64,000 nucleotides of DNA, from contig NZ_CP109130.1 of the NCBI RefSeq assembly GCF_035917975.1, positions 4,650,001-4,714,000 on the forward strand, in the 5' to 3' direction. Made by a program: the position numbers and the translations under genes. A model generated the notes under the pieces. That model did no database searches. It worked only from the letters and a program-made list of their open reading frames with translations, and was not told where the DNA came from. This stretch comes from Streptosporangium sp. NBC_01756 (GTDB lineage: Bacteria; Actinomycetota; Actinomycetes; Streptosporangiales; Streptosporangiaceae). Each line of letters begins with the position of its first letter. The first letter of the stretch is position 1. Positions 1-64,000 of the stretch are shown here, piece after piece.

Positions 1-456
1 CATGCCCGCGCCCAGCTCGTCCCAGGGGAGCGAGGGGAGCTTCTGGCCGTGGTCTCCCTTTGAGGTGCGCCAGAGGTAGCGCACGGGGTTCTTCGGGCGC
101 GGTGCGTACATGTCGTTGGAGCCGTAGACGAACAGGCCCGGACGGGTCAGCAGGGGTTCGAGGGCGTGCAGGAGCGGGCCGACGGCGTCGGGGTGGGCGA
201 TGGAGTCGCCGGTGTTGACCACCAAGTCGGGCTTGAGGTCGCCCAGCGAGCGGACCCAGTCGATGAGCATCCGCCTGCCTGGGGTGAGGTGCAGGTCGGA
301 CAGGTGCAGGATGCGCACCGGCCGCTGGCCGGGCTCCAGCACGGGCACGTCGAAACGCCGCAGGCGGAACGCGTTGCGCTCGACGACAGAGGCGTAGGCG
401 AGGCCGGCCAGGCCGGCGCCGAACAGGGACAGGGGAACCGCAGCTGCTTTCCTCAC
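1..456 (-). CDS. Metallophosphoesterase (3' end outside window)
   Basis: The first 152 codons of a calcineurin-like metallophosphoesterase are visible; the C-terminus lies beyond base 1. The N-terminus has a hydrophobic segment at about residues 5-24, probably a membrane anchor. Metal-site motifs follow in order: SDLHLTPG (Asp54, His56), NTGD (Asp84) and GSND (Asn114), as in dimetal phosphohydrolases. The substrate cannot be told. The GTG start is chosen because the upstream ATGs run into a stop or are out of frame; its Shine-Dalgarno spacing is poor. It diverges from yqeY, and beside a PBP gene it matches the place of Rv3683 in mycobacteria (recalled synteny). Confidence 0.85.
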   Translation of the reverse strand, partial: MRKAAAVPLSLFGAGLAGLAYASVVERNAFRLRRFDVPVLEPGQRPVRILHLSDLHLTPGRRMLIDWVRSLGDLKPDLVVNTGDSIAHPDAVGPLLHALEPLLTRPGLFVYGSNDMYAPRPKNPVRYLWRTSKGDHGQKLPSLPWDELGAGM

Positions 457-527
457 CTTCTCATCATGCCCGACATCACGCTCCCTGAAGGAAACTTGGG
501 GTACGGCGGAGCCGGTGAGGCGGCAAG

Positions 528-992
528 ATGGACCGCATGAGCGCATTGAAGGACAAGCTGAAGGCCGATCTCACGGCTTCGATGAAGAGCAGGGACGAGA
601 TCCGGACCCGCACGATCCGGATGGCCCTCGCGGCGGTGAACGTCGAGGAGGTCGCGGGCAAGTCGGCACGCGAACTCTCCGACGACGAGATCCTCAAGGT
701 GCTGGCCAAGGAGGCCAAGAAGCGCCGCGAGGCGGCCGAGGCGTTCAGCGGAGCCGGCCGGACGGAGCAGGCGCAGGCCGAGGTGGACGAGCAGGCCGTG
801 CTGGAGGCGTATCTCCCGGCCCAGCTCTCCGATGAGGAGCTCGGCAGACTCGTGGACGAGGCCATCGCGGAGAGCGGTGCCGCCGGACCCCAGGCCATGG
901 GGCAGGTCATGAAGGTCCTGACGCCCAAGGTCGCGGGCCGGGCCGAGGGCGGCCGGGTGGCTCAGGCCGTACGTGCCCGTCTGACGGCCTGA
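528..992 (+). CDS. GatB/YqeY domain-containing protein
   Basis: A 154-aa soluble, highly charged, helical protein of the YqeY family, which resembles the tRNA-binding tail of the GatB amidotransferase subunit. The whole length fits the family (about 150 aa), including the N-terminal pattern LKADLTASMKSRD and the LPAQLSDEEL segment near residue 92. No catalytic residues are known for stand-alone YqeY proteins, so a role in tRNA-dependent amidation is only inferred from similarity. The ATG at 528 is used because GAGG lies about 12 bases upstream; an in-frame ATG at 537 is an alternative. It converges on the PBP gene with a shared hairpin between them. Confidence 0.85.
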   Translation: MDRMSALKDKLKADLTASMKSRDEIRTRTIRMALAAVNVEEVAGKSARELSDDEILKVLAKEAKKRREAAEAFSGAGRTEQAQAEVDEQAVLEAYLPAQLSDEELGRLVDEAIAESGAAGPQAMGQVMKVLTPKVAGRAEGGRVAQAVRARLTA

Positions 993-1034
993 GAGGCCGC
1001 GCACCCGCCCGGGCTGTCCGAGTGGCGCTGGGGC

Positions 1035-1073
1035 GCCGGAGCCCTCCCTGAAGGCTTCAGGGAGGGCTCCGGC
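1035..1073. terminator. Bidirectional hairpin between convergent genes
   Basis: Two perfectly complementary 19-base arms around a single base (loop of about 3-5 in practice), lying between the yqeY stop and the PBP stop. It has no long T-run, which is usual for high-GC actinobacterial terminators. It could serve both convergent genes. Confidence 0.75.
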
Positions 1074-1077
1074 GGCT

Positions 1078-3327
1078 CTACCGGTTGACGGGAGCGGGGG
1101 TGGTGGCCTCGTCCGGGAAGCCGCCGTCACCGTCGTTCGGGAAGCCGCCGTTGCCGCCGTCGCCGTCGTTCACGGTGGTGTCGTCGGTGGAGGGCGGACC
1201 GTCCCCGCTGTCACGCGGCTTCCTGGCGGGCGGGGGCGGGCAGCCTCCGGAGCAGCCGCCGAAGCGGTCCATGTTCACCGGGGTGAAGCGAGACGGATCG
1301 ACGTCCTTCAGGGCGCTGGACATGGAGTTCCGCCAGATCTGGCCGGAGATCGTGGCGCCGTACACGTAGCCGTAGTAGCGCCCGCCGATGGTCACGCCGA
1401 CCAGGTCGTGCTCGAAGGCGCCACGCGGGTCGCCGAGGCTGACCGCGGAGGCGAGGTCGGGGGTGAAACCGGCGAACCAGGCGGCGGTGTAGCCGTCGGT
1501 GGTGCCGGTCTTGCCCGCGGCCGGCCGGCCGATGCCGCCGTACTCGCTCATGGTGCCCCTGGTGAACACCCCGGACATGATGTGGGTCGCCGCGTCGGCG
1601 ACCTCCTCGTCGAGGACCTGGCTGCACTTCGGCTTGTACGAGGTGGTCTTGCCGGTGCGGTCGCGGACCTCGGTGATGGCCATGGGCTTGCAGTAGGTGC
1701 CGCGGGCGGCGATCGTCGCGTAGGCGGCGGACACCGTCACCGGGTCCATCTCGTTGACGCCGAGGGTGAAGGTCTCGACCTCCTCCAGCTTGTCGCCGTC
1801 GGCCCGCTTGATGCCGAGCTTCTTGGCCGTCTTGACCACGTTGCAGAGGCCGACCTGCTCCTCCAGCTTCACGAAGAAGGTGTTCACCGAGCCCAGGGTG
1901 CCGGTGGTCAGGGTCTTGAAGCCGCCGCCGCCCTCGCTGGAGTTGCGGACGCCGTGGTCGGGGGCGCCGACCCGGTTGCCCTCGCAGTCGCGGAACGAGC
2001 TGTAGCCCGGAGCCCGGTACTCCGCTCCGGTGCTGTTGCCGTCGTTGATCTTCATGCCCCGGTCCAGGGCGGTGAGCAGGGTGAAGGCCTTGAACGTGGA
2101 GCCGGCCTGGAAGCCCCGGCCGCCGCCGTGCTGGACGTCGGCGGCGAGGTTGTAGCCCATCTCGTTCTTCTTCTTGTTCTGCCCGAACTTCCGGCTGGCG
2201 GCCATCGCCTTGATGGCACCGGTGCCGGGGACGACCATCGCCTGCGAGGCGACCGGCTTGTCGCTGGTCTTCACGAACTGCTTGATGGCCTTCTCCGAGG
2301 CCTTCTGCGCGGTCAGGTCGAGCGTCGTCTGGATCGTCAGGCCGCCCCGCTGGAGCTGCTTCTTGCGCTGCGTGGCCGTCTTGCCGAAATCCTCGTTGTT
2401 GAGCAGCTCGTACTGGGCGTAGAGGCAGAAGTAGGGGTAGTCGCTCTCGTCGCAGCCACCGGGGACCGGGGTGTCCTTGAACCCGAGCTTCTTGGCCTTG
2501 GCCTCGGTGGCCTCCGGCAACGTGATCTTCTTGAGCTCGTACATCCGGTCCAGGACCGTGTTGCGCCGGTCCAGTAGCCGCTGACGGCTCTCCTTGCCCG
2601 CGTTCGGGTCGGTCCTGCTGGGGTTCTGCACGGCCCCGGCCAGGGTGGCCGCCTGCCACAGGTTCAGTTTGGCGGCGGGCTTGCCGAAGAACCGCTTGGC
2701 CGCGGCCTGGATCCCGTGGGCGCCCGCGCCGAAATAGGCGATGTTGAGATAGCGCTCGAGGATCTCCGACTTGGTGTATTTCTCCTCGACGGCCATCGCG
2801 TACCGCAGTTCGTTGAGCTTGCGGGGGTAGGAGGTCTCGATGGCGGCGGCCTGCTCCTCCTTGGTCTCCGCGCTGTTGACCAGCACCTGCTTGACGTACT
2901 GCTGGGTGATGGAGGAGCCGCCCTGGATGCCGCCGCCACCGGAGAGGTTCCTCACCGCGGCGCGGAAGGTGCCTTCCAGGTCGATGGCCCCGTGCTGGTA
3001 GAACCGGTCGTCCTCGATGGAGACGATCGCGGTCTTCATGATGTCGGCGACCTGGTCGAGTTTTACCGATTCGCGGTTCTCGTAGAAGAACTGCGCGAAC
3101 TGCTTGCCGTCCGCGTCGAGCAGTGTGGTCTTCTCCGCGAGGGGGGGCTCATTGAGCTCCTTGGGGAGCAGGTGCAGCTCCTCCGTGGCGGACTTCACGG
3201 TCATTCCCGCACCGCCCACCGCCGGAAGCGCGACGGCAGCGACCAATACGCCTGTGGCAGCGGCTGCGGCGATCAGCCGCAGAAGGTTCCCGACGGCTGA
3301 TCCCTGATCTTTGCCTTGAGCTTGCAC
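1078..3327 (-). CDS. Bifunctional class A penicillin-binding protein
   Basis: Polymerises and cross-links peptidoglycan outside the membrane. 749 aa. Residues 13-40 are a membrane anchor. The GT51 glycosyltransferase domain has SIEDDRF (103-109, catalytic Glu105) and SSITQQ (138-143). The transpeptidase domain has the nucleophile motif STFK (Ser410), SVN (480-482) and KTGT (606-609). The tail after about residue 680 is a Pro-, Gly- and Asp-rich low-complexity extension; no PASTA domain is seen, unlike mycobacterial PonA2, whose position this gene otherwise matches. GTG start. It is divergent from whiB across 264 bp that hold a perfect 10-bp palindrome TGACTAGTCA at 3409-3418. Confidence 0.93.
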   Translation of the reverse strand: MQAQGKDQGSAVGNLLRLIAAAAATGVLVAAVALPAVGGAGMTVKSATEELHLLPKELNEPPLAEKTTLLDADGKQFAQFFYENRESVKLDQVADIMKTAIVSIEDDRFYQHGAIDLEGTFRAAVRNLSGGGGIQGGSSITQQYVKQVLVNSAETKEEQAAAIETSYPRKLNELRYAMAVEEKYTKSEILERYLNIAYFGAGAHGIQAAAKRFFGKPAAKLNLWQAATLAGAVQNPSRTDPNAGKESRQRLLDRRNTVLDRMYELKKITLPEATEAKAKKLGFKDTPVPGGCDESDYPYFCLYAQYELLNNEDFGKTATQRKKQLQRGGLTIQTTLDLTAQKASEKAIKQFVKTSDKPVASQAMVVPGTGAIKAMAASRKFGQNKKKNEMGYNLAADVQHGGGRGFQAGSTFKAFTLLTALDRGMKINDGNSTGAEYRAPGYSSFRDCEGNRVGAPDHGVRNSSEGGGGFKTLTTGTLGSVNTFFVKLEEQVGLCNVVKTAKKLGIKRADGDKLEEVETFTLGVNEMDPVTVSAAYATIAARGTYCKPMAITEVRDRTGKTTSYKPKCSQVLDEEVADAATHIMSGVFTRGTMSEYGGIGRPAAGKTGTTDGYTAAWFAGFTPDLASAVSLGDPRGAFEHDLVGVTIGGRYYGYVYGATISGQIWRNSMSSALKDVDPSRFTPVNMDRFGGCSGGCPPPPARKPRDSGDGPPSTDDTTVNDGDGGNGGFPNDGDGGFPDEATTPAPVNR

Positions 3328-3591
3328 GAGTCAAGGGTACGTCGGACGGATGGCCCAAACGGTAACGGATGACTATTTCGCCGCGCGTCGAGCATCTAAT
3401 CGATCAGGTGACTAGTCATTCCCGGCCAGATGGCCGCTGATGACCATGCGAGAAATTGGTCCCGCCGGGGTCTGTCGGCCCGAACGTCTGGTTGCGTACG
3501 TTCTCTTTCTGCGGCAATTGAATACGGAGGCTCGACGCCCGCGCCCGTCGGCCCCAAGTCACGACTGACCACCTAAGGGGAGTGGGGTCGA

Positions 3592-3888
3592 ATGTGGATC
3601 ACGGATTGGACCTCCCGTGCGGCCTGTAAGGGTGCGGATCCTGACGCGTTGTTCGTTCAGGGTGCTGCCCAGAACCGAGCAAAGCTGATCTGCCGAGGAT
3701 GCCCGGTCCGGACCGAGTGCCTCGCCGATGCGCTGGACAATCGCATCGAGTTCGGGGTGTGGGGCGGGATGACCGAGCGCGAACGCCGGGCGCTGCTGCG
3801 TCGGCGGCCGGATGTCGACTCCTGGCGTGACCTGCTGGAGTTGGCCAAAGAAGAGTACGAGCGAACGAACGAGCTGATAGCGGGCTGA
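3592..3888 (+). CDS. WhiB-family iron-sulfur regulator, WhiB4/WblA type
   Basis: 98-aa redox-sensing transcription factor. Four cluster-binding cysteines are visible (Cys12, Cys34, Cys37, Cys43) with the CxxC pair in the middle, followed by the family turn GVWGG (55-59) and a basic RRALLRRR stretch likely to contact DNA. GAAQ, ALDN and EFGVWGGMTER match the WhiB4/WblA subgroup as I recall it, and the position between a class A PBP gene and the paired ATPase genes is that of Rv3681c. WblA controls development and antibiotic genes in Streptomyces; WhiB4 controls oxidative-stress responses. GGGGAG lies 13 bases before the ATG. Confidence 0.92.
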   Translation: MWITDWTSRAACKGADPDALFVQGAAQNRAKLICRGCPVRTECLADALDNRIEFGVWGGMTERERRALLRRRPDVDSWRDLLELAKEEYERTNELIAG

Positions 3889-3903
3889 GTTCGCGCCGAT
3901 CCC

Positions 3904-3932
3904 GTACGGCTGGCGCCGGGCGCCAGCCGTAC
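3904..3932. terminator. Convergent hairpin terminator after whiB
   Basis: A 14-base inverted repeat (GTACGGCTGGCGCC and its complement) with almost no spacer, 16 bases after the whiB stop and before the 3' end of the convergent ATPase gene. It has no T-run. It is likely shared by both genes. Confidence 0.7.
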
Positions 3933-3961
3933 ATTCGTGTGCCCGCCCTGCGGCAGGCGGT

Positions 3962-5116
3962 TCAGGCTCCCTGGGAGGCCAGGAGCCGTCCCACCTCGCG
4001 CAGTCCCTCCAGGTCGTGCACGTCCTCCGCCATGGCGGGGACCTGGGCCACCGGCACCGTGGGATGGGCGGAGGCGAAATGCTCCTGCTCGCGGTGCTCC
4101 CGGGCGGCCAGCTGCATCCGACCGGCGTGCAACCGCAGGACGGCGGCGGTCAGGTCGTGCTCGCCCCGCGACTCCAGGTCTTCGGCCGCCGCGGTGCTCC
4201 GTGCCGCCGACAGTCCGGCCGCCGGTGAGCGGTGCACCCTGTTGACCACGAGCCCGGCCAGGGGCATGCGCTCCTCGGCGAGCCGCTCCACGAAGTAGGA
4301 GGCCTCACGCATCGCGTCCCGTTCGGGTGCGGCGACGACGACGAACGCGGTCCCGGGGGCCTGCAGGAGCTTGTAGGTCTGCTCGGCGCGCGCCCTGAAC
4401 CCGCCGAAGACGGCGTCCAACGCGGAGACGAACGTCTGCAGGTCCTTGAGCACCTGCGCGCCCAGCAGCTTGGTCATGGCTCCGGCGACGAAGCCGAACC
4501 CCACGTTGAGAAGCTTGAACGCACTGCGCCCACCGGCCTTCGCGGGGGCCATCAGCAGCCGGATCAGCCGTCCGTCCAGGAAACGGCCCAGCCGTTCCGG
4601 CGCGTCGAGGAAGTCCAGCGCGGAGCGGGAGGGCGGGGTGTCCACGATGATCAGATCCCAGTCGCCCGACCGGCGGAGCTGGCCGAGTTTCTCCATCGCC
4701 ATGTATTCCTGCGTGCCGGCGAAGCTGGACGACAAAGTTTGATAAAAGGGATTTGTCAGAATCTGCCGGGCCCGCTCGGGGTCCGCGTGCGCTTCGATGA
4801 TTTCGTCGAAGGTCCGCTTCATGTCGAGCATCATGGCGTGCAGGCGGCCCTCGCCCGCCACACCCGCGACGGGCCGCGGGGTGTTGTCGAGCTCGGTGAG
4901 TCCCATGGACTGCGCCAGCCGCCGGGCCGGATCCACGGTGAGCACCACGGCCGAACGGCCGCGCTCGGCCGCTCTCAGCCCCAGCGCGGCCGCGGTGGTG
5001 GTCTTGCCGACCCCGCCGGAGCCGCAGCAGACGATGATCCGGGTGCCCGGGTCGTCGATGATCGCGTCAAGGTCGAGAACCGGGACGTTCCGCTGCCTGC
5101 CGGACCGCTCGCTCAT
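3962..5116 (-). CDS. Get3/ArsA-like ATPase, second subunit (Rv3680-like)
   Basis: 384-aa cytoplasmic P-loop ATPase of the ArsA/Get3 family. The deviant Walker A is GSGGVGKTT (32-40); IIVDTPP near residue 157 is the Walker B/switch region. Its start overlaps the end of the preceding ATPase gene by 4 bp, so the two are probably translated together and act as a heteromeric pair. Length and position match Rv3680 (partner Rv3679), a pair reported to protect mycobacteria against glycerol and nitric oxide stress. No arsenic genes are near, so arsenite transport is unlikely. Confidence 0.88.
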   Translation of the reverse strand: MSERSGRQRNVPVLDLDAIIDDPGTRIIVCCGSGGVGKTTTAAALGLRAAERGRSAVVLTVDPARRLAQSMGLTELDNTPRPVAGVAGEGRLHAMMLDMKRTFDEIIEAHADPERARQILTNPFYQTLSSSFAGTQEYMAMEKLGQLRRSGDWDLIIVDTPPSRSALDFLDAPERLGRFLDGRLIRLLMAPAKAGGRSAFKLLNVGFGFVAGAMTKLLGAQVLKDLQTFVSALDAVFGGFRARAEQTYKLLQAPGTAFVVVAAPERDAMREASYFVERLAEERMPLAGLVVNRVHRSPAAGLSAARSTAAAEDLESRGEHDLTAAVLRLHAGRMQLAAREHREQEHFASAHPTVPVAQVPAMAEDVHDLEGLREVGRLLASQGA

Positions 5117-6135
5117 GCTGCTCCCTGGTTGCGGATCGATTCGGCCAGCTCGTACAGCCCGGCCAGGTCCACCCCGTCGGCCAGCAGCGGCAACTCGTAG
5201 CGTGGACGTCCGGCTCTGTCCAGCGACGCCCTCTCGCGGTGCTCCAGGCGCGTCCGGCGGGCGTGGTCGGCGATCTCCTCGCCGAGGGACTCGGCCACGG
5301 CGGTGGCGTCGGAGCTGCCGTCCGCGAGTCCGGACGCCTTGAGGCCGAGTGCCAGCTCGCTCAGGTCGAACCGGTTCTCGCCCGCCTCGTCCAGGACGGA
5401 CGCCGGTATCAGCGACTCCCTGACCATGTTCGTGAAGATCCCGCCGGGCGGCAGCTCGGCCTCGCGGAGCTCATCGAGTCCGTCCAGGGTCTCCTGGACC
5501 GGCATCTCCTCCAGGAGCGTGACGAAGTGCACCGCGGTCTCCGGGGAGGACACGACGCCGTTCACCAGATCGGCGTGGTTCTTGATGGGCCCCATCCTGG
5601 CCAGTCCCGCCACCTCGCTGGTGACGTTGAGGAAGCGGGCGATCCGGCCGGTCGGCGGCGCGTCGAGCACGACGGCGTCGTAGACCCGGCTGCCGTCCTT
5701 GGCCCTGCGGCGGACGGCCTCGGTGGTCTTGCCGGTGACCAGGACGTCACGGAAGCCGGGGGCGATGGTGGTGGCGAAGTCGACGACGCCCATCTTCGAC
5801 AGGGCCTTGCCCGCCCGGCGCATGCCGTAGAACATCTCCAGGTAGTCGAGCATGGCCTCTTCGGCGTCGACGGCCAGCGCATAGACGTCACCGCCGTCGG
5901 GCGCGACGGCGATCTTCCTCTCCTCGTACGGCAGCGGCGGCAGATCGAAGATCTGCGCTATTCCCTGCCGGCCCTCGACCTCCACCAGCAGGACCTTGCG
6001 GCCGTCCGCGGCGAGGGCCAGGGCGAGTGCGGCGGCGACCGTGGTCTTCCCGGTGCCGCCCTTGCCGGTGACGACGTGGAGGCGTACGCCGTCCCAATCG
6101 GTGTCGCTAGCTCTCACGCTCCGAAGGCTACCCAA
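5113..6135 (-). CDS. Get3/ArsA-like ATPase, first subunit (Rv3679-like)
   Basis: 340 aa, the same length as Rv3679. Deviant Walker A GKGGTGKTT (24-32), switch motif VLDAPPTGR near residue 150, and LPYEERKIAV near residue 70 mark the Get3/ArsA fold. It is first in a two-gene operon with an ATGA overlap to the next ATPase. The start is uncertain: TTG 6135 gives 340 aa, and an in-frame GTG at 6117 gives 334 aa, but the GGAG before that GTG is only one base away. It diverges from the DUF4177 gene over 168 bp. The true cargo or membrane partner of this pair is not visible here. Confidence 0.87.
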   Translation of the reverse strand: MGSLRSVRASDTDWDGVRLHVVTGKGGTGKTTVAAALALALAADGRKVLLVEVEGRQGIAQIFDLPPLPYEERKIAVAPDGGDVYALAVDAEEAMLDYLEMFYGMRRAGKALSKMGVVDFATTIAPGFRDVLVTGKTTEAVRRRAKDGSRVYDAVVLDAPPTGRIARFLNVTSEVAGLARMGPIKNHADLVNGVVSSPETAVHFVTLLEEMPVQETLDGLDELREAELPPGGIFTNMVRESLIPASVLDEAGENRFDLSELALGLKASGLADGSSDATAVAESLGEEIADHARRTRLEHRERASLDRAGRPRYELPLLADGVDLAGLYELAESIRNQGAA

Positions 6136-6303
6136 CGGTCACCCGACGATTCGCCGGAGCTGTCTACTGGTGGGACCGCAGGTGCGGATTGTCATAGTGA
6201 TCCTCCCCACTCCGGCACGGTGCGGGAGGTTGACAGCCGCGCTCCGCCCGTCGGAACACCCATGGGAACCCCCGGACGGAGCCTCCTCGCTAATGTGTCC
6301 CAC

Positions 6304-6459
6304 ATGACGAAATGGGAATACTCGACGGTGCCTCTGCTGGTCCACGCGACCAAGCAGATTCTCGATAACTGGGGCCAGGACGGCTGGGAGCTCGTCCAGG
6401 TCGTGCCGGGGCCCAACCCCGAGCAGCTGGTCGCCTATCTGAAGCGGCCCAAGCAGTGA
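6304..6459 (+). CDS. DUF4177 small protein (Rv3678A-like)
   Basis: A 51-aa protein starting MTKWEYSTVPL with the DUF4177 pattern GWELVQVVPGP and a C-terminal LVAYLKRP strand. Proteins of this family are small alpha/beta units of unknown function. Its TGA overlaps the GTG of the RidA gene in a GTGA junction, so the two are almost certainly co-translated, as in mycobacteria (Rv3678A/Rv3678c). It is short but well supported by codon use and by the coupled start. Confidence 0.85.
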   Translation: MTKWEYSTVPLLVHATKQILDNWGQDGWELVQVVPGPNPEQLVAYLKRPKQ

Positions 6460-6914
6460 CCCCCGAGGAGAGGCTGGCCGAGCTCGGCCTGACGCTGCCC
6501 GAGGTGGTGGCGCCGCTGGCGTCCTACGTCCCGGCGGTCCGGTCGGGTGATCACGTCTACACCTCGGGCCAGCTCCCGATGGTGGACGGCAAGCTCGTGG
6601 CGACCGGCAAGGTCGGGGCCGAGGTGAGCCCCGAGGAGGCCCGTGAGCTCGCCAGGACCTGCGCGCTCAACGCCCTCGCCGCCGCCGCCTCGGTGGCCGG
6701 GGGGCTGTCGAACATCGTCCGGATCGTCAAGGTCGTCGGCTTCGTGGCCAGCGACCCCGCCTTCAGCGGCCAGCCGCAGGTCGTCAACGGTGCCAGCGAG
6801 CTGTTCGCCGAAGTGCTGGGGGAGGCGGGCAAGCACGCCCGCAGCGCGGTCGGGGTGGCCGTCCTCCCGCTGGACGCGCCGGTCGAGGTCGAGCTGATCG
6901 TCGAGGTCCGCTGA
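6456..6914 (+). CDS. RidA/YjgF family enamine deaminase
   Basis: 152 aa. RidA proteins hydrolyse reactive enamine/imine intermediates from PLP enzymes. Visible family features are the TSGQLP motif (near residue 33), the strand pattern around NIVRIVKVVGFVAS and a C-terminal VEVELIVEV strand. It starts at GTG inside the DUF4177 stop. This longer, about 150-aa, actinobacterial form is the one kept next to DUF4177 (Rv3678c). The key arginine of archetypal RidA is not obvious, so deaminase activity is inferred from the family only. Confidence 0.85.
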   Translation: MTPEERLAELGLTLPEVVAPLASYVPAVRSGDHVYTSGQLPMVDGKLVATGKVGAEVSPEEARELARTCALNALAAAASVAGGLSNIVRIVKVVGFVASDPAFSGQPQVVNGASELFAEVLGEAGKHARSAVGVAVLPLDAPVEVELIVEVR

Positions 6915-6986
6915 CCATTGTCCGGTACGGGAGCCGTGCCACATGATGGACCCGGAAACCGAGTGTCGCTCCGGTGGAGGGTCTGA

Positions 6987-7814
6987 ATGGGTGGGATTCC
7001 GCTTTCCGGGGAGTTCGGTGAGCGTGCGCGCGACATCCTGGCCGGGCGGGTGAAGCCCGTCCCGGCCAGGGACGCCGCCACCGTGGTCCTCCTGCGCGAG
7101 GGGGTGGAGGTCTACCTGCTCCGGCGCAAGGCGAGCATGGCCTTCGCCGCGGGGGCCTACGTGTTCCCCGGCGGGTCGGTGGACCCCCGCGACGCCGACC
7201 ACGCGATCGCCTGGGCGGGGCCCTCGCCCGCGGAGTGGGGAGCGGTCTTCCGCGCGGACGAGAGGATCGCGCGCGCTCTGGTCTGCGCCGCGGTGCGGGA
7301 GACCTTCGAGGAGTCCGGCGTGCTGCTCGCCGGGACATCCCCCGAGTCGGTGGTGGCCGACACCACCGGTGACGCCTGGGAGGCCGACCGGCTCGCGCTG
7401 ATCGACCGGAGTCTGTCGTTCGCCGACTTCCTGGACCGGCGCGGCCTGGTTCTCCGCGCCGATCTGCTGCGCCCCTGGGCCCACTGGATCACTCCCGAGA
7501 TCGAGCACAGACGCTTCGACACCCGGTTCTTCGTCGCCGCCCTCCCGCCGGGCCAGCGCACCCGCGACGTCGGTGGCGAGGCCGACCAGGTCGTCTGGGT
7601 ACGGCCCGCCGACGCGATCGACCAGTCCAAGAACGGCCAGATCTTCCTGATGCCCCCGACCCACCGCACGCTCGGCGAACTGTGCGACCACCAGACGGTG
7701 GCCGGCGTGCTCGGCACCGAGCGGGAGATCGTCACCTTCATGCCCGAGATCGTCGAGATGGACGGAGAGATATACATCGTGCTCGACGACGACTACAGGT
7801 TCGGTTCCGCGTGA
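6987..7814 (+). CDS. Nudix hydrolase, large NUDT19-like type
   Basis: 275 aa. The N-terminal strand RDAATVVLLREG precedes FPGGSVDPRDAD, and the Nudix box is split: GG..D is followed about 45 residues later by AAVRETFEESGVLLAG, giving the REx2EExG metal site. This insertion between the glycine loop and the helix is typical of NUDT19-type hydrolases that cleave CoA or related diphosphates; the substrate here is not known. GGAGGG lies 12 bases before the ATG. The gene runs into the 80-bp tandem repeats that lead to the MBL hydrolase gene, so they may form one transcript. Confidence 0.85.
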   Translation: MGGIPLSGEFGERARDILAGRVKPVPARDAATVVLLREGVEVYLLRRKASMAFAAGAYVFPGGSVDPRDADHAIAWAGPSPAEWGAVFRADERIARALVCAAVRETFEESGVLLAGTSPESVVADTTGDAWEADRLALIDRSLSFADFLDRRGLVLRADLLRPWAHWITPEIEHRRFDTRFFVAALPPGQRTRDVGGEADQVVWVRPADAIDQSKNGQIFLMPPTHRTLGELCDHQTVAGVLGTEREIVTFMPEIVEMDGEIYIVLDDDYRFGSA

Positions 7815-7881
7815 GTGGGCGAGTCGGTCGATGCGGGGTGTTCGCGAATGCGGACTCCGAGCCGCCAGGCGAGGGGGTCGC

Positions 7882-7965
7882 ATGAGTGAGCGCAGCGAGC
7901 GAATCAAACAGCACAGGGTGTCCGCGAATGCGGACTCCGAGCCGCCAGGCGAGGGGGTCGTATGA
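7882..7965 (+). CDS. Repeat-encoded 27-aa mini-ORF, copy 1
   Basis: ATG at 7882 preceded by GAGGGGG; the peptide begins MSERSERIKQHR and ends EGVV. Its stop overlaps the ATG of the second copy as ATGA. The ORF is exactly one repeat unit long, so it is a by-product of tandem duplication of the MBL gene start. Whether the peptide is made is unknown; chained ATGA overlaps would at least permit re-initiation. Confidence 0.35.
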   Translation: MSERSERIKQHRVSANADSEPPGEGVV

Positions 7966-8045
7966 GTGAGCGCAGCGAGCGAATCAAACAGCACAGGGTG
8001 TCCGCGAATGCGGACTCCGAGCCGCCAGGCGAGGGGGTCGTATGA
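7962..8045 (+). CDS. Repeat-encoded 27-aa mini-ORF, copy 2
   Basis: Identical peptide to copy 1 (MSERSERIKQHR...EGVV), with the same upstream GAGGGGG. Its TGA overlaps the ATG of the MBL hydrolase gene at 8042 in an ATGA junction, so this mini-ORF could couple translation into the hydrolase. The serine-glutamate-arginine start comes from a GAGCGCAGCGAGCG sequence that looks like a dispersed actinobacterial repeat. Confidence 0.35.
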   Translation: MSERSERIKQHRVSANADSEPPGEGVV

Positions 8046-8857
8046 GTGGGTTGCGGATCCCCCTTGACGGGCCCGACGGGTCCGGGACGGCTCACGCCCT
8101 CAGCGTCCTCGCGCCCAACCCGTCCCCGATGACCCTGGACGGCACCAACACGTGGGTGATCGGCCGGGGGGAGGAGGTGCTGGTCGTCGATCCGGGGCCG
8201 GACGACGGACCGCACCTGCGGCGGGTCGCCGATCTTCTCCGGGAGCGGAGGGTGACGACGATCCTGCTCACCCATGGGCACCATGACCACAGCGGCGGCG
8301 CGAGGAGGTTCGCCGAACTGGTCCGCGCGCCTGTCCGGGCCCTGGATCCGGAGCACCGACTCGGTGAGGAGGGCCTCGCCGACGGCGACGTGCTCACCGC
8401 CGACGGGCTGGAGCTCCAGGTGGTCGGCACCCCCGGCCACTCGTTCGACTCGCTCTGTTTCTGGCTGCCCGAGGACCGGGCGATGCTGACCGGGGACACC
8501 GTGCTCGGCCGGGGCACCACCGTCATCGCCCCGGACGGCGATCTCGCCGACTACCTGCGCTCCCTGGACCTGCTGCGGGCGAGGGCCGAGCAGGTCGGCG
8601 CCGAGGCGCTGCTGCCGGGGCACGGCCCGGTGCTGCCCGATCCGATCGGCGCGCTGGACGGCTACATCGCGCACCGGAGACGGCGGCTGGACCAGATCCG
8701 GGAGGCACGCGAACAGGGTGCGCGGACTCCGGGAGAGCTCGTCGAGATCGTCTACGCCGATGTCGACAGGTCCCTCTGGCCGGCCGCCGAGATGTCGGTC
8801 CGCGCCCAGCTCTCCTATCTCGACGGTCTCGAAGGCGGTGCGGGCGGCGACCGCTAA
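8042..8857 (+). CDS. MBL-fold metallohydrolase (Rv3677c/LACTB2-like)
   Basis: 271 aa. The metallo-beta-lactamase zinc motif is complete: THGHHDH gives His78, His80, Asp82 and His83; later ligands are in TPGHS (near 130), LTGDT (near 150) and LLPGHGP (near 200). The C-terminal winged-helix-like part after residue 215 (HRRRRLDQIREA) fits the LACTB2/RNase-like subgroup, so an RNA or thioester substrate is possible. The start lies inside the third copy of the 80-bp repeat. The 3' end overlaps the convergent crp gene by 4 bp. In mycobacteria the same pair (Rv3677c, crp) is adjacent. Confidence 0.9.
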   Translation: MSGLRIPLDGPDGSGTAHALSVLAPNPSPMTLDGTNTWVIGRGEEVLVVDPGPDDGPHLRRVADLLRERRVTTILLTHGHHDHSGGARRFAELVRAPVRALDPEHRLGEEGLADGDVLTADGLELQVVGTPGHSFDSLCFWLPEDRAMLTGDTVLGRGTTVIAPDGDLADYLRSLDLLRARAEQVGAEALLPGHGPVLPDPIGALDGYIAHRRRRLDQIREAREQGARTPGELVEIVYADVDRSLWPAAEMSVRAQLSYLDGLEGGAGGDR

Positions 8858-9534
8858 CGCGAGCGGTTGTGTAGGCGCTCCAGGTCCATGATGACCACGG
8901 CCTTGGCCTCGATGCGCAGCCAGCCGCGCTGGGCGAAGTCGGCCAGGGCCTTGTTCACGGTTTCACGCGACGCCCCGACGAGCTGGGCCAGCTCCTCCTG
9001 GGTGAGGTCGTGGTGGACCCGGACACCGTCGTCGATCCGCTGGCCGAAGCGGTCGGCCAGGTCGAGCAGGGCCTTGGCGACCCGGCCGGGGACGTCGGTG
9101 AAGACCAGGTCGGCCAGCACGTCGTTGGTACGGCGCAGCCGCTGGGCCAGGGCGCGCAGCAGGTGCAGGGCCACCTCGGGGCGGCCGGTCAGCCAGGGGC
9201 GGAGGTCGTCGTGGCCGAGCCCGGCCAGGCGGACATCGGTCAGCGCGGTGGCGGACGCCGTACGGGGGCGGGGGTCGAACAGCGACAGCTCACCGAACAT
9301 CTCACTCGGGCCGAGCACGCTGAGCAGGTTCTCCCGGCCGTCCGGTGCGGTCCTGGAAAGTTTGATCTTGCCCTCGAGCACCACGTACAGACGGTCCCCG
9401 GTCTCGTTCTCGCTGAACAGGGTCTGGCCCTTGGACAGCTCGACCTCGGAGATGCTGGTGCGCAGCGCGGCGGCGCTCTCACGGTCGAGCGCCGAGAACA
9501 GAGGGGCCTTGCCCAGCACGTCGTCGGTGTTCAC
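8854..9534 (-). CDS. crp: Crp/Fnr-family cAMP receptor protein
   Basis: 226-aa global regulator. The cyclic-nucleotide domain holds the phosphate-binding cassette FGELSLFDPRPRTASA (about residues 83-98), with the Glu and Arg that contact cAMP in Crp. The helix-turn-helix is EELAQLVGASRETVNKAL (about 173-190). The GTG at 9534 is chosen because GGAGG lies 6 bases upstream; a longer frame from 9576 has no such signal and no family match. The sequence is close to Streptomyces Crp and Rv3676, and the position matches: divergent from nth and convergent on the MBL gene. Confidence 0.93.
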   Translation of the reverse strand: MNTDDVLGKAPLFSALDRESAAALRTSISEVELSKGQTLFSENETGDRLYVVLEGKIKLSRTAPDGRENLLSVLGPSEMFGELSLFDPRPRTASATALTDVRLAGLGHDDLRPWLTGRPEVALHLLRALAQRLRRTNDVLADLVFTDVPGRVAKALLDLADRFGQRIDDGVRVHHDLTQEELAQLVGASRETVNKALADFAQRGWLRIEAKAVVIMDLERLHNRSR

Positions 9535-9621
9535 AGTGCCTCCTGGTTCACGGCTCACGCAGTCATTGTGACCCATCCCACCAAGCAGCTCTCAGGGGGC
9601 CCATGCGCGTAGGCTTGCCGG

Positions 9622-10341
9622 GTGCCTCGCAACGTCGGTCGTGCCGGTGAATCCCCGCTCGCCCTGGTCCGTCGTGCTCGCCGGATAGACCGCATTTTGG
9701 CGGAAACCTATCCGGACGCGCACTGCGAACTCGACTTCCGCAACCCCCTGGAGCTGCTGGTCGCGACGATCTTATCTGCGCAGTGTACGGACAAAAGGGT
9801 CAACACCGTTACCCCTACGCTTTTTGCGAAATATCAGACAGCTGAGGATTACGCGGGCGCGGACCGGACCGAGCTGGAGGAGCTCATCCGTTCGACGGGC
9901 TTCTTCCGGGCCAAGACCACCAGCATCATCGGCATGGCACAGGCCGTGTGCGGCCGTTACGGCGGTGAGGTCCCGGGCAAGCTCAAGGACCTGGTCACGC
10001 TGCCCGGCGTCGGCCGTAAGACGGCCAACGTGGTGCTCGGCAACGCCTTCGGCGTCCCCGGCATCACCGTGGACACGCACTTCCAGCGGCTCGTCCAGCG
10101 GTTCGGCTGGACCGGGGAGACCGATCCGGTGAAGATCGAGCACGTCGTCGCGGGGCTCATTCCGAAACGCGACTGGACGATGATGTCCCACCGCCTGATC
10201 TGGCACGGCCGCCGGATGTGCCATGCCCGCAGACCCGCCTGCGGCGTGTGCCCGCTCGCCGCGCTCTGCCCCTCCTACGGCCTCGGTCCCATCGATCCCG
10301 TGCAGGCCGCCAAACTGGTGCGTCCCGGACCCTCCTCGTAA
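9622..10341 (+). CDS. nth: Endonuclease III
   Basis: 239-aa base-excision repair glycosylase/AP lyase for oxidised pyrimidines. The helix-hairpin-helix [14 protein letters not shown] carries the lyase Lys133; Asp151 lies in VDTHFQR. The [4Fe-4S] ligands are Cys200-x6-Cys207-x2-Cys210-x5-Cys216, the exact family spacing. Codon 51 (9772-9774) is TTA, very rare in such genomes, and the stretch 9760-9855 is clearly AT-richer than its surroundings. The GTG start at 9622 is the first usable codon after an ATG frame that closes at once. It is divergent from crp. Confidence 0.93.
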
Positions 10342-10403
10342 CCGGCCGCCCGATCGGGAAGCGCGGAGCGGGATGCCGTGTTGCAGAGACCGGAGGTGGG
10401 CCC

Positions 10404-11045
10404 GTGGAGATCCCCGGATGGTTGGAGACGCTGGCCGAGCGAGTCGCGAAGGCACCGGTGCCCCCGGCTCTGCGTCCGCCGCCTTCGGGCGGCCGGCCGG
10501 CCGCCGTGCTCATGCTGTTCGGCGAGGGGCCGCTCGGTCCCGACGTGCTGCTGATCCAGCGCAGCTCGCGCGGGCGCCGGCACGCGGGGCAGCCCGCCTT
10601 CCCCGGTGGTGGGGTCGATCCCGAGGACGACGGCCCGATCGCCGCCGCGCTTCGGGAGGCCAAGGAGGAGACCGGTCTCGACCCGGCCGGTGTGCGGGTG
10701 GTCGGCACGATGCCCGAACTCTACGTCAGGCCCAGCGACAACCGGGTCACCCCGGTGCTGGGCTGGTGGCACACGCCCAGCGTGGTGCACGCGGCCTCGC
10801 CCGACGAGGTCGAGTCGGTGGAGCGCGTCCCGATCTCCGAGCTCGTCGACCCGGCCAACCGGCTCGGCCTGCGCCATCCGAGCGGTCACTCGGGCCCGGC
10901 CTTCCGGGTGCGCGGACTGCTGGTGTGGGGCTTCACCGCGGGAGTGCTCGACGGGGTGCTCGCCGGCTCGGGCTTCGAGCTCCCCTGGGACCGGTCACGG
11001 ATCGAGGACCTGCCTCCGGACGTCCTCAACCTCGCGTCCCGTTGA
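10404..11045 (+). CDS. CoA pyrophosphatase-type Nudix hydrolase
   Basis: 213 aa. The UPF0035/NudL pattern appears as LLIQRSSRGRRHAGQPAFPGGG, followed by a Nudix box with GGGVDPEDDGP...AALREAKEETGLDP (REx2EExG). This group typically splits CoA into 3'-phosphoadenosine and phosphopantetheine forms. GTG 10404 is chosen for the GGAGGTGG about 6 bases before it. The gene follows nth by 62 bp and sits before the MarP-like protease gene, the Rv3672c position. Its last 51 bases overlap the 3' end of the convergent HEAT-repeat gene. Confidence 0.88.
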   Translation: MEIPGWLETLAERVAKAPVPPALRPPPSGGRPAAVLMLFGEGPLGPDVLLIQRSSRGRRHAGQPAFPGGGVDPEDDGPIAAALREAKEETGLDPAGVRVVGTMPELYVRPSDNRVTPVLGWWHTPSVVHAASPDEVESVERVPISELVDPANRLGLRHPSGHSGPAFRVRGLLVWGFTAGVLDGVLAGSGFELPWDRSRIEDLPPDVLNLASR

Positions 11046-11546
11046 CAGCGCCAGGCCGAGACAGGCCCAGTCGGCCACGTCGTCGTCGGGATCCCTGATC
11101 AGCCGCCGCAGCGCGGCCAGGCCCATCGGGTCGGGCGGGCTGCCCATGATGTTCGGCAGCGCGTAGGCCGCGCCGTACCGGACCCGGCGGTCGGGGTGCT
11201 CGCCCAGGGCGATCACCGAAGGCAGCGCACGACGGTCCCTGAGGTGACCGAAGGCGATCAGCACCGAGTAGAGGACCATGCAGTCGTCCTCGCTGGCCGC
11301 CAGGAAACGCAGCACCGGCAGGCTGCGTTCGACGAACCCGAGCCTGCCCAGGATGTCCACTCCCAGCATCCGCTCGGAGACGGTCTCGCCCGCGCACAGC
11401 CTCCGAGCCGCCAGGAAGGTCTGCAGGTCACCTCGCGCGTGCAGCAGAGTGATCGCGTGCCAGCGGATCGTGCCGTCCTGGTCCTGGTCCCGCAGCGCGG
11501 TCTCGATGAGAGACTCCACGGCCGCCGACCCCCCGATCGTTGCCAT
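10995..11546 (-). CDS. HEAT-repeat-like protein
   Basis: 183 aa, starting MATIGGSAAVESLIE. It is built of helical pairs with repeated patterns such as RWHAITLLHARGD, DILGRLGFVERSLPVLRFL, HLRDRRALPSVIALGEHPD and RVRYGAAYALPNIMG, typical of HEAT/armadillo-like scaffolds; there is no catalytic motif. It is divergent from the MarP-like gene with 72 bp between starts, and its 3' end overlaps the Nudix gene by 51 bp on the opposite strand, which is long for convergent genes. A binding or scaffold role is inferred only. Confidence 0.75.
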   Translation of the reverse strand: MATIGGSAAVESLIETALRDQDQDGTIRWHAITLLHARGDLQTFLAARRLCAGETVSERMLGVDILGRLGFVERSLPVLRFLAASEDDCMVLYSVLIAFGHLRDRRALPSVIALGEHPDRRVRYGAAYALPNIMGSPPDPMGLAALRRLIRDPDDDVADWACLGLALSTGREVEDVRRQVLDP

Positions 11547-11618
11547 ATGACCACGATAACCGCGTGGACCTACCGGAAGGGGTGCACGCGCGGGCCGGAC
11601 GCTGGATACCGTAAAGGG

Positions 11619-12818
11619 GTGAGCGGTGATCTCCTTGATCTTATCCTGATCGCCCTGATGGTGGCCTTCGCTGTGTCGGGATACCGCCAGGGGTTCATCA
11701 TCGGTGCCCTGAGCTTTGTCGGATTCGTCGGTGGCGCGCTGCTGGGCCTGTTCATCGCCCCGCCGATCGCCGCCGCCGTGGTCGACGGTGAGACCGAACG
11801 GGCCCTGCTCGCCGTCGTCATCGTCTTCCTCACAGCCACGATCGGGCAGTTCGCCTCCTCGACCATCGGCGCGGTGGTCCGCAGCCATGTCACCTGGGAG
11901 CCGGCGAAGGTGGTCGACGCGGTCGGCGGCACCTTCGCGAGCGCGCTCTCGGTGCTGATCATCGCCTGGCTGATCGGGTCGTTGATCTCGGTCTCGCAGT
12001 TCACCCTGCTCAGCGAGCAGGTCAGCAAGTCCCTGCTGATCAGCACCGTCGACCAGACGATGCCGAAGGCGGCCAAGGACCTGCAGAAGCCGTTCAAGGA
12101 CCTCATCGACACCTCCGGCTTCCCCAGGGTGTTCGACGCCATCGGAGGCGGTCAGTTCGTCGAGGTCGAGCCACCCGACCGGAGTGTGCCGAAGGGCGCC
12201 CAGCTCACCCGGGCCCGCCGGGGCATCGTCAAGGTCGAGGGCGTCGCCTCGACCTGCCGCCGGCACATCGAGGGCACCGGATTCGTCTACTCACAGAACA
12301 AGATCATGACGAACGCCCACGTGGTCGCGGGAGTCGACCAGGACCTCCAGGTCACCGACTATCTGAACAACGCCCACCCGGCCAAGGTCGTGCTCTACAA
12401 CCCGGACAGGGACATCGCGATCCTCCACGTCCCAGGTCTGAACATGCCGATTCTTCGCTTCGACGGCACCGCTGAGAAGGGCGACAACGCCATCGTCGCG
12501 GGCTTCCCGCACGGCGAGGGTTTCACCATGAAACCGGCCCGCATCCGGGTGCAGCAGAAGGCGAAGGGGCCCGACATCTACGAGCGCAAGACCGTCGTCC
12601 GCAGCGTCTACTCGGTCCGCGGCGAAGTCAGGCCGGGCAACTCCGGCGGGCCGCTGCTCACCACCGACGGCCGGGTCTACGGCGTCGTCTTCGCGGCGGC
12701 GACCGACCGGGCGGAGACCGGTTTCGTGCTGACCGCCGCCGAGGTGGCGCCGGACGCCGAAGACGGCTCCAAGCTGTTCAACCGGGTGGACACCCAGGAC
12801 TGCGACCGCAACAACTAG
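11619..12818 (+). CDS. Membrane-anchored MarP-like serine protease
   Basis: 399 aa. Residues 5-125 form four membrane helices of the CvpA (colicin V production) type. The rest is a trypsin-like periplasmic domain with triad His234 (TNAHVVAG), Asp265 (RDIAILHV) and Ser342 (RPGNSGGPL). Cys213 and Cys395 sit where MarP (Rv3671c, 397 aa) has the disulfide that controls its activation by acid or oxidation. MarP keeps internal pH neutral and processes peptidoglycan hydrolase RipA in mycobacteria. GTG start with AAAGG very close; other starts would cut the first helix. It directly abuts the convergent DUF309 gene. Confidence 0.9.
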   Translation: MSGDLLDLILIALMVAFAVSGYRQGFIIGALSFVGFVGGALLGLFIAPPIAAAVVDGETERALLAVVIVFLTATIGQFASSTIGAVVRSHVTWEPAKVVDAVGGTFASALSVLIIAWLIGSLISVSQFTLLSEQVSKSLLISTVDQTMPKAAKDLQKPFKDLIDTSGFPRVFDAIGGGQFVEVEPPDRSVPKGAQLTRARRGIVKVEGVASTCRRHIEGTGFVYSQNKIMTNAHVVAGVDQDLQVTDYLNNAHPAKVVLYNPDRDIAILHVPGLNMPILRFDGTAEKGDNAIVAGFPHGEGFTMKPARIRVQQKAKGPDIYERKTVVRSVYSVRGEVRPGNSGGPLLTTDGRVYGVVFAAATDRAETGFVLTAAEVAPDAEDGSKLFNRVDTQDCDRNN

Positions 12819-13268
12819 TCAGAGCAGGTCCCTGATCACGGCGACGGCCGCGCCGGCGTCCATGTCGTCCTGATCACCCAGGCTCCGGGCGGTCCGGGCG
12901 ATCTCCTCGTACGGCATGCCGTACGAGGAGATCCTGTCGGCTCCCCGGGTGAACAGTGCGGCCGCCCCCCGCCGGTTGCCCCGCTGGAGATGGGTGAGAC
13001 CCACGCAGATCTGCGCCAGCCCCTGCCAGAGCTCCCGCTCCTCCTCGGGAGCGGTCTTCCACCGGCCTTCGAGCACCTCGTGGGCGTGGAACGGCCGGCC
13101 CTCTCCGAGCAGCCGGCGTGCCTCGGAGAGGGCCTCGCCCGCGCTGGGGGCGTAGTCATCCGGGACGCGTTCCACGCCTTCCGCCCCGTGCGGCAGAGGC
13201 CGCCCGAAGGCGTCCCGGGGACGCCGGCTGCGGGGCCTTCCGTCAGGGTCGCGGTCACGTGCGGTCAT
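12819..13268 (-). CDS. DUF309 family protein
   Basis: 149 aa. The family signature is plain: HAHEVLEGRWKTAPEEERELWQG is followed by ICVGLTHLQRGNRRGAAALF, a two-helix hairpin with conserved His/Glu and Trp. The function is unknown; the conserved His and Glu suggest a metal or small-ligand site. The first 40 residues are Arg- and Pro-rich and may be disordered. The start codon lies in a 44-bp decayed tandem repeat that separates it from the upstream epoxide hydrolase gene. Confidence 0.82.
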   Translation of the reverse strand: MTARDRDPDGRPRSRRPRDAFGRPLPHGAEGVERVPDDYAPSAGEALSEARRLLGEGRPFHAHEVLEGRWKTAPEEERELWQGLAQICVGLTHLQRGNRRGAAALFTRGADRISSYGMPYEEIARTARSLGDQDDMDAGAAVAVIRDLL

Positions 13269-13312
13269 CGGTCACCGAGCCTTCCGCCCGTACGGCGGTC
13301 GCGGACGTCCAT
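13265..13312 (-). CDS. 15-codon mini-ORF in 44-bp repeat
   Basis: ATG 13312 to a TGA that overlaps the DUF309 ATG as ATGA; the peptide is MDVRDRRTGGRLGDR. It appears to be a duplicated copy of the DUF309 start region, like the mini-ORFs before the MBL gene. No separate Shine-Dalgarno sequence is obvious. It could pass ribosomes to the DUF309 start, or be meaningless. Confidence 0.25.
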   Translation of the reverse strand: MDVRDRRTGGRLGDR

Positions 13313-13353
13313 CGGTCGTCGAGCCCTCCGCCCGGAGAACAGTCGCGGATGTT
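13266..13353 (-). repeat. 44-bp imperfect tandem repeat at a gene junction
   Basis: CATCGGTC recurs at 13266, 13310 and 13354 with a period of 44; the two full units are roughly three-quarters identical. On the minus strand each unit ends with GACCGATG, so a stop/start junction (ATGA) is repeated. It separates the epoxide hydrolase stop from the DUF309 start. Confidence 0.75.
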
Positions 13354-14276
13354 CATCGGTCGGGCTCCGGGTCGGCCAGCCAGCCGATGAGCTCGGCGTC
13401 GAACTCCTCCGGGCGTTCCTCGTGCGGGAAGTGCCCCGCGTCCTCGATGAGCCGCCACCGGTAGGGGGCCGCCACGTAACGGCTGGAGCCCTGGGCGGTG
13501 CGGGGCAGGGCATGCCCGTCGAGCGCACCGTGTATCTGCAGGGTGGGCACGCCGGTCTCCTTCCGCATGGTCCTGGCATAACGCAGGCCGTCGGGGCGGA
13601 GCTGGGAACGGGCGAACCAGCGGTGATACTCCAGGGCGCAGTGTGACACGGTGGGGATGCGGAAGGCGTCGCGGTAGGTCCTCGACACCTCCTCCTCCGG
13701 CCAGTCCGGCCCGGACCACCGATCCAGCAGCCGCCCCACCAGTGCCCCCTCCTTGGTGGTCAGACGGCGCTCGGGCAGGAAGGGGAGCTGGAAGCCCAGC
13801 GCGTAGAGAGCGGCCCTGAGCTGGCCGGACCGAGCGCCGAGCAGCGCGGAGCGGAGCCTGCGCGGGTGGGGAGCGGAGACCGGGACCAGTCGCAGGACCG
13901 TCTTGGGGTCCAGTACGGACATGGTCCAGGCCACCAGCCCGCCCCAGTCGTGCCCGACGACGATCGCGCCGGTCTCGCCCAGCGCCCGGACCAGCCCGGC
14001 GGCGTCGCCGGCCAGGGTGGGCAGGTCGTAGCCGCGCGGTGGCTTGTCACTGGCCCCGTAGCCCCGCAGATCGACGGCGACCGCTCGGTAACCGGCCTCG
14101 GGCAGCGAGACGAGCTGGTTGCGCCAGCTCCACCAGAACTGCGGGAACCCGTGCAGGAGCAGCACCAGCGGGCCCTGACCCGCCTCCACGATGTGGAAGC
14201 GGGTGCCGCCGGCGTGCACGGAGCGGTGGGTCCACGGGCCCTCGATCCGGACCAGGGACTCGTCGGGACGGCTCAC
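13353..14276 (-). CDS. Alpha/beta hydrolase, epoxide hydrolase EphE type
   Basis: 307 aa. Oxyanion loop HGFP (42-45), catalytic nucleophile Asp110 in VGHDWGG, an acid in HGALDGHAL and the base His in DAGHFPHEE near the C-terminus form an Asp-type epoxide hydrolase/dehalogenase triad; two tyrosines of the lid are likely but not checked. The GTG start overlaps the stop of the holin-like gene (GTGA), so they are co-translated. Both lie next to MarP as in Rv3669-Rv3671c. The natural epoxide or other substrate is unknown. Confidence 0.88.
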   Translation of the reverse strand: MSRPDESLVRIEGPWTHRSVHAGGTRFHIVEAGQGPLVLLLHGFPQFWWSWRNQLVSLPEAGYRAVAVDLRGYGASDKPPRGYDLPTLAGDAAGLVRALGETGAIVVGHDWGGLVAWTMSVLDPKTVLRLVPVSAPHPRRLRSALLGARSGQLRAALYALGFQLPFLPERRLTTKEGALVGRLLDRWSGPDWPEEEVSRTYRDAFRIPTVSHCALEYHRWFARSQLRPDGLRYARTMRKETGVPTLQIHGALDGHALPRTAQGSSRYVAAPYRWRLIEDAGHFPHEERPEEFDAELIGWLADPEPDR

Positions 14277-14740
14277 CGGTCCTGTCTCATCGGTTCGCGG
14301 TGGGTGCCGACCTGGCCCGCGGTGGGTGGGGCCGGCGCGGCGACGGACTCGCTCTCGCCGCTCTTGATGGTCTTCAGCGAGCGCAGGGTCCGTGGCATCC
14401 CGGGCAGGCCCTTGAACTTCCTGATGCCGATGAAGGCCAGCAGCCCGGCCACGACCAGGTAGAAAACGGTGACGATCGCGAAGGCCAGCCACGTCCACAC
14501 GTGCAGTGCGACCAGGGCGTAGGCGAGGGTGAACGACGCCAGGATCAGGACCAGGTGGGCCATGAATGCGGCGGCGCCGAGGAGACCCGCGGCCATGCCG
14601 ACCCGTTTGGCGTTGAAGCTGAGCTCCGACTTGGCCAGCTCGATCTCGGCGCGCACCAGGGTGGAGATCTGGTCGCTGGCGGCGGCGACGAGCGCGCCCA
14701 GCGACTCCTCCTGTGGCTCCGCGGGTGGAATCTGTGTCAT
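14273..14740 (-). CDS. Holin-like membrane protein (DUF1469/Holin-X)
   Basis: 155 aa with a charged N-terminal helix (SDQISTLVRAEIELAKSELS, residues 22-41) and two membrane helices at about 50-78 and 84-108. This is the actinobacterial Holin-X/DUF1469 pattern. Despite the family name there are no phage genes near, and the gene is part of the conserved MarP-EphE block (Rv3669 position), so it is probably a housekeeping membrane protein. It heads a two-gene operon with the epoxide hydrolase. Confidence 0.85.
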   Translation of the reverse strand: MTQIPPAEPQEESLGALVAAASDQISTLVRAEIELAKSELSFNAKRVGMAAGLLGAAAFMAHLVLILASFTLAYALVALHVWTWLAFAIVTVFYLVVAGLLAFIGIRKFKGLPGMPRTLRSLKTIKSGESESVAAPAPPTAGQVGTHREPMRQDR

Positions 14741-14765
14741 GAAGCTCTCCTATCAAGCACCGGTA

Positions 14766-15992
14766 TCAGACATCATCCTGCGCGTTGCGGTGGTTGCGCA
14801 CACGCACCCGGAGCAGGATCGCCGCGAGGACGGAGGCCGTGAGGCTCGCCACGAGAACCCCGGCGGTCACCGCGTTCGCCCGCTCCGGATCAGCGCCGTA
14901 TGCCAGATTGCCGACGAGCAGGGACACGGTGAAGCCGATCCCCGCCAGTATCGAGACGGCGGCCATGTCCCGCCAGTGCAGTTCCTCCGACAGTCTCGCC
15001 AAGCCGAGCCGTACGGCCAGCCACGCCCCGCCGAAGACACCCAGGAACTTACCGGCCACCAGACCGGCGATCACGCCGAGCACCACCCGGTCGGTGACCA
15101 TCGTGCCGAGGCTCGCCGTGTCGAGCACGACTCCCGCGGACATGAACGCGAACACGGGCACCACGAGGCCCGCCGAGACGGGGCGGATGTAGTGGTCGAC
15201 CAGTTCGGCGGGGGAGCTCTCCTCGCCTGGACCGCTGTGCACACGTGTCATCAGGCCCAGCGCCACCCCGGCGACGGTCGCGTGAACACCGCTGATCTCG
15301 ACGAAATACCAGGCGAGGAGAGCGAGCGGCAGGTGGATCCACAGGCCGCGGACCCGCCTGGCCTGCAGCACGCCGTACAGGACGATGAGCGCCGCTCCGG
15401 CCAGCAGGGCCAGGAGGTTCAGGTGCCGGGTGAAGAAGACGGCGATGACGGTGATCGCGCCGAGATCGTCAACCACGGCGCTGGTCAGCAGGAACGCCCG
15501 CAGCGCGGCGGGCATCGCACTGGCCGTCACGGCCAGTACGGCGAGGGCGAAGGCGATGTCGGTGGCCATGGGGATGGCCCAGCCGCGGGACGCCCCCGGT
15601 GCGCCGGCGCTCACCGCGAGGTAGACGAGAGCGGGGACGATCATGCCGGCGATCGCGGCGACGATGGGCAGTGCGGCCTTGCGGAGGTTGGAGAGCTCCC
15701 CGTGCACGAACTCCTCTTTGACCTCGATCCCCGCGATGAAGAAGAAGACGGTGAGCAGGCCGTTCTGGACCCATCGGTAGAGCTCGAAGTCGAGGTGGAG
15801 GGACCCGGGACCGAATCTCACGGTGCGGAGCGCCTCGTAGGAGTCGGCCGAGACGTTGGCCCACACCAGGGCGGCGACCGTGGCCAGCAGCATGACGACG
15901 CCGCCGACGGTCTCGGCGCGGAGTGCCTCGGCGAGCTGGCGGGCGTATCGGACGGTCGGCCGGAAGGGCCAGATCTCGACGGTGCGGCGCAT
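14766..15992 (-). CDS. nhaA: NhaA-type Na+/H+ antiporter
   Basis: 408-aa inner-membrane antiporter with about 12 helices. The ion-site motif MATDIAFAL (paired with VVDDLGAI further on) contains the essential neighbouring aspartates; FTRHLNLLALL and IAGIEVKEEF are further NhaA signatures. ATG 15992 is chosen for GGAGG 4 bases upstream; a longer frame to 16055 lacks family similarity. It probably exports Na+ under alkaline or salt stress. It lies in the same orientation as acs but after the acs hairpin, so it is likely transcribed on its own. Confidence 0.92.
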   Translation of the reverse strand: MRRTVEIWPFRPTVRYARQLAEALRAETVGGVVMLLATVAALVWANVSADSYEALRTVRFGPGSLHLDFELYRWVQNGLLTVFFFIAGIEVKEEFVHGELSNLRKAALPIVAAIAGMIVPALVYLAVSAGAPGASRGWAIPMATDIAFALAVLAVTASAMPAALRAFLLTSAVVDDLGAITVIAVFFTRHLNLLALLAGAALIVLYGVLQARRVRGLWIHLPLALLAWYFVEISGVHATVAGVALGLMTRVHSGPGEESSPAELVDHYIRPVSAGLVVPVFAFMSAGVVLDTASLGTMVTDRVVLGVIAGLVAGKFLGVFGGAWLAVRLGLARLSEELHWRDMAAVSILAGIGFTVSLLVGNLAYGADPERANAVTAGVLVASLTASVLAAILLRVRVRNHRNAQDDV

Positions 15993-16107
15993 GGGACCTC
16001 CGGGAAATGCAGAGGGGGTCGGTCCCCCGCTGGCCGACCAGACTTCCCGGCACACCTGATCTGTAGCCTATCGAATCATCCTAAATAGGGCATCGGACGG
16101 CCCGGTG

Positions 16108-16155
16108 GGCGGGAGGCGCGGGTTCCTCGTTGTCAGGGCTCCGCGCCTTCCCGCC
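16108..16155. terminator. Hairpin after acs
   Basis: GGCGGGAGGCGCGG at 16108-16121 pairs with CCGCGCCTTCCCGCC at 16141-16155 (one bulged base) around a 19-base loop, 8 bases past the acs stop. It lies on the acs 3' side and is the likely acs terminator. Confidence 0.65.
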
Positions 16156-16162
16156 GGGGTGT

Positions 16163-18148
<1,986 letters not shown>

Positions 18149-18484
18149 TGCGTACTCCTCACGTACTACTGGGCGACTGGTCGTGTCCCACTTCACCAGG
18201 CCAGAGGTGCCTCCCACAAGAGGTCTAGACAGGTCTGTACCAATCGGTGATCGGTGGTCATCGAGGTTCACAACGGACTTAGCGCCCGGTAACAATCGCA
18301 GCTAAACCGTTGCTTTTTCGACATCGTAAGAATGTAGGAAACGTTATTCCTCGGGCTTTGGTCCGTTCCATGGGCTTTAGTAGGGCGGTGCGGCGAACGG
18401 CGCTATGTGTTCGCCGGACGGCCCGTAGTCCCTTTCCGCCGGCCGGGTCGGGGCCTCGTTGACCGGCGGGTAGGGTCGGGGACC
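18149..18484. promoter_or_regulatory. Divergent promoter region acs / Fic-like gene
   Basis: 336 bp without a gene. It is AT-richer around 18300-18350 (CTTTTTCGACATCGTAAG, GTAGGAAACGTTATTCC), where promoters are likely. I looked for the Crp site TGTGA-N6-TCACA, which would make sense for acs, and found only a half-site (TGTGAACC, minus strand near 18275). No firm operator is claimed. Confidence 0.4.
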
Positions 18485-19258
18485 GTGAGTGACCCATTGG
18501 CTGCCATCGCCGAACTACCCGGAGTGTCCGAGGCGGTCGCCGACGCGCGCAAGGCCGTGGACCGTCTCTACGGTCATCGCGTACTACGGCGCAAGAGCCC
18601 GGAGGTCTCGGCCAGGTCGGCCCTACGCGGCGCCCGCGCGTCCGCCGCCCTGGAGGGCGTGGACGTCCCGCTTGAGGCCATCCCGGAGGCCACCGATCCC
18701 GTCGTCCAGGGTGCGTTGCGCGTCTCTGCCGAACTGGGACGTCTCGGCCCGACCTGGCGCTCGGCCCCGCGTCAGGTGCTGGCCAGGCTGCACACCCTCG
18801 CCGCCGCCGGTCTCACGGAGAATCCCGGCCGTCCCCGTGCAGGCGGCGAACCGCCCGACCTCCTCGACTTGGGCGCGGCTCCCGGGCCCGAGGAGAGCGT
18901 GGCCCGGGTGGGCGGGCTGGTCGATCTGGTGACGGGGACCACCGCGGCGCCCGCGCTGGTGCTCGCCGCCGTCGTGCACGCGGAGTTGGCGGTGCTCCGG
19001 CCGTTCGGATCGGTGGACGGGGTGGTCGCACGGGCGGCGGAACGGCTGACGCTGGTGGAGTTCGGCCTGGATCCGAAGTCGCTGGCGGCCGTCGAACTGG
19101 GCCACCTCGAACTCGGGGCGGCCTATGGCGAGAGCCTGAGGGCCTACCTGACCGGGACTCCTGAGGGAGTGGCGACGTGGGTGCGGCACTGCGCCTCGGC
19201 GGTCACGCTCGGCGTTCGAGAGGCCACCGCTATCTGTGAGGCCATGCAGCGCGGCTGA
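18485..19258 (+). CDS. Fic-fold protein with degenerate active site (Rv3662c-like)
   Basis: 257 aa (Rv3662c is about the same length). The inhibitory-helix motif of Fic enzymes, S/T-x3-E-G, is intact as SAALEG (53-58). The loop that should read HPFxxGNGRxxR reads RPFGSVDGVVAR (172-183): the catalytic His is Arg, Gly-Asn is Val-Asp and the phosphate-binding Arg is Val. So the fold looks kept while AMP transfer is probably lost. GTG start. It is followed by the small-RNA region and then ssd, as in mycobacteria and Streptomyces. The usual label oxidoreductase has no support in the sequence. Confidence 0.75.
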   Translation: MSDPLAAIAELPGVSEAVADARKAVDRLYGHRVLRRKSPEVSARSALRGARASAALEGVDVPLEAIPEATDPVVQGALRVSAELGRLGPTWRSAPRQVLARLHTLAAAGLTENPGRPRAGGEPPDLLDLGAAPGPEESVARVGGLVDLVTGTTAAPALVLAAVVHAELAVLRPFGSVDGVVARAAERLTLVEFGLDPKSLAAVELGHLELGAAYGESLRAYLTGTPEGVATWVRHCASAVTLGVREATAICEAMQRG

Positions 19259-19354
19259 TCGGGACCGCCTCGGCACAGGAGACGGGGCCGTCCGCACCGT
19301 CCTGAGCCGCGCGGCACCGGCCTGCGCCGTGGCACGGAGGACTCCGGGCCGCAA

Positions 19355-19700
19355 AGCGAACGGCGCCCCTGGTGTGGGGCGCCGTCGCCAACATGTCCAG
19401 CCGGGTTACCAAGCGTGCACCAAATAATCCTCGGGTCGGGACAAGCCCGGCCCGACGGTGCCTCCCGCGGCTCGGCGGCACGTGGGTGCCCGGCGGCCAT
19501 GCTCGGACAACTGGTCCGTGGAACCTTTCTATGCCGGATCCTGGCCGATGGGAACCCCTGAAACCAAGACCTTTACAGATCAGGGGACATTCATCGACGA
19601 ACTGGTACATACATCGCATAAGGCCCTTAGATGGTCATATGTATGTCCTGGTGCTCGATATGGTCACTCTCTGTGAGAGGTGTGGATCGGTTGGGGTGGT
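19355..19700 (-). ncRNA. Candidate Ms1-type (6S-like) RNA polymerase-binding sRNA
   Basis: There is no credible ORF in this AT-richer gap. From established work, Ms1 (M. tuberculosis MTS2823, about 300 nt; scr3559 in S. coelicolor) lies between the Rv3662c-type gene and the ssd side, antisense to both, which predicts a minus-strand RNA exactly here. Support in the sequence: a 10-bp hairpin at 19360-19385 reading ACGGCGCCCC/GGGGCGCCGT on the minus strand, followed by TCGCTTTG, as a 3' end; and an internal stem CCCCTGA...TCAGGGG at about 19555-19588. The 5' end is not fixed and lies somewhere in 19650-19730. The assignment rests mostly on synteny. Confidence 0.5.
19360..19385 (-). terminator. 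3' hairpin of the candidate Ms1 RNA
   Basis: Stem of 10 bp (ACGGCGCCCC with GGGGCGCCGT) and loop of 6 bases. On the minus strand it is followed by TCGCTTTGCGG, a weak T-tract. It could also end read-through of the Fic-like gene on the plus strand. Confidence 0.55.
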
Positions 19701-19871
19701 TTTCAGCGAACGATGCGCCGCGACTCAATCGTTACTTTAAAAAAGTTAGCGGAAATCGGGGATTGCTCCTCGACGAAACTCAAGTCGATCGGGCAGCATG
19801 AGGTGGTATCTCCCTAACGGAGTTACTGTGCGGGGGTTGGCACTGCTATCTCGTGCCATGCTCGGGTGAAC

Positions 19872-19970
19872 CCCGGAAAGCTTTCTTCTGAAACGGGACC
19901 GGCTCTACCCCCCCAGAGCCGGACCGGTCGGCGACCCCCGCTACCCCCCCAGCGGGGGTCGCCACTTTTC
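19872..19970 (+). ncRNA. 6C small RNA
   Basis: Two hairpins in a row, each with the loop ACCCCCCC: an 8-bp stem CCGGCTCT/AGAGCCGG (19899-19922) and a perfect 13-bp stem GGCGACCCCCGCT and complement (19930-19963), the second followed by ACTTTTCC as terminator. Paired stems with runs of six or more C in the loops define the actinobacterial 6C RNA family; mycobacterial B11 sits just upstream of ssd on the same strand, as here. In mycobacteria the C-rich loops base-pair with G-rich ribosome sites of target mRNAs. The 5' end is estimated. A TATCTC box at 19847-19852 may be the -10 element. Confidence 0.88.
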
Positions 19971-20139
19971 CGGACCGATCCGGCCATGCCCGCCACGCTC
20001 GTCATGGCGTGATCCGCCAAGGGGCGGCCGTCCCCAGGTGGTGGCGGACCTGCCCCGGTTCTCCACAGAACGTCGTTCGGTGACTTCGCCGAGGCGTGCC
20101 CTGCCGAAAGGTGGGCCTCCCCACTTCAGGGAGGCACCC

Positions 20140-21186
20140 TTGAACCGTCCGTTGGTCATCACCGAGGACCACGACCTGCTGGACGACCTGCTCCGCGTCG
20201 CCGCCGCGGCCGGAGCCGAGCTTGACGTCGTGCATGCGCCCGCACATGCCCGGCCCTACTGGAACCGGGCACCGTTGGTCGTCGTCGGCAGCGACCTGGC
20301 CGACGCCCTGGCCGCCACCGGGCCCCCACCCAGACCCCGCGTCCTCCTGGTCACCCGCGTTCCCGAAGATCCGGACACCTGGCGAAAATGTGTCACCGTC
20401 GGTGCCCAGACCGTGCTGGAACTGCCCTCGGCGGAGCGCCGGCTCGTCGACGAGTTCGCCGACGTCGTGGAGCCGGCGGCCAGAGCGGGGCACGTGGTGT
20501 GCGTCGCCGGCGGACGTGGTGGAGCGGGCGCCAGCGTACTGGCCACCTCGCTGGCGGTGAGCGCCTCCCGGCAGCGCCTCCGCACCCTCCTCGTCGACGC
20601 CGACCCGCTCGGCGGCGGCCTGGATCTGCTGCTCGGGCAGGAGGAGGCCGACGGAGCCCGCTGGTCCGACCTGGTCGCCCGGGAGGGCAGGGTCAGCTTC
20701 ACCGCGCTTCAGGCCGCGCTGCCCACCGTCGCCGGGCTGACCCTGCTCTCCTTCCACCGCGGAGAGGTGGAGCCCATCCCGGCCGAGGCGATGCGCTCGG
20801 TCCTTGAGGCCGGTCTGCGAGGTTTCGATCTGGTGGTCGTCGATCTGCCCCGCCACCCCGACAGCGCCACCGTGGAGGCACTGAGCAGGGCTTCCACCAC
20901 CCTGCTGGTCGTCACCGCCGACGTCCGCGGAGTGCTCGCCGCAGCACAGGTGCTCGTCGGGCTGCGCAGGCACACCGGCGATGTGCGGGCCGTCGTGCGC
21001 AGCGGGGTTCTGGACGACGAGGTGGTCACGACCTCACTCGACGTGCCGTACGCGGGCAACCTCCCGGATCAACCCCGCCTCACCGCCGCCCTCAACCGGG
21101 GCGACGTCCCCCCGCTCGGCCGCCGGACCGCTCTCGGCCGGTTCTGCGCCTCCTTCCTGCACTCGATGCTCAGGACGGAACAGTGA
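20140..21186 (+). CDS. ssd: Septum-site-determining / CpaE-like MinD-family protein
   Basis: 348 aa (Rv3660c is about 350). The N-terminal receiver-like domain covers about 1-110; then comes a MinD/ParA-type domain starting CVAGGRGGAGASVLATS. The Walker A reads GGRGGAGAS (124-132): the invariant lysine before Ser/Thr is alanine, so ATP hydrolysis is doubtful, while DADPLGGG (the second motif) and VVDLPRHPD are kept. Such proteins place tad pili or influence septum formation. The TTG at 20140 has GGGAGG 8 bases upstream; a GTG at 20038 is possible. The end overlaps the tadA gene (GTGA). Confidence 0.85.
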   Translation: MNRPLVITEDHDLLDDLLRVAAAAGAELDVVHAPAHARPYWNRAPLVVVGSDLADALAATGPPPRPRVLLVTRVPEDPDTWRKCVTVGAQTVLELPSAERRLVDEFADVVEPAARAGHVVCVAGGRGGAGASVLATSLAVSASRQRLRTLLVDADPLGGGLDLLLGQEEADGARWSDLVAREGRVSFTALQAALPTVAGLTLLSFHRGEVEPIPAEAMRSVLEAGLRGFDLVVVDLPRHPDSATVEALSRASTTLLVVTADVRGVLAAAQVLVGLRRHTGDVRAVVRSGVLDDEVVTTSLDVPYAGNLPDQPRLTAALNRGDVPPLGRRTALGRFCASFLHSMLRTEQ

Positions 21187-22487
21187 AACAGCCCGGCATC
21201 GCGACCACGGTCTCGTCCGAGCTGGTCGAAGCGGTCCGCGTACGGCTGGCCAGGGCCGGGGTCGAGCCCAGTGCCGCGCACGTCGCGGTCGCGCTCCGGG
21301 CGGAGCGGGCGGTGCTCGGCGACGCGGAGATCCTGGCGGTGGCCCGTGTCCTGTGCGCCGATCTGATCGGCGCGGGCCCGCTGGAGCCGCTGCTCGCCGA
21401 GCCCGAAGTCACCGACGTGCTGGTGAACGGTCCGCGCGAGGTATGGGTCGACGACGGTCATGGTCTGCGCCGGACCGCGGTCGTGTTCCCCGGCGAAGAG
21501 GCGGTGCGGCGGCTCGCTCAGCGCCTCGCCGCCGCGGCGGGCAGGCGTCTCGACGACGCCTCCCCCTACGTCGACGCACGTCTGGCCGGTGGCGTCCGGC
21601 TGCACGCCGTCCTGCCGCCGGTGGCGGCCGGTGGCACCTGCCTGTCCCTGCGACTCCCTCCTCGCCGCACCTTCACCCTCCCCGGTCTGGTCGACGCCGG
21701 CACGATCAGGGCTGACGCCGTCCCCGTGCTCACCGCGTTCGTCGAGTCACGGCTCGCCTTCCTCGTCACCGGCGGCACCGGTACGGGGAAGACGACCCTG
21801 TTGTCGGCCCTGCTCTCCCTGGTCGATCCCGGAGAGCGGCTGCTGCTGGTCGAGGATTCGGCCGAGCTGAGACCGATTCACCCCCACGTCGTGCGCCTGG
21901 AGTCCCGCCCGGCCAACCTTGAGGGGGCAGGTGGCGTCGGCCTGCGTGACCTCGTCCGTCAGGCCCTGCGCATGCGCCCGGACCGCCTCGTGGTCGGAGA
22001 GGTCAGGGGAGCGGAGGTCGTCGATCTTCTCGCCGCCCTCAACACCGGGCACGAAGGGGGCTGCGGCACCCTCCACGCCAACACCGCGACCGACGTGCCA
22101 CCCCGGTTGGAGGCTCTGGCCTGTGCCGCCGGCCTCAGCCGGGAGGCGGTCCACAGCCAGATCGCCGCCGCCTTGGACGGTGTCATCCACCTCACTCGCG
22201 ACCACGCCGACGGCCGACGCCGGGTGGCCGAGATCTGCATGATGAGCCGCCGCCCCTCAGGCCTGGTCGAGGCCGAACCCGCCCTCACCTTCTCTCCGGA
22301 CGGCTGTGTGACCACCGGTCCGGGATTCGCCGCCCTTACGGCACGAGCCCCCGGCCTCTCCGCTCTCCCCGGTTCGCCACCCGGGCCGGGTGGGTCCGGT
22401 TGTCGTCATGAGCGCCCGGAAGGTCCCGCCGTGACACGCCGGCCATCGGACGGCTCCTCCCCGGGCGACTGGGGAGCACTGCCATGA
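21183..22487 (+). CDS. Tad secretion ATPase TadA/CpaF
   Basis: 434-aa hexameric motor of the tad pilus. Walker A GGTGTGKTT (197-205), the Asp box LLLVEDSAEL, Walker B region VVGEVRGAEVVDLLAAL and the His box LNTGHEGGCGTLHANT follow in family order. The N-terminal all-alpha domain is shorter than in classic CpaF. GTG start overlaps the ssd stop and the stop overlaps tadB (ATGA), so ssd-tadA-tadB is one coupled operon. The last 60 residues are Pro- and Gly-rich. It corresponds to Rv3659c. Confidence 0.92.
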   Translation: MKQPGIATTVSSELVEAVRVRLARAGVEPSAAHVAVALRAERAVLGDAEILAVARVLCADLIGAGPLEPLLAEPEVTDVLVNGPREVWVDDGHGLRRTAVVFPGEEAVRRLAQRLAAAAGRRLDDASPYVDARLAGGVRLHAVLPPVAAGGTCLSLRLPPRRTFTLPGLVDAGTIRADAVPVLTAFVESRLAFLVTGGTGTGKTTLLSALLSLVDPGERLLLVEDSAELRPIHPHVVRLESRPANLEGAGGVGLRDLVRQALRMRPDRLVVGEVRGAEVVDLLAALNTGHEGGCGTLHANTATDVPPRLEALACAAGLSREAVHSQIAAALDGVIHLTRDHADGRRRVAEICMMSRRPSGLVEAEPALTFSPDGCVTTGPGFAALTARAPGLSALPGSPPGPGGSGCRHERPEGPAVTRRPSDGSSPGDWGALP

Positions 22488-23188
22488 CGGTGACGGCCGT
22501 CCTCCTCGCTGCCCTGGCCGCGTGGCTGTGGACCGGACCGGATCCGGGAACGGCCCGGCTGCGACGCCTGCGGCACCGCCCCCGGAGCAGATCGCGCTCG
22601 CTGAGAGCGAGGGTCGCCGGCCGGTCGCGGCCTTCCCGGCGTACGGCTGCCTGGCGGGCCGCGTCGATCGAGTTGTGCCAGGGGCTCGCGGCCGAACTGA
22701 GCACAGGACAGACGGCGGGTGAGGCCCTGGCCCGAGCGGTGTCAGCCGCGGAATTTCCCGACCCGGTGGCATTACGGCCACTGATCGCCGCCGCGAGGGA
22801 CGGCGGTGACGTTCCGGCCGCGCTCCTGGCGGTGGCACCGGAGCAGGGAGGCGAGGCTCTCCGGCGGCTTGCCGCCTGCTGGCGGGTGAGCGTGACCGTC
22901 GGGGCGGCTCTGTCCGTTCTCGTCGATCGCGTGGCCGGTTCCCTCAGAGAGGCCCAGGCCCACCGCCAGGATGTCGCGGCCCAACTCGCCGGACCCCGTG
23001 CCACCGCCCGACTGCTGGCCGGTCTGCCGGTGCTCGGCCTGCTGATGGCGGCGGGGCTGGGTATGCGCCCGCTGCACTTCCTGTTCGGCAGCCCGGCGGG
23101 CGCGGCCTGTCTGGTAGTCGGTCTCGCTCTCGACGGCTGCGGTCTGTGGTGGACCCGGCACCTGGTCATCCGTGCGCAGCAGGCCTGA
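22484..23188 (+). CDS. TadB-like type II/IV secretion platform protein
   Basis: 234 aa. One N-terminal membrane helix (2-17), an Arg-rich linker (25-55), a T2SSF domain (AAELSTGQTAGEALARAV; about 65-180), and C-terminal helices at about 175-190 and 200-218. It is shorter than proteobacterial TadB, as usual in actinobacteria (Rv3658c). It forms the inner-membrane platform with TadC. Its ATG overlaps the tadA stop. Confidence 0.85.
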   Translation: MTVTAVLLAALAAWLWTGPDPGTARLRRLRHRPRSRSRSLRARVAGRSRPSRRTAAWRAASIELCQGLAAELSTGQTAGEALARAVSAAEFPDPVALRPLIAAARDGGDVPAALLAVAPEQGGEALRRLAACWRVSVTVGAALSVLVDRVAGSLREAQAHRQDVAAQLAGPRATARLLAGLPVLGLLMAAGLGMRPLHFLFGSPAGAACLVVGLALDGCGLWWTRHLVIRAQQA

Positions 23189-23232
23189 TCTCGCTGCCCG
23201 GCCGGTGGCCGGACGATCGGAGGACGGAATCA

Positions 23233-24030
23233 ATGATCATTTTTCTTGCCGGCGTGCTCGCCGGACTCGCCGGGTGGCTGTGGGTCTCACCCGTTGATCC
23301 CGCTCAACGACTGCGACGGGTCTGGCTGCCGTTCCCTCCTGTCCCGCCTGTTCAGGTGAGACCGGGAGCACCAGCGCCCTCGTTCTTCTCTCATGCGGCG
23401 AAAACTCATGGTTCACCGGAGAAACGGGGGCCGAGCCGAGGAGAGGCGGCGCTCTCGGTTGTCATCGGACTGATGGCGTTTCTCGTCGTCGGCGGAGCGC
23501 CGGGAGTCTGCGTGGGGGTCGCCGGCTCCGTCGCCGCGCTGACGATCGCCCGGCGGCGGGAGCCGCCACGGTCGCGCAGGGAGCGTGATCGGGTGCTGGC
23601 GGACCTGCCGTTGGCGGCCGACCTCATGGCCGCATGCATGCGCGCCGGTCAACCGGTCACGGGGGCCATCGATGTCACCGTTGAGGCGATCGGCGGGCCG
23701 CTCGGTGATCGGCTGGCATGGGTGAGCGGACAGCTCAGACTGGGCGCCACACCGGAGGACACCTGGCAGGCCCTTGCGGCCGATCGTGGGTTGGCTCCGA
23801 TGGCACGCGCCATGAGCCGGGCCGCACTCAGCGGTGCCCCAGTGGCCGATGTCCTGACCAGGTTGTCCGATGACTCCCGGCACGCGGCCCGTGCCTTGTC
23901 GTCGGCGGCCGCGCGGCGGGTCGGAGTTCAGGCGGTCGCGCCGCTGGGGCTCTGCTTCCTGCCGGCCTTCGTCTTTCTCGGCATCGTCCCCGTGGTAGCC
24001 GGACTCGCCGGTGAAGTGCTGCTCCCCTGA
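23233..24030 (+). CDS. TadC-like secretion platform protein
   Basis: 265 aa. Membrane helices at about 2-18 and 75-110, then a T2SSF domain with LPLAADLMAACMRAGQPV and MARAMSRAALSGAPVADVL, and a last hydrophobic helix AVAPLGLCFLPAFVFLGIVPVVAGL. The ATG at 23233 is preceded by GGAGGACGG. It lies 44 bp after tadB in the same operon. It corresponds to Rv3657c. Unlike in mycobacteria, the pilin gene does not follow directly: 1.26 kb with a regulator gene and DnaA boxes comes first. Confidence 0.85.
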   Translation: MIIFLAGVLAGLAGWLWVSPVDPAQRLRRVWLPFPPVPPVQVRPGAPAPSFFSHAAKTHGSPEKRGPSRGEAALSVVIGLMAFLVVGGAPGVCVGVAGSVAALTIARRREPPRSRRERDRVLADLPLAADLMAACMRAGQPVTGAIDVTVEAIGGPLGDRLAWVSGQLRLGATPEDTWQALAADRGLAPMARAMSRAALSGAPVADVLTRLSDDSRHAARALSSAAARRVGVQAVAPLGLCFLPAFVFLGIVPVVAGLAGEVLLP

Positions 24031-24031
24031 G

Positions 24032-24107
24032 TTGTCCACAGCACCTTCCCGGCCATCCACAGGTTATCCACAGATTGTCCACAGGTAGGCGTGGGGCTTG
24101 TGGACAA
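24032..24107. promoter_or_regulatory. DnaA-box cluster I (five boxes)
   Basis: TTGTCCACA at 24032 and 24075, TTATCCACA at 24064, CCATCCACA at 24053 and an inverted TGTGGACAA at 24099: five DnaA-type 9-mers in 76 bp, four of them matching the actinobacterial consensus TT(G/A)TCCACA exactly. They begin 2 bases after the tadC stop. No dnaA or dnaN gene is near, so this is not the expected oriC locus. Confidence 0.75.
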
Positions 24108-24705
24108 CCCGACGACCTGCCTTCGGCGGGTCCGGGCGAGGGGACGTCGGCCTGGTGGCGGGCGCCGGGCAAATGGACATGCCTTGTGGGACGGAAATTT
24201 TCTGTCGGTATAGCTTGCCAAAATCTGTCGTGATTACAGTAGACATTCTTGAGTCGAGGGACTAGTGTTTGGTTGACTCAAGTGAAGGCTGGCACGACAG
24301 GGTCGACCTGTCGTGAAAGACGGTCGGCCTGCTCGGGCTTGCCGGAGCCGAAGCAACGGAAGGGTTCCGGCGGGGCGACAGGTGGCCGTCGGGCCGTGGC
24401 AAGAAGAACGTCGGCGTTCGCAATAGAGGAAGGAGAGGTTCAGCCGCCATCAAGATCACTCGCAGCGGATGCACTGTCATCGTGCGGGTGCCGTGGCTCC
24501 CACGGAATGGAAGGTGATTCCCGGTTGCGCATATGCGATTCAGACGCACTGCCCAATACGAGGAGGCTTGTCCGAAGTCGAAAGGCCGACGTGACAGTCG
24601 GTAGATGGTGTTGAAACTCTCTGGGCCCCGGTGCTTACAGGCATCGGGGCCCTTGTCCGCGTTCTCGTTGTGTTGTCTCGTCGTTGTGTTCCCTCGGAAG
24701 GTGTG
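24108..24705 (+). promoter_or_regulatory. Long leader region before the MerR-like gene
   Basis: About 600 bp with no convincing ORF. A lower-GC stretch at 24195-24280 (TTGCCAAAATCTG, GATTACAGTAGACATTC) is the likely promoter. A strong hairpin at 24623-24652 followed by T-rich sequence closes the region 54 bases before the regulator ATG. This looks like an independently ended small RNA or an attenuated leader; I do not recognise an RNA family in it. Confidence 0.45.
24623..24652 (+). terminator. Terminator-like hairpin upstream of the MerR-like gene
   Basis: GGGCCCCGGTGC pairs with GCATCGGGGCCC (12 bp including one G-T pair) around TTACAG, and is followed by TTGTCCGCGTTCTCGTTGTG. It lies before, not after, the coding region, so it would end or attenuate a leader transcript. 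Confidence 0.65.
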
Positions 24706-25026
24706 ATGGGGCAGGTTTCTCCGGCTTCGGCCGACAAGTTTGATGACGATGACTATCCGGCCTACTCCATGGGCCGGGCCGCCGAGATCCTCGGTGTCAC
24801 TCCGGCGTTTCTCCGCAGCCTGGGCGCGGCGAAACTGATCGAGCCACAGCGGTCGAACGGCGGCCATCGCCGCTACTCCCGTTACCAGCTCCGGCTGGCC
24901 GCCCGCGCGCGCGAACTGGTCGATCGGGGCACCGCTCTGGAATCCGCCTGTCGCATCATCGTCCTGGAAGATCAGCTGGCGGAGGCATTGCAGCTCAATG
25001 CCGAGCTGACGGAGCGCGACAGCTGA
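24706..25026 (+). CDS. MerR-like HTH regulator
   Basis: 106 aa. After an acidic 20-residue lead (DKFDDDDY) comes a MerR-type winged helix: YSMGRAAEILGVTPAFLRSL is the helix-turn-helix and SNGGHRRYSRYQL the wing (about 45-65). A C-terminal helix (VLEDQLAEALQLNAEL) probably dimerises. There is no ligand domain and no cysteine-rich sensor. ATG 24706 has GGAAGG 6 bases upstream. It lies within the tad locus between tadC and the pilin gene, so it may control pilus expression; the DnaA-box clusters on both sides are an odd context. Confidence 0.8.
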   Translation: MGQVSPASADKFDDDDYPAYSMGRAAEILGVTPAFLRSLGAAKLIEPQRSNGGHRRYSRYQLRLAARARELVDRGTALESACRIIVLEDQLAEALQLNAELTERDS

Positions 25027-25290
25027 CCTTTCCCGGTTTGAAAGGGTCGGATCACTCCGGGTTCACTCCGGGTTCGCCGCACTTGGATGATGGAATTCGC
25101 ACCTTCAAGAGTTCGGGTCAGCGTGACCGCAGGCGCAAAGATCTTCCCGGCAACCGTCGTCCCCGTTGTCCACAGGCAAGGGACGGAATCCACAGAATGG
25201 CGTTCGCATCCACAGGGCCACGTGGTCTTAGGGAAATCTCATCCAGCAGATGCCGGGTGTCCGACCCGGTGGGATTTCCGGGAGGAAACG
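25027..25290 (+). promoter_or_regulatory. Leader of the pilin gene
   Basis: 264 bp. It contains a direct repeat of TCACTCCGGGT at about 25050 and 25062, DnaA-box cluster II, and a small hairpin CCGGGT/ACCCGG at 25253-25269 some 10 bases before the pilin Shine-Dalgarno GGAGG. The hairpin could influence ribosome access. Confidence 0.45.
25166..25214 (+). promoter_or_regulatory. DnaA-box cluster II (three boxes, 20-bp phase)
   Basis: TTGTCCACA at 25166, GAATCCACA at 25186 and GCATCCACA at 25206: the same orientation and exactly 20 bp apart, about two helical turns. Only the first matches the consensus fully; the other two keep the TCCACA core. They lie between the MerR-like gene and the pilin gene. 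Confidence 0.6.
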
Positions 25291-25527
25291 ATGGCTCGAT
25301 CGATCACCGGGGACATTCGACGTAGCCGGTTGCGGTGGTCTCGTGCCCGGTGGGTGCTTCTGACCGCCGGCGCAGGCCGTGATCGGGGCATGTCCACCGC
25401 TGAATACGCGGTCGGCACGATCGCCGCCTGTGCTTTCGCCGCGCTGCTCTTCAAGGTGGTGACGAGTTCCGAGGTCCAGCAGATGATCTCTAGCCTGATC
25501 AACCGAGCGCTGAACGTGGCCGGATGA
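25291..25527 (+). CDS. DUF4244 Flp-like pilin subunit
   Basis: 78 aa. After an unusually long 33-residue basic leader comes G-MSTAEYAVGTIAACAFAAL: a type IV prepilin cleavage site (after Gly33) with Glu at +5 and a hydrophobic stalk, and a short soluble end. This is the DUF4244 pilin of actinobacterial tad loci (Rv3656c). GGAGG lies 5 bases before the ATG. The next gene overlaps by ATGA. No prepilin peptidase gene is seen in the window. Confidence 0.88.
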   Translation: MARSITGDIRRSRLRWSRARWVLLTAGAGRDRGMSTAEYAVGTIAACAFAALLFKVVTSSEVQQMISSLINRALNVAG

Positions 25528-25949
25528 CCCTCGCGACGCCGGGTGCCTCCGCCCACCCGTCCAGAGGATCGGTCACCGCGGAGACCGCCGTGGTCCTGCC
25601 CGCGCTTGTGGTGGTGCTGGCCGCCGCACTGTGGGCGGTGGCGGCGATCGGGGCGCAACTGGAATGTGTGGACGCGGCTCGGGCGGGGGCTCGGGCCGCG
25701 TCACGCGGTGAGTCGCTGGAGCAGGTGCGGGGCGGTGCTCGCTCCGCCGCCCCGGCGGGCGCGCACGTCGTGGTGTCCCGGGGCGCGGAGACGACCAGGG
25801 TGGAGGTGTCCGCGCGGGTCAGACCCCGTTGGGGAGTCTCGCTGCCAAGCGTCACTGTGCGCGCGACCGCGGTCTCCGCCACCGAGCCGGGAGCTTACAC
25901 ACCGGGAGCCGATGCGGCGGGAGCCTACGCACCGGGAGCAGAACGGTGA
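25524..25949 (+). CDS. TadE-like pseudopilin
   Basis: 141 aa. A prepilin-like helix GSVTAETAVVLPALVVVLAAAL (residues 14-35) with the TadE-type Glu, then a short domain ending in a low-complexity tail with a doubled GAYxPGA pattern. TadE-type minor pilins help pilus assembly. It is coupled to the DUF4244 pilin upstream (ATGA) and to the next gene downstream (GTGA). It corresponds to Rv3655c. Confidence 0.85.
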   Translation: MTLATPGASAHPSRGSVTAETAVVLPALVVVLAAALWAVAAIGAQLECVDAARAGARAASRGESLEQVRGGARSAAPAGAHVVVSRGAETTRVEVSARVRPRWGVSLPSVTVRATAVSATEPGAYTPGADAAGAYAPGAER

Positions 25950-26338
25950 AACGTGGTGCCTGCCGGGTCACAGAAGAAGGAGGGAGGGATCGGGGAGCGG
26001 CGACGATCTGGGCGGTCGCACTCATCGCTTTGATCTTCGTGGTGGCCGGGGCGGTCGTGTCCGCCGGTGTGGCGAGGGTGGCCCGCCACCGGGCACAGAG
26101 CGCCGCCGACCTGAGCGCGCTCGCCGCCGCCCAGCTGGCTCTTGCCGCTCCGGAGCGCGGATGCGCGGTGGCGGCCTCACTGGCCGAGGGCAACGGAGCG
26201 CGGATCACCCGGTGCTCCGTCCACGGTGACGGCGTGGCCCAGGTCCAGGTGGCCGTATGGCTGTCGCTGCCTCTGGTGGGTGCGCGGAGGATCACCGCCG
26301 ACGCGCGCGCCGGGCCCGTTCACGTCGCCGACACATAG
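25946..26338 (+). CDS. Helicase/secretion-neighbourhood TadE-like protein
   Basis: 130 aa. Basic lead, then DRGAATIWAVALIALIFVVAGAVVSAGVA, a TadE/Flp-like membrane segment, and QSAADLSALAAAQLAL, the conserved helix of TadE/TadG-like proteins. It corresponds to Rv3654c, which in mycobacteria is close to the DUF1998 helicase gene. Here a subtilase gene and insertion remnants now separate them. GTG start in a GTGA overlap. Confidence 0.83.
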   Translation: MKRGACRVTEEGGRDRGAATIWAVALIALIFVVAGAVVSAGVARVARHRAQSAADLSALAAAQLALAAPERGCAVAASLAEGNGARITRCSVHGDGVAQVQVAVWLSLPLVGARRITADARAGPVHVADT

Positions 26339-26342
26339 ACAG

Positions 26343-26388
26343 CGCCGGTGTGCCCACTTGGGTGGGCCGAGGGCTCGCCTACCGTGCG
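26343..26388 (-). pseudogene. 46-bp fragment of a DUF1998-type helicase gene
   Basis: This piece matches 31753-31798 inside the intact helicase gene with 5 mismatches in 46 positions. On the minus strand it reads GTVGEPSAHPSGHTGA against GTVDEPSAHTSVHTGA of the helicase. Sequence on both sides does not match. It is a remnant of a second helicase copy or of a rearrangement. Confidence 0.6.
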
Positions 26389-26504
26389 GCGCGGAGCGAG
26401 GAGTTCTGATATCGAAGCACCAGCGGTTCCGCCTCCTTGAAGACGTTCCTCCGCAGCAGCAGCGCGGGCAAAGACAGCAGACGCCGAGCAACGGCGTACG
26501 CCAT
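26379..26504 (-). pseudogene. Transposase N-terminal fragment
   Basis: 41 codons, MAYAVARRLLSL...EAEPLVLRYQNSSLRAAR then stop. The pattern matches the start of integrase-core transposases whose N-termini read like DVEILVLRHQLAVLRR. The rest of the gene is missing; the fragment runs straight into the helicase-derived piece. No inverted repeats were found, so the element's limits are unknown. Confidence 0.5.
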
Positions 26505-26646
26505 GGACAAGATCACGAAACCTGCTCCCAGGCGAGCTGGGCCGACTGCTCGACGTCGTGCAGCCCTTCCGCTCCGCCGGACCGATGGCTCTACGCTGCG
26601 AGTGAGTCGAGGTCTTGAGCCCACAGGCGCGGGCGAGGTGCCTTGA

Positions 26647-26693
26647 GATACGGCGATGCCGGGAGCGCGGTGCGCTCCCGGCATCGCCGTATC
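26647..26693. terminator. Perfect 21-bp hairpin, subtilase terminator
   Basis: GATACGGCGATGCCGGGAGCG, loop CGGTG, then the exact complement. It ends 5 bases before the subtilase stop on the other strand and is the strongest terminator-like structure in the window. Confidence 0.85.
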
Positions 26694-26697
26694 GTGT

Positions 26698-29600
26698 CTA
26701 CCTCAGCGTGAACGCTCGGGCGGTGGTCTGCTCGACCTTGTTGCCGCCGTTGTCCCACGCCTCGGCCTTGAGGCTGACGGCGCCCTTGGTCTTGGCGAGC
26801 GCCGGGTAGGTGAGCGTGGTGGTGTACACGCCGCCCCGGCCCTTCTTGACCGACGCGTTCTTCCAGGTCTGGCCGTCATCGGTGCTGTAGGAGAGCTTCA
26901 GCCCGGCGATGGCCGGCAGCTTCTCGGTGGACGGCGCGTGGCTCACGTCGATGTCGAACGTGTGCCGGCGCCCGGCCTGGACGCTGTTGTCCAGCGCCTG
27001 GGTGTCCCTGAGGTCGTAGCCGACGAACACCAGCGGCTGCGGCCCGCACGGGCCGGTGAACTGCGGCAGGCCCCCCAGGCAGACGTGGGTGTCGGTAGCG
27101 GTGTCCTTCGCCCGGGCCTTTGACCGGAACGTCCACACGTTGGTGTTGCTGCGGGCGGTTTGTTCGAGCCGGTAGACGCCTTCCTCCTGGGGCAGCTTGT
27201 ACAGCGGGTAGATGCTGCCCTGGTAGCGCGGAAGCTCCTTGCCGTCCTTGTACAACTTCGCGAGGCTGGTGAGGTAGCTGTTCTCTCGTGCCTGCTGTCC
27301 GTTGCCGTTCACGAGGCCGAAGGAGGCCAGGAAGACATCGCCGGCCCGGCACATCGCGCATTCCAGCCGGTAACCGTTCCCGGGCAGCGAGGGCATGACC
27401 GTGCTTCCGGGGGTGAGCACGCCCGCCCCCCAGTTCTGTGTCCCCTTGCCGGGCTTCTCGATCGTCGTGACGATCTTGGCAGCCTCGGTGCTGCCCGCGT
27501 CCACGGTGCCTATCCGGAGCGTGTCCGCGGAGAACCCGCTGAAGTACTCGGGCCGCTCGGCAGGGCCGGTGAAGCCGAAGGCCGTCGAGAACGACACCTT
27601 TTCCAGGGCCTTGAGGCTGTGCCAGGTCTCGATCTGCAGGCCAGGACCGTCCGGGGTGTGGAAGTCGGTGTCCACGGTCCGCAGCCGGTTCTGGGAGTAG
27701 CGGTAGGTGAGGTCGCTGGGGATCTTGCCTTCCTCGTACTCCTGCAGCTGGTAGGTGTAGTCGATGTTGGGATTGCTGGTGATCTCAATGGTGACGGGGC
27801 CACGCGCCAGCTGGGTACGCAGCTTCTCCGCGGCCGTCCTGGTGATCTGCGCCACCGGGAGCTCCGTCTTGCCGGAGCCATGATTCGACACGGGAGTTTG
27901 GCAGGGAGTGACCGAGTCGTCGGCGAACAGCACGATGCCCACGGCGCCGGCGGCCTTCAGCTGCTGGACGCGGTCGATGGGGATCTCGCAGTACCCGGTC
28001 GTGCCGACGGCGAACAGCGCGAGCTTCCCGCGAAGGTCGGTGGCGGCGATCTCCTCGGGACTGGCGGCGCCGACATAGGCCAGCTTGTTGCTGCGGGTCC
28101 CCGCTGGGAAGGGGGTGTCCTCCTGACCTATGGTCTGTCCCTTGTCGAAGTACTCGTTGGTCACGGATGCGATGGAGTACTTCTGCGGGGCCACGGCGCG
28201 CACGGCCACCTGCTCGTTGATCGCGGTGAGCCGGGTCGAGAACAGGAGCTTACCCTTGGTGACCTTCTTGGTGGGGGAGACGTACCGGTCCCCGATCCCG
28301 AGGAGGCCCATCTCCCCCGAGGTCACCGGGCTGCCGTCCCATGCCGTGCGCACATACGTGATGGCGCCGACAGCGTGCCTCAGGTCGATCGGCTTCGGGG
28401 TGTCGTAACGAAGGAGGACGGCCTTGCGGGCGTCCAGGGTGACCTCGAGCCCGCTCTCCGGGACGACGACCTCGGGATTCAGCAGCGTGGCGATCGGGCC
28501 AGTCGCGCCGTCGGGCGACTGGTGCACCATTTCGGCCGAGACGGAGTAGGTGCCGGGCTCGACCAGGTACTGGTAGGCGCCGTCACCGATGTAGGAAGCC
28601 CCGCCAACGCCGTAGACGTCGGGGACGTCGACCGCGCTCGCACTGGTGGAGAACTCGAAGAACCCCGGGGCCTGACCGTACCTGTTGATGACGTGGACGG
28701 TGAGCGGGACCCGCTTGGGCCCACGCACCAGGCCGATCGGGGTGGTGACGCGCACACCTGCGGCGTCGGTGGCCACCAGGTTGCCGGTGTAGGTGCCTCT
28801 GGCGAGACCGTCCGGGTGCAGGGTGACGGTGACCTCGGCGGTCCCGCCCGCCGGGACGGTCACCGTCGGCGCGCTGGTCGTCAGCGTGTCCGTCGTGTCC
28901 TTCATGGTGGCGGCGAGCGTCAGGGTCACCTCGGCGGCGCCGTCGTTGGCGTAGGTGACGGTCTTGTCCACGGTGTCGTTGTGGTCGACCGGGATGTAAC
29001 CGAAGTCGGCGTTGGGGGTGGTGGCGGTCACCTTCTGGGAGACGGCCCGGGCCACGTCGACCCGGCCGGCGCCCTGCTGGTAGACGGTGTGCCCGGCGTC
29101 CTTGGCGGTCGACATGAGCGCCGCCTTGAGCCGTTCGCCGCGCCAGTCGGGGTGCTCCTGGGCGAGGATGGCCGCGGCCCCGGCGACGTGCGGAGTGGCC
29201 ATGGAGGTGCCCGAGAGCGTGGTGTAGAGGTCGTCGACGGGGGTGCCCAGACCGGTGCCGGCCGCGCGGGCGGCGACGATGTCCACGCCCGGTGCGGCGA
29301 TGTCCGGCTTGAGCGCGCCGTCGTTGACGCGCGGACCCCGGCTGGAGAAGTTCGCCAGTGCGTCGGACTTGTCGGTGGCGGCCACAGTCAGCGCCGAAGC
29401 CGCGGCGCCGGGCGCGCCGACGGTCTCCTTGTCAGGCCCTGTGTTGCCGGCGGCGATCACGAACAGCGCGCCGGTCGACTCGCTGAGCTCGTTGACGGCC
29501 TGCGAGAGCACGTCCGTGCCGTCGGTGGGGTCGCCGCCGATGCTCATCGAGACGATCTTCGCCTTGGCTTCGCCGACGGCCCACTCCATGCCGGCGATGA

Positions 29601-30576
29601 TGGCGGAGCTGTCACCGGATCCCTCGTTGTTGAGGACCTTGCCGATGGCGAGCTGGGCGCCGGGCGCGACGCCCTTCCGGGAGCCGTCAGAGCCGGCACC
29701 GGATCCGGCGACGGTGGCGGCGACGTGGGTGCCGTGGCCGTGGCCGTCGGCCACTTCCTCGTCGGGGACGAAGCTGCGACTGGTGACGATCTTGCCGGCC
29801 AGGTCGGGGTGGTCGGCGTCGACGCCGGTGTCGAGGACGGCGACGGTGGTGCCGGAGCCGTCGAACCCGGCCTTCCACGCCTCCGGCGCGCCGATCAGCG
29901 GCACGCTCTCCGCGAGGTCGACCTTGACCTTGGCGTCCAGCCAGACCTTCCCGATGCCGCCGGTCAGCGACTTGAGCTGCTTGTCCGGCGTCGCGGCGCT
30001 CTGACCGCGCAGGGTGGACCAGAAGTCCGGCGCGCTGTCCTTGTCCACCGCCACCGCGGCGCCGTGGATGCTGGGCAGCGACCGCTCGGCGGTGCTCGCG
30101 GGCAGGGCCTGCGCGGTGGCCGCGATCGAGGCCTGCGGCGCGCTGCCCTGGTACTGCACGATCAGCGGCAGTTGCTTGTCCGCGTCGTCGGCGAAGCCGT
30201 TGGTCGCCAGGTACCGCACGTCGAACAGGCGGCGCTCCAGGACCCCCGCCGCGATGGCGGGCTGCGCGTCGTCCGGGATCACGAAGATCCCTTCCGGGCT
30301 CGCCTCGCTCCGGAAGTTCGGGGTGCTGCCGTCCGGGCGGCGGACGGCCTCGGGGGTCGCGGTGTAGCGGCCGCTGCCGTCCTGGGTGAGCCGGATGGTG
30401 TCTCCGGTGATCAGTGTGACGTTCCACTGATGGCCGCCGGAGCCGGCCAGTGTGGTGACGTCGCTGCCACCCTCGGGGGCGGCGTTCGCGGCCTCGGGGG
30501 CGGCGTTCGCGGCCCCGGGAGCGAGCAGTCCGGCGACCAGCGCCGTGACGGCGGCCCCGACTAACACTCTGGGCAT
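26698..30576 (-). CDS. Secreted S8 subtilisin-like serine protease
   Basis: 1292 aa. Signal peptide MPRVLVGAAVTALVAGLLAP...ANA (1-26), then a propeptide region to about 225. Catalytic Asp249 (VLDTGVD), His281 (HGTHVAA), Asn378 (AAGN) and Ser458 (SGTSMATPHVAG). Beyond 520 come Ig-like beta domains (DNTTVDK-type and PAGGTAEVTVTL), and a PA-like domain at about 860-960 (LRGKLALFAVG...GIVLFADD) inserted well after the protease core. There is no cell-wall anchor. ATG 30576 is chosen for the signal peptide; an upstream frame start at 30717 gives no signal. It is large, isolated and inserted in an otherwise conserved block. Confidence 0.9.
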   Translation of the reverse strand: MPRVLVGAAVTALVAGLLAPGAANAAPEAANAAPEGGSDVTTLAGSGGHQWNVTLITGDTIRLTQDGSGRYTATPEAVRRPDGSTPNFRSEASPEGIFVIPDDAQPAIAAGVLERRLFDVRYLATNGFADDADKQLPLIVQYQGSAPQASIAATAQALPASTAERSLPSIHGAAVAVDKDSAPDFWSTLRGQSAATPDKQLKSLTGGIGKVWLDAKVKVDLAESVPLIGAPEAWKAGFDGSGTTVAVLDTGVDADHPDLAGKIVTSRSFVPDEEVADGHGHGTHVAATVAGSGAGSDGSRKGVAPGAQLAIGKVLNNEGSGDSSAIIAGMEWAVGEAKAKIVSMSIGGDPTDGTDVLSQAVNELSESTGALFVIAAGNTGPDKETVGAPGAAASALTVAATDKSDALANFSSRGPRVNDGALKPDIAAPGVDIVAARAAGTGLGTPVDDLYTTLSGTSMATPHVAGAAAILAQEHPDWRGERLKAALMSTAKDAGHTVYQQGAGRVDVARAVSQKVTATTPNADFGYIPVDHNDTVDKTVTYANDGAAEVTLTLAATMKDTTDTLTTSAPTVTVPAGGTAEVTVTLHPDGLARGTYTGNLVATDAAGVRVTTPIGLVRGPKRVPLTVHVINRYGQAPGFFEFSTSASAVDVPDVYGVGGASYIGDGAYQYLVEPGTYSVSAEMVHQSPDGATGPIATLLNPEVVVPESGLEVTLDARKAVLLRYDTPKPIDLRHAVGAITYVRTAWDGSPVTSGEMGLLGIGDRYVSPTKKVTKGKLLFSTRLTAINEQVAVRAVAPQKYSIASVTNEYFDKGQTIGQEDTPFPAGTRSNKLAYVGAASPEEIAATDLRGKLALFAVGTTGYCEIPIDRVQQLKAAGAVGIVLFADDSVTPCQTPVSNHGSGKTELPVAQITRTAAEKLRTQLARGPVTIEITSNPNIDYTYQLQEYEEGKIPSDLTYRYSQNRLRTVDTDFHTPDGPGLQIETWHSLKALEKVSFSTAFGFTGPAERPEYFSGFSADTLRIGTVDAGSTEAAKIVTTIEKPGKGTQNWGAGVLTPGSTVMPSLPGNGYRLECAMCRAGDVFLASFGLVNGNGQQARENSYLTSLAKLYKDGKELPRYQGSIYPLYKLPQEEGVYRLEQTARSNTNVWTFRSKARAKDTATDTHVCLGGLPQFTGPCGPQPLVFVGYDLRDTQALDNSVQAGRRHTFDIDVSHAPSTEKLPAIAGLKLSYSTDDGQTWKNASVKKGRGGVYTTTLTYPALAKTKGAVSLKAEAWDNGGNKVEQTTARAFTLR

Positions 30577-30737
30577 GATGTGTTCCTGACTTCTTGCGGA
30601 ATGGGGGACGGGGCAGCGCTCCAGGCGCGTCTCATACGTCGACCCAACTGTCATCGAGTTCGGGCGCCGGTCCGCTGTCGGCATCCTGCTCGTGTTCGTC
30701 CCTGTCATCGGGGGCACGCTTGGGCATGCGACAAGAG

Positions 30738-31016
30738 TTAAGGATGTGGCCAGGAGTTATCTATGGGGTAAATGCCCCATTTTTGGCAGGTCTGCCAGGC
30801 GGTGCGCGATGCCGCATAGGGAGCGGGGAGCCGGGCGTATGTGGCGCGGCCGTGAACTGTTCGGCGTCGCCATAGGGAGCGGGGAGCCGGGCGTATGCGG
30901 CGGCTGGCCGTGAACCGTTCGGCGTCGCCCGTCAGGAAGCCTCTGGCGTGGTCGAGCACCGCCGGCGCGACTGGGGCGTCCAGCGCGGCGAGCTCCCGAT
31001 CGAGGCGCGTCACCAC
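30738..31016 (-). CDS. Doubtful 92-aa hypothetical ORF
   Basis: Starts GTG (VTRLDRELAALDAPVAPAVLDHARGFL) 26 bases after the helicase stop, on the same strand. The first 40 residues have normal high-GC codon use and look like a helical protein; the rest comes from the duplicated 56/58-bp segments and an AT-richer end. GGAGG is 18 bases before the GTG, too far for a good start. It may be the front of a once longer gene that was disrupted by the duplication. Confidence 0.3.
   Translation of the reverse strand: MVTRLDRELAALDAPVAPAVLDHARGFLTGDAERFTASRRIRPAPRSLWRRRTVHGRATYARLPAPYAASRTAWQTCQKWGIYPIDNSWPHP
30815..30928. repeat. 56/58-bp tandem duplication
   Basis: CATAGGGAGCGGGGAGCCGG begins at 30815 and again at 30871; the units are 56 and 58 bp and differ by a few bases and a 2-bp indel. 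They lie just past the helicase gene on its 3' side. Confidence 0.88.
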
Positions 31017-31041
31017 CGACGGCAGACGCCGTATCCTCCGA

Positions 31042-33393
31042 TCACGTTTCGCGCGGATCGGCGGCGAGCAGTACGGCGAGGAGCCGGAGGGCACCCGCCT
31101 TGTCCAGCGGTTCGTTGCCGTTGCCGCACTTGGGCGACTGGATGCAGGAGGGGCAGCCGCGTTCGCACTCGCAAGAGGCGATGGCCTCACGGGTGGCCGT
31201 GAGCCAGTCCAGGGCGCGGGCATAACCACGCTCGGCGAAGCCCGCACCGCCCTCGTGGCCGTCGTAGACGAAGACGGTGAGCAGTCCGGTGTCGGGGTGC
31301 AGTTCGGTGGAGACGCCGCCGATGTCCCAGCGGTCGCAGGTCGCAAAAAGCGGCAGCAGGCCGATGGCGGCGTGCTCCGCCGCGTGCGCGGCCCCGCCCA
31401 GGTCCACGCCGTCCTCGGCCAGGGAGACGATCTCGGAGGTGGGCAGCGTCCACCACACCGCGCGGGTGCGCAGTGTGCGCGGCGGCAGGTCGAGAGGCTC
31501 GTCGCCGAGGAGTTCGCCGCTCTGTGCGCGGCGCTTGAGGTAGGACACGACCTGCCGGGTGACCTCTACCGAGCCGAAGTGGAGTTCTCCCGGGCCGAGT
31601 GGGTGAGAGCGGAGGGACTCAAGGACCGAGATGTCGGTGACATCTCTGGCGAAGGTCGTGTAGTCGGGGGTTCCGGCCTCGACGAGGGCGACCCCCGCCT
31701 CCAGATCGAGCTCGACGACCAGGTAGGTCTCTCCCTGATGGACGTATACGGCGCCGGTGTGCACGCTTGTGTGGGCCGAGGGCTCGTCCACCGTGCCGAG
31801 CAGCCGGCCGGTGGACACCTCCACGACCTGGATCGGCGCGCCGCCCGACCCCCGGATGTCGGCGAGGTCGGTGGCTCGCTCCCGGCTGGTCCAGAACCAG
31901 CCGGTGGCACGCTCTCTGAGCAGGCCGTCTCCGACCAGGTCGGCGAGCACTTCCTTGGTGGTCGGGCCGAAGATGTCCAGCTCGTCCCGGGAGAGCGGGA
32001 TCTCGGCGGCGGCGGCGCACAGATGCGGGCCCAGCACGTAGGGGTTGTCGGGGTCGAGCACGATCGTCTCGACGGGCCGTCCGAACAGCGCCTCGGGGTG
32101 GTGGACCAGATACGTGTCCAGCGGGTCGTCCCTGGCGACCAGCACCGCCAGGGCGTCCTGTCCCGCCCGGCCCGCCCGTCCGGCCTGCTGCCAGAGCGAT
32201 GCCCGCGTCCCCGGCCAGCCCGCGATGAGCACCGCGTCCAGCCCGGACACGTCGACACCGAGTTCCAGCGCGTTCGTCGTCGCCAGTCCGAGCAGCTCGC
32301 CCGACCGGAACGCCTTCTCCAGTCCCCGGCGGTCCTCGGCCAGATACCCGGCCCGGTAGGCCGCCACCTTGTCCGGCAGATTTTTCGGTGCTCCCACGTC
32401 GACCACGAGATCCTGAAGTTTCGCCTTGGTGGTGAGGGCCACGGTCTCGGCGGCACGGCGGGAGCGGACGAAGGCCAGCGTGCGGACGTCGGCGATCACC
32501 AGGTCCGCCAGGAGGTCGGCGCTCTCGGCTGCCGCGGGACGCCGGACGGGAGCACCGCCCTCGCCGCGCAGATCGGTCAGGGGAGGTTCCCACAGGGCGA
32601 AGGTGGTCGCGCCCCGGGGAGAGGCGTCCGTGGTCACCTCGGTCATCTGGAGACCCGTCAGGCGGGTCGCGAAGGTCCCGGGCTCGCTGGCCGTGGCGGA
32701 GGAGAGCAGGAAGGCCGGGCTGGAGCCGTGCCTCGCGCAGATCCGGCGCAGGCGGCGCAGGATCTGGGCCACGTGGGAGCCGAACACGCCCCGGTAGCCA
32801 TGGCATTCGTCCACCACCACCATCCGCAACCGCCGCCAGAAGGGCGACCACTGAGGGTGACGGGGAAGGAGGGAGCGGTGGAGCATGTCCGGGTTGGTGA
32901 GGACGTAGTTGGCGTGCTTGCGGACCCAGGCCCGTTCCTCGAAGGAGGTGTCCCCGTCGAAGGTGGCCGCGCGGAGCTCGGGGACGTCCAGCTCGTTCAG
33001 GGCGCGGAGCTGGTCGGCGGCCAGCGCCTTGGTGGGCGTCAGGTAGAGGATCGTGTCCCCTTCGAGCACCGACGAGAGAGCCGGGACCAGGTAGGAGAGA
33101 GATTTACCCGAGGCGGTTCCTGTGGCAATGATCACGTTTTGACCACGATGGAGCAGTTCGGCCGCCTCGGCCTGATGCGGCCATAGGCCAGAAATCCCGT
33201 GGTTCGCCCAGCGCGTAACCAGGCTTTCGTGAACCCAGGGCGGCCAGCCGGCTTCACCCGCCTGACGTGCTGGAACGTGCTCCACATGGGTTACGCGTTC
33301 GCGACGTGCGGAAACACCGAGCAGGTAGCTGAGCGCGTCACCGGCTCGGATCGAGGAGGATGAGGGCGGAGTCACTGGTTTCCAGTCTGGCAT
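31042..33393 (-). CDS. DEAD/DEAH-box helicase with DUF1998 zinc-binding tail
   Basis: 783 aa. Motif I ATGTASGKS, motif Ia LTPTKALAADQ, motif II VVDECHGYRG (DECH), motif III SSATASEP, and motif VI QQAGRAGRAGQD in the second RecA domain. The C-terminal DUF1998/MZB region ends ERGCPSCIQSPKCGNGNEPLD with four clustered cysteines. It is a homologue of Rv3649 and of yeast Hrq1-like DNA repair helicases; the exact role is unknown. ATG 33393 is chosen because residues before it are unconserved; its Shine-Dalgarno sequence is weak. It diverges from bldG. Confidence 0.9.
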   Translation of the reverse strand: MPDWKPVTPPSSSSIRAGDALSYLLGVSARRERVTHVEHVPARQAGEAGWPPWVHESLVTRWANHGISGLWPHQAEAAELLHRGQNVIIATGTASGKSLSYLVPALSSVLEGDTILYLTPTKALAADQLRALNELDVPELRAATFDGDTSFEERAWVRKHANYVLTNPDMLHRSLLPRHPQWSPFWRRLRMVVVDECHGYRGVFGSHVAQILRRLRRICARHGSSPAFLLSSATASEPGTFATRLTGLQMTEVTTDASPRGATTFALWEPPLTDLRGEGGAPVRRPAAAESADLLADLVIADVRTLAFVRSRRAAETVALTTKAKLQDLVVDVGAPKNLPDKVAAYRAGYLAEDRRGLEKAFRSGELLGLATTNALELGVDVSGLDAVLIAGWPGTRASLWQQAGRAGRAGQDALAVLVARDDPLDTYLVHHPEALFGRPVETIVLDPDNPYVLGPHLCAAAAEIPLSRDELDIFGPTTKEVLADLVGDGLLRERATGWFWTSRERATDLADIRGSGGAPIQVVEVSTGRLLGTVDEPSAHTSVHTGAVYVHQGETYLVVELDLEAGVALVEAGTPDYTTFARDVTDISVLESLRSHPLGPGELHFGSVEVTRQVVSYLKRRAQSGELLGDEPLDLPPRTLRTRAVWWTLPTSEIVSLAEDGVDLGGAAHAAEHAAIGLLPLFATCDRWDIGGVSTELHPDTGLLTVFVYDGHEGGAGFAERGYARALDWLTATREAIASCECERGCPSCIQSPKCGNGNEPLDKAGALRLLAVLLAADPRET

Positions 33394-33547
33394 CTGTGGG
33401 CAGAGTCGCCGGGAATCGTGATTTCGTATAGACACTGAGCGTACGCATGGTTGAATGCCGCGCGTCGGGGCTTGTCGTCTGGGGGCCACCCGGTCCCAGG
33501 AGTCACGCCTGAATCGGTACTTTCGCAGGCAAGGCGCTGGAGGATCT

Positions 33548-33898
33548 GTGGATCTGAAGTTGGACCACCATTCCGAGGACCGTCTCACCATCGTTGAGGT
33601 CGAGGGTGAGATCGATGTCTACACCGCGCCCAGATTGCGTGAGCTCCTGATCGATCTGGTCAACAAGGGGAACTTCCACCTCCTGGTCAACATGGAGAAG
33701 GTCGACTTCCTTGACTCAACGGGCCTTGGTGTCCTGGTCGGCGGGCTCAAGCGAGTTCGGGCGCACGACGGCTCACTGGAGCTGGTCTGCACCCAGGAGC
33801 GCATCCTGAAGATTTTCCGGATCACAGGACTTACCAAGGTCTTCGGGATCTACGCCTCAGTGGATGAGGCCAAGGAAGCCCACGGTCGAGACAAGTAG
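33548..33898 (+). CDS. bldG: BldG-type anti-anti-sigma factor (STAS)
   Basis: 116 aa. The STAS phospho-site is [10 protein letters not shown] with Ser57, the same position as in S. coelicolor Bld[14 protein letters not shown] and [16 protein letters not shown] are almost identical to it as I recall. BldG is switched by phosphorylation, frees stress sigma factors from their antagonists, and is needed for aerial growth. GTG 33548 has GGAGG 5 bases upstream. The anti-sigma gene follows after 2 bases, as in the bldG-SCO3548 operon. Confidence 0.93.
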
Positions 33899-33900
33899 TC

Positions 33901-34347
33901 GTGGCTACCGTCGAGCTGACGTTCAGTGCTCTCCCCGCGCACGTGCGCACGGCACGTCTGGTCGCCACGGCGATCGCCAGGCGCACCGGTGTGGAGGAGT
34001 CGCTGCTGGACGAGGTGCGGCTCGCCGTCGGTGAGGCGTGCTCCCGGGCTGTCGAGGCACATCGCCTCCACTGTCCGGGAGAGCCGATCCGCATCGAGCT
34101 ACGTGATGATCTGGGGCGGTTCGAGGTGACTGTCACCGACTCCGCCCCGAGTGATGAGCTGGAGCAGGAACGCGAGCTGTTACGGTTCGACGATCCACTC
34201 GGGCAGCTTCCCGACACGCTGATGACCGGATTCGGCATCGCGGTCATCGTGGGGCTGGCCGACGACGTCCAGGTCTACCCGAGCCAGAAGGGCATGCGTA
34301 TCCGCATGAGCTGGCCCGCGGCGACCAACGGTCTGTATCCGGTCTGA
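33901..34347 (+). CDS. Anti-sigma factor, SpoIIAB/RsbW-like (SCO3548-like)
   Basis: 148 aa. HATPase_c-like fold: DEVRLAVGEACSRAVEAH is the N-box helix, and MTGFGIAVIVGLADDV the G-box/lid region. In the N-box the magnesium-binding Asn of SpoIIAB (EAxxNAxxH) is Arg, so kinase activity is open; I recall the same in the Streptomyces partner of BldG. It probably binds BldG and a SigB-like sigma factor. GTG start 2 bp after bldG. A strong terminator follows. Confidence 0.88.
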   Translation: MATVELTFSALPAHVRTARLVATAIARRTGVEESLLDEVRLAVGEACSRAVEAHRLHCPGEPIRIELRDDLGRFEVTVTDSAPSDELEQERELLRFDDPLGQLPDTLMTGFGIAVIVGLADDVQVYPSQKGMRIRMSWPAATNGLYPV

Positions 34348-34360
34348 CAGCAGTGAACCC

Positions 34361-34399
34361 GGGCGGCCGGGCGCGTCCACTGGACGCGCCCGGCCGCCC
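34361..34399 (+). terminator. 19-bp hairpin after the bldG operon
   Basis: Perfect inverted repeat GGGCGGCCGGGCGCGTCCA and complement with one spacer base, 13 bases after the anti-sigma stop. Confidence 0.85.
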
Positions 34400-34779
34400 G
34401 CATGTCGGATGCGTATTTTCGGCCAAACATAAATTTGTTATCTGCTGGACGAAATCAAGGTGAAATGCGGGTTTGCTGACTGACATACCTGCTTGAACGG
34501 CCTTGTGGGCGGGCCGGTCGAGACCGATTACCGGGCGTGTCGTTAATTGGCCGCGTACAGAGGCTTCATATCCTCGTCGTGGCTGCGTAGACTCCCGGAA
34601 CCGGCCAAGGTTTGTCCCTCGGAACGGCCCATGAACGGGCTCACCTCCGTGGGAAGTCTGCGGACGCAACCGGAAGCGGCACTGCCAATACCCGGAGTGC
34701 GCCGCTCTGTCAGCCGAGAACATCCAGCGTGCAGCGCACTCCGGGCAGGACGTGTTCCCGTCTTGCCGAGGAGAGTCGG
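34400..34779 (+). promoter_or_regulatory. hppA promoter and leader
   Basis: 380 bp without a gene. AT-rich at 34410-34470 (CATAAATTTGTTATCTG), probably the promoter zone. At 34691-34745 two perfect 12-base arms CCCGGAGTGCGC and GCGCACTCCGGG enclose 31 bases, just upstream of the GAGGAGAG ribosome site, so the messenger has a stable structured leader. I do not recognise a riboswitch class. Confidence 0.5.
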
Positions 34780-37113
34780 ATGTCTGTACTCCAGCTAGCC
34801 GTTGCCGAAGAGCCAGCGGTATCCCTGAGCGGTTCCCATTTCACCATCGTGATCGTTGTGGCCGTCGTGGCCCTGCTCGCACTCGCCGTCGCGGCCGTGC
34901 TCGTGCGAGAGGTGCTCGCCGCCGGCCAGGGCACCGAGCGTATGCAGAACATCGCGCGCGCCGTACAGGAAGGAGCTTCCGCGTATCTGGCGCGGCAGTT
35001 CCGGACGCTCGCGGTGTTCGTCGTTCTGATTCCTTTCCTGCTTTATCTGCTCCCCGCCGAATCGACCGGTGTGGCCGTCGGCCGGTCGATATTCTTCGTG
35101 ATCGGTGCGGTTTTCTCCGCGCTGACCGGGTTCATCGGCATGTGGCTGGCCGTCCGGGGAAACGTCCGTGTCGCCGCAGCCGCGCGTGAGTCGGGCGAGA
35201 AGATCGCGATGCGGATCGCCTTCCGCACCGGTGGCGTGGCCGGCATGATCACCGTCGGCCTCGGCCTGCTCGGCGCCGCCATCGTGGTGCTCGTCTACGG
35301 AGGCGACGCTCCCGCCGTTCTTGAGGGCTTCGGCTTCGGCGCGGCGCTGCTCGCCATGTTCATGCGGGTCGGCGGCGGCATCTTCACCAAGGCCGCCGAC
35401 GTCGGCGCCGACCTGGTCGGCAAGGTCGAGCAGGGCATCCCCGAGGACGACCCGCGCAACGCCGCCACCATCGCCGACAACGTGGGCGACAACGTCGGCG
35501 ACTGCGCGGGCATGGCCGCCGACCTGTTCGAGTCCTACGCGGTCATGCTGGTGGCCAGCCTGATCCTGGGCAGGGTGGCGTTCGGCACCGAAGGCCTGGT
35601 GTTCCCGCTGATCGTGCCGATGATCGGTGTGATCACCGCCATCATCGGGATCTTCGCCACCGCCCCGCGCAGCGGCGACCGCAACGGTATGGCCGCCATC
35701 AACCGCGGATTCTTCATCTCCGCGGTGATCTCGGCGGTCCTCGTCGCCGGGGCCGCCTTCCTCTACCTGCCGAGCAGCTTCGCGGGTCTGACCGGGGTGA
35801 GCCCGGAGATCGCCGCGATCACCTCCGATCCCCGCCTGATCGCCATCGGAGCGGTGCTCATCGGCCTGGTGCTGGCCAGTGCCATCCAGATCCTCACCGG
35901 CTACTTCACCGAGACGAACCGCCGTCCGGTGCGGGACATCGGGGAGAGTGCCCGCACCGGTCCCGCCACGGTCATCCTGTCCGGGATCAGCGTCGGCCTG
36001 GAGTCGGCGGTCTACTCGGCACTGATCATCGGCGCCGCCGTCTACGGGGCGTTCCTGCTCGGTTTCGGCAACGTCACCATCGCCCTGTTCGCGGTGGCCC
36101 TGGCGGGCACCGGCCTGCTGACCACGGTCGGTGTGATCGTTTCGATGGACACCTTCGGCCCGGTCTCCGACAACGCCCAGGGCATCGCCGAGATGTCCGG
36201 CGACGTCGACGGCGAGGGCGCCCGGGTGCTCACGTCACTGGACGCGGTGGGCAACACCACCAAGGCCATCACCAAGGGCATCGCGATCGCGACGGCCGTG
36301 CTCGCCGCCACGGCGCTGTTCGGGGCGTTCCGGACGGCGATCGAGACCCAGCTCGCCGCCGCGTCCCAGGGGGTCAAGGACGTGCTGGGCCCGTTCAGCA
36401 CGTTCAACCTGAGCGTCGACTCCCCGAACGTGCTGGTCGGGCTGATCATCGGTGCGGCGGTGGTGTTCATGTTCTCCGGCCTGGCCATCATGGCGGTCGG
36501 CCGGGCGGCCGGGCGGGTGGTCTTCGAGGTGCGCGAGCAGTTCCGCACCAAGCCAGGGATCATGGCCGGTACGGAGTTGCCCGACTACGGCCGGGTCGTC
36601 GACATCTGCACCCGCGACTCGCTGCGGGAGCTGGCCACGCCGGGTCTGCTCGCCGTGCTCACCCCGATCGCGGTCGGCTTCGCCCTCGGGTACGCGCCGC
36701 TCGGCGCGTTCCTCGCCGGTGCCATCGCCTGCGGAACGCTGATGGCGGTCTTCCTGGCCAACTCCGGCGGTGCCTGGGACAACGCCAAGAAGCTGGTGGA
36801 GGACGGCCACCATGGGGGCAAGGGTTCACCGGCCCACGAGGCCACCATCATCGGTGACACCGTCGGTGACCCGTTCAAGGACACCGCGGGCCCGGCGATC
36901 AACCCCCTGCTGAAGGTGATGAACCTGGTGGCGCTGCTGATCGCCCCGGCCGTGGTGACCTACGCCGACAACGTGGCGCTGCGGATCGGCATCACCGTGG
37001 TCGCGGCCGGCATCGTCGTCGCCGCGGTGGTCGTCTCCAAGCGTCGTTCGGCGAGCATCGCCCCGACCGAGGAGAACAACACCGAGCGTGAGCGCGAGCC
37101 CGTCTCGAACTGA
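34780..37113 (+). CDS. hppA: Membrane H+-translocating pyrophosphatase, K+-independent
   Basis: 777 aa, about 16 membrane helices. The PPi site is complete: GADLVGKVEQGIPEDDPRNAATIADNVGDNVGDCAGM in the middle and GDTVGDPFKDTAGPA near the end. The residue that sets K+ dependence is Lys in GNTTKAITKG (Ala in K+-dependent pumps), so this is a K+-independent proton pump. ATG 34780 has GAGGAGAG 7 bases upstream. It saves energy from biosynthetic pyrophosphate and builds proton gradient. The bldG neighbourhood is the same in Streptomyces. Confidence 0.95.
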   Translation: MSVLQLAVAEEPAVSLSGSHFTIVIVVAVVALLALAVAAVLVREVLAAGQGTERMQNIARAVQEGASAYLARQFRTLAVFVVLIPFLLYLLPAESTGVAVGRSIFFVIGAVFSALTGFIGMWLAVRGNVRVAAAARESGEKIAMRIAFRTGGVAGMITVGLGLLGAAIVVLVYGGDAPAVLEGFGFGAALLAMFMRVGGGIFTKAADVGADLVGKVEQGIPEDDPRNAATIADNVGDNVGDCAGMAADLFESYAVMLVASLILGRVAFGTEGLVFPLIVPMIGVITAIIGIFATAPRSGDRNGMAAINRGFFISAVISAVLVAGAAFLYLPSSFAGLTGVSPEIAAITSDPRLIAIGAVLIGLVLASAIQILTGYFTETNRRPVRDIGESARTGPATVILSGISVGLESAVYSALIIGAAVYGAFLLGFGNVTIALFAVALAGTGLLTTVGVIVSMDTFGPVSDNAQGIAEMSGDVDGEGARVLTSLDAVGNTTKAITKGIAIATAVLAATALFGAFRTAIETQLAAASQGVKDVLGPFSTFNLSVDSPNVLVGLIIGAAVVFMFSGLAIMAVGRAAGRVVFEVREQFRTKPGIMAGTELPDYGRVVDICTRDSLRELATPGLLAVLTPIAVGFALGYAPLGAFLAGAIACGTLMAVFLANSGGAWDNAKKLVEDGHHGGKGSPAHEATIIGDTVGDPFKDTAGPAINPLLKVMNLVALLIAPAVVTYADNVALRIGITVVAAGIVVAAVVVSKRRSASIAPTEENNTEREREPVSN

Positions 37114-37136
37114 GTGAGGTCCGTTCCGAGCTGAAC

Positions 37137-37239
37137 AGACCTGACCCGAACCGGGTGCGGTCTGGTCCGGACTGGGCGAGGTTCCGTCCCGAACGGGTGA
37201 GGTCTGACTCGAACTGAGTAGACCTGACCCGAACCGGGT
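37137..37239. repeat. 20-bp direct repeat pair after hppA
   Basis: AGACCTGACCCGAACCGGGT occurs at 37137 and 37220 (83 bp apart), with related degenerate copies between (TCTGGTCCGGACTGGG, GTCTGACTCGAACTGAG). The region looks like a decayed array of about 20-bp units, and the last unit forms a hairpin. Confidence 0.7.
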
Positions 37240-37278
37240 CAGGTCCGAGGAAGGGGTGCACGGGGTCGTGCACCCCTT
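37221..37278 (+). terminator. Double hairpin terminator of hppA
   Basis: GACCTGACCCG/CGGGTCAGGTC at 37221-37245 is followed by AAGGGGTGCACG/CGTGCACCCCTT at 37251-37278 and then TTCGCG. Two stacked strong stems lie about 110 bases after the hppA stop. Confidence 0.75.
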
Positions 37279-37316
37279 TCGCGTGTGCGAGGCCTCTCGG
37301 TGGGAAACTGGGCCGT

Positions 37317-37421
37317 ATGGAACAGCAGCCCTCCGGAGGCAAGACGCTCATACTCATCCTGCTGGCGATGGTCGCGGTGTTCGCGGTGATCGTGGGGCTC
37401 GCCATGTGGGCGGCGCGGTGA
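37317..37421 (+). CDS. 34-aa single-helix membrane peptide
   Basis: MEQQPSGGK, then a hydrophobic helix TLILILLAMVAVFAVIVGL, ending MWAAR. It is too small for most gene finders but credible: its TGA overlaps the GTG of the sixA gene (GTGA), the codon use is normal, and the frame is cleanly amphiphilic. It may act as a small membrane regulator or simply couple translation to SixA. No family is recognised. Confidence 0.6.
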   Translation: MEQQPSGGKTLILILLAMVAVFAVIVGLAMWAAR

Positions 37422-37891
37422 CGACCCGCACGCTGATCGTGCTGCGGCACGCCAAAGCGGCCCACGTGCCGGGTCTCGCCGATCGGGAACGCCCTCTCAC
37501 CACGCGTGGCGAGCACGACGCCCGCAGGATCGGCGAGGTGCTCACCCACATGGATCTCCGTCCGGACCTGGTGCTCTGCTCGCCGGCGACGCGGACCAGG
37601 CAGACCGCGGACCTGGCCCTGCCCGATGCCGACATCGTGGTCGAGCCGGCCATCTACGAGGCTTATCCCGACGAGCTGCTGACGCTGATCCGGCAGAGCG
37701 CTCCGGAGGTCCGCACGCTGGTCCTGGTCGGCCACAATCCCGGGGTCCACGAGCTGGTCATGGGCCTCACCACGAGGGATGGCGACTCCGGCTTCCCACC
37801 CGGCGCGTTCGCCGTGATCGAGACGGAGGACGAGTGGGGCGAGTTCGATATCGGGCGTGGCGTCTCCCGCTGGACCCCGAAAGATGACTGA
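37418..37891 (+). CDS. SixA-type phosphohistidine phosphatase
   Basis: 157 aa, histidine phosphatase superfamily. The catalytic motif is LRHAKA at the N-terminus (RHG variant of SixA), the second Arg/His pair comes from CSPATRTRQTADL, and the final His is in VLVGHNPGVHEL. SixA removes phosphate from phosphohistidine proteins such as PTS or histidine kinases; the target here is unknown. The GTG start overlaps the 34-aa peptide gene. Confidence 0.87.
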   Translation: MTTRTLIVLRHAKAAHVPGLADRERPLTTRGEHDARRIGEVLTHMDLRPDLVLCSPATRTRQTADLALPDADIVVEPAIYEAYPDELLTLIRQSAPEVRTLVLVGHNPGVHELVMGLTTRDGDSGFPPGAFAVIETEDEWGEFDIGRGVSRWTPKDD

Positions 37892-37968
37892 GCGCTCGGG
37901 GGAGCACTAAGCATCACGAAGATGGGCAGAAAAGTGCCACCCCCGTCCTGACGACCTCGGAGGGTGGC

Positions 37969-40056
37969 ATGCGGAAGATCGCCGAGGCGCTGCGGGGCGA
38001 CTTCGTGATCTCCCACCGCCCGGCCTGGGGGTACGGCCTGCTGTGCGCGCTGGGCATCTGCCTTCCCCTGCTGCTCGGCGTCGTGCTCGGCCATGTTCCC
38101 CAGGGCGCGGCGATGGCGCTGGGGGGCTATCTCACGATCTTCGGGGACGCCCCCGGCCTGCCGTACGGCGAGCGCACCCGCAAGCTGCTCGTGGCCACGC
38201 TCATGGTCACACTGGGTACCGGCCTCGGTGCGCTGATCCAGCCCTATCCCTGGCCGGCCGTCGCCGTGGTGGGTCTGGCCGCCATGGCCGGCGCCTATTG
38301 GCCGGTGATCAGCATTTCCTCGGTGCTCGCCGTGGTCCTGAGCTACTTCGCCCCGTCGAGTATGAGCGCGCCGGCTCACATGGGGGTCGCGGCGGCCGGT
38401 GGGCTGCTGATGACGCTGCTCCTTGTCGGGCTCTGGCCGGTGCGCCGTCTCCGGCCGCTCCGGGAGGCCTTCGAGGAGGCAGATGAGGCGCTGGCCGACC
38501 TGTTGGAGGCCGTCGGCCAGGACCGGCTCTCCGACGAGGGCTGGGAGGAACTGCGCCGCCGGGCGGTTACCGCGCGGGACGGCGCGGCCAGGGCCTTCTC
38601 CCTCTACTGGGTCTCGGAGGAGGACAGCCGGGCACTGGACCGGCTGCTGGCCACGCTGACCCGCATCTTCCATGAGACCGTCGCCCTGCGGGTGCTGCGG
38701 GCGGCGGCCGTACAGACGGACATCCGCACGGAATGGACCGCGGAGCTCGACGAGGCGGTCCTTGCGCTGGCCCGCGCGCTGCGAGAGGCCATGACGGCCG
38801 GCGACTCGGCCGCGGTGCCCGAGGCGCTGGGCGCCATGGGACGGTTCGCCGAGCGGGTCGAGGAGATCCGGCTGTCGGCTCACGCGGGCGGCGCACCCCT
38901 GCCCGCGGCGGTGCTCCTCGGACAGATCCGCCGGTGCCTGGACCGGATCGGGACGGCGGTGCGGTCGGTGGCACAGCGGGCGGTCGAAGGGGTCGAGGTC
39001 GGACCGCGCCTGCCCCGGTTCGGCCGGTTGCGCAAGCCGGTGTTCTCGTCCGGTCCTCATCCGCTGCGCCTGGGCCTCGCGGTGACGCTGGCCATGGCAC
39101 TGATGTTGCTGGCTCACGAGCACTATGCGAAGTGGTTCGTGGTGACCGTGATCGTCGGCCTCCGGCCGGCCTATCGCGACACGGTGGAGCGGGTGGTGCT
39201 CCGCGCGACCGGCACGGCGGTGGGTGCGACGGGCGCGGCGGTGGTGCTGGCGGTCGCGCCGGGCCAGTCCTACCTGATCGTGTTCATCACGGTCTGCGCT
39301 GCGCTGGGGTTCGCGTTCCGGGGAGCCAGCTACGGCTATTGGATGGTCTTCGCCACGCCGCTGTCGCTGATGCTGTCGGACTTCTCCCTTCGGCTCGACT
39401 GGGCCGCGGCGGCCGTGCGGGTGGTCCTCACGATCGCGGGCGGGGCACTGGCGCTGGTCTTCGCCCGGCTGCTGTGGCCCAGGGGACAGCGCGCGGAGCT
39501 GACCGGCAGGGCCGTGGCCATGCTCGAAGAGCACGCGGCCCTGGTGCGGTCACTGATCGACCAGGATCCCGACGAGGTGCGTGCCCGGTCCTTCTCGGCG
39601 GGCGAGGCAGCCGGCAGGTTCTCCGACTCCCTGGACCGGCTGGACAAGGAGCCCGGAGGCAGTGCGCCCCGGCGGCTCAGGGACGCCGTGGCCGCCGCCC
39701 GGCGGCTGCGTGACAACGCCCTCGCCCTGTTCGCCCTGCCGCCTCCGGGCGAGGAGTCCGGGCCCGCGGCGACGGTTCTCGACATGGTCGCCGACCGGCT
39801 GGAGAACGTCGCCGAAGCGGTCGGTACGGATCGCCCGGAGGCGCCGGCCGACGATCTGGACGCCATCTTGGACGAGCTCGGCGCGCACGTGGATGTGCTC
39901 ACCGAACGCCGCCTGGACGAGGTGGCCGAGGGGGCGGCCGACGAGATGACGGGGGTGCGCCGCGGGATCAGGCATGCGGCCGCCGCGCAACCCGCCCTGA
40001 GGGGGCTCAGCGCCGAGGCGCTCCGGCTGGCCTCGCTCATCGCTCCGCGACGGTGA
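37969..40056 (+). CDS. FUSC-family membrane protein (aromatic acid exporter-like)
   Basis: 695 aa. Two sets of five to six membrane helices (about 25-155 and 360-510), each followed by a long helical cytoplasmic part, the layout of FUSC/AaeB-type transporters and YccS. The second core has GLRPAYRDTVERVVLRATGT and FRGASYGYWMVF, typical FUSC motifs. It may export aromatic acids or other small toxic molecules. ATG 37969 follows GGAGGGTGGC. Its C-terminus (ASLIAPRR) lies within the first copy of the 32-bp repeats. Confidence 0.85.
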   Translation: MRKIAEALRGDFVISHRPAWGYGLLCALGICLPLLLGVVLGHVPQGAAMALGGYLTIFGDAPGLPYGERTRKLLVATLMVTLGTGLGALIQPYPWPAVAVVGLAAMAGAYWPVISISSVLAVVLSYFAPSSMSAPAHMGVAAAGGLLMTLLLVGLWPVRRLRPLREAFEEADEALADLLEAVGQDRLSDEGWEELRRRAVTARDGAARAFSLYWVSEEDSRALDRLLATLTRIFHETVALRVLRAAAVQTDIRTEWTAELDEAVLALARALREAMTAGDSAAVPEALGAMGRFAERVEEIRLSAHAGGAPLPAAVLLGQIRRCLDRIGTAVRSVAQRAVEGVEVGPRLPRFGRLRKPVFSSGPHPLRLGLAVTLAMALMLLAHEHYAKWFVVTVIVGLRPAYRDTVERVVLRATGTAVGATGAAVVLAVAPGQSYLIVFITVCAALGFAFRGASYGYWMVFATPLSLMLSDFSLRLDWAAAAVRVVLTIAGGALALVFARLLWPRGQRAELTGRAVAMLEEHAALVRSLIDQDPDEVRARSFSAGEAAGRFSDSLDRLDKEPGGSAPRRLRDAVAAARRLRDNALALFALPPPGEESGPAATVLDMVADRLENVAEAVGTDRPEAPADDLDAILDELGAHVDVLTERRLDEVAEGAADEMTGVRRGIRHAAAAQPALRGLSAEALRLASLIAPRR

Positions 40057-40165
40057 GGCCGTTCTCGCTTATCGCTCCGCGACGGTGAGGCCGTTCTCGC
40101 TTATCGCTCCGCGACGGTGAGGCCGTTCTCGCTTATCGCTCCGCGACGGTGACGCCGTCCTCGGC
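40039..40165. repeat. 32-bp tandem repeat, three perfect copies plus a partial
   Basis: Units at 40039, 40071 and 40103 are identical; a fourth at 40135 diverges after about 20 bases. Each begins ATCGCTCCGCGACGGTGA. The array spans the convergent ends: the first copy codes the last residues of the FUSC protein and the fourth codes, on the other strand, the last residues of SerB. Confidence 0.95.
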
Positions 40166-41356
40166 ATCGGCGGCCTCGACCTCGGCGCGCGGGATGCCGA
40201 GCAGGTAGAGGATCGAGTCGAGATAGGGCACGTTCACCGCGGTGTCCGCGGCCCGGCGGACCACCGGCTTGGCGTTGAACGCGATGCCCAGGCCGGCCGC
40301 GGCGATCATGTCCAGGTCGTTGGCGCCGTCGCCGATGGCGACGGTCTGGCTGATCGGGATGCCCGCCTGCAGGGCGAACCGCTCCAGCGCCCGTGCCTTT
40401 CCGGGGCGGTCGACGATCTCGCCGACGACCCGCCCGGTGAGCACGCCGTCCACGACCTCAAGGGTGTTGGCCGCGGAGTAGTCGATGCCGAGGTCGTCCA
40501 CGAGGGCGTCGGTGAGCTGGGTGAACCCGCCGCTGACGATCGCGAAGCGGTAGTCGAGCCGCTTGAGCGTCCGCACCAGCGTGCGGGCGCCGGGGGTGAG
40601 CACCAGCTCCTTGCGGACCTTCTCGAAGATCTCTTCGGGCAGGCCCGCCAGCAGCGCGACCCTGCGGCGCAGCGATTCGGCGAAGTCGAGTTCGCCGCGC
40701 ATCGCCTCCTCGGTGACCCGGGCCACCTCGTCCAGGCAGCCGGCGTGTGCCGCCAGCAGTTCGATCACCTCGGCCTGGATGAGCGTGGAGTCCACGTCCA
40801 TCACGATCAGCCGTTTGGCCCTGCGGTGCAGGCCGGTCCGCTGCACGGCCACGTCCACCTGCTGCGCGTGCGCCTCGGCGGCCAGCTCGGTCCTGAGCGT
40901 GTCCGGGTCGGCGCCGGAGACGGCCAGCTCGATGCAGGTGACCGGATAGTTGGACAGCCGCTCGATCCGGTCGATGTTGGCACCGGCCGCCGCGATCCGG
41001 CCCGCGATGCCCGCCATCGCCGCAGGCTGCAGGGGCGCGCTGAGCACGGTGACATGCAGCCGCCCACGCCGCCGCTTCTCCTGCGGGTCGGATCCGGTGG
41101 ACAGCTCGACGTGCAGTCCCAGATCCTCGGCGGTCCGTTCGACGGTGGTCCACAGGGCGCCTATGGTGCTGCCCGTACCGGTCGGGGTGTCGCCCGCGTA
41201 GGCGACGAGGACGCCCAGGGTGAGCCGGCCGCGTATGACGACCTGCTCGACATCGGCGACCACGACCGGGAAGCCGGCCAGGACGGCGAAGAGCCTTGAG
41301 GTGACGCCCGGTCGGTCGGGGCCGGTCAACGTGATCAGAAGCGTGCGCTGGTTCAT
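40133..41356 (-). CDS. serB: Phosphoserine phosphatase with two ACT domains
   Basis: 407 aa. Last step of serine synthesis. ACT-like regulatory domains at about 5-80 and 100-170, then a HAD phosphatase with DVDST (Asp187 nucleophile, Asp189), SGGF (motif II), the motif III lysine in RPGKARAL and GDGANDLDMI (motif IV). This is the long actinobacterial SerB2 form; in mycobacteria the ACT domains bind serine. The C-terminal DGVTVAER is coded in the 32-bp repeat array. ATG start with no close upstream gene. Confidence 0.93.
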   Translation of the reverse strand: MNQRTLLITLTGPDRPGVTSRLFAVLAGFPVVVADVEQVVIRGRLTLGVLVAYAGDTPTGTGSTIGALWTTVERTAEDLGLHVELSTGSDPQEKRRRGRLHVTVLSAPLQPAAMAGIAGRIAAAGANIDRIERLSNYPVTCIELAVSGADPDTLRTELAAEAHAQQVDVAVQRTGLHRRAKRLIVMDVDSTLIQAEVIELLAAHAGCLDEVARVTEEAMRGELDFAESLRRRVALLAGLPEEIFEKVRKELVLTPGARTLVRTLKRLDYRFAIVSGGFTQLTDALVDDLGIDYSAANTLEVVDGVLTGRVVGEIVDRPGKARALERFALQAGIPISQTVAIGDGANDLDMIAAAGLGIAFNAKPVVRRAADTAVNVPYLDSILYLLGIPRAEVEAADAEDGVTVAER

Positions 41357-41466
41357 CGGTCTCTACGCTACTTGGCCCCGGAATACCTCATGAATGCGGT
41401 TCACCATTCGGACGCCTGAAGTTCACGGTTCTCTCCCGCCCGGTGCCATCCGCGCGGGGCGGTCTG

Positions 41467-42147
41467 TCACCGCGGACCGAGGTAGGCGATGACGGCGGCG
41501 ACCCGGCGGTGGGTGTCGGGGCTGTTCTCCAGCGCCAGTTTCATGAAGATCGAGTTGACGTGTTTCTCGATCGCCGAGATCGACAGGTGCAGGGCGCGGG
41601 CGATTCCGCCGTTGGACAGGCCGTGAGCCATCTCCCGCAGCACGTCCAGCTCCCTGGGGGTCAGCTCGGCGGGCGGTGGGTTTCCGCTCACCCCGCGCTT
41701 GGCCAGCAGGCCCTCCACCACCTTGGGGTCGATCACCGACCCGCCCGCGGCCACCGACCGGATCGCGCCGAGTAGTTCGTCGATGTCCCCGACCCGGTCC
41801 TTGAGCAGGTAGGCCCGCCCCTCGGTGCCGTCCCTGAACAGGTCCAGCGCGAACACGGCGTCGGAGAACTGGGAGAGCACCACGACACCGATGTCCGGCG
41901 AGGCGTCCCTGATCCGGTGCGCGGCGTCGATCCCCTCCATGCCCGCACGTACGATCGCGGCCGAGCCGGGCATCCGGATATCGGTCACCACCACGTCGGG
42001 CCGGAGCCGCCGGGCGGCGTCGAGCAGCTCGTCGGCGGTGCCCACCGCCGCCACCACGTCGATCTCCCCCGTGGCCTCCAGGAGCCGGCGGGTGCCCTCG
42101 CGTACCAGGTAGTGGTCCTCGGCCAGGACGACCCTGAGCTCAGCCAT
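41467..42147 (-). CDS. Orphan NarL/LuxR-type response regulator
   Basis: 226 aa. Receiver domain with phospho-acceptor Asp56 (VVVTDIRMP), Thr/Ser in VVLSQF and Lys in YLLKDRV; LuxR helix-turn-helix LTPRELDVLREMAHGLSNGGIARALHLSISAIEKHVNSIF at the C-terminus. No histidine kinase gene adjoins it, so its partner is elsewhere. Upstream lies a 280-bp region with 48-bp-spaced repeats. Its target genes are unknown. Confidence 0.88.
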   Translation of the reverse strand: MAELRVVLAEDHYLVREGTRRLLEATGEIDVVAAVGTADELLDAARRLRPDVVVTDIRMPGSAAIVRAGMEGIDAAHRIRDASPDIGVVVLSQFSDAVFALDLFRDGTEGRAYLLKDRVGDIDELLGAIRSVAAGGSVIDPKVVEGLLAKRGVSGNPPPAELTPRELDVLREMAHGLSNGGIARALHLSISAIEKHVNSIFMKLALENSPDTHRRVAAVIAYLGPR

Positions 42148-42284
42148 GAGCCGCGCGGTGTGCGGAAACGGTCATGGGGGAGATCCTGCCCGCTCGACGT
42201 GCCCGGCGCATATGAGGCTGTCCGCACATCCATGGCGCACCCGGAACACGCCGTACGGCCCGGCCGGGGAGTCGGGGAGCCCTG

Positions 42285-42398
42285 CCCTGGTAACCCAAGA
42301 GGACTGGCACCCAAGAGGACTGGCACCCGAGAGGCCCGGGATCCAGGAGGCCCGGGACCCAAGAAGACTGGTACCCGAGAGGCCCGGGATCCAGGAGG
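42285..42398. repeat. Short tandem repeats upstream of the orphan regulator
   Basis: Two 33-bp copies at 42318 and 42366 (48 bp apart, one mismatch), both containing CCGAGAGGCCCGGGATCCAG, preceded by three partial GAGGACTGGCACCC units 15-16 bp apart. The region has no credible gene on either strand. Confidence 0.85.
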
Positions 42399-42427
42399 AG
42401 GGCGTCCGGGCCGGCGGCGTTGCGGCG

Positions 42428-43039
42428 TCACAACGATCTGAGTCCGCGCATGGCGACGTCGATGGCACGTCGAGCCGACTTCAGGTATTCCTCCTCCGAG
42501 TCGCCGAACATTTCACGGCTGGTGAGCTCGGCCGCCTGGACGGCGCCGAACAGGGAGCCGACCGCCGCAGCCGCGGTGATCGGGTCCAGTTTGTCCGGAA
42601 AGGCGGTCAGGAGCGCCTCGGCGACCCTGCGTTGCAGGTCGAACTGCACAAGCAGGGCCTTGGCCTGGAGGGCCGGCACGGTCAGGACCAGCCTGCCGTA
42701 GATCTCCATCAGCTCGGGGTCGCCGGATATCGGGCCCTCGGCGAATCGGGCGATGACCCGGTCGTAGGTCTTGAGCAACACGTCCGAGACGCCTTCGTCC
42801 GGTGTCCGCTCGGAGATCACCTCCACCGTCGCCTGGTAGTACTGCTCGACATCGGCGAACAGTACGTCGTCCTTGCTGCGGAAGTAGTTGAAGAACGTCT
42901 TCGTGGCCACGTCCGCTGCGGAGGTGATCTGCGCGAGGGTGGTCTGCTCGTAGCCCTGCTCGTCGAACAACCTGAACGCGGTGGTGACGAGTAACTCCCT
43001 GGTCTGGCGTTTCTTGCGCTCGCGTCGCGTCTCCTCCAT
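42428..43039 (-). CDS. TetR-family repressor
   Basis: 203 aa. The N-terminal helix-turn-helix spans about residues 27-55 (TTLAQITSAADVATKTFFNYFRSKDDVL), followed by a helical ligand domain with no clear subfamily. It diverges from a cytochrome P450 gene across 159 bp that contain a palindrome fit for its operator, so it probably represses both genes until a small molecule binds. Confidence 0.87.
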   Translation of the reverse strand: MEETRRERKKRQTRELLVTTAFRLFDEQGYEQTTLAQITSAADVATKTFFNYFRSKDDVLFADVEQYYQATVEVISERTPDEGVSDVLLKTYDRVIARFAEGPISGDPELMEIYGRLVLTVPALQAKALLVQFDLQRRVAEALLTAFPDKLDPITAAAAVGSLFGAVQAAELTSREMFGDSEEEYLKSARRAIDVAMRGLRSL

Positions 43040-43066
43040 GAAGAAAAGCTTACATCACAGCTATTC

Positions 43067-43096
43067 ATACAACGATTGTATTTTTACACAAAGTGT
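43067..43096. promoter_or_regulatory. Candidate TetR operators between tetR and P450
   Basis: ATACAA-CGA-TTGTAT (43067-43081), a perfect 15-bp palindrome, and ACAC-AAA-GTGT (43086-43096) in the only AT-rich part of the divergent promoter region. The first is the better operator candidate. Confidence 0.6.
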
Positions 43097-43198
43097 TGTT
43101 GCATGGGTTGTAGACACGATCCTCGCGGAGGGCGTGGCCACCCGGCCCGTCCCGGCCATGCTCACCGGCCATGCTCGACCGCCTCTGGAAGGAGCGAG

Positions 43199-44413
43199 AT
43201 GTCCACTCCCCCAACCCCGGCACCGGCGCCGATCCCGACCGTGCGTCCCGCGGGCTGTCCCTTCGATCCGCCCGAGGAGTTCGCACGGCTGCGCACGGAC
43301 CATCCCATCAGCCCGCTGGCCTACCCCGACGGCCACGTCGGCTGGCTGGTGACCAGCCACGCCCTGGTCCGTGCGATCCTGGCCGATCCCCGCTTCAGCC
43401 ACCGGTCCGAGCTCGCGCACAGCCCCTTCCCCGGAGCGGGCGTTTCCGAAAAGCCCCAACCGGCGCCGCCGGGGGCCTTCACCGCGATGGATCCGCCCGA
43501 GCACACCCACTACCGTCACCTGCTCACCGGCCAGTTCACCGTCCGCCGGATGCGGCAGCTCACCACGCGAATCCAGGAGATCACCAGCGAGCACCTGGAC
43601 GCGATGGAACGGCTCGGCCCGACGGTGGACCTGGTGGAGGCGTTCGCGCTGCCCATCCCGAGCCTGGTGATCTGCGAGCTGCTCGGGGTGCCGACCGAGG
43701 AGCGGGCCCGGTTCCAGCGGGACATGACCACGCTGCTGCGCCTGGACATCCCGCAGGAGAAGAAGATGGCCATCTTCGTCGCCCTGACGGAGTACATGCG
43801 CGAACTGGTGGTGGCCAAACGCGCCGAGCCCACCGACGACCTGCTCGGCGGCCTGGTCGCCGGTGGCCGGCTGACCGACGAGGAACTGGCCGTCATCGGC
43901 GGCATCCTGATGGGCGCCGGGTTCGAGACCACCGCGAACATGCTCGCCCTGGGCGCCTTCGCGCTGATGAGCCACCCCGACCAGCTCGCCGTCCTGCGCG
44001 CCGACCCGAGCGTCACCGACAAGGCCGTCGAGGAGCTGCTGCGCTACCTGAGCATCATCCCCGGCACGATCCGGACCGCGCTTGAGGACGTCGAGCTGGC
44101 CGGACAGCTGATCAAGGCCGGCCAGACGGTCACCGTCTCGATCCCGGCGGCCAACCGCGACCCGGAGCACTTTCCCGACCCCGACACGTTCGACCTGCGC
44201 AAACCGACGGCCGGGCACGTGGCCTTCGGTCACGGCATCCACCAGTGCCTGGGCCAGCAGCTGGCACGCGTCGAAATGCAGGTCGGGATCCCCGCGCTGT
44301 TCGAGCGGTTCCCGACGTTGCGCCTGGCCGTACCGCCGGAGGAGGTGCCGCTCCGCACCGACATGCTGATCTACGGCGTGCACCGGCTCCCGGTCACCTG
44401 GGACGGGGCGTAA
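43199..44413 (+). CDS. Cytochrome P450
   Basis: 404 aa, soluble bacterial type. I-helix oxygen motif GAGFETT (239-245), K-helix ExxR as EELLR (Glu279/Arg282), PERF-region DPDTFDL, and heme loop FGHGIHQCLG with ligand Cys350. The overall pattern is like CYP105/CYP107-type actinobacterial P450s. No ferredoxin gene is adjacent. ATG 43199 has GGAAGGAG 6 bases upstream. It is probably induced by a substrate through the divergent TetR. Confidence 0.92.
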   Translation: MSTPPTPAPAPIPTVRPAGCPFDPPEEFARLRTDHPISPLAYPDGHVGWLVTSHALVRAILADPRFSHRSELAHSPFPGAGVSEKPQPAPPGAFTAMDPPEHTHYRHLLTGQFTVRRMRQLTTRIQEITSEHLDAMERLGPTVDLVEAFALPIPSLVICELLGVPTEERARFQRDMTTLLRLDIPQEKKMAIFVALTEYMRELVVAKRAEPTDDLLGGLVAGGRLTDEELAVIGGILMGAGFETTANMLALGAFALMSHPDQLAVLRADPSVTDKAVEELLRYLSIIPGTIRTALEDVELAGQLIKAGQTVTVSIPAANRDPEHFPDPDTFDLRKPTAGHVAFGHGIHQCLGQQLARVEMQVGIPALFERFPTLRLAVPPEEVPLRTDMLIYGVHRLPVTWDGA

Positions 44414-44483
44414 CCGCTGCGACTCACCGCGGACCGGGAACGCCCCGACGGGGCCAGGCCGTGTTTCACACGCTTCCAACCTT

Positions 44484-44504
44484 GATCGCCGGCTGCTGGC
44501 GATC
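44484..44504. terminator. Hairpin between convergent P450 and QueA-like genes
   Basis: GATCGCC-GGCTGCT-GGCGATC, 7-bp stem, in the 121-bp gap between the two gene ends. Confidence 0.5.
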
Positions 44505-44534
44505 GGTGGGGTTCCCGCTTTTCACTTGCGGCGA

Positions 44535-45677
44535 TCAGGGGAGGATCAGATGGGTGTCGCCGAACTCGTGCCATAGATAGCCCTCCCTGAGCGCCTCCGC
44601 GTAGGACGCGGAGAGCAGCTCGCCTCCGGCGATGGCGGACAGCATCAGCAGGTGGCTGGAGCGCGGCTCGTGCAGGCCGGTAACCATGCCGTGCACCGCC
44701 CGCACCCCCGTCGCGGGGGTCACCAGGTGGGAGGTCCAGCCCTGTGCCGCCCGGACACGGCCGTCGGGCAGGGCAGCCGTCTCCAGCGCCCGCACCACGG
44801 TCGTGCCCACCGCGATCACCCGGCCGCCGGACTCACGCGTGAACTCGACCTGCCGCGCGGTCGCCTCGGGCACCTCGAACCGCTCCGGATAGGGCGGCTC
44901 GTCCTTCTCCGGGGAGGCCACCCCGGTGTGCAGGGTGATCGGCGCGATGCCGACCCCGTGCGAGACCAGCCGGGTCACCAGCCCGGTGGTGAACGGCCGC
45001 CCCGCGCTGGGCATCTCCGCGCTGCCGTACCGGATCCCGAACACGGTCTGGTAGTCGGCCGGCGGCCAGTCCCGCTTCACATAGGAGTAGCGGATCGGCA
45101 TGCCGTACCGCCGTAGGTAGGAGGGGACCTCGCGGTCCAGCCGGGCACGCCACAGGCGCGGGGTCTCCCGTTCCAGCAGGTGCAGTGTGGCCCCGCCGGG
45201 TAACGGCAGCCATTCTCCGGGTACGCCCCCCGCGTAGGGCTCGCCGGCCGGGTCCGGGTCCGTTCCGGGCGCCTGCCGTTTCACGGTGCCGGCCGTGCTC
45301 GTCCCGGACTCCCGCGGGTTCCGCGCGTCCTGCGCGGCGTCCCCGCCTTCGGGTCCGGTCCGGCGTCCGGTCCGGTGGCGCAGTTCCACCAGCCAGGTTC
45401 CGTCCTCGCGCTCCGTGGAGAAGTGCACCGCCAGCCGGTCGAGCCGGACCGCGGCCGGAAGCGTGGCCGAGTTGTTGACCACCAGCAGGTCACCCGGCTG
45501 GAGCAGGGCGGGAAGATCGGCGAACGTGTGGTGGCCGATCCGCCCGGTGCCGTTGTACGAGACCAGGAGCCGCACTCCGTCGCGGGCCAGCCCCCGCGCC
45601 TCCGGCGGCTCGTGTGCCTCCAGGTCGTGCGGGAGGACGAACCCCGATGCCATCACGTCCGGTACGAGCGCGCTCAC
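44535..45677 (-). CDS. QueA-like S-adenosylmethionine:tRNA ribosyltransferase-isomerase
   Basis: 380 aa. QueA-family blocks: GDLLVVNNSATLPA, YQTVFGIRYGSAEMPSAGRPFTT, ITLHTGV, GRVIAVGTTVVRALE and the end EALREGYLWHEFGDTHLIL. A 55-residue Pro- and Gly-rich insertion at about 108-162 is not part of the family core. QueA makes epoxyqueuosine, but no other queuosine gene is here and most actinobacteria lack the pathway, so this may act on another substrate. The GTG start overlaps the SDR stop (GTGA). Confidence 0.82.
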   Translation of the reverse strand: MSALVPDVMASGFVLPHDLEAHEPPEARGLARDGVRLLVSYNGTGRIGHHTFADLPALLQPGDLLVVNNSATLPAAVRLDRLAVHFSTEREDGTWLVELRHRTGRRTGPEGGDAAQDARNPRESGTSTAGTVKRQAPGTDPDPAGEPYAGGVPGEWLPLPGGATLHLLERETPRLWRARLDREVPSYLRRYGMPIRYSYVKRDWPPADYQTVFGIRYGSAEMPSAGRPFTTGLVTRLVSHGVGIAPITLHTGVASPEKDEPPYPERFEVPEATARQVEFTRESGGRVIAVGTTVVRALETAALPDGRVRAAQGWTSHLVTPATGVRAVHGMVTGLHEPRSSHLLMLSAIAGGELLSASYAEALREGYLWHEFGDTHLILP

Positions 45678-46339
45678 GGGTGGCTCACCCGGCCGCTCAC
45701 CGGACGGTCCTCGATCAACCGCCGCAGGGTGGGCACGACCGTCTCCGCTCCCGGGGCGGAGGCCGCGTCCCCGGCGCCGATCGCGTCGGCCAGCATCGCC
45801 GTGTTCATCTCGCCCGGGTCGACCCACCAGACCGCGACCCCGGGCTCCTCGACGGCCAGCACGTTGGAGAGCTGGTCGAGGGCCGCCTTGGTCGCGCCGT
45901 ATCCGCCCCACCCCTCGTAGGCCTGCGCGGCCGCGTCCGAGGAGATGTTGACGACCGCGCCCCGACGCTCCCTCAGCGTGGGCAGGAAGGCCTGGACCAG
46001 CGCCAGCGGGGCCAGCACGTTGACCCTGAACAGGTCCTCCAGCACGTCGAGCGGGTAGCCGGCCAGGGGTGGAAGCGGAACCGCGCCCAGCCCGGAGGCG
46101 TTGTTGACCAGCAGGTCCAGCCCCCCGTGGTCCCGTACGGCATGCGCCAGCCGGTCCCGGTGGGCCGGGTCCGCGACGTCTCCGGGGAGGGCGAGGGCGC
46201 CGAGTGCGTCGGCGACGGGTTCCAACGTGTCCGCGCCCCGCGCGGTGAGGAGCAGCCGCCAGCCGTCCGCGGCCAGGGAACGGGCCAGCGCCAGGCCGAG
46301 CCCTCGGGAGGCGCCGGTGATGAGTGCGGTTTTCGTCAT
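45674..46339 (-). CDS. Short-chain dehydrogenase/reductase
   Basis: 221 aa. Rossmann motif TGASRGLG near the start, LVNNASG, catalytic Ser in NISSDAA, YGATK (Tyr and Lys), and PGEMNTAML: a complete classical SDR. The basic residue of NADPH-binding forms is present near position 33 (TARGADTL). ATG 46339 has GAGGG before it. It is co-translated with the QueA-like gene, so its substrate may belong to the same pathway. Confidence 0.87.
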   Translation of the reverse strand: MTKTALITGASRGLGLALARSLAADGWRLLLTARGADTLEPVADALGALALPGDVADPAHRDRLAHAVRDHGGLDLLVNNASGLGAVPLPPLAGYPLDVLEDLFRVNVLAPLALVQAFLPTLRERRGAVVNISSDAAAQAYEGWGGYGATKAALDQLSNVLAVEEPGVAVWWVDPGEMNTAMLADAIGAGDAASAPGAETVVPTLRRLIEDRPVSGRVSHP

Positions 46340-46515
46340 ACCCTCGACGGTAGGAATCGGCTGCCCCGCACACATCGGTCGCAGGGCCCGGCCCCGGCTG
46401 GGCTGTTGGACCTAGGGCGCTGGACGGATCCGTCCGGTGCGCGCGGCGCCTAGAGTTTTTCATTGACGTCCTCCCTACGGCTGAAGCCCGGGGTCTCCCC
46501 GTTCAAGGAGATTCG

Positions 46516-47637
46516 ATGAACGAAGACCGGGACGCCGTCCTGCAGGCCGTGAGCTCGGCCGTTCTCGCGGTGACCAGGCACCTGTCGGTCCGGGAGGTGC
46601 TCCAGGTCATCGTGCGGTCGGCGGGGCAACTGCTGGACGCCCGCTACGCCGCACTCGGCGTGCCCGACGAGGAGGGGGCGTTCGCCGAGTTCGTCGCCGA
46701 GGGCATCTCGGCTGAGGAGTGGGAGGCGATCGGGCCGACGCCCCGCCAGCACGGCATGCTCGGCGCGATGCTGCGCGAGGGCGCGCCGGTCCGGCTGCCC
46801 GACATCCGCAGGGACGCGAGGTTCGAATACTGGCCGCGCGCCCATCCGGTGCTCAAGGACTTCCTCGGAGTCCCCGTCCTCGACGGTGACGAGGTGCTCG
46901 GCATCCTCTTCCTGTCCAACAAGCGGACCCCCGGCGGGTTCACCGAGGCCGACCAGCGGCTGCTCACCATGTTCGCCGCGCACGCCGCGATCGCGCTCAC
47001 CAACGCCCGCCTCTACGAGCGCGGCCGGGAACTGGCGTTGGTCGAGGAACGCACCCGCATGGCGCGGGAACTGCACGACGCGGTGACCCAGAAGCTGTTC
47101 TCGCTCCGGCTCACCGCGCAGGCCGCGGCCTCGCTGGTGCCCCGCGACCCCGCTCGGGCGCTGGCGGAGATCGAGCGGGTGGAACGGCTGGCGGGGGAGG
47201 CCCTGGCCGAGCTCCGCGCGGTGATCGTGGAGCTCCGCCCGGCCGAACTCGGCCGCCACGGACTGGCCGAGACGCTCCGCAAGCACGTGCGCCTGCTGGA
47301 CCGGCTGCACCCGGCCTCTTTCACGTTCGACGAGTCCCCGGTGTGCGCGCTCGAACCGGCCACCGAGGTGGTCGTGCTGCGGGTGGCCCAGGAGGCGCTG
47401 CACAACGCCTCGCGGCACTCGGCGGCGCGGGCCGTCGGGGTGTGGCTGGGCTGCCGGGGAGACCGGGTGATCCTGGAGGTGCGCGATGACGGGGCCGGGT
47501 TCGACGTGACCGCGGCCACCGGGCGGGGACTGGGCATCCCGTCGATGCAGGACAGGGCGCAGGCCCTGGGCGGGAGCGTGTCGGTGACCTCGGAGCCGGG
47601 CCGTGGGACCCTGGTGCGGATGGAGGTGCCCACGTGA
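46516..47637 (+). CDS. GAF-domain sensor histidine kinase (NarL-type)
   Basis: 373 aa, no membrane helix. GAF domain about 18-165, dimerisation/phosphorylation helix with His187 in [12 protein letters not shown] (HisKA_3), then an HATPase domain with [10 protein letters not shown] (N-box), DDGAGFD and [12 protein letters not shown]. It senses a cytoplasmic signal; the GAF lacks obvious heme or cysteine sites. It is coupled to the response regulator by a 4-bp overlap. Confidence 0.9.
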
Positions 47638-48275
47638 TCCGCGTGCTGATCGCCGACGACCATCCGGTCGTCCGGCAGGGTCTGCGCACCTTCCTGGACC
47701 TGCAGGACGACGTCGACGTGGTCGGGGAGGCGGCCGACGGCGCCGAAGCGGTGGACCTCGTCGCGTCGCTCGCTCCCGACGTGCTGCTGCTCGACCTGAA
47801 GATGCCGGTCCTCGACGGCCTGGGCACGCTGGTCCGGCTGGGTGAGCGAGGCCTGCGCCCGCGCGTGCTGGTGCTGACCTCGGTCAGTGATCGGGAGGAC
47901 GTCGCCCCGGCGATGCGGGCCGGCGCGTCCGGATTCCTCTACAAGGACATCGATCCGGCCGCACTCGTCCAGGCCGTCCGCGCGGTCCACAGCGGTCAGG
48001 TGCTGCTCGCCCCCGAGGCCGCCGAGGCGATGCTGTCCGGCCCCGTCTCCCCTCCCGCGGCGGCCGGGGCGGGCGGGTATGCGGCATCGCTGACCGACCG
48101 GGAGCGCGAGGTGCTCACCCTGATCGCCTCGGGCCGGTCCAACCGCGAGATCGCCCGGGAGCTGGCGGTGGCGGAGAAGACCGTGAAGACCCATGTCTCC
48201 AACGTGCTGATGAAGCTGGGTGTGCAGGACCGGACCCAGGCGGCCCTCTACGCGGTACGGCACGGCCTGGCCTGA
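47634..48275 (+). CDS. NarL/LuxR-type response regulator
   Basis: 213 aa. Phospho-acceptor Asp54 in LLLDLKMP, Thr in VLTSVSD, Lys in FLYKDID; LuxR helix-turn-helix [40 protein letters not shown]. The GTG start lies in the kinase stop, so they form one two-component system. The regulon is not visible here. Confidence 0.92.
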
Positions 48276-48332
48276 GCGGGACGCCGTCGCGTAGCGGGTC
48301 GTCGCGCGGCTCCCGATGTCACGGGACTTCCT

Positions 48333-48352
48333 CCTCCGGCGGTCACCGGAGG
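48333..48352. terminator. Hairpin after the two-component operon
   Basis: CCTCCGG-CGGTCA-CCGGAGG, 7-bp stem, between the convergent response-regulator gene and the DUF gene at 48366. Confidence 0.5.
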
Positions 48353-48365
48353 GCCGGTCGCCGCG

Positions 48366-49085
48366 TCAGACGAGCTCGGTGATGGCGTGGTGGGCGGCTA
48401 CCCGTGCCCGCCGTACCGCGCGGTCGAGATCGCGCAGGGCGTCACTCCGGGTGGTGATCTGGACCGAGGTGAGGCCCCGGTCGTCGGCGACCTGGAGCAC
48501 CGCGGCGAGCCGGGCGGCGAGGGCGGCGACCCGGTGGGCGCGGGCCGGGTAGCCGGGGGCCAGGCCGTCGTCGACGGCTCGCACCCGCCGGTGGCCCTGG
48601 GCCGGGCCCTCCACGGCGAGCAGGGCGTCGGTGGCCGCGCGCATCGTGAGCGTCAGGGTGTGCTCGGCCTCGGACAGGGAGGGGATGTCCGGAGCGCTGA
48701 GGCCTGCCTCTGACACGCTCCAACGCACCCCGGCGTACGATGACCCGCGGCGGTCCCGCACGGGGACCAGGCCGAGGCATCTGTCCGGGAGCACGGCTAT
48801 CGCCGCCTGTCCGGCCTCGATGGCCGCGGAGTTGAAGGAGGGCGGGCCGGTGAGTCCGAGCGGGTCGCCCGGGATGGGGAGGGCCAGGCGCAGGGATTTC
48901 ATGCCCTCGACCCGCAGGTCGGCGAGGAAGGCACGGAGGGGCAGGTCGCCGGTCTCCCCGGCGACGAGTTGCGGGCCGGCCAGCCGCTCCACGCGGTCGC
49001 CGGCCTCGTCGAGGCCGGCCTGGCCGGTGAGCCAGGCGTTGCCCCAGCAGACCAGGGTGGCCGAGATCGGTGAATCAAGGTGCAC
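48366..49085 (-). CDS. Conserved actinobacterial hypothetical protein
   Basis: 239 aa. No catalytic motif is recognised. The N-terminal half is beta-rich (SATLVCWGNAWLTG, LRLALPIPGDPLGL), the C-terminal half strongly helical (HRVAALAARLAAVLQVADDRGL), ending ALRDLDRAVRRARVAAHHAITEL. The sequence is smooth high-GC coding sequence without cysteine clusters or membrane helices. It is divergent from the ABC ATPase gene by only 66 bp; similar pairs are common in actinobacteria, which hints at a shared control but not at a function. Confidence 0.75.
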   Translation of the reverse strand: MHLDSPISATLVCWGNAWLTGQAGLDEAGDRVERLAGPQLVAGETGDLPLRAFLADLRVEGMKSLRLALPIPGDPLGLTGPPSFNSAAIEAGQAAIAVLPDRCLGLVPVRDRRGSSYAGVRWSVSEAGLSAPDIPSLSEAEHTLTLTMRAATDALLAVEGPAQGHRRVRAVDDGLAPGYPARAHRVAALAARLAAVLQVADDRGLTSVQITTRSDALRDLDRAVRRARVAAHHAITELV

Positions 49086-49151
49086 CGATCCACGATATGC
49101 GCTTGTCCTGCAATAGGTTTTGTTCGAGCGATTAATGAGGAGGCGTAGGGG

Positions 49152-49946
49152 ATGGGCGGTCAGGTGCTTCGGCTACAGGACGTCACCGTTCGCAGGGATG
49201 GGGCGGTCCTGCTGCGAGACATCGACTGGACCGTTCACGAGGACGAGCGGTGGGTCGTCATCGGCCCCAACGGTGCGGGAAAGACGACGCTGCTGCAGGT
49301 CGTCGGGGCGATGCTGTTCCCCTCCGAGGGCATCGTGGAGATCCTGGACGAGCGGCTCGGTCAGAGTGACGTGTTCGAGCTGCGATCCCGCGTCGGGCTC
49401 GCCAGCGCCGCGTTGGCCGAGAAGGTGCCGCCGGAGGAGAAGGTCATCGACCTGGTGCTCACCGCCTCCTATGCGATTCTGGGCCGTTGGACGGAGGAGT
49501 ACGACTCGGACGACGTCACCCGCGCCGTCGAGCTGATCGACCAGTTCGGCGCCGCCCACCTGATCCGGCGCCGGTTCAACACGCTGTCGGAGGGCGAGCG
49601 CAAGCGGGTGCAGATCGCACGGGCGCTCATGCCCGACCCCGAGCTGCTGCTGCTGGACGAGCCCGCCGCCGGGCTTGACCTGGGCGGCAGGGAGGATCTC
49701 GTCCGCCGCCTGTCGACGTTCGCGCATGATCCCAAGGCGCCGACGATGGTGCTGGTCACCCACCATGTGGAGGAGGTGCCCAGCGGATTCACCCACGCGT
49801 TGCTGCTCCGGCACGGCTCGGTGGTCGCCCAGGGGGAGATCGACCAGGTGATGACCGCCGACAACCTGTCCCGGACCTTCGACATCCCCCTCAACCTGGA
49901 ACGGGGACTCGACGGCCGCTGGTACGCACGGGCGAACCACCTCTGA
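49152..49946 (+). CDS. ABC transporter ATP-binding protein without permease
   Basis: 264 aa. Walker A GPNGAGKTT (38-46), signature LSEGERKR, Walker B LLLLDEPAAGLD, switch His in VTHHVEEV. It resembles the YlmA/ModF-like group of single ATPases that bind iron or molybdate-type systems, yet no permease or binding-protein gene adjoins it. It may serve a distant permease or act in another process. Confidence 0.88.
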   Translation: MGGQVLRLQDVTVRRDGAVLLRDIDWTVHEDERWVVIGPNGAGKTTLLQVVGAMLFPSEGIVEILDERLGQSDVFELRSRVGLASAALAEKVPPEEKVIDLVLTASYAILGRWTEEYDSDDVTRAVELIDQFGAAHLIRRRFNTLSEGERKRVQIARALMPDPELLLLDEPAAGLDLGGREDLVRRLSTFAHDPKAPTMVLVTHHVEEVPSGFTHALLLRHGSVVAQGEIDQVMTADNLSRTFDIPLNLERGLDGRWYARANHL

Positions 49947-50142
49947 GAGCCGAGGTCCGGTGGCCGCCGGCCACGCCGTTCCGGTGGCCACCGCCGGCCT
50001 GGAATCGGCGCCGCCCGGGTGAGCCGCGAGTGCGGGGCGCCGGGGACACCCCCGCCGCCGGTCGGGGTGCGCCCCTCTCCTAACATCCGGTGAGTGCCGT
50101 GCACCGTCGACGGGCGCGAGCCGTATGAACGAGAGGGGCGTC

Positions 50143-50898
50143 ATGACGCCGTGGGAGATTATTGCGATCTTCGTGGCCGGAGTCGCGGCCGGGGGCATCA
50201 ACGCGGTCGTCGGCTCGGGGTCGCTGATCACCTTCCCGACGATGGTGGCGCTGGGGATCCCGCCGATCGTCGCCAACGTCTCCAACAACATCGGGCTGGT
50301 GCCCGGGTCGCTGACCGGCGCGCTGGGCTACCGAGCCGAGCTCGGCGGTCAGCGTGACCGGCTGATCCGGCTGGGGGCCGCCTCGGTCGCGGGCTCCCTC
50401 ATCGGCGGTGTGCTGCTGCTCTTCCTTCCCGTCGACACCTTCGACGTGGTGGTGCCGATCCTGATCGGTCTGGCCTGTGTGCTGGTGGTGATCCAGCCCC
50501 GGCTCAACAGGTGGCTGAGCGCCCGCCGAGAGGACCCGCACCCCCACGGCGGACCGTGGCTGTGGGTCGGGGTGTTCGCCGCCGGGATCTACGGGGGCTA
50601 CTTCGGCGCGGCCCAAGGGGTGCTGCTCATCGGCCTGCTCGGCAGTTTCCTCGACGACGACCTGCAGCGGGTGAACGCCGCCAAGAACGTGCTCTCGTTG
50701 CTCGTCAACGGCACCGCCGCGATCCTGTTCATCGCGGTCGCGGAGGTGGACTGGCGGGCGGTGGCGTTGGTGGCGCTGGGCGCCACGATCGGTGGTTTCC
50801 TCGGGGCGAAGGTCGGCCGGAAACTGCCCGCACCCGTTCTTCGGGGCTTCATCGTATGTATCGGCATCCTGGCGATAGTCAAACTGGTGTACGGATGA
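50143..50898 (+). CDS. TauE/SafE-family sulfite or organic-anion exporter
   Basis: 251 aa, eight membrane helices in two halves. The family loops AGGINAVVGSGSLITFP (about 14-30) and GIYGGYFGAAQGVLLI (about 145-160) mark the inverted repeat. Sulfite, sulfoacetate or taurine-related anions are usual substrates. ATG 50143 is chosen for AGAGGGG 5 bases upstream; ATG 50125 is in frame. Its stop overlaps the next small gene (ATGA). Confidence 0.88.
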   Translation: MTPWEIIAIFVAGVAAGGINAVVGSGSLITFPTMVALGIPPIVANVSNNIGLVPGSLTGALGYRAELGGQRDRLIRLGAASVAGSLIGGVLLLFLPVDTFDVVVPILIGLACVLVVIQPRLNRWLSARREDPHPHGGPWLWVGVFAAGIYGGYFGAAQGVLLIGLLGSFLDDDLQRVNAAKNVLSLLVNGTAAILFIAVAEVDWRAVALVALGATIGGFLGAKVGRKLPAPVLRGFIVCIGILAIVKLVYG

Positions 50899-51155
50899 AA
50901 TCAGCCACTTATGGGCATAAAACAGTTATGAAGGGCGACAAGGTAGAGATCGTCATCGACGCGGGCGAAAGCTCGCGTACCTACGAAGTCGTCGCCACCA
51001 AGGCGGGCCGCCGGGTCGAAGTGGTCAACAGCCGGGGTGGCGTGGTCGAGGTGAGCGAGGTGACTCGCAGCGGTACGGCCGTACGCACCGCACGGTTCAT
51101 GTCCAGCCGTATCCTCGCCCTGGTCGAGCACCCGGCCGACGGCAAGCCCGACTAG
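50895..51155 (+). CDS. 86-aa conserved small protein coupled to TauE
   Basis: A beta-rich small protein: KVEIVIDAGESSRTYEVVATKAGRRVEVVNSRGGVVEVSEVTRSGTAVRTARFM. No family name is recalled, though the pattern VEVSEVTRSGTAVRTARFM looks strongly constrained. It starts in an ATGA overlap with tauE; an internal Met (50928) is an alternative start. Its TAG stop is part of the CTAG where an IS relic is inserted, so the insertion kept the reading frame end intact. Confidence 0.75.
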   Translation: MKSATYGHKTVMKGDKVEIVIDAGESSRTYEVVATKAGRRVEVVNSRGGVVEVSEVTRSGTAVRTARFMSSRILALVEHPADGKPD

Positions 51156-51507
51156 AAGGGCTTTGTTCGGACTGCGGCGCACATCGCTCCCGAGGCGTGT
51201 GCCATCGACGATGTCGGCTTTCCCGAGGACGGCTACGACTCGCCGGGGTGGCGCGGATGTACCGCGGCGCGCTGGGCAAACGCGGCAACCGCCAGATCGG
51301 CGTCCGTGTGAACCTGGTGTCGGACCGCGCGTCCCCGGCTGTCAACTGTCGCCTGTTCCTGCCCGAGAGCCGGGACGACCTGACCCGCTACGCGGTCCTC
51401 CGCGAACTCCAGGCCCTCCTGGCCACCTGGACCGGCGCCTGTTCGATATGCGGCCGACCCGCACCAACCCCCGAATCCCATCACAGGGCCTGACAAAGCC
51501 CTACTAG
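51152..51507 (+). mobile_element. IS701-type remnant with TIRs and CTAG duplication
   Basis: A 348-bp element at 51156-51503 with ends AAGGGCTTTGT and, inverted, TAGGGCTTTGT (10 of 11 matching). It is flanked by CTAG on both sides (51152-51155 and 51504-51507), the YTAR-type 4-bp target duplication known for the IS701 family. It contains only a broken transposase fragment, so it is immobile by itself but could be moved in trans. Confidence 0.8.
51171..51493 (+). pseudogene. Frameshifted, internally deleted IS701-family transposase
   Basis: The first frame reads AIDDVGFPEDGYDSPG; the second continues VARMYRGALGKRGNRQIGVRVNLVSDRASPAVNCRLFLPES. A single G lost in a G-run at about 51248 explains the shift. 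This is the IS701 DDE core around its catalytic Asp. The rest of the core is deleted and fused to a C-terminal piece, RYAVLRELQALLATWTGACSICGR. Confidence 0.75.
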
Positions 51508-52655
51508 GACGGTTCGGGAGCTTCCCAGCGGGTGACCGAGAAGGTCGCGGATACGGGGGCCTCGGCGGTCACGGCGGTCACCTTCAGCAGGGCGACGTAC
51601 TTCTCGAAGCTGTCGAACATGCAGAACCGGTCCCCGGCCCGCAGTTCGGATACCGGCACGTCGAGGTCGTTACGCTCGCCGCGCGCCGCGGCGTCCTGGC
51701 AGGCGGTGATGTCCGGGTCGGCGCCGCCCTCCACCCGGGCCACGTATCCGCCGAACCGCACCTTCGGGCTTCCGGACAGGCAACTCGGAAAGTACTCGAC
51801 GTCCCCTCCGCCACCGGACAGTGTGTGCCGGTACCTGACGCGCGGCAGGTCCGAACCGATCCCGACGCCGCCGATGCCGCAGTCGCGTGCCTTGGCCACG
51901 TCGTCGGCCACCGTGAAGGGCTGGTTCTCGTAGACCTTCTCACCGGGCTGTGCCGGCGGGCCCTCGGCCCTGGCCGGCCCGGCCCACAGGGTCGCCGACA
52001 ACGTGAGCTCCGCAACCGGGGAGCCGCTCACCTTCACCACGCGCAGGAGGACCACGCGGCCCTCCGCGGCGAAGTCCTCACAGAACCGGTCTCCCACCGC
52101 CAGGGCCTGGGTGCCGTAGCGGTCGATGTCCGTACCGCTGCCGACCGCCGCCCGTGCGGCGTCCCGGCAGGCCGCCTCATCGAGGTCCCCGGCGTCCGCA
52201 GCCGCCTTGGCGACGGCCACGTCGTCGAAGTCGAACCGCCCGTTCGCCGAGGAGCATGGAGGCGACCACGCCAGGATGGGCGGCCTGTCCTCCTCCGTCT
52301 GCTCCCCGTCGTCATTCAGGCGCGGATTCGACTCGTCGGACCCGAGGACGCGCGGCCCGCTGTCCGCGAACTCCACGTAGATGTCCGACGGGCATCCGTT
52401 CTTGATCGCCTGGACGTCACTCAGCGAGATCTCCCTGTCCCGGTAGAGCAGCCCGGTCCTGGAAACCGTCGGCGTAGCGGACGCCGACCCTTCCGTCGTA
52501 GGGGATGCTGATCCTTCCGGCGCACGGGACGCCGACCCGGCCGGGCCCGTGGACCGTCCGTCGCCGTCCCCGCAGCCCGCGAGGACCGCCGCCAGAAGCA
52601 GCGCGAGGCCGGCGCCCCGCAGGGCCTTACCCCGACGACTGTTGATTCCCCACAC
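51504..52655 (-). CDS. Lipoprotein with duplicated Cys-containing domain
   Basis: 383 aa. Lipoprotein signal peptide with lipobox LAGC (Cys at about 25), then a Ser/Thr/Pro/Gly-rich linker with three SAS/EGSAS units (30-60). Two similar halves follow, each with CxDAA...GDRFC...VxLLKV...TxW (about 170-235 and 320-380): an internal duplication with paired cysteines. No function is recognised. GTG start with AAGGAG 8 bases upstream. It is last in the operon-like row peptide-ThiF-M50 protease, so an immunity or substrate-binding role is possible; it may also be unrelated. Confidence 0.75.
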   Translation of the reverse strand: MWGINSRRGKALRGAGLALLLAAVLAGCGDGDGRSTGPAGSASRAPEGSASPTTEGSASATPTVSRTGLLYRDREISLSDVQAIKNGCPSDIYVEFADSGPRVLGSDESNPRLNDDGEQTEEDRPPILAWSPPCSSANGRFDFDDVAVAKAAADAGDLDEAACRDAARAAVGSGTDIDRYGTQALAVGDRFCEDFAAEGRVVLLRVVKVSGSPVAELTLSATLWAGPARAEGPPAQPGEKVYENQPFTVADDVAKARDCGIGGVGIGSDLPRVRYRHTLSGGGGDVEYFPSCLSGSPKVRFGGYVARVEGGADPDITACQDAAARGERNDLDVPVSELRAGDRFCMFDSFEKYVALLKVTAVTAEAPVSATFSVTRWEAPEPS

Positions 52656-52738
52656 GTCAACTCCTTGATCAGTTTCGTTGAGCGACTCACCGCATCGACC
52701 GTCGAGGCTCCGCAAGCCGGTTGCCGCACGATGCCCGT

Positions 52739-53932
52739 CTACCGCCGGGTGTACTCCCGGGCGGCCAGGAAGGCGGCCAGGAGGTACGGGCCGAGCAGCA
52801 GGACGGCGCACAGCAACGCATACCAGAACCGCGAGCTGAGCGGCCCGAGCAGAAGCCCCTCGGACGCCCACACCAGCACGGTCACCACGACGGGGGCCAC
52901 GAAGAAGACGAACCAGGCCAGCACCCCGGCGAACCCGGCCAGCCACAGCCACCGGAACCACCGCCCGGCCCGCACGTCGGCGGGCGCGGCCGAGTCCAGC
53001 TCCGCTGCCTGCGCCGGGGTGAGCCTGCCGAACGCACGCCGCAGCATCAGCGTTTTGACCCGCCACAGGTCGCGGCAGCCGAGCGCGTTGACCAGCACGC
53101 CGTACAGGTCGGTGCGCAGGAAGACCATGCACTGCCACAGCAGGCCCGCCAGCTTCACGAACACCCATGTCGAAAGCGTCGCGTCCACCAGGGGGTCCGA
53201 TGGCCACGTCCCTTGCCGGATCAGCAGGCGGGCGCCCAGCAGCAGGCTGAGCAGGACCACGTCCACCGCCATCCCGCCGAGCAGCGGCCCGTAGCGGCGG
53301 CGGCGCGGCACCGTCCAGATCTGGGAGAGGTCGGTCTCCAGGACGGGCAGCATCATCCGCCGATCCATCCCGAACCGGGACTCGACGCCGATCGCCCGGG
53401 CGGCGAGCCAGTGCCCGCCCTCGTGCAGAGCCGTGGAGACCAGGACGAACGGCACGAGCAGCAGCGCGCTCAGCCCGACGTCGTCGAGCAGGAACGCGTC
53501 CCGGGCCGGGTTCGGGAACAGGGACGGCGAGGCGGCGAAGACGGCCAGGCAGAACAGCGCTAGGACGGTGTAGCAGGTCCAGGCCACCGGTCCGAAGAAG
53601 GGACGGGCCGCGCGCTGGCTGACCCCCGCCATCCAGCGCCGCATCTGGATGGGCGCGGTGCGCACGGCCCGGCGTTCCACGTCCGGCTGGTCGTTGACGA
53701 ATCCCAGCTCGGCGAGGGTCGCTACGAACGACGGCATGTCCACGGGCTCACCGGCGAACGCCTCGGCCTCGGCTGCGGCCTCCTCCTCGGTCGCGCCGCG
53801 CAGCAGCGCCGAGATCACCACTCCGCCCACGGCCGGCATGGTCACGAAGGTGCCGCTGGCGGGATCACCGACCAGCACCTCATCGCCCTCCTCGACCACG
53901 CTGAGCGGGCGCAGCGGGACCCTGCCGCTCAT
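52739..53932 (-). CDS. PqqD-like / M50 membrane zinc metalloprotease
   Basis: 397 aa. Residues 8-85 resemble a PqqD/RRE-type domain (VVEEGDEVLVGDPASGTFVTM...LLRGATEEEAAAEA...ATLAELGFV). Membrane helices follow at about 118-135, 150-172, 218-240, 255-272 and later. The S2P motif is HEGGH (His170, Glu171, His174) and the third ligand is probably Asp275 in FLRTDLYGVL, as in the peptide zinc metalloprotease (YydH-like) group. It probably cuts or exports the modified peptide. ATG 53932 lies 4 bases past the ThiF stop, with GGTGAG overlapping that stop. Confidence 0.85.
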   Translation of the reverse strand: MSGRVPLRPLSVVEEGDEVLVGDPASGTFVTMPAVGGVVISALLRGATEEEAAAEAEAFAGEPVDMPSFVATLAELGFVNDQPDVERRAVRTAPIQMRRWMAGVSQRAARPFFGPVAWTCYTVLALFCLAVFAASPSLFPNPARDAFLLDDVGLSALLLVPFVLVSTALHEGGHWLAARAIGVESRFGMDRRMMLPVLETDLSQIWTVPRRRRYGPLLGGMAVDVVLLSLLLGARLLIRQGTWPSDPLVDATLSTWVFVKLAGLLWQCMVFLRTDLYGVLVNALGCRDLWRVKTLMLRRAFGRLTPAQAAELDSAAPADVRAGRWFRWLWLAGFAGVLAWFVFFVAPVVVTVLVWASEGLLLGPLSSRFWYALLCAVLLLGPYLLAAFLAAREYTRR

Positions 53933-53936
53933 CGGC

Positions 53937-55025
53937 TCACCGCCGGACCAGCGCGCACGCCGGGCAGGCGGGGTCACGGGGGAACGGTTGCCACACTGGG
54001 ACGAGCCCGTTGAGCAGGTCGACGACCACCCGGAACCCGGCCGCGCGCGGCGGCTCGACGCCGGTCAGGTAACGCATGACCTCGTAGGCGACCAGCGACC
54101 CGACCTGCATCGCCATCGGCCCGGTGAGGCCGTTGGCGAGCCGCAGCCCGCGGGTGAGCCGATGGGCGACCGCCGCGGTCGTGCGTTCGTCCGGGCGGGG
54201 CAGGTCGGATTCGTCGCAGCGCAGGCAGGCGCTCTGGCCCGGGTTGACGGAGAAGTAGATGAGCTGGGTGCGGGTCATCCCGCCGGCCACCCAGGGGACG
54301 CCCGCGCGCAGCGCCGCCTCGTTGACCCATAGGTTCGCGTCCAGCGCGCCGTCGAGGCCGCCGGCGATCACATGGACGTCCCCGGTCAGGTCCTTGAGGT
54401 CGTCCGGGCCGGAGATCCACCGGTCCACGGCGCGGACCTCGATGCCCGGGTCGTACTCGCGCACCCATTCGGCGGCGCGTTCCGCCTTCGACCGGCCGAT
54501 GTCGGCGTGCTGGTAGAGGAACTGGCGGGCGAAGTTGCGCGGAGCGATGTCGTCGCGGTCCACCAGCGTCAGCGCGCCGACGCCGAGCCCGGCCAGGCAC
54601 TGCACGAGGGCCGAGCCGCCGCCGCCCGCACCGAGCACGAGGACGTGGGAGTCGCGCAGCCGCCGGACGAACTCCGCTCGTGACCTGCCGAGCCGGGCGA
54701 AGACCCCGAAGAACGTCAGGTTGGAGAAATGCCGCTCGTCGGCGACCGGATCGCCCAGCAGGCGTTCGTCGGCGTTCTCGACCAGGCCGAGGAAGTCGAG
54801 CCCGGTGAGACCGTCGCGGACGTCGTCTCCTGTGACGGCCACGCCTCGCGCGGTCAGCGCCTCGCTCAGCTCCTCCGCCGTGGCCGGCCCGCGGGCCAGC
54901 TCTTCGAGGAGAGCCGCGATCCGGCCGTCCGGATCAGCCAGCGTGTACGCCTCGCGCGGGTCGTGGACCACCACCAGCTCGTCGCCGAGAGACTCCCAGG
55001 CGCACTCTTTCAACATCACCAGCAT
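53937..55025 (-). CDS. RRE-ThiF: E1-like adenylyltransferase with PqqD-like N-terminus
   Basis: 362 aa. Residues 5-85 form a PqqD/RRE-like peptide-binding domain (ELVVVHDPREAYTLADPDG...LLEELARGPATAEELSEAL). The E1/ThiF domain has GAGGGG (132-137), DRDDIAPRNFARQ (Arg163, Asn164, Arg167) and two CxxC pairs (Cys267/270 and Cys354/357) for zinc. Such enzymes adenylate a peptide C-terminus (MccB) or assist azoline formation. The 18-aa peptide gene lies directly upstream, so that is the likely substrate. It is followed by the metalloprotease gene in one operon. Confidence 0.88.
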   Translation of the reverse strand: MLVMLKECAWESLGDELVVVHDPREAYTLADPDGRIAALLEELARGPATAEELSEALTARGVAVTGDDVRDGLTGLDFLGLVENADERLLGDPVADERHFSNLTFFGVFARLGRSRAEFVRRLRDSHVLVLGAGGGGSALVQCLAGLGVGALTLVDRDDIAPRNFARQFLYQHADIGRSKAERAAEWVREYDPGIEVRAVDRWISGPDDLKDLTGDVHVIAGGLDGALDANLWVNEAALRAGVPWVAGGMTRTQLIYFSVNPGQSACLRCDESDLPRPDERTTAAVAHRLTRGLRLANGLTGPMAMQVGSLVAYEVMRYLTGVEPPRAAGFRVVVDLLNGLVPVWQPFPRDPACPACALVRR

Positions 55026-55053
55026 CGCTCATCCGCATCGCTCGTCGGGACGG

Positions 55054-55092
55054 AGCCGGTCGGGAGGCGGCCGTGCCGCCTCCCGACCGGCT
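55054..55092 (-). terminator. Attenuator-like hairpin between peptide and ThiF genes
   Basis: An 18-bp perfect stem AGCCGGTCGGGAGGCGGC with loop CGT, 13 bases after the peptide stop and 28 bases before the ThiF start. It has no T-run. In this position it would hold back read-through and favour the short peptide messenger over the enzyme messenger. Confidence 0.75.
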
Positions 55093-55105
55093 GAGAGGCG
55101 GTGCC

Positions 55106-55162
55106 TCAGGTCATGAACTGGGTGGCCTTGACGGCCTCCACCTTGCGAACCTCGATCTTCAT
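55106..55162 (-). CDS. 18-aa putative RiPP precursor peptide
   Basis: ATG at 55162 preceded by AAGGAGGTG, an almost full anti-ribosome match with proper spacing. The peptide is MKIEVRKVEAVKATQFMT, then TGA. The front MKIEVRKVE is charged and beta-like, as in leaders that bind PqqD/RRE domains; the core would be a few C-terminal residues (around KATQFMT). There is no Cys; Ser/Thr are limited to two Thr. It is first in a row with RRE-ThiF and the M50 protease. It could instead be an uncut signalling peptide. Confidence 0.7.
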   Translation of the reverse strand: MKIEVRKVEAVKATQFMT

Positions 55163-55272
55163 CTCATCCACCTCCTTCCAGATGTCTTTGATCAAGATCC
55201 TCCCTTCGCCCACAGAAACCGCATATGGTCGCCATAGAAGGTGCAGAACCGCTGATCGTTCCGGGAGACGAA
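55163..55272. promoter_or_regulatory. Divergent promoter of the peptide cluster
   Basis: 110 bp between the peptide start and the regulator start. It includes an AT-richer part (GATGTCTTTGATCAAGATCC), an inverted TATGG-TCG-CCATA at about 55223-55235, and a repeated AACCGC (33 bp apart) that could serve as direct repeats for a SARP regulator. Both transcripts would be controlled here. Confidence 0.45.
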
Positions 55273-58134
55273 GTGGACTTCGCGGTCCTCGGACCGGTCC
55301 GGGTCACCAATGCCGGGCAGCCGCTCCGGCTGGCCGCCAAGGTGCGCGCGGTGCTCGGCGTCTTCCTGCTCCATCCGGACACCGTGCTGTCCAGGGACCG
55401 GCTGATCGCCTCGGTGTGGGACGACCCGCCCCGGTCCGCCCTGCCGAACCTCCAGACGTACCTGACCGCGCTGCGCCGCGCCGCGATCGAGGTCGAGACC
55501 GTGCCGCACGGCTACTGCCTGCGCCTCGGCCCCGACCGGCTCGATCTGCTCGCCTTCGACGAGGCTGTACGGCGAGCCCGGTTGGAGGCGGCGGGCGGCG
55601 ACGCCGCCACGGCGAACCGGCTGTTCGCCGAGGCGCTGGCGCTGTGGCGCGGCCGACCGGCCGAGGACGTGCCGCTGGCCGCGACGATGCAGGCGCGCGT
55701 CGCCGAGCTGGAGGAGCGCCGGGAGAACGCCCGGCTCAGCTGGATCGACGTGCGCCTGCGGCTCGGCCTGCACGACGAGCTCGTCGGTGAGCTGACACCG
55801 CTGGTGGAGGCCGCGCCGCTCAACGAACGCCTGTGGCACCGGTTCATGCTGGCGCTGCACCGGGCGGGCCGGCGTGCCGAGGCGCTGGAGGCGTACCGGC
55901 GGGCCCGCTCGACGCTCGTCGCCGAGCTGGGGGTGGAACCCGGCCAGGAACTACGCGGCCTGCAGGCGGCGGTCCTCGACGACGCCCCCGTCCCGGCCCC
56001 CGCGCCGGAGACGATCCGGGAACCCGCCTGGACGGGGATCTGCCTGCTCCCGGCCGACATCGCCGACTTCGCCGGCCGCGGGGGCGAGACCCGTGACCTG
56101 GTCGCCGCGCTGGACGGCACCGGGACGGCGCCGGTGATCGTGACGGTGTCGGGGCCGCCCGGCGTCGGGAAGAGCGCGCTGGCGGTCCATGTCGCGCATC
56201 TGGTACGGCAGCGATATCCGGACGGCCAGCTGTTCGTCCGGCTGTGTGACGCCTCGGCGTCGCCCCGCGACCCAGCCGACGCGCTCGCGGAGCTGTTGCG
56301 GGCGCTCGGCGTGGACTCCGCCGGCCTGCCCTCCTCCGTCGAGGAGCGGGCGGCGATGTACCGGGCCAAGGTCGCCGACCGGGCGGTGCTCGTGCTGCTG
56401 GACGACGCAGCCGCCGAGGCCCAGGTGGAACCGCTGATCCCCGGGACTCCCGGGTCGGCGGTCCTCGTCACCTCCCGCGGGCCGCTGCCCGCGATGCCCG
56501 GCGCGATCGCGTACGCGCTGGACGTGCCGCCGACCGCCGACGCCCGCGACCTGCTCGCGGGCGTGGCCGGGGCGAGCCGGGTGGCGAGCGACCCCGAATC
56601 GGCGGAGGCGATCGTACGCGCCTGCGGGCGGTTGCCGCTTGCACTGCGCATCGCCGGGGCGCGGCTGGTGACCCGGCCTGCCTGGCCGCTGGCCGAGCTG
56701 GCGCGGCGGCTCGCCGACGCCCCGGCGCTGAGCGAGCTGCGTGCGGGCCACCTGGACGTCCGCGCCACGTTCGGGGCGAGCTACGCGGCGCTGTCGGCGC
56801 CCGCGCGGCGCGCGTTCCGGCTGCTCGGATCGGTGGCCGCCGACGGCGTGGCCGCCTGGACGGTGGCCGCGCTGGCGGGCGCGACCGTGCGCGACGTGGA
56901 CGGCTCCCTGGAGGAGCTGGCCGCCGCCGGACTGATCACCGCCGGTGACGCCGATGCCGCGGACCAGCCCCGCTACCGCATGCATGACCTGCTGCGCGGC
57001 TTCGCCGCCGAGCTGTTCGTCACGGAGGAGAACGGGCGGAGCCGGGCGGCGGCGCTACGCCGGGTCGCCGCCACGGCCCGGGACCATGCCGCCGGCGCCG
57101 CCCGCGAACTGCCTCTCGCCTTTGCCCCGCCCCTGCCCGGCAGCCCGGCCCGGACGCCGCCCTGCCCGGAGGGCGGCGCCTGGCTGACGGCGGAGCGCGG
57201 TGTGCTCGTCGCCGTGGCTGAGACCACCGCCCGCGCCGGGCTGGTGCGCGAAGCGGCCGAACTCGCCTACGCGCTGGCGCCGTTCCTGATCGTGCGCGGT
57301 TTCCACGACGACGCCGTCCGCATGCTGGGGACGGCCGCCGATGCCGCCGCCGCGGCGGGTGACGCCGCCGCCGAGACGCGCCTGCGGCTGGTGCGCGCTG
57401 ACGCCGAGGTGGACCGCAGACGCGCCGGGGAGGTCGCCGACGAGTTCCGCCACCTGCTCGACCGCTGCTCGCGGGCGGGGGATCAGCACGCCGCCGCGTA
57501 CGCGTCGCTCGGGGTCGCCGCCACTCTGGAGGCGGACCTGGGGTCCGCGCTCGCCGCCGCCACCCTGGCCGCCGAGCGGTTCGACGCGCTGGGCGACGGG
57601 CATGGCCTGCTGAGCGCGTGGACCGAGATCGCCGCGATCCAGTTCTTCCTGGACCGCCACGACGACGCCGCGGCGACCTGCCGCCGGGCCCTCGCCCGTG
57701 CCGAGGGACACAGCGCCGTCCACCGGGCCCGCTTCCTGCGGATGCTCGGCATCGCCTGCTACGAGACGGGCCGCGTCGAGGAGGCGATCGGCTACTACCG
57801 GGTCTGCCTGGATCTCTGCCGGGACTTGCGGTGGAACACCGGCGAGCGGCTGGCGCTGCACCGGCTGGCCCAGGCCGAGGCCGCGCTGGGCCGCCACGAC
57901 AACGCCACCGGCATCCTCCTCCGGTGCGCGGAGATGTTCGTCAACGCCGGAGACACTCGGGGAGAGGCGCTGATCTCCTACACGTTGGGCGAGATCAGCC
58001 GGTGGCTGGGCGACGAACGGGCCGCGCTGGCCCACTTCACCACCTGCCTCCACCGGCTCGACCCGCTCAACGAACACGTCTGGTCCGCTCGCACCCGCAA
58101 CCAGATCGCCCGCTCCCGGGCCGCTCTCGGCTGA
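55273..58134 (+). CDS. AfsR/SARP-type regulator with NB-ARC and TPR domains
   Basis: 953 aa. An OmpR-like winged helix (1-90, VDFAVLGPVRVTNAGQPLRL) and bacterial transcriptional activation domain (94-237) are followed by an NB-ARC ATPase (P-loop GPPGVGKSA 294-302; LVLLDDAA; GLPLAL-like CGRLPLALRIAG), a winged connector, and a TPR-like helical region from about 630. This is the AfsR layout that switches on nearby secondary-metabolite genes. GTG 55273 has GGGAG 7 bases upstream and gives the normal SARP N-terminus; ATG 55225 adds 16 unmatched residues. Confidence 0.9.
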   Translation: MDFAVLGPVRVTNAGQPLRLAAKVRAVLGVFLLHPDTVLSRDRLIASVWDDPPRSALPNLQTYLTALRRAAIEVETVPHGYCLRLGPDRLDLLAFDEAVRRARLEAAGGDAATANRLFAEALALWRGRPAEDVPLAATMQARVAELEERRENARLSWIDVRLRLGLHDELVGELTPLVEAAPLNERLWHRFMLALHRAGRRAEALEAYRRARSTLVAELGVEPGQELRGLQAAVLDDAPVPAPAPETIREPAWTGICLLPADIADFAGRGGETRDLVAALDGTGTAPVIVTVSGPPGVGKSALAVHVAHLVRQRYPDGQLFVRLCDASASPRDPADALAELLRALGVDSAGLPSSVEERAAMYRAKVADRAVLVLLDDAAAEAQVEPLIPGTPGSAVLVTSRGPLPAMPGAIAYALDVPPTADARDLLAGVAGASRVASDPESAEAIVRACGRLPLALRIAGARLVTRPAWPLAELARRLADAPALSELRAGHLDVRATFGASYAALSAPARRAFRLLGSVAADGVAAWTVAALAGATVRDVDGSLEELAAAGLITAGDADAADQPRYRMHDLLRGFAAELFVTEENGRSRAAALRRVAATARDHAAGAARELPLAFAPPLPGSPARTPPCPEGGAWLTAERGVLVAVAETTARAGLVREAAELAYALAPFLIVRGFHDDAVRMLGTAADAAAAAGDAAAETRLRLVRADAEVDRRRAGEVADEFRHLLDRCSRAGDQHAAAYASLGVAATLEADLGSALAAATLAAERFDALGDGHGLLSAWTEIAAIQFFLDRHDDAAATCRRALARAEGHSAVHRARFLRMLGIACYETGRVEEAIGYYRVCLDLCRDLRWNTGERLALHRLAQAEAALGRHDNATGILLRCAEMFVNAGDTRGEALISYTLGEISRWLGDERAALAHFTTCLHRLDPLNEHVWSARTRNQIARSRAALG

Positions 58135-58151
58135 CCGGACGCCCAGCCTGT

Positions 58152-59063
58152 TCAGCTCTGGGAGGGGCGGACCTGGAGCACGCCGTCACCGCGCACCCGG
58201 GTCTCGAAGGACGGCTGCGGAGCCGTGGCGGGGCCGTGCGCGACCGTTCCGTCCGACAGCCGGAACGTGCTCCCGTGCCAGGGGCACACCACGCAGGCGG
58301 AGCCGTTCTCGGAGACCAGGCGTCCTTGGTGCAGCGGTCCCGCCAGGTGGGAGCAGCCGTCGGCGAGCACGGTGACCTCATCGCCTCTGCGTAGTACGAA
58401 GAGGTCGATGTAGCCGAGCCGCCGGGTCACCGGGCGACCGTCCGGCAGGCCGCCGACCTCGCACAGGTTGTGCCAGCCCAGGGGGACCAGGTGGGTGACC
58501 GACTCGGCATGGTTGGCCCCGGCCGCCTGCCGGTAGGCCAGATGTCCGCCGAGGTAGCCGCCCAGGCCCGCGGCGCTCAGCCCGGCGAACGACAGCAGTC
58601 TGCCGCGCCGCTCGTCTCCGGCGAGCCGGAAGGCCAGTGAGCCGGCGTAGAGCCCGAGGGCGGTCAGGTTGGTGATCGCGTGCACGAACCCGACCCGCTG
58701 CTGCTCCCTGTGGAGCACCGACCAGTCGGTGACGCCCGCCGCCGCCGCGGGGGCGGCGCTGGCGATCCCGCCGAAGAGCAGCGCGCGCGAGGCCCGTGGA
58801 TCCGCGCGGATCGTGTCGAGCACCGCCACCGCCGCCCAGAGGCCCAGGCTGATGTTGGCGATCGGTGGATGCATGGGTTTACCGAGGGGCACCCCGTGCA
58901 GCAGGTCGCGCAGCCGTCCCGGCCCCAGCCGCCGGCGCACGGCCCTGCTTATCACCTGGATCTGCCGGTCCATGCCGGTCGACCGCTCGATCCGGTCGGT
59001 GAGGTCTACCGGACCCATCAGGCGTCCGAAGGTCCGACGTCCTGTTTTCACTGTTTCCTTCAC
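58152..59063 (-). CDS. Rieske [2Fe-2S] protein with DUF2231 membrane domain
   Basis: 303 aa. Residues 55-190 hold four membrane helices of the DUF2231 type (GVPLGKPMHPPIANISLGLWAA; the His may bind heme). The C-terminal Rieske domain has Cys237-x-His239 (CSHLAGPL) and Cys260-x2-His263 (CPWHGSTF). It probably moves electrons at the membrane. The same fusion is common in actinobacteria. It converges on the SARP gene end. Confidence 0.88.
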   Translation of the reverse strand: MKETVKTGRRTFGRLMGPVDLTDRIERSTGMDRQIQVISRAVRRRLGPGRLRDLLHGVPLGKPMHPPIANISLGLWAAVAVLDTIRADPRASRALLFGGIASAAPAAAAGVTDWSVLHREQQRVGFVHAITNLTALGLYAGSLAFRLAGDERRGRLLSFAGLSAAGLGGYLGGHLAYRQAAGANHAESVTHLVPLGWHNLCEVGGLPDGRPVTRRLGYIDLFVLRRGDEVTVLADGCSHLAGPLHQGRLVSENGSACVVCPWHGSTFRLSDGTVAHGPATAPQPSFETRVRGDGVLQVRPSQS

Positions 59064-59107
59064 TCTCGCCCCCTTTTCGACCCATAGGGACTTACCCGGT
59101 AACGGGG

Positions 59108-59713
59108 TTATGCACGCGCCAAATGCCCCCGGCTGACGGAGAGTTCGATGATTTCGGTGGCGTAGGCGCCCAGTGTCGCCGACCCCTCCTCGATGATTTT
59201 CACCTTCTCCAGCACCTGTGGGGCCGTCACCTTGTAGAGCGACCAGGTGCCGCCCTCGTTGTGGTGGTTGGCCATGATCGGCGCGATCCTGTCCAGGGCC
59301 TTGGCGAACCTGGCCTCCGGAGTCTCACGCTCCTCGAACTCGTCCCACAGCGCGCGCAGCCGCGTCGCCTGGTCCGCCGGGAGCAGCCCGAAGATCCGGT
59401 CGGCGGCCTTGCGCTCGATCCCGAGCTGGGCCTCGACGGCGTGGGTGTCGTAGATGAAGGTGTCTCCGGCATCGATCTCGACGATGTCGTGGACGAGCAG
59501 CATCGCGACGACCTTGTCCAGGTCGGTGCCCGGCGGGGCGTGCTCGGCCAAGACCATCGCCAGCATGCCCACGTACCACGAATGCTCGGCGTCGTTCTCC
59601 CGCCGCGACCCGTCCATCAGGGTGTTGCGGCGGACGATGCGTCTGAGCTTGTCTATCTCCATGGCGAAGGCGAGCTGAGCGTGCAGACGGTCCTGTTCTG
59701 GAGGGGTGGTCAC
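59108..59713 (-). CDS. HD-domain hydrolase, YfbR/HDDC2-like
   Basis: 201 aa. His44 (RRENDAEHSWYV), His75-Asp76 (LLVHDIVEID) and a later Asp in the KALDRIAPIM helix form the HD metal site; E79 fits the 5'-nucleotidase YfbR pattern. The likely reaction is removal of phosphate from deoxynucleoside monophosphates. ATG start with no clear operon partner; a divalent metal is expected. Confidence 0.87.
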   Translation of the reverse strand: MTTPPEQDRLHAQLAFAMEIDKLRRIVRRNTLMDGSRRENDAEHSWYVGMLAMVLAEHAPPGTDLDKVVAMLLVHDIVEIDAGDTFIYDTHAVEAQLGIERKAADRIFGLLPADQATRLRALWDEFEERETPEARFAKALDRIAPIMANHHNEGGTWSLYKVTAPQVLEKVKIIEEGSATLGAYATEIIELSVSRGHLARA

Positions 59714-59763
59714 CTGCGCAAGCCTAATGCGCGTCGATCCCCATTTTCCGAACGATCATGTGA

Positions 59764-61929
59764 TCATGCCGGACTGAGCGTGACCGGAACCCCGTTGAAC
59801 ACGGCGTTTCCGGAGGGGATATCGATCACGGTCTCGTCTGTCAGCGTGTTCGCGTTGACTCCGGCGTGTCCCGCCGCGACGCGTTGGACGGTCCCGGCGT
59901 GTCCCCACCCGTGGGGCAGGCTCACCACCCCCGGCATGATCGTTTCAGTGGGCTCCAGCGGGACGACGAGCTCCCCGCCGGCCGAGCGCACCAGCGCGCG
60001 CTCGCCGAGCCCGAGCCTGGCCACGTCGTCCGGGTTGATCTGCAGCGTGCACCGGTTGCTCCCGCCGACCAGCGGCTCCACGTTGTGCAGCCAGCTGTTG
60101 TTGGAGCGCAGGTGGCGCCGCCCGATCAGGACGAGCTCCGTGGGCCGTGCGGCCGGCCGCTCCCGCAGCCGTGCGAGGTCGGCGACCAGCGGGTGCGGAG
60201 CCAGCTCCACCCGTCCCGAGGCCGTGCACAGCACCTCTGCCAGCCGCGGCCGCAGCGCGCCCAGGTCGATCCCGTTCGGATGGGAGCGCAGCCCGGCCAG
60301 TGACAGCTCGTAGGGACCGAGCTTGAGCATGGCGTCCAACCGCCGCTCGGCCCCGGTGGCCCCGTCCAGCGAGGCGCGTAGCTCGGCCACATCCCGGCCC
60401 TCGACCGGCGAGCCGGGTGTCCCGACGGCCCTGTGGAGCATCCGGTCGATGATCAGTTCGTCGAGCGGGGCCGGGTCGGCGTCGGCTCCCTGCCCGGAGG
60501 CGATCATCGTCAGCCGCGCCAGGATCTCGGCCTCGGAGGGCCGCCCCGGCTCCAGCGGCAGGACCGGCGGGGAGAACCTCGCGTAGTTGCGCACCGCGAA
60601 GGAGAGCAGCGAGAAGTCGTAGTGCGGCGTCTGCAGCACGCGCGGCGGCGGCAGGATGACGTTCGCGTGCCTGGTCGTCTCGTTCAGGTACGGGTCCACG
60701 CAGACCATGAACGCAAGGTCGCGGAAGGCCCGGTCCAGGCGGGGACCGCCCGGCGCGGACAGCACCGGGTTGCCCGCCACCGTGACCAACGCCCTGACCT
60801 GCCCCGCACCCGGGGTCTCGATCTCGTCGGCGAGAGTGGCCACCGGTAGCTCGCCGTTCGCCTCCGGCAGCGCGCGGACCCGGCTGTGCCAACGCCCCGC
60901 GGCGTACGGCTTGCGCCTGCGACCGGTCTCGACGGCGGGTTTGGCGAACATGACCCCGCCGGGCCGGTCGAGGTTGCCCGTCAGGACGTTGACCACGTCG
61001 ACCAGCCACTGCGCGATGGTGCCGAACTCGGCGGTGCAGGTGCCGATGCGGGCGTAGACGGCGGCGGTGGGAGCCGCGGCCAGTTCGCGGGCCAGCCGTA
61101 CGATCTCCTCGGCGGGCACACCGCACATCCGCGCCATGGCCTGCGGGGTGAACTCCTTGGCCAGCCGCCGGACCTCCTCCAGGCCGTCGACCTCGACGCC
61201 GACCGCGGTGAGGTCCTCCGCGAAGAGGGTGTGCACGACGCCGAGCAGCAGGTAGGCGTCGGTGCCGGGCCGTACGAACAGGTGCTCGTCGGCCAGGGCG
61301 GCGGTCCTGGTGCGGCGCGGGTCGACGACCACGAGCCTGCCGCCCCGCCTGCGCAGCGCCTTGAGGCGGCCGGCGAAGTCGGGGGCGGTGCAGAGCGAGC
61401 CGTTGGACTCCAGCGGGTTCGCACCGAGCATCAGCAGGTAGTCCGTGCGGTCCAGGTCGGGCACCGGGATGGCCATCGGATCGCCGAACATGAGACCGCA
61501 GGAGACGTGTTTCGGCATCTGGTCGGCGGTGCTGGCGGAGAACACGTTGCGGGTGCCGAGCGCCCTGATCAACGGCCCGCCGTACAGGGCTCCGGCCATG
61601 GAGTGGGCGTTCGGGTTGCCGAGGTAGACGGCCACGGACTGGCGGCCGTGGGTGTCGACGACGTCCCGGAGCCCCTGGTCGACCAGCCTGAACGCCTCAT
61701 CCCAGGTGGCCTCGCGCCACTCGTCGCCGGTGCGGACCATCGGGACGCGCAGCCGGTCGGGGTCCTCGTCGAGGCGGCCCAGACTCGCCCCCTTGGGACA
61801 GATGAACCCCTTGGAGAACGGGTCGTCCGGATCGCCCTTGACCGAGGTGACGTGCCCGTCACCGTCCAAGGTGAGCCGCAGGCCGCAGACGGCCTCGCAG
61901 AGGGGACAGGTCCGGTGCGCGGTCACCAT
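59764..61929 (-). CDS. Molybdopterin-dependent oxidoreductase (DMSO reductase family)
   Basis: 721 aa. N-terminal [4Fe-4S] ligands Cys8-x2-Cys11-x3-Cys15 and Cys44 (FICPKG), then Mo-bisMGD binding parts: LMLGANPLESNGS, VVVDPRRTRTA, GTDAYLLLGV, ARIGTCT, and the C-terminal cap domain SLPHGWGH...NANTLTDE. The metal ligand is not certain; SC in PKHVSCGLMFG is a candidate. There is no electron-transfer or membrane subunit and no Tat signal, so it is cytoplasmic and works with unknown partners. ATG 61929 has AGGGAG before it. Confidence 0.9.
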   Translation of the reverse strand: MVTAHRTCPLCEAVCGLRLTLDGDGHVTSVKGDPDDPFSKGFICPKGASLGRLDEDPDRLRVPMVRTGDEWREATWDEAFRLVDQGLRDVVDTHGRQSVAVYLGNPNAHSMAGALYGGPLIRALGTRNVFSASTADQMPKHVSCGLMFGDPMAIPVPDLDRTDYLLMLGANPLESNGSLCTAPDFAGRLKALRRRGGRLVVVDPRRTRTAALADEHLFVRPGTDAYLLLGVVHTLFAEDLTAVGVEVDGLEEVRRLAKEFTPQAMARMCGVPAEEIVRLARELAAAPTAAVYARIGTCTAEFGTIAQWLVDVVNVLTGNLDRPGGVMFAKPAVETGRRRKPYAAGRWHSRVRALPEANGELPVATLADEIETPGAGQVRALVTVAGNPVLSAPGGPRLDRAFRDLAFMVCVDPYLNETTRHANVILPPPRVLQTPHYDFSLLSFAVRNYARFSPPVLPLEPGRPSEAEILARLTMIASGQGADADPAPLDELIIDRMLHRAVGTPGSPVEGRDVAELRASLDGATGAERRLDAMLKLGPYELSLAGLRSHPNGIDLGALRPRLAEVLCTASGRVELAPHPLVADLARLRERPAARPTELVLIGRRHLRSNNSWLHNVEPLVGGSNRCTLQINPDDVARLGLGERALVRSAGGELVVPLEPTETIMPGVVSLPHGWGHAGTVQRVAAGHAGVNANTLTDETVIDIPSGNAVFNGVPVTLSPA

Positions 61930-62153
61930 CGGCACTCCCTGAGTTCGGTGGGTGAACTCATCATGGTCGTGGACCGGGGCGAAGGGAAGACCCGGCGCGG
62001 GAGACGGCCGAGATGCCGGCGTCACGGCCGGGTGGCGAGGCCCGTCCGGCGGGATGACGCGTCCCGCCCGCGCGGGACGGTCGGAGGCGGAGCTGATCGC
62101 CCTGGAGGCCGGCCTACGCGTCCCACCCGCGCGCGGGACGGTCGTCGCGGGGG

Positions 62154-62414
62154 TCACGCGGCGACGCCGCCGTCCACCTCCTCTTCGGGAACGGGTGCCA
62201 GGGCGAGTGCGGGAGCGGCGATCCGCTCGGCTCTGAGCAGGTCGAAACGGGGCTCGCGGTAGTGCCGGGCGCCGAACCCGGTCCTGGTCACGGTCCAGCC
62301 GAGCCGGTAGGCCCACTCGTCCTGATCCATGCAGAGTTCTCGGTCGGCGGTGTAGGTCAGATCGGAGACGAAGGCCCTGATTCCGTGGAGTGCGTAGGTA
62401 CCGTGGAAGGACAT
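62154..62414 (-). CDS. 86-aa hypothetical protein
   Basis: MSFHGTYALHGIRAFVSDLTYTADRELCMDQDEWAYRLGWTV... is rich in aromatic residues in the first 55, with a Pro- and Ala-rich tail. No domain is recognised. ATG 62414 follows GGAG 6 bases upstream. It lies 224 bp before the molybdopterin enzyme on the same strand, perhaps by chance. Confidence 0.6.
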   Translation of the reverse strand: MSFHGTYALHGIRAFVSDLTYTADRELCMDQDEWAYRLGWTVTRTGFGARHYREPRFDLLRAERIAAPALALAPVPEEEVDGGVAA

Positions 62415-62885
62415 AGGAGTCTCCTGTCGCGGCTCTGATGCGGAGTCCTTGTGCCGGCCGGGTCGCCTGCCGCCGACCCGGTCTCTCTGCGTCCGACCTC
62501 TCTGCGCCCGACCGGGCGCCCTTGGTCCGGGTGGCACCGGAGCGAGGTTTCGCGTCGCTGGCCGGTTCTCCGGCTCCCCGTTCTGCTCCGGCGGGTGAAG
62601 ACGGCGCCTTTGCCGATCTGATGCGCGCCCGTGCACCCCGCGCACGGTCCGTCGAGATTCCTCGGAACCACCCTCGGATGATCGCCGGTGGTTTCCCCGA
62701 TCTTCCGGGAACCTTCCTGTTCCGATAGTCGCTCAGGAAAGATTTCCCTGCAAGGCTTGCCGTAAGGAAAACGGCAATAATCTTGTCCGGATGCACTGCA
62801 ATGATCTGTGTAATTTGCATTACAATTTGTATGGATTCCTGGTAGGGCCATGCCGGCCCACTCGCCATGCTGTGCGGAGGTCGTG
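62415..62885. promoter_or_regulatory. Divergent region before XRE regulator
   Basis: 471 bp. The part 62415-62700 is high-GC with no convincing gene. From 62700 to 62840 it is AT-rich and holds three inverted repeats: GGAAC/GTTCC (62708-62723), TTGCCGT/ACGGCAA (62757-62777) and TGTAAT/ATTACA (62809-62824), the last overlapping a TACAAT box. These look like the promoter and operators of the XRE gene. Confidence 0.5.
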
Positions 62886-63746
62886 ATGCCGGAACGTGGC
62901 AGTCCAGCGCTCCGTCGACGCCGACTGGGCATGGAGCTGCGCCGGCTGCGTGAGGGCCTGGGCATGACGGGTGATGAGGTGTCCGACCGTCTCGGCTGGT
63001 CGACCGCCAAGATCAGCCGGATCGAGAACGCCAAGACGCTGGTCGGCCAGGTCGACGTCGAGGCGCTCGTCGAGCTTTACGGGGTCGACGGAGCCCTCCG
63101 GGGGGTCCTGGCCGCACTGCGGGACGACGCCGCCCAGAAGGGGTGGTGGGAGAGATATCGCAATTCCATTCCCGACGAGTACATCACTCTCATCGGGATG
63201 GAGGCGGAAGCCACCGTGGTCCGGAACTGGGAACCCCAGGTCGTGCCCGGCCTTCTGCAAACCGAGGAATATGTCCGATCGGTCGTTCAGGCGAACCAGC
63301 ATGCCAGCCAGGTTCCGCCGAGCTGGCTTCAGGACCTGGTCAAGATCCGGATGACACGGCAGCGCACGCTGCTCCACGAATCCGACCCGCTGACCCACGT
63401 GAGCGTGTTCCACGAATCCGTGCTGAGGAACCAGTACGGCGATGCCCGCGTCATGCGGGATCAGCTCGGCTACCTGATCGAGGTCTCCGGGCTGCAGCAC
63501 GTGGAGTTGAGAATCCTTCCCCAGGATGTTCCGCCTCCGGTGTCCACCGGGGCGTTCGTGCACCTGAAGTTTCCCGACTTCCCCGACGTGGTCTACACCG
63601 AGTCTCTCTTCGGTGGGCGATTCGTGGAGGACGCGGAAATGGTCTACGGGTATGAACTGGCTTTCGGGCACCTGATGGAACGGGCTCTCGACGAAGTGGC
63701 GTCACAGGAACTGATCAGAGAGACGATCACATACTGGAACAAGTAG
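62886..63746 (+). CDS. XRE-family regulator with DUF5753 domain
   Basis: 286 aa. N-terminal helix-turn-helix (residues 14-65: LRRLREGLGMTGDEVSDRLGWSTAKISRIE), then the DUF5753 domain (about 95-280) with WEPQVVPGLLQTEEYVRSVV and the VFHESVLR motif. This is the large actinomycete family paired with DUF397 genes (WhiJ-like), tied to development. GGAGGTCGTG lies just before ATG 62886. A DUF397 gene follows 47 bp on. Confidence 0.92.
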   Translation: MPERGSPALRRRRLGMELRRLREGLGMTGDEVSDRLGWSTAKISRIENAKTLVGQVDVEALVELYGVDGALRGVLAALRDDAAQKGWWERYRNSIPDEYITLIGMEAEATVVRNWEPQVVPGLLQTEEYVRSVVQANQHASQVPPSWLQDLVKIRMTRQRTLLHESDPLTHVSVFHESVLRNQYGDARVMRDQLGYLIEVSGLQHVELRILPQDVPPPVSTGAFVHLKFPDFPDVVYTESLFGGRFVEDAEMVYGYELAFGHLMERALDEVASQELIRETITYWNK

Positions 63747-63793
63747 CGGCGGGCTGTCGCCCGTCGTTGTCACCGTCATTTTCGGAAAGAATG

Positions 63794-64000
63794 ATGAACG
63801 CGAACAATCACAATGATGTGATGTGGAAGAAGAGCGCGCGAAGCGCCACCAACGGCAACTGCGTCGAGGTGGCGGCGCTGGACGGCGGGCAGGTAGGGGT
63901 CCGTGACAGCAAGCACCACTCCGGTCCGGTCCTCGTCTTCACCCCCGACGAGTGGAACGCCTTCGTCGGGGGGGTGAAGGACGGGGAGTTCGACCTGTAG
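63794..64000 (+). CDS. DUF397 small protein
   Basis: 68 aa. The DUF397 pattern is complete: WKKSARSATNGNCVEVA, then VGVRDSKHHSGPVLVFTPDEWNAFV. Such proteins are partners of the upstream DUF5753 regulator and may act as its antagonist, like a toxin/antitoxin-like pair. The stop is the very last codon of the window. ATG 63794 is chosen over 63791 for better spacing from GGAAAG. Confidence 0.9.
   Translation: MNANNHNDVMWKKSARSATNGNCVEVAALDGGQVGVRDSKHHSGPVLVFTPDEWNAFVGGVKDGEFDL

Follow-up and report, generated by a model that had tools for sequence, protein, structure and literature searches.

ThiF-like adenylyltransferase RiPPs are already a known kind. In the accessible parts of PMC12250964 and PMC12150305 the enzymes MccB, PaaA, GrcB, EnfB and IndF combine carboxylate adenylation with varied nucleophiles, and the characterised enzymes named there come from enterobacteria, Bacillus, streptococci and enterococci. 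M50 proteases process epipeptides (EpeP) and pearlins (TglG, TmoG), as the available portion of PMC10885120 describes, and PMC7470986, in the portion at hand, names ThiF solely as ocin-ThiF. The accessible text of the review PMC12250964 has no mention of Actinomyc-, Actinobacteria, Streptomyces, M50 or Streptosporangi-. A ThiF family with an RRE-S2P protease and a SARP was not found in the literature searched, largely the main text of openly accessible journal articles; the present family may be among the unannotated ThiF groups that Figure S1 of PMC12150305 shows.

The window (the whole stretch of 64,000 nucleotides analysed) is part of the 9.0-Mb single-contig genome of Streptosporangium sp. 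NBC_01756. On its minus strand lie, in this order, the gene for the peptide MKIEVRKVEAVKATQFMT, an RRE-ThiF enzyme of 362 aa and an M50-type protease of 397 aa, with an AfsR-like SARP gene divergent from them. We conclude with good confidence that this is a minimal cluster of a ThiF-like adenylyltransferase RiPP, in which a SARP-switched operon would encode a precursor, a leader-gripping RRE-ThiF would close a ring and RRE-M50 would release it. The sequence-only reading had proposed a candidate RiPP cluster, an interpretation now supported by the conserved peptide in homologues and by RRE-fold models. Its statement that the locus fits no common class was too strong, since ThiF-like adenylyltransferase RiPPs are described in the available text of PMC12250964 and PMC12150305.

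A lipoprotein ORF that had been counted into the row does exist (51504-52655, minus strand), but it is not conserved with the cluster, being found in 1 of 31 loci (L005), and is rejected as a member. Six adjacent window genes that were scanned (ABC ATPase, TauE/SafE, Rieske protein, HD protein, LuxR-type response regulator and one without a match) are ordinary, and a scan for a Sigma-70-type promoter and terminator found none. The genome has a single YcaO match, at 7.498 Mb, which places it some 2.8 Mb away from the cluster (4.705 Mb) and agrees with the missing YcaO partner noticed earlier. A rough gene call of the neighbourhoods, which undercounts, as it finds the M50 gene in just 22 loci, reveals no other gene that the loci have in common, the next gene clusters occurring in at most 5 of 32, and no conspicuous transporter or immunity gene.

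The precursor peptide gene (55106..55162, minus strand) comprises 18 codons and a stop, with leader MKIEVRKVEAVKAT at 55162-55121 and core QFMT at 55120-55109. Its Shine-Dalgarno sequence AAGGAGG (55171..55177, minus strand) ends 8 nt before the ATG, as near-perfect as first described, and purine-rich sequences of this kind also precede the peptide in relatives. The frame is open further upstream and would count 35 codons if read from a GTG there. In 7 of 30 relatives (L014, L018, L020-L023, L032), however, the ATG of the peptide is the first ATG or GTG of the frame with a Shine-Dalgarno sequence ahead, so that 18 residues is the better reading and the 35-codon reading is disfavoured. A pattern of start codon, Shine-Dalgarno sequence and leader box, which requires Thr14, gives 36 matches in 582,764 bp (window and loci), 36 of 36 at a cluster. 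In 38 distant loci (297,139 bp) the strict pattern gives 24 matches, each at most 2.8 kb from ThiF on the same strand, and none elsewhere. These matches at clusters are beyond chance, and judged from the sequence and its presence in 30 of 31 related loci the peptide gene is real. For four Streptomyces plasmids (L127-L130) the gene table, incomplete by its own description, does not list the peptide; annotation probably misses the gene.

The predicted E1-like adenylyltransferase (53937..55025, minus strand) matches Pfam ThiF with E 1.5e-48. Its ThiF domain spans residues 117-355 and follows an RRE at about residues 1-85, a fusion of RRE and E1-like adenylation domain as expected for a ThiF-like adenylyltransferase RiPP. 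Aligned with E. coli ThiF, the ATP-binding and Mg residues R167, K180 and D225 are invariant in 31 sequences. Also invariant are C267, C270, C354 and C357, which presumably have a Zn role. For the azoline-type family TIGR03882 (ocin-ThiF) the enzyme scores 25.3 bits against a cut-off of 36.9.

The predicted membrane metalloprotease (52739..53932, minus strand) is read from an ATG at 53932, its longest ORF beginning at a GTG further upstream, and contains an RRE at residues 3-81 and HEGGH at 170-174. The Pfam M50 match is weak, its 13.8 bits (E 0.037) falling short of the cut-off of 27.2. H170, E171 and H174 of the HExxH motif are invariant in 30 aligned sequences including that of the window, and the model, compared with the PDB by VIA-align, matches site-2 proteases at modest values (Z 7-9, rmsd 3.7-5.5), with HExxH in a helix of the S2P-like fold, as in a site-2 protease. 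The N-termini of both enzymes had been called PqqD/RRE-like, and in structure models both indeed adopt an RRE fold, that of the protease being PqqD-like. Pfam assigns ThiF N-termini mostly to helix-turn-helix families and to PqqD in 3 of 27, with no match above cut-off for that of the window. PDB sequence searches with the N-terminal domains in isolation gave nothing significant (best E 0.01 and 0.12), the lasso RREs TfuB1 and TbiB1 appearing at E 0.93 and 1.3. Profile comparison of the two domains with each other is weak, at 22.5% probability and E 0.00093.

A protein search of genome contigs yields 31 loci, among which Streptosporangium canum and S. minutum have the closest ThiF relatives, at 96-97% identity. 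In 30 of them a peptide of the same kind precedes ThiF at a gap of 59-124 nt; the exception, L033, matches ThiF residues 165-358 alone and is without M50. A tblastn search detects the protease gene in 29 of the 31; besides L033 it is missing from L029, which holds peptide and ThiF on a 7.5-kb contig. A family-wide profile search of 297 genomes, which overlap with those of the contig search and of which the best 6 candidates per listed genome were scored, gives at least 69 places with E values of 1e-40 or better, spread over 47 genomes. The peptide is carried by each of the 31 closest, window included. So do 31 of 38 more distant ones: 24 by the strict pattern, L065 by reading and six by similarity search (L094, L139, L141, L145, L146, L147), in which, if the Shine-Dalgarno start is right, extra residues precede the leader box. 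The peptide was not found in the other seven (L071, L072, L073, L093, L096, L143, L144). M50 lies near 30 of these 38, weakly in L095, and has no match in L062, L071, L072, L073, L096, L133, L135 and L146. ThiF/M50 pairs thus carry the short peptide that the sequence-only reading had placed beside them, at a position that shifts. In the close clade it precedes ThiF, in L064-L069 it separates ThiF from M50, and in the four Streptomyces plasmids, as MEIKVRKVEDVKATGLQV, it follows M50. The plasmid collection holds 20 records with ThiF, 19 of them from Streptomyces, of which these four were examined.

ThiF matches 231 of 396 genomes of the phylum; nearly all matches listed cover the catalytic part only, presumably as MoeB/MoeZ-like enzymes would give. 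Among them, besides the window, only G380 (L098, E 4.5e-74) aligns from residue 30, and a search of the 3,981 bp of that locus yielded no leader peptide. The DNA pattern occurs in 32 of 297 genomes of the family (reversed control none) and class-wide in 5 of 394 (reversed control 1). The three class-wide matches outside the genus, in G350, G569 and G581 (L080, L087, L081), lack ThiF and M50 and are dismissed as chance. ThiF is also absent from the fetched family pattern matches L076, L077, L078, L079, L082 and L088; L076 is a decayed cluster.

Leader and core differ sharply in how they change. Among 39 distinct peptides position 3 is Ile in 35 and Leu in 4, position 9 is Glu in 36 and Asp in 3, and position 14 is Thr in 39 of 39, an invariance partly built in, as several search patterns required Thr14. 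The residue is found as well in pattern-free ORF lists and in the similarity-search peptides. The cores of 4-10 residues (precursors 18-44) are very unlike: QFMT, QNPAT, VNGPH, GFAV, AAPPV, GRDATG, QLIHPDS, AACPIHGDC, GNSNSC, AWWIVA. The lack of Cys pointed out for the window peptide therefore holds there but not in general, as GNSNSC and AACPIHGDC from distant loci show. Codon changes were compared over 63 loci, which give 31 distinct nucleotide sequences, that of the decayed L076 included: codons 2-14 of the leader show pS 0.274 and pN 0.094, the 17 four-residue tails pS 0.323 and pN 0.515, and the 11 five-residue tails pS 0.355 and pN 0.440; the sequences are related and these values descriptive. 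Tails are nearly fixed inside the QFMT and QNPAT groups, so their diversity lies mostly between clades. In the ThiF tree, which includes Streptosporangiaceae, Thermomonosporaceae, Pseudonocardiaceae and Streptomycetaceae, like tails cluster. A ribosomal precursor with leader and core thus stands beside its enzymes, as in a RiPP, and two enzymes appear to grip the same constant front of the peptide while the tail varies.

PaaA chemistry acts on core glutamates, and the window core, unlike the pantocin A substrate, has no Glu. PaaA and pantocin A also need a follower peptide, as far as the available source text goes, for which the window core leaves no room. MccB is 19% identical over the aligned part, and in contrast to microcin C there is neither a C-terminal Asn rule nor a heptapeptide precursor here. 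From azole/azoline RiPPs the cluster differs by the absent YcaO partner. Closer is the enterofaecin pair EnfA/EnfB, which, in the accessible part of PMC12250964, shares a short precursor (21 residues there), an RRE-ThiF and C-terminal carboxylate activation, predicted here; R167, K180 and D225 are even numbered identically in EnfB. The EnfA leader, compared by description, has (V/I)RKA where mostly [VI]RKV is found here, (V/I)RK being common. Enterofaecin, however, comes from Enterococcus and Streptococcus with transporters, whereas the present family is actinobacterial with RRE-M50, SARP and no conserved transporter, and the enterofaecin core WWIVI (same source) differs from QFMT, only the AWWIVA of L095 among the 39 distinct cores here being similar. 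IndA/IndF of Streptococcus pneumoniae, in the part of PMC12150305 at hand, likewise has a precursor, RRE-ThiF, a protease and a C-terminal ring, the latter proposed here, but uses an M16 protease, a transporter and a Trp nucleophile, and the window core has no Trp. EpeP, TglG and TmoG, compared by description from the available portion of PMC10885120, share a membrane M50 as processing enzyme, a role predicted here, where an RRE is fused ahead of it.

The divergent regulator (55225..58134, plus strand) has the BTAD, NB-ARC/AAA and TPR domains of an AfsR-type protein, as stated before. Its start is more likely the GTG at 55273, since the first ATG sits inside the putative operator (55208..55236, minus strand), made of heptamers TATGGCG, TATGCGG and TGTGGGC at 11-bp steps. 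Direct repeats of 11 bp are typical of SARP sites. Across 40 upstream stretches, triple heptamers reach their highest mean best score, 15.15, when spaced by 11 bp, against 10.32 for 50 mononucleotide shuffles (sd 0.24, flattered by the relatedness of the stretches) and 9.5-11.0 at other spacings. The window itself scores 13, its frame having been read by eye and being that chosen by the script for L007 and L041; L018, L020 and L024, which have no divergent SARP, score lower on the whole (12, 14, 10). An intercistronic hairpin with an 18-bp stem (55054..55092, minus strand) separates peptide and ThiF, the 91-nt stretch folding at -58.2 kcal/mol (z -5.5). In 30 relatives this gap has a stem of at least 8 perfect pairs in 19, a fold energy below the shuffled mean in all 30 and z under -1 in 23. 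Perhaps the hairpin tunes the peptide-to-enzyme ratio.

On the preferred reading, SARP bound to the 11-bp-spaced heptamers would switch on the peptide operon, and the hairpin may hold the peptide in excess. The RRE of ThiF would bind the 14-residue leader via its [VI]RKVE stretch, and the C-terminus of QFMT would enter an MccB-like active site, where ATP would adenylate the carboxylate; C-terminal activation fits this enzyme family by analogy. An internal nucleophile would then displace AMP and close a small ring. As 10 of 39 distinct cores lack C, S, T, K, Y and W, such a core side chain is not generally the nucleophile. The best candidates would be Thr14 of the leader (macrolactone), a backbone amide (imide, as reported for EnfB in the accessible part of PMC12250964) and the freed core N-terminus. 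The membrane protease would hold the leader by its own RRE, cut near Thr14 and free the product.

Other roles for the same genes have to be weighed. If ThiF instead added a nucleotide to the C-terminus via a phosphoramidate, as in microcin C, a peptidyl-nucleotide would result. The MccB route converts a C-terminal Asn (PMC12250964, available part), which ends just 3 of 39 cores here, that of the window ending in Thr, and by far most precursors of the microcin C kind are 7 residues long (PMC6495379, available part) against 18-44, which makes this chemistry highly improbable. More remote still is a peptide scaffold with a small molecule built on its C-terminus and clipped by M50: TglG and TmoG do release C-terminal modified residues in pearlin pathways (PMC10885120, in the portion at hand), but the rough gene call gives no additional enzyme gene common to the neighbourhoods, and tail variation of the kind seen would be unexpected. 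The strong hairpin behind the short ORF could suggest a regulatory leader, an attenuator rather than a substrate. This is scarcely credible, as replacement changes are infrequent in the leader but common in the tail, and an ORF placed between ThiF and M50 or after M50 could not attenuate ThiF there.

Better placed, and compatible with the preferred RiPP reading, is that the 4-10-residue product is a pheromone read intracellularly by the TPR of its own SARP, and not an antibiotic. Known intracellular peptide signals have this length. No extra partner is as steady as the SARP-like gene, which 28 of 31 loci have (not L020, L024 and L033). It is on the same strand in L018 and lies downstream in L021 and L029, where the contig breaks off directly upstream of the cluster; of the nine next-closest places (L062-L070), eight have one nearby. 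The operator-like repeats resemble T[AG]TGGCG in most loci and TCAGCG in the QNPAT group, where the SARPs are the most diverged, just 33-35% identical to that of the window, and the inconspicuousness of transporter and immunity genes points the same way. However, the partial correlation of TPR and tail distances given ThiF (0.377) does not exceed the values for M50 (0.402, 0.472), and a SARP match occurs in just 7 of the 29 most distant places and in 0 of 10 GNSNSC loci. We consider a pheromone possible but doubtful. Its specific form, in which ThiF closes the 4-10 variable residues onto Thr14 as a lactone that requires nothing from the core, the leader passes from the RRE of ThiF to that of M50, M50 frees the ring and the ring is a TPR-read SARP autoinducer in SARP-bearing clades, is less likely again and should be taken as speculative. 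If true, it would mean actinobacterial peptide quorum sensing in which operator, regulator and core diverge in step, and small macrocycles made by ThiF in a large actinobacterial family that is for the most part unannotated.

For the preferred RiPP reading, the cluster adds to the known ThiF-like enzymes a family from actinobacteria in which the cores are very short and vary freely, the leader is constant and the membrane protease is predicted to carry its own leader-binding domain. One enzyme accepting very different C-termini would serve as a useful peptide cyclase, and the tie to SARP makes the peptide-signal hypothesis directly testable. These soil actinobacteria thus appear to have a family of peptide natural products or signals that has drawn little notice.

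For the SARP gene of the window, the AfsR-like regulator gene on the plus strand divergent from the peptide operon, the start codon of the longest open reading frame (ATG 55225) falls within the putative operator of three heptamers at 11-bp steps (55208..55236), and GTG 55273 is the likelier start. At the related locus L029, a tandem pair of SARP-like genes (1517-7379) lies downstream of ThiF; M50 was not found on its short contig.

At L076, the peptide box, the conserved leader of the precursor, continues at ~3818 into sequence that aligns with the end of the M50 protease of L015, and ThiF and most of M50 are absent from the locus, which is a decayed cluster. L062 encodes a divergent peptide, VTIGSRETEPFKATGYEWIML, at 1197, 238 nt upstream of ThiF, with no M50 found inside the 4-kb locus. 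In L071, L072 and L096, where no M50 match was found, the more distant ThiF is preceded by another kind of short ORF, MIKKSTKRYSVAGG[TA]QKG, which has a good Shine-Dalgarno sequence and is perhaps a further ThiF peptide type.

Differing cores after the leader occur within one organism: Streptosporangium sandarakinum (L008/L022) and Nonomuraea wenchangensis (L010/L032) each carry two clusters, with the cores QFMT, as in the window, and QNPAT. The core GNSNSC is present in ten loci, all with M50 (L075, L089, L090, L092, L132, L134, L136-L138 and L140); L133 and L135, both without an M50 match, carry CGNSNS. Compared as sequences, these two cores look like circular permutations of a single motif.
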